A stretch of DNA of 9,289 nt from Pseudomonadota bacterium. GTDB lineage: Bacteria; Pseudomonadota; Gammaproteobacteria; Steroidobacterales; Steroidobacteraceae. This document shows positions 1-9,289 of the stretch, piece after piece. The stretch lies in NCBI GenBank assembly GCA_021815905.1, contig JAKAZP010000075.1, forward strand, positions 1 to 9,289. The letters are read 5' to 3'. The notes below the pieces were generated by a model, which saw nothing but the letters and a program-made list of their open reading frames with translations, was not told the origin of the DNA and did no database searches. The stretch's first letter is position 1. The number at the start of each line of letters is the position of its first letter. The translations under genes were made by a program, and so were the position numbers.

Positions 1-614
1 CCGAAGCTCTCGATGGCGAGCTCCTCGGGAAAGTGCATGATGAAGCGCCGCTCCGGATCGAGCTCGCCGATCGAGTGCAGCCCGCGCACGAACGTGCCCT
101 CGTGCGCGATGCGCTCGAGCGCATCGCGGCCGACGCGCGTCATCATCATCATGTTGAGCGCCACGTAGGCGCTGTCGGTGATCTCGACCCCGCAGCGCGA
201 CAGCGGCGAGTCGATCGGTCCCATGCAGTAGGGAATGACGTAGAGCGTGCGGTTGCGCATCGCGCCGCGGAACAGCTCCCGCATCCGCGCGTGCGCCTCG
301 TGCGGGTCCATCCAGTTGTTGTTCGGACCGGCGTCGTCCCTGGACGGCGTGCAGATGTAGGTGAGGTGCTCGACGCGCGCGACGTCGCTCGGGCTCGAGC
401 GATACAGATGACAGCCCGGAAAGCGCTCCGCGTCGAGCTTGTGCAGCTCACCCGCGCGGACCAGCTCGCCGGTGAGCGCGCCGAATTCGGCGGCCGTGCC
501 CTCGCACCAGTGCACCTTCTGCGGCTGCGTGAGGGCGCGCACGGATTCGACCCAGTCGTGCACCGAGCGGCTGAGCCGGGCCAATGGGAGCGGAAGAGGT
601 TGAGCAGTGGCCAT
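1..614 (-). CDS. pckG: Phosphoenolpyruvate carboxykinase (GTP), N-terminal part, cut by the left window edge
   Basis: Cytosolic gluconeogenic enzyme that converts oxaloacetate and GTP to phosphoenolpyruvate, CO2 and GDP. About 204 codons are visible from an ATG at 614 (reading leftwards); the family is about 600 residues, so the nucleotide-binding and C-terminal parts lie outside the window. Family hallmarks of GTP-type (not ATP-type) PEPCK are clear: KVHWCEG near residue 33, SPSDVARVE near 74-82 with the substrate-binding Arg at 80, YICTPSRDDAGPNNNWMDP at 86-104, then LYVIPYCMGPIDSPLSRCGV and ITDSAYVALNMMMMTRVG. The start is supported by a GAGGA ribosome-binding site about 7 bases upstream and by the alignment of the N-terminus. 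It is transcribed divergently from yoaA. The gene runs through the edge and no frame break is seen in the visible part. Certain as a family call. Confidence 0.96.
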   Translation of the reverse strand, partial: MATAQPLPLPLARLSRSVHDWVESVRALTQPQKVHWCEGTAAEFGALTGELVRAGELHKLDAERFPGCHLYRSSPSDVARVEHLTYICTPSRDDAGPNNNWMDPHEAHARMRELFRGAMRNRTLYVIPYCMGPIDSPLSRCGVEITDSAYVALNMMMMTRVGRDALERIAHEGTFVRGLHSIGELDPERRFIMHFPEELAIESF

Positions 615-713
615 CTCGGTTCCTCGATTCGGTTGCGGCCCGGCCTTCAGCGAGGCCTTTCACCGCTTGATTCATGGACGATCGGGGCGGGCCCCTGTCC
701 CGCGCGCGAAGCC

Positions 714-719
714 AGTATA
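714..719 (-). promoter_or_regulatory. Candidate -10 element for pckG
   Basis: On the minus strand the sequence reads TATACT, five of six matches to the sigma-70 -10 consensus, about 95 bases upstream of the pckG ATG. No good -35 hexamer is found at 16-18 bases; TTTATG is somewhat too far away. A regulator-assisted promoter is possible because an inverted repeat lies just upstream at 752-770. Inferred from sequence only. Confidence 0.35.
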
Positions 720-748
720 GCCGCGCCCCGCGCGCGCGCTCATAAAGT

Positions 749-778
749 ACGACAAAACCTGCTGTTTTGTACCATAAT
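749..778 (+). promoter_or_regulatory. Candidate sigma-70 promoter towards yoaA
   Basis: ACGACA (749-754, four of six matches to the -35 consensus) and CATAAT (773-778, five of six to -10) are separated by 18 bases in an AT-richer patch within otherwise extremely GC-rich DNA. A transcript starting near 785 would give yoaA a leader of roughly 120 bases. The 19-base inverted repeat at 752-770 fills the spacer, so a protein bound there would block this promoter. A second -10-like element lies right before the yoaA start; I cannot tell which one is used. Confidence 0.4.
752..770. promoter_or_regulatory. Inverted repeat, candidate operator in the pckG-yoaA divergent region
   Basis: ACAAAAC, five-base centre CTGCT, then GTTTTGT: perfect 7-base arms. 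It has no T-run in either direction that would make it a terminator and it sits between a candidate -35 and -10. It looks like a dimeric repressor site. It does not fit the LexA pattern CTGT-N8-ACAG. It loosely resembles the PsrA fatty-acid regulator pattern (CAAAC-N4-GTTTG), but arm sequence and spacing differ, so the regulator is unassigned. Confidence 0.45.
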
Positions 779-890
779 CGCACATCCTCAGCCTTGCAGG
801 AAAATCAGGCACATAGCCGCGCCGGAGCGGCGCGCGGAAGGCGGGCGGAGCCCCGCGGTACGGGCCGCGCGGTCGGCGGCGCCCGAGCCG

Positions 891-896
891 TACAAT
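891..896 (+). promoter_or_regulatory. -10 element next to the yoaA start, possibly giving a leaderless mRNA
   Basis: TACAAT matches the -10 consensus at five of six positions and ends only six bases before the yoaA ATG at 903. Transcription normally begins 6-7 bases after the hexamer, which would place the first transcribed base at or beside the A of the ATG. No ribosome-binding site precedes this ATG, which agrees with a leaderless message. No convincing -35 is seen. Confidence 0.4.
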
Positions 897-902
897 CGCG
901 AC

Positions 903-2924
903 ATGTTGGAATTGGAGGACATCTTCGGGCACGGGGGGCCGCTGCAGCGCGCGCTGCCGGCCTTCAATCTCCGCCGTCAGCAGCTGCACATGGCCGAGCG
1001 GGTGGCCGGGGCGATCGCTCAGCGCGAGACTCTGGTTGTCGAGGCCGGCACGGGCACGGGCAAGACCTTCGCATATCTCGTTCCCGCGCTGCTTTCCGGC
1101 GCCCGCGTCCTCATCTCCACCGGCACGCGCACCCTGCAGGACCAGCTCTATGCGAAGGACCTGCCGTTGCTCGCCGCGGCGCTCGGCCGGCCCGCCAAGG
1201 TGGCGCTGCTCAAGGGACGCGCCAACTATCTGTGCCGGCATCGACTCGCACAGGGTCCGGGCGAGACGCTCGAGCTGCCGGGTCTTGCGCCGGCGGCCTC
1301 CTCGGGGTCCCTCGAGCCGATGCTCGAGCGCATCCGCCGCTTCGCGCTCGGCACCCGCACCGGAGATCTCGCCGAGGTCGCAGGCCTCGCCGATACCGAT
1401 CCGCTCTGGGGACAGATCACCTCGAGCCGCGACAACTGTCTCGGCGCGCGCTGCCCGGAGTTCTCGCGATGTCATGTCGCGCTCGCCCGGCGACGGGCGC
1501 TCGAGGCCGACATCGTCATCGTCAATCATCATCTGTTGCTCGCCGATCTCGCGCTCAAGGAGGATGGCTTCGGGGATCTGCTCGGCGCCGCCGATGCCGT
1601 CATCCTCGATGAGGCGCATCAGATTCCGGACCTCGCCGCGCAGTTCTTCGGCGCGAGCGTGAGCAGCCGTCGCATCGAGACGCTGCTCGGGGGATTGCAG
1701 GCGGAGCTCGCCGCCGCGCGTCGCGCGCGCGCGGGCGGCGATGCCGCCGAGGACGGTCGGATCGCCCGGATCGGCGCTGCGGCCGAGGCGGTGCGCGCAA
1801 GCGTCGGACGCCTCGCGGCGCAGCTGCGCGGACGGTCGGGCCGGTTCGCCTGGGACGAAGCCGACCCGCGGCTCGGTGACCGGGTGAGCGGGCTCTCGCG
1901 CTCACTCGCGACGCTCACCGAGGAGCTGGGCGGGCTCGAGGAAGACTCCGCCCTCGGGGCATTCGGGGCACGCGCGCGCGAGCTCGGTGCGAGCCTCGAG
2001 CGCATCGACCGCGTCGAGGAACTCGATGGGGCGCGATCGGTGGAGGTGACCCCGCGCGGCTTCGCGCTGAGTCTCATGCCGTTCGACATCGCGGCGCGCT
2101 TTCGCGCGCTGATGGACACCCACGGCTGCTCCTGGGTGTTTACCTCGGCGACCCTGTCGCTCGGGGAGGACTTCAGTCCCTTCACCACCCGCCTCGGTCT
2201 CGAAGGCTGCGCCACCGTCAAGATCGACAGTCCCTTCGATTATCCGCGGCAGGGGCTGCTCTTCCTTCCCGTTGGAATGCCGATGCCGTCATCGCCGGGG
2301 TATCTCGCGGCCGTGATGGAGGTGGCAGGGGAGCTGATCGAGGCCGCGCGCGGGGGGGCCTTCGTGCTCTTCACCAGCCACCGCGCGCTCACGCAGGCGG
2401 CCGCGGCATGGCGCGCGCGCGGGCAGACCGCCGGGAGTCATCGGCTGCTGGTTCAGGGTGAGGCGCCACGCGAGCGGCTGCTGCGGGCGTTTCGCGAGGA
2501 CGGCGATGCGGTGCTGCTCGGGACCACCAGTTTCTGGGAGGGAGTCGACGTCAAGGGACGGGCGCTGCGGCTCGTCATCATCGAGAAACTGCCATTCGCC
2601 TCACCCGATGATCCCCTCGTTCGTGCGCGCATCGAGCATCTGCAGGGGACCGGCGTCAACGCCTTCCGGGATTTTCAGCTGCCGCAGGCGGCACTCGCGC
2701 TGAAGCAGGGCGTCGGGCGCCTCATCCGCAGCGAGCAGGACTTTGGCGCCGTCGCCATCTGCGATCCGCGCCTCACGGAGCGGGCGTACGGCCGGGTCTT
2801 TCTCGCCGCTTTACCGCCGATGAGCGTGACGCGGGAGCGCGGGCGCGCGGTCGCGTTTCTGCGCGAGCATGCCGGCGGAGCGCCCGAGGCGCGCCCGGCG
2901 TCCGCCCTGGAATCGACCCCGTGA
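903..2924 (+). CDS. yoaA: ATP-dependent DNA helicase, YoaA/DinG family (Fe-S superfamily 2)
   Basis: 673-residue XPD-like 5'-3' DNA helicase of the DinG/YoaA group, involved in repair of stalled or damaged replication; E. coli YoaA works with the polymerase clamp-loader subunit HolC. Seen in order: Q-motif-like FNLRRQQ at 21-27, Walker A AGTGTGKT at 48-55, four cysteines C111, C179, C184 and C190 placed as the 4Fe-4S ligands, NHHLLLADL at 208-216, DEAH box at 236-239, TSATL at 414-418, WEGVD at 545-549 and the motif VI QGVGRLIRS at 602-610. The reading frame is open far upstream (to about 33), but that part is antisense to pckG and has no family similarity; the ATG at 903 gives MLELEDIFG, the expected N-terminus. 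Its stop overlaps the tsaB start. Length and the tsaB neighbour (adjacent in E. coli too) favour YoaA over DinG. Confidence 0.92.
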   Translation: MLELEDIFGHGGPLQRALPAFNLRRQQLHMAERVAGAIAQRETLVVEAGTGTGKTFAYLVPALLSGARVLISTGTRTLQDQLYAKDLPLLAAALGRPAKVALLKGRANYLCRHRLAQGPGETLELPGLAPAASSGSLEPMLERIRRFALGTRTGDLAEVAGLADTDPLWGQITSSRDNCLGARCPEFSRCHVALARRRALEADIVIVNHHLLLADLALKEDGFGDLLGAADAVILDEAHQIPDLAAQFFGASVSSRRIETLLGGLQAELAAARRARAGGDAAEDGRIARIGAAAEAVRASVGRLAAQLRGRSGRFAWDEADPRLGDRVSGLSRSLATLTEELGGLEEDSALGAFGARARELGASLERIDRVEELDGARSVEVTPRGFALSLMPFDIAARFRALMDTHGCSWVFTSATLSLGEDFSPFTTRLGLEGCATVKIDSPFDYPRQGLLFLPVGMPMPSSPGYLAAVMEVAGELIEAARGGAFVLFTSHRALTQAAAAWRARGQTAGSHRLLVQGEAPRERLLRAFREDGDAVLLGTTSFWEGVDVKGRALRLVIIEKLPFASPDDPLVRARIEHLQGTGVNAFRDFQLPQAALALKQGVGRLIRSEQDFGAVAICDPRLTERAYGRVFLAALPPMSVTRERGRAVAFLREHAGGAPEARPASALESTP

Positions 2925-3607
2925 AGCTGCTCGCGCTCGATACGGCCACCGAGAGTTGCTCGGCGGCCCTGCTGCTCGAGGACCGGCTGCTCGCACGCGA
3001 GGCGGAATTCACTCGCGGCCACGCCGAGCACATTCTGCCGATGATCGATGAGCTCCTCGGCGAAGCCGCGCTCGGCCTGCGCGCGCTCGATGCGATCGCC
3101 TTCGGGCGCGGGCCGGGCTCGTTCACCGGGGTCCGGCTCGCCGCCAGCCTCGCGCAGGGACTCGCCTTCGGGGCCGGCCTCGGCGTCGTGCCGGTCTCGG
3201 ATCTCGAGGCGCTCGCTCAACGCGCCCTCGATCTGGAGGAGGACATCGGGCGGGTGCTCGTCTGCAGCGATGCCCGCATGAGCGAGGTCTACTGGGGCTG
3301 TTTCGAGCGCGGCGCCGAGCGCCTCGCGGTCCCCGCCGGCCCCGAGCGCGTGAGCCCGCCCGGGAGGGTATCCGTACCGGAAGCTTGGCTGGAGTTCGCC
3401 GGCGCGGGACGGGGATTCGAGGCTTACCCGGAGCTGCGCGCGCTGCCGGGCCTGCGGGCCCGAGCCTCGCTCGAGCGGCTGTTGCCGCGAGCCGAGGAGA
3501 TCGCCCGGCTTGCCGCCCCGCGCGTGCTCCGGGGCGCGCTGCTGCCCCCGCAGGAGGCCCTTCCCGTTTATCTGCGGGACCAGGTGGCGCGTCCGAGCCT
3601 CTCGTGA
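2921..3607 (+). CDS. tsaB: tRNA threonylcarbamoyladenosine biosynthesis protein TsaB
   Basis: 228-residue cytoplasmic protein, close to the 231 of E. coli TsaB (YeaZ). It is the non-catalytic ASKHA-fold partner of TsaD and acts with TsaE and TsaC to form t6A at position 37 of tRNAs that read ANN codons. Seen: the N-terminal MKLLALDTATESCSAALL strand-turn motif, GHAEHILPMIDELL with the conserved His-Ala-Glu, and FGRGPGSFTGVR at 61-72. It starts at GTG (2921), which overlaps the yoaA stop as GTGA, so it is probably translated by coupling with yoaA. It ends 13 bases before the Pho box of phoB, so the two transcription units are tightly packed. No oddities in the protein. Confidence 0.94.
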   Translation: MKLLALDTATESCSAALLLEDRLLAREAEFTRGHAEHILPMIDELLGEAALGLRALDAIAFGRGPGSFTGVRLAASLAQGLAFGAGLGVVPVSDLEALAQRALDLEEDIGRVLVCSDARMSEVYWGCFERGAERLAVPAGPERVSPPGRVSVPEAWLEFAGAGRGFEAYPELRALPGLRARASLERLLPRAEEIARLAAPRVLRGALLPPQEALPVYLRDQVARPSLS

Positions 3608-3620
3608 ACGGCGCCGCCCG

Positions 3621-3654
3621 CTGTCATGAATCTGCAACAATATGCCTCTGTAAT
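3621..3654 (+). promoter_or_regulatory. Pho box plus -10 element, phoB promoter
   Basis: CTGTCATGAATCTGCAAC (3621-3638) is a PhoB-binding box: a perfect CTGTCAT half, the AT-rich linker GAAT, then CTGCAAC, an 11-base direct repeat. TGTAAT at 3649-3654 matches the -10 consensus at five of six positions and begins 10 bases after the box, the geometry of E. coli Pho promoters, where PhoB replaces the -35. The predicted start is near 3661, about 22 bases before the phoB ATG. This implies that phoBR activates itself when phosphate is scarce. Confidence 0.8.
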
Positions 3655-3682
3655 ACGCTCCGCTGTGGACATCGCGAGAACC

Positions 3683-4378
3683 ATGCCGGCGAAATTGATT
3701 CTCGTCGTGGAGGACGAGCGCGCCATCCGTGAAATGATCGCCTTCGGGTTGAAGCGGGCCGGCTTCTCGGTCCGCGAGGCGGAGGATTGCCGCGAGGCGC
3801 GCGAGGCGATCGCCGATCAGCGTCCCGATCTCATGCTGGTCGACTGGATGCTGCCGGACATGAGCGGGCTCGAGCTCACCCGCACCATCAAGCGCGATCG
3901 CCAGACGCGCGAGCTCCCGATCATCATGCTCACCGCGAGGGCGGAGGAGGGCGACAAGGTGACCGGGCTCGAGAACGGGGCCGATGACTACATCACCAAG
4001 CCGTTCTCCCCCCGGGAGCTCCTCGCCCGCATCAACGCGGTGCTGCGCCGCGCGGGCACGAGCGGCCTCGATCATTGCGTCGAGTTCGAGGCGCTGAAGC
4101 TCGACCAGCAGGGTCAGCGGATCACCGTCGACGGGCACACGGTCGCCCTCGGGCCCACCGAGTACCGCATGCTCGAGTTTTTCATGACCCACCCGGAGCG
4201 CGTGTTCACGCGCGACCAGCTTCTCGACCGGCTCTGGGGCGGAAATGTGTACGTGGAAGAGCGTACCATCGACGTGCACGTGCGCAGGCTCCGCAAATCG
4301 CTCGAGAAATATGGCGCGGATCGCTACGTGCAGACCGTGAGAGGCTCTGGCTATCGTTTCTCCGCCAAGCCCGAATAG
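3683..4378 (+). CDS. phoB: Phosphate regulon response regulator PhoB (OmpR family)
   Basis: 231-residue two-component response regulator that activates the phosphate-starvation regulon by binding Pho boxes. Receiver domain about 4-122: acidic pocket E10/D11, phospho-acceptor D54 in LMLVDWMLPDMSG, T84 in MLTAR and K106 in ITKPFSPRELLARI. Winged-helix DNA-binding domain about 130-229 with GPTEYRMLEFFMTHPERVF, YVEERTIDVHVRRLRKSL and the terminal VRGSGYRFS. The start is the ATG at 3683 (MPAKLILVVEDE, like E. coli MARRILVVEDE). An in-frame ATG at 3626 is rejected because it lies inside the Pho box, upstream of the predicted transcript start. phoR follows after 38 bases, so phoBR is one operon. The ribosome-binding site is weak (GAGAA). 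Confidence 0.95.
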   Translation: MPAKLILVVEDERAIREMIAFGLKRAGFSVREAEDCREAREAIADQRPDLMLVDWMLPDMSGLELTRTIKRDRQTRELPIIMLTARAEEGDKVTGLENGADDYITKPFSPRELLARINAVLRRAGTSGLDHCVEFEALKLDQQGQRITVDGHTVALGPTEYRMLEFFMTHPERVFTRDQLLDRLWGGNVYVEERTIDVHVRRLRKSLEKYGADRYVQTVRGSGYRFSAKPE

Positions 4379-4416
4379 CTCCCGCCCGCCGGCGGGGAAT
4401 TGACGAGCGGAGGGCC

Positions 4417-5733
4417 ATGCAACCGGCGACTCAGGCGTGGTGGTTCGTGGGCGTGCGGCTCGCCGGCACGCTGCTCGCCGGACTCATCGCCGGGCTCGTG
4501 CTCCACAGCGTCTGGGGCGGCCTCGCCTGCGCGCTCGCCGCCCACCTCACCTGGCAGCTGATCGTGCTGTTTCGGGTCGAATGGTGGCTGCGGCATCGCA
4601 GCTACGCGGACCCGCCGAACATCGGAGGGGTCTGGGGCGAGGTGATCTCCCAGATCGTGCGCCTGCACCGGCGCAAGCGCTTCCACAAGCAGCGCTTCGT
4701 GCAGCTCATGCGCCAGTTGCAACGCTCGACCGCCGCGCTGCCGAACGGCGTCGTCATCCTCAACCCTCAGCGCGAGATCGTCTGGTTCAATCGCATGGCG
4801 AGCCGCCTGCTCGACCTGAAGCGCACGGTAGACCTCGGCATCCGGATCGAGAACCTGGTGCGCGAGCCGGAATTCGCGCGCTATCTCGCGCGGCAGGACT
4901 ACTCGAACCCGGTGGTGATCCGCCGTGCGACGCGCGAGGAGTGCTATCTCTCGCTGCAGCTGGTGCCGTACGGGGAGGGCCAGCAGCTCCTGCTGGCGGC
5001 GGACGTGTCGCGGCAGATGCGCCTCGAGGCCGTGCGGCGCGATTTCGTCGCGAATGCCTCGCACGAGCTGCGCTCCCCGCTCACGGTCATCGCGGGCTAT
5101 CTCGAGACCCTCAGTCACGATCCGGCGCTCGATCGCGATCTGCAGGGACCCGTGGCGGAGATGCGCCGCCAGGCCGAGCGCATGACGGGCATCATCGCCG
5201 ACCTGCTCGAGCTGTCGCGTCTCGAGCAGAGCGAGGAGCCGGTGGAAGGAGAGCCGCTCGACGTCGCGGCCCTGCTCGCGGTGTTGCGCAAGGACGTGCT
5301 CGCTCGACCCGTGCATCCGCGGGAGGTGCGCGTGCGCCTCGACTCCGATGCGGCGCTCCTCGGCAGCGAGCCGGAGATCCATTCCGCGTTCTCCAATCTC
5401 GTGGATAATGCCGCGAAATACACCCCCGCCGACGGCTCGATCGAGATGCGCTGGTGGGTGGATGAGGACGGCGGCCACTTTTCCGTGGCCGACACCGGAA
5501 TTGGAGTTCCCGCGGAGCTCATTCCCCGGCTCACGGAGCGCTTCTACCGCGTCGACCCGGGGCGCTCGCGCGCGACGGGCGGCTCCGGGCTCGGCCTCGC
5601 CATCGTCAAGCACGTGCTGCAGCGCCACGGCGCGGAGCTCGAGATCCGGAGTGTGCTCGGCAAGGGCAGCACCTTCACCTGTCACTTTCCGCCCGGGCGG
5701 TTGCACCTGTTCCCGGCGGCGACCGCCGTCTGA
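4417..5733 (+). CDS. phoR: Phosphate regulon sensor histidine kinase PhoR
   Basis: 438-residue inner-membrane sensor kinase that phosphorylates PhoB under phosphate limitation and is held off by PhoU and the Pst transporter when phosphate is plentiful. Two hydrophobic helices at about 8-28 and 32-52 with almost no periplasmic loop, as in E. coli PhoR (431 residues), so phosphate is not sensed directly outside. Then a basic stretch with a coiled look (RLHRRKRFHKQRF), a PAS domain about 95-205 (NGVVILNPQREIVWFNRMA), the H box FVANASHELRSPLTVIAGY with H216, the N box NLVDNAAKYT with N331, G1 DTGIGVP at D359 and G2 GGSGLGLAIVKHV from about 388. The start at 4417 has GGAGG a few bases upstream; the longer frame back to 4075 overlaps phoB and is not used. 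Confidence 0.95.
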   Translation: MQPATQAWWFVGVRLAGTLLAGLIAGLVLHSVWGGLACALAAHLTWQLIVLFRVEWWLRHRSYADPPNIGGVWGEVISQIVRLHRRKRFHKQRFVQLMRQLQRSTAALPNGVVILNPQREIVWFNRMASRLLDLKRTVDLGIRIENLVREPEFARYLARQDYSNPVVIRRATREECYLSLQLVPYGEGQQLLLAADVSRQMRLEAVRRDFVANASHELRSPLTVIAGYLETLSHDPALDRDLQGPVAEMRRQAERMTGIIADLLELSRLEQSEEPVEGEPLDVAALLAVLRKDVLARPVHPREVRVRLDSDAALLGSEPEIHSAFSNLVDNAAKYTPADGSIEMRWWVDEDGGHFSVADTGIGVPAELIPRLTERFYRVDPGRSRATGGSGLGLAIVKHVLQRHGAELEIRSVLGKGSTFTCHFPPGRLHLFPAATAV

Positions 5734-5781
5734 GCCGAGTCCTGCCCGGCGCCTCCGGTGCGCGGCCCGGCATGAGCGGCA

Positions 5782-5799
5782 CTGTCATGACGATGACAT
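5782..5799 (+). promoter_or_regulatory. Candidate Pho box (also a perfect inverted repeat) upstream of the metallophosphoesterase gene
   Basis: CTGTCATGACGATGACAT: a perfect CTGTCAT half-site followed 11 bases on by ATGACAT, which matches CTGTCAT at five of seven positions. The same bases form a perfect 6-base inverted repeat, TGTCAT-GACG-ATGACA (5783-5798). The linker is less AT-rich than usual and no good -10 lies about 10 bases downstream, so this is weaker than the phoB box. It lies 48 bases after the phoR stop and about 47 bases before the next start codon. Confidence 0.45.
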
Positions 5800-5846
5800 C
5801 TCGAGCGCTGAAGCTTCGGGCCCGGGTCCATTGACGAGGGGCCGAC

Positions 5847-6641
5847 ATGGCCGATCGGCGACGCAGTCTCCGGGCGAGAACGCTGTTCCTTTCCGACATC
5901 CACCTGGGGTTCCCGCGCGCCAGGGTGACGGAGCTCAACCTTTTTCTGCGCGAGGTCGAGGCCGAATGCATCGTGCTGGTCGGGGACATCGTCGACGCCC
6001 TGAGCCTCTCGCGCCGCCTCTTCTGGAACGCCGAGCACATGCAGGTGGTGCGCACGCTGCTCGCGCGACGCCGCGCCGGCACCCGCCTCGTCTATCTGCC
6101 GGGTAATCACGACGCCTCCCTCGGGGTGCTCGCCGAGATGCTGCAGGGCCAGATCGAGGTCCATCGCGAATGGGTGCATCGCACGGCGCGCGGGGAGCGG
6201 CTGCTCGTGTTGCATGGTGACCGCTTCGATGGCGAGATGCCCTGCCCGCGCGGGCTCCAGCGCCTCGGCGACGCCCTGTACGAGGCGACCGTCATGCTGA
6301 GCCACAACCTCAATAACGCGCGCCGCGCGCTCGGGCGCCCGTACTGGCCGCTGGTCGAGCGCCTGAAGCTGAGTTTCGGGGCGAGCGCGCGCTACGTCGG
6401 CGCGTACGAGGAACTCGCCGCCCGGCATGCGCGCGAGCAGGGCTATGACGGGGTGGTCTGCGGCCACATCCATCGCGCGAATCTGCGTCGGATCGACGGC
6501 ACGCTCTACTGCAATACCGGTGACTGGGTGGAGTCCTGCTCGGCGGTGGTGGAGAATCGCGCCGGCGAGCTCGAGCTGCTGCGACTGCCGCCGCGCACCG
6601 ACCCCGCGCGCGGTGCGGCGCCGATCGCCGAAGCCGCGTGA
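5847..6641 (+). CDS. Calcineurin-like metallophosphoesterase of the COG2908 (LpxH-like / PlcP-like) superfamily
   Basis: 264-residue cytoplasmic two-metal phosphoesterase. Metal and active-site motifs are complete: SDIHLG (D17, H19), GDIVD (D47), GNHD (N87, H88), HGDRFD (H123) and CGHIH (H207, H209), followed by YCNTGDWVES. Automatic annotation would probably say UDP-2,3-diacylglucosamine diphosphatase (lipid A synthesis). The NTGDWVES ending, however, is typical of the paralogous group that includes Sinorhizobium PlcP, a PhoB-controlled phospholipase C that breaks phospholipids down to diacylglycerol during phosphate starvation. Position between phoR and phoU, a Pho-box-like site upstream and the glycosyltransferase remnant immediately downstream all favour the PlcP-like role; that is inference. 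The start at ATG 5847 has GAGGGG five bases before it. The stop overlaps the GTG of the decayed gene as GTGA. Confidence 0.85.
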   Translation: MADRRRSLRARTLFLSDIHLGFPRARVTELNLFLREVEAECIVLVGDIVDALSLSRRLFWNAEHMQVVRTLLARRRAGTRLVYLPGNHDASLGVLAEMLQGQIEVHREWVHRTARGERLLVLHGDRFDGEMPCPRGLQRLGDALYEATVMLSHNLNNARRALGRPYWPLVERLKLSFGASARYVGAYEELAARHAREQGYDGVVCGHIHRANLRRIDGTLYCNTGDWVESCSAVVENRAGELELLRLPPRTDPARGAAPIAEAA

Positions 6642-6828
6642 GGATCGCGCCCGTGTCCGACGCCTGAGGTCACATACGGCGGGTTCCTCGCTGTCACCGC
6701 TCCTCGCCGGCATGCCGCGCCCGATCATGGCCTGCGTCGGGCGGCTCGCGGTGGAGAGGAACCTCGAGGCCTTCCTGCAGCCCGATCTGCCCGGAACCCC
6801 GCCGCTGGTCGGAGACGGTTCGCGGCGC
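6638..6828 (+). pseudogene. Remnant of a GT4-type glycosyltransferase gene (Agt-like)
   Basis: Two pieces of one glycosyltransferase remain. From GTG 6638, overlapping the upstream stop, codons read MRIAPVSDA and then TGA at 6665-6667; in this family the start is typically MRIxxVSDAW followed by a PQVNGVV-like stretch, so the stop stands where Trp is expected. A second piece, in another frame (about 6703-6828), reads MPRPIMACVGRLAVERNLEAF and then DLPGTPPLVGDGSRR, the well-known PRPxxxYVGRxAVEKNxEAFLxLDLPGxKxVVGDGP core at the start of the sugar-nucleotide-binding half. Only about 40 bases separate the pieces, where an intact gene would have close to 200 codons, and everything after VGDG is gone. 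So there is a stop, a frame change, an internal deletion and loss of the 3' end. Family assignment rests on recalled consensus, not on a search. Confidence 0.75.
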
Positions 6829-6869
6829 GGGGGCGCCCGGTCAGCGCTAGCGGTCGGCGCGCTTTCGGC

Positions 6870-6875
6870 TATCAT
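6870..6875 (+). promoter_or_regulatory. Candidate -10 element for phoU
   Basis: TATCAT matches the -10 consensus at five of six positions and would start transcription near 6882, about 20 bases before the phoU ATG. No -35 hexamer or Pho box is visible at the right distance. If used, it gives phoU-dsbB a promoter of their own, separate from phoBR. A lone CTGTCAC half-site at 6691-6697 has no partner repeat. Confidence 0.35.
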
Positions 6876-6902
6876 CCGGCGCAGAGCCGGAGACATGCAC
6901 TG

Positions 6903-7670
6903 ATGGAAACCGCGGATCTCAGCCATCACATCTCGCGCCGCTTCAACGAGGACCTCGAGCGGGTGCGCAGCAAAGTGCTCGCCATGGGCGGGTTCGTCGA
7001 GCAGCAGCTGCAGAAGGCGATCACCGCCCTCACCGAGGGCGACAGCTCCCTCGGGGAGTCGGTCGCGCTCGGGGACTACCAGGTCAACAACATGGAGGTG
7101 TCGATCGACGAGGAGTGCAGCCGGATTCTCGCGACCCGCGCCCCGGCGGCCGGGGACCTGCGGGTGATCGTCGCCATCATCAAGACCATCACCGACCTCG
7201 AGCGCATCGGGGATGAGGCCGAGAAGATCGGCTACATCGCCTCCCGGCTCGCCAGCATGGAGCGTCCGGCGGACAAGTACCGCGAGATCAAGCACCTCGG
7301 ACGTCTGGTCTCGGAGATGGTGCACGACGGGCTCGACGCGTTCGCGCGCATGGATGCGGAATCGGCGCTGCGGGTCGCGCGGCAGGACCGGCTGGTCGAC
7401 GAGGAGTACGAGGCCGTCCAGCGCCAGAGCATCACGTTCATGATGGAGGACCCGCGCACCATCCGGCGCGCCCTCGATGTGATGTGGGTGGTGCGCTCGC
7501 TCGAGCGCATCGGGGACCATGCCAAGAACATCAGTGAGTACGTCATCTACATGGTCTACGGCAAGGACGTGCGGCATACCTCGCTCGATGACGTCGAGCG
7601 CGAGCTCAGGCAGCGGGGCGCCGGCGGACTCGAGGCCCCCCCGACACCGGACCCGGTGAGCGGAGCATGA
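6903..7670 (+). CDS. phoU: Phosphate signalling complex protein PhoU
   Basis: 255-residue cytoplasmic all-helical regulator, slightly longer than E. coli PhoU (241). It links the Pst phosphate transporter to PhoR and keeps the Pho regulon off when phosphate is sufficient. It has the two repeated three-helix PhoU domains, each with the metal-binding ExxxD signature: LERIGDEAEKI at 99-109 and LERIGDHAKNI at 200-210. It begins HHISRRFNEDLERVRSKVLAMGGFVEQQL, the usual PhoU start. The ATG at 6903 is preceded by GGAG about ten bases upstream; the tiny out-of-frame ATG-CAC-TGA just before it overlaps the start as TGATG. pstSCAB, its usual neighbours, are absent here; the closest genes are the glycosyltransferase remnant upstream and dsbB overlapping downstream. 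The C-terminal 25 or so residues are low-complexity and probably disordered. Confidence 0.95.
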   Translation: METADLSHHISRRFNEDLERVRSKVLAMGGFVEQQLQKAITALTEGDSSLGESVALGDYQVNNMEVSIDEECSRILATRAPAAGDLRVIVAIIKTITDLERIGDEAEKIGYIASRLASMERPADKYREIKHLGRLVSEMVHDGLDAFARMDAESALRVARQDRLVDEEYEAVQRQSITFMMEDPRTIRRALDVMWVVRSLERIGDHAKNISEYVIYMVYGKDVRHTSLDDVERELRQRGAGGLEAPPTPDPVSGA

Positions 7671-8218
7671 GCGTCGTGAAGGCATGGTCGATCCGCGGCG
7701 CGGGCGGCGGCGCACTCCCTGCCAGAACGGTCAATCTGGCGGGGTTTCTGATCTGCCTCGGGCTGCTCGGATTCGCGGGCTACGCGCAGTTCGGTCTGCA
7801 CCTCGACCCCTGTCCGCTCTGCATCTTCCAGCGTATCGGCATCGCGACCCTCGGGGTCGTGTTCCTGATCGCCGCGCTGCACCATCCGCGCCGCTGGGGC
7901 GCCGCCGTGTATGCCGTGCTGATCGCGCTCGCGGCGCTCGCGACCGTCGGCGTGGCCGCCCGTCAGATCTATCTCCAGCACCTGCCTCCCGGAGCCGCGC
8001 CGTCCTGCGGCGCGCCGCTGTCGGTGATGATCAGGTTTCTGCCGTTGACCTCCGTGATCCGCAAGGTGCTCACCGGGAGCGGGGAGTGCGCCGTCGTCGA
8101 CTGGAGATTCCTCGGCCTGGCCATGCCGACCTGGGTGCTCCTCTGGGCGGCCGCTCTCGGCCTCGGCGGCGTGCTCGTCAACGCGCGCTCGGCGAGGGCC
8201 GGCACCGTGCGGGCATAG
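7667..8218 (+). CDS. dsbB: Disulfide bond formation protein B (quinone-coupled DsbA oxidase)
   Basis: 183-residue inner-membrane protein that re-oxidises periplasmic DsbA and passes the electrons to quinone. Four hydrophobic helices at about 23-44, 57-73, 80-100 and 150-172. The first catalytic pair, C49 and C52 in DPCPLCIFQR, lies in the first periplasmic loop, with the conserved quinone-site Arg (R56) behind it. The second pair, C114 (SCGAPL) and C141 (GECAVVDWRFLGLAMPTW), lies in the second loop. All four essential cysteines are present. The start ATG overlaps the phoU stop as ATGA, so translation is probably coupled to phoU. No DsbA gene is in the window. It ends 18 bases before the convergent dapE stop. 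Confidence 0.95.
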   Translation: MSVVKAWSIRGAGGGALPARTVNLAGFLICLGLLGFAGYAQFGLHLDPCPLCIFQRIGIATLGVVFLIAALHHPRRWGAAVYAVLIALAALATVGVAARQIYLQHLPPGAAPSCGAPLSVMIRFLPLTSVIRKVLTGSGECAVVDWRFLGLAMPTWVLLWAAALGLGGVLVNARSARAGTVRA

Positions 8219-8236
8219 CCCCGCGCCGAAAGGCTC

Positions 8237-9289
8237 TCACGCGAGCAGATTCTCGAGCACGCCGACGTACATGCCGTGCAGCGCGTCGAGGTCGGCGACG
8301 CGCACGCTCTCGTTCACCTTGTGAATCGAGGCGTTCACGACTCCGAGCTCGACCACCTGCACGCCGAGGGGTGCGATGAAGCGCCCGTCGGAGGTCCCGC
8401 CGCCCGTCGACAACCGCGGCGGCTGGCCCGTGATCTTCTCGATCGCCGAGGCGACTGCGCGCGACAGCGCACCGGGTGGCGTGTAGAAGGGCTCGCCCGA
8501 CAGATACCACTCGAGCGTGTAGCGCACCCCGTGCTTGCGCAGGATCCCCTCGACCGTGTCCTTCAGGCCCTCCAGCGTCTGCACGGGGGAGTAGCGCAGG
8601 TTGAATCGGGCCTTGAGCTCCCCCGGGATCACGTTCGGCGCGCCGGTGCCGGCATTGAAGTTCGAGACCTGGAAGCTCGTCGGCTCGAAGTGCTCCGTGC
8701 CCTCGTCCCAGCGGCGGCTGGTGAGCTCGGCGAGCGCCGGGGCGAATGCGTGCACGGGATTTTCCGCGAGGTGCGGGTAGGCGACGTGCCCCTGCACGCC
8801 GTGCACCGTCAGGCGGCCGCTGAAGGAGCCGCGCCGCCCGATCTTGATGGTGTCGCCGATCGACTGCTCGCTCGAGGGCTCCCCGACCAGGCACCAGTCG
8901 ATTCGCTCCCCGCGCGCGGCGAGCACTTCGACCACGCGTTTGGTGCCATCGACCGAGGGGCCTTCCTCGTCGCTCGTGATGAGGAACGCGATCCGGCCGC
9001 GGTGCCCGGGGTGAGCGGCGACGAACGCCTCGCTGGCGGTGATCATCGCCGCGAGCCCGCTCTTCATGTCCGCCGCGCCCCGCCCATAGAGCATGCCGTC
9101 GCGGACGGTGGGCACGAACGGGTCGCTCGCCCACTCCTCGAGCGGACCGGTCGGCACCACATCGGTGTGGCCGGCGAAGCAGAACACCGGGCCGTCCCCG
9201 CGTCCGTGCCGCGCCCAGAAATTCGCGACGCTGCCGAAGCGCATCTCCTCGATCTCGAATCCTCGCGCCGCGAGGCGCGCGCGCATGAC
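8237..9289 (-). CDS. dapE: Succinyl-diaminopimelate desuccinylase, 5' end cut by the right window edge
   Basis: Di-zinc M20-family hydrolase of the succinylase branch of lysine/diaminopimelate synthesis: it splits N-succinyl-LL-diaminopimelate into succinate and LL-diaminopimelate. About 350 residues are visible. Counting from an internal ATG at 9286, the metal and catalytic residues are H40 and D42 (AGHTDVVP), D73 (GRGAADMK), E107-E108 (TSDEEGPS), E136 (VGEPSS) and H322 (NASIHKVNE), all shifted by 27 from H. influenzae DapE numbering as I remember it. [17 protein letters not shown] and [12 protein letters not shown] are also typical. The codon frame stays open through 9289, so the true start lies outside, roughly 27 residues further on. 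It converges with dsbB and no hairpin-plus-T terminator is visible in the 18-base gap. Confidence 0.95.

Follow-up and report, generated by a model that had tools for sequence, protein, structure and literature searches.

What does the seemingly empty gap that separates mpe, a metallophosphoesterase gene, from phoU contain, and how did it come to be there? The window, by which we mean the whole 9,289-base stretch of DNA that was analysed, carries what we take to be the gene order dinG, tsaB, phoB, phoR, mpe, gap, phoU, dsbB and then, on the opposite strand, dapE. The assignments of mpe, phoU and the dapE-like peptidase have a Pfam basis, and dinG, tsaB, phoB, phoR and dsbB were named from sequence and order. 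An earlier sequence-only reading had proposed that the gap hides a decayed glycosyltransferase (GT) gene, lost recently and in place as the last member of a two-gene unit. The gap, 261 bases long, does hold pieces of a GT4 glycosyltransferase gene, in order and in the place where relatives carry that gene, and the loss recurs in the clade. We regard it as well supported that a probable agt gene has decayed in place here to a pseudogene, one among several separate losses and an ordinary kind of event. The features on which the argument turns are the following:

5782–5799, forward strand: Pho-box-like site upstream of mpe, CTGTCATGACGATGACAT, which agrees with CTGTCATNNNNCTGTCAT at 12 of 14 positions, the top score in the window, as a consensus match only.
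5847–6641, forward strand: mpe, an intact calcineurin-like, PlcP-like metallophosphoesterase gene (Pfam PF12850 and PF00149 above cut-off).
6638–6667, forward strand: head remnant of the GT gene, with a GTG start overlapping the mpe stop, codons 1–9 and then TGA; the start position is as in intact genes.
6697–6828, forward strand: middle remnant of the GT4 gene, residues about 175–218, in another frame than the head, PLLAGMPRPIMACVGRLAVERNLEAFLQPDLPGTPPLVGDGSRR, supported by tblastn matches.
6841–6903, forward strand: probable tail remnant of the GT gene, the last ~20 residues (SALAVGALSAIIRRRAGDMH and stop), with the stop overlapping the phoU start (TGATG).
6864–6875, forward strand: TTCGGCTATCAT, putative extended −10 of a phoU promoter (TATCAT at 6870–6875).
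6903–7670, forward strand: phoU, intact (PF01895, 7.7e-44); the phoU of relatives is 85–94% identical.

The GTG at 6638–6640 overlaps the mpe stop TGA at 6639–6641 (GTGA), and the head frame reads VRIAPVSDA* with its TGA at 6665–6667. As shown by an alignment of intact relatives, column 10 is an invariant Trp in 20/20 genes and the window has TGA there, in agreement with the coupled start and early stop at the family Trp that had been described from the sequence. A second GT4 piece, which had likewise been placed in another frame, was found as the middle remnant. In tblastn searches of the whole 9289-base window all 21 in-locus GT proteins of relatives matched it (E 2.9e-16 to 3.7e-11), with matches starting at 6643, 6694, 6700 or 6703 and ending at about 6828, and the next best match in the window had an E of 0.10. 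The best score against the 261-base gap was 68.9 bits, and the maximum in 1000 dinucleotide-preserving shuffles was 32.0, with none of the 1000 coming near. The middle piece is up to 77% identical to an intact homologue (P0207). The tail lies in one frame with the middle, resembles the LAV..xSAII...AGD end of intact genes and has a conserved core, TTCNGYTATVAT. Taken singly, the 9-residue head is weak (tblastn E about 0.75), and so is the DNA similarity of the tail, the score of which was reached by 1, 26 and 240 of 500 mononucleotide shuffles against loci L001, L002 and L012, respectively; the weight of both ends therefore comes from their position.

The same place was compared in relatives by scanning contigs with an alignment of 15 mpe proteins, which gave 27 loci. 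One outlier (L025; 41% mpe identity, another context) entered neither the GT-A counts nor alignment A2, leaving 26 close relatives. In 20 of these an intact GT4 gene of 361–367 codons, here called GT-A, occupies the same place and strand, as had been expected of relatives if the window had lost such a gene. Their start codons overlap the stop of mpe (GTGA, ATGA or TTGA), and they end at phoU or up to about 20 bases before it. Pfam PF13439, PF13692 and PF00534 were above cut-off in both GT-A proteins scanned (L001 and L004). The shared place, strand and start overlap bear out the proposal of a loss in place and not an insertion, and in 20/26 the intact GT forms an overlapping pair with mpe. In L026 the GT gene (343–1473) is frameshifted near its 3′ end and reads into phoU, which may be early decay or an assembly error; this locus was kept outside alignment A2 but was counted as GT-A-bearing and included among the 21 tblastn queries.

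Five of the 26 close relatives are GT-less at the locus, with gaps of 109 (L013), 71 (L018), 38 (L023), 125 (L024) and 163 bases (L027). A search of 148 relatives of one genome revealed one further GT-less locus of the near clade, in genome G067 (L065/L073), with a gap of 91 bases, so that 6/27 near relatives lack the gene in addition to the window. Outer relatives do not all have the pair: a GT of the GT-A type adjoins mpe in two of the seven loci L066–L072 (L066 and L070), and another of the seven has a GT of other subtype beside mpe. The GT near mpe in the outgroup locus L076 (5773–6924, reverse strand) is also of another subtype, 53% identical to the L025 GT, so mpe may have changed partners within the wider group.

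The history of the losses was followed on a phylogeny built from eight proteins (2510 columns). The GT-less L013 is sister to the GT-bearing L014 (support 95), and L018 is placed within the GT-bearing L006/L007 group (78 and 100). The window forms a branch of its own that groups with the GT-bearing clade, apart from the GT-less L023/L024/L027/L073 group and from the outgroups (100). A tree constrained to place the window among those GT-less loci was worse by 34.9 log units (AU p 4e-6 in a full constrained search, 0.0003 in a fast search), and a loss common to the window and these four loci was rejected on that ground. If the gene was not regained, the tree positions imply at least three separate losses, in the window, in L013 and in L018. 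The leftover tails of L013 and L018 align to the gene tails of their intact sisters, with 0/500 mononucleotide shuffles reaching the score in each case, and the L013 tail is also clear as protein (E 1e-6). The gaps of L018, L023, L024, L027 and L073 yielded no GT piece as protein better than E 0.008; the case for in-place decay in these five is therefore one of position, joined in L018 by DNA similarity. The record behind L007 (DOUU01000383.1) is titled Deltaproteobacteria and falls on the tree among mostly Gammaproteobacteria-titled records, so it is perhaps a mislabelled MAG.

Two observations go beyond the sequence-only reading, namely that the loss recurs in the clade and that a conserved DNA element lies ahead of phoU in the 3′ end that is left. 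With both strands counted, 28 occurrences of the core TTCNGYTATVAT were found in the 268,639 bases of 28 loci; 26 of them lie 39–114 bases before phoU, one each in 26 loci, and the other two lie inside genes (in L008, where the contig ends within phoU, the position was assigned by hand). This TATSAT element is present in all seven GT-less loci: L023 and L073 carry variants of the 12-base pattern, and the other five, the window among them, match it exactly. Where the GT gene is intact, the third base of codons 348 and 350 is T in 20/20, and these are the sole columns out of 365 with T in at least 90%; among the Ala/Val codons of the same genes the share with a final T is 7%. The stretch ahead of phoU is under constraint at the DNA level, and TATSAT is probably the −10 region of a putative phoU promoter lying inside the 3′ end of the GT gene.

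We consider it unlikely that TATSAT is instead a conserved part of the GT protein, or an mRNA or terminator signal. It does encode Ser-Ala/Val-Ile/Met-Ile in the intact protein, and its varying distance from phoU fits a promoter less well. However, a role in the protein is at odds with the retention of the element in all seven loci that have lost the gene, and also with the silent T in every intact gene at two codons of a kind that so seldom end in T. With TATSAT as the putative promoter, both ends of the lost gene would have been kept for their second use as signals: its first bases form the stop codon of mpe, and the phoU promoter would lie in its last ~60 bases. In L023 the end of the variant TATGAT lies 7 bases before the ATG of phoU, and the phoU message would be nearly leaderless there were this a −10.

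Bacterial pseudogenes that decay in place generally show an early stop, deletions and a relaxed substitution pattern, and the window remnant shares all of these. It differs from the general case in that both of its ends appear to double as signals of the neighbours and in that the remainder before phoU is alike across separate losses. The open frame is destroyed by the TGA at codon 10, the frame change from head to middle and missing bases, and the gap is about 835 bases shorter than in relatives, with 261 of about 1096 bases left. These losses would correspond to the stop at codon 10 and presumably at least two deletions, of roughly codons 11–173 and 219–340.

Over its 44 codons the middle piece has a mean identity of 64% to the 21 in-locus GTs, which are themselves 75% identical to each other there. 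The ratio of first- plus second- to third-codon-position differences is 1.11 in the remnant vs. 0.50–0.97 in 20 intact genes, and 3/15 invariant residues are changed vs. 0–2 of 15–17 in a leave-one-out comparison of the intact genes. These values point to relaxed selection on the remnant, with the modest weight that 44 codons can carry. No such relaxation is seen in mpe, where 4/129 invariant residues are changed (0–7 in the 12 relatives compared). That the loss was recent, as had been suggested, is plausible on the identity values, the changed invariant residues and the relaxed codon pattern, in relative terms only.

The same measurements bear on the possibility that the organism carries an intact gene and that the short gap is an assembly error, arising from a collapsed or misjoined contig or a wrong stop, which we judge very improbable. 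The late frameshift of L026 may be an error of this kind; yet in the window about 835 bases are missing, six relatives are GT-less here as well, and the substituted invariant residues and relaxed codon pattern are not what misassembly would make. Least credible is a functional short gene, in which a 63-residue protein (ATG 6712 to the stop at 6903) would be a GT fragment with a new role: the frame 6427–6903 is open and takes in both middle and tail, but long frames are common by chance in the G+C-rich window (36 ORFs of at least 80 aa), no homologue was found at E up to 10 among proteins 0.55–1.75 times its length (five word-sharing candidates, none scored), the middle piece is absent from the gaps (38–163 bases) of the other six GT-less loci, and the part around residues 250–275, which we take to be catalytic in GT4 enzymes, is gone. 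In a Pfam search the 158-aa frame-1 ORF across the gap gave only a TT virus match (E 2.9), and Rfam and tRNA scans of the window gave no matches.

The decayed GT-A gene formed a pair with mpe. The usual database label of mpe is LpxH (UDP-2,3-diacylglucosamine diphosphatase), a member of the same superfamily. This identity was rejected, as mpe scored 26.9 and 21.9 bits against NCBIfam LpxH equivalog cut-offs of 134 and 190.35, respectively, and a separate, distinct LpxH was found above cut-off in 6/9 relatives searched. A search of PDB with the mpe alignment gave no matches. A protein 99% identical to mpe (P0001) is encoded on a 1550-base contig.

As to regulation, the mean best Pho-box score was 10.27 before mpe and 9.91 before phoB, and lower before phoU (8.37) and before the control genes tsaB (8.05), dsbB (8.00) and phoR (7.48). 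Before mpe the score was at least 10 in 20/26 loci and 9 in the other six, at varying positions. The consensus used, CTGTCATNNNNCTGTCAT, is as printed in PMC8528852. A further Pho-box-like site in the window (3621–3638; 11/14) overlaps position 3626, where phoB starts in the mechanical gene call. Translation of phoB probably begins further on, at the ATG preceding PAKLILVVEDE, and a Pho box would then lie ahead of phoB.

In PMC4796936 the commonest neighbour of plcP is given as a GT homologous to agt, and plcP–agt pairs are also described in PMC9239053 and PMC8528852. In the plcP–agt operon a metallophosphoesterase gene, often labelled LpxH, is followed at once by a GT4 gene and preceded by a Pho-box-like site, and the mpe–GT locus is built likewise. 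Unlike the published pairs, this one lies inside a phoB–phoR–[mpe–GT]–phoU arrangement, and the GT of the window is broken.

Among the 120 GT homologues listed, four were named 1,2-diacylglycerol 3-alpha-glucosyltransferase/glucuronosyltransferase, most of the named ones being general glycosyltransferases, and the best NCBIfam match of both GTs scanned was a lipid GT model, far below its cut-off. In plasmid records a GT stands beside the mpe homologue in Methylobacterium bullatum (L097) and, of the L025 subtype, in Thiodictyon (L098), and none does in Mitsuaria (L096). Judging by adjacency, names and the Pho box, mpe and GT are likely to be a plcP–agt lipid-remodelling unit. In the intact pair, PlcP would cut phospholipid to diacylglycerol and Agt would add a sugar, giving phosphate-free glycolipids under phosphate starvation. 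PF13444, which we take to be the family of the ornithine-lipid acyltransferase OlsB, was used as a marker of an alternative phosphate-free lipid route and was found in 0/8 genomes (2/14 control genomes). Among the papers listed on plcP/agt, pho neighbours and Steroidobacter lipid remodelling, no title or abstract opening names the locus.

Whole-genome searches revealed a second, related GT (GT-B; 56–61% identical to GT-A) elsewhere in 4/6 GT-less vs. 2/21 GT-bearing genomes (Fisher p 0.011, a value that ignores kinship and comes from draft genomes). In these counts the second GT of G005 (locus L027), a partial match at a contig end, was scored as present, and a weaker homologue in the GT-bearing G013 (170 bits) was not scored as GT-B; the partial L039 was left out of the GT tree. 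A derivation of the window remnant from GT-B was rejected, as its mean identity is 64% to GT-A vs. 50–59% to GT-B.

The second GT adjoins an aminotransferase III gene and the phosphatidylserine decarboxylase gene psd in 5/5 genomes with flanking DNA. A GT belonging to this clade also adjoins the aminotransferase gene in two outer genomes, indicating that the second GT is old. The GT-A-bearing G016, G022 and G023 have the aminotransferase III/psd locus with no GT within 1.5 kb. A second GT4 beside aminotransferase III is seen in L036 (4473–5522, reverse strand), L037, L038, L040 and L041 and in the outer L077 and L079; where flanked, the second-GT locus holds psd and a methyltransferase-like gene and is possibly a lipid locus in its own right.

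Loss of GT-A was probably tolerated through redundancy with this second GT, and the genome of the window may carry one too. Whole-genome searches of the GT-less G002 and G067 found no second GT, which speaks against redundancy. In G002 (contig C52, L094) aminotransferase III is matched at residues about 20–151 only, with a stop, and this genome may have lost both GT loci. The other separate losses of GT-A in this gammaproteobacterial clade fall mostly in genomes with a second GT beside psd.

Taken together, we hold with considerable confidence that the gap is the decayed and deleted remainder of a GT-A gene that formerly made up, with mpe, an overlapping and probably Pho-regulated pair, most likely plcP–agt, and that this gene was lost separately elsewhere in the clade. 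We give even weight, for and against, to a broader proposal, that a glycolipid gene carries the phoU promoter in its 3′ end, so that this end must stay after the loss, and that cells of the clade tend to keep one of two GTs, beside plcP or beside psd, repeatedly losing one or the other. If true, such alternating loss would at times couple glycolipid synthesis directly to PlcP and at times uncouple it.

From inside the pho locus of a clade represented here by metagenome-assembled genomes, one half of a probable lipid-remodelling pair has been lost. The locus can be tested as an example of a promoter, here the putative one of phoU, that lies within upstream coding sequence and sets a limit to gene deletion, and the lineages with and without the gene form a natural set in which to study the role of PlcP in the absence of its usual partner.
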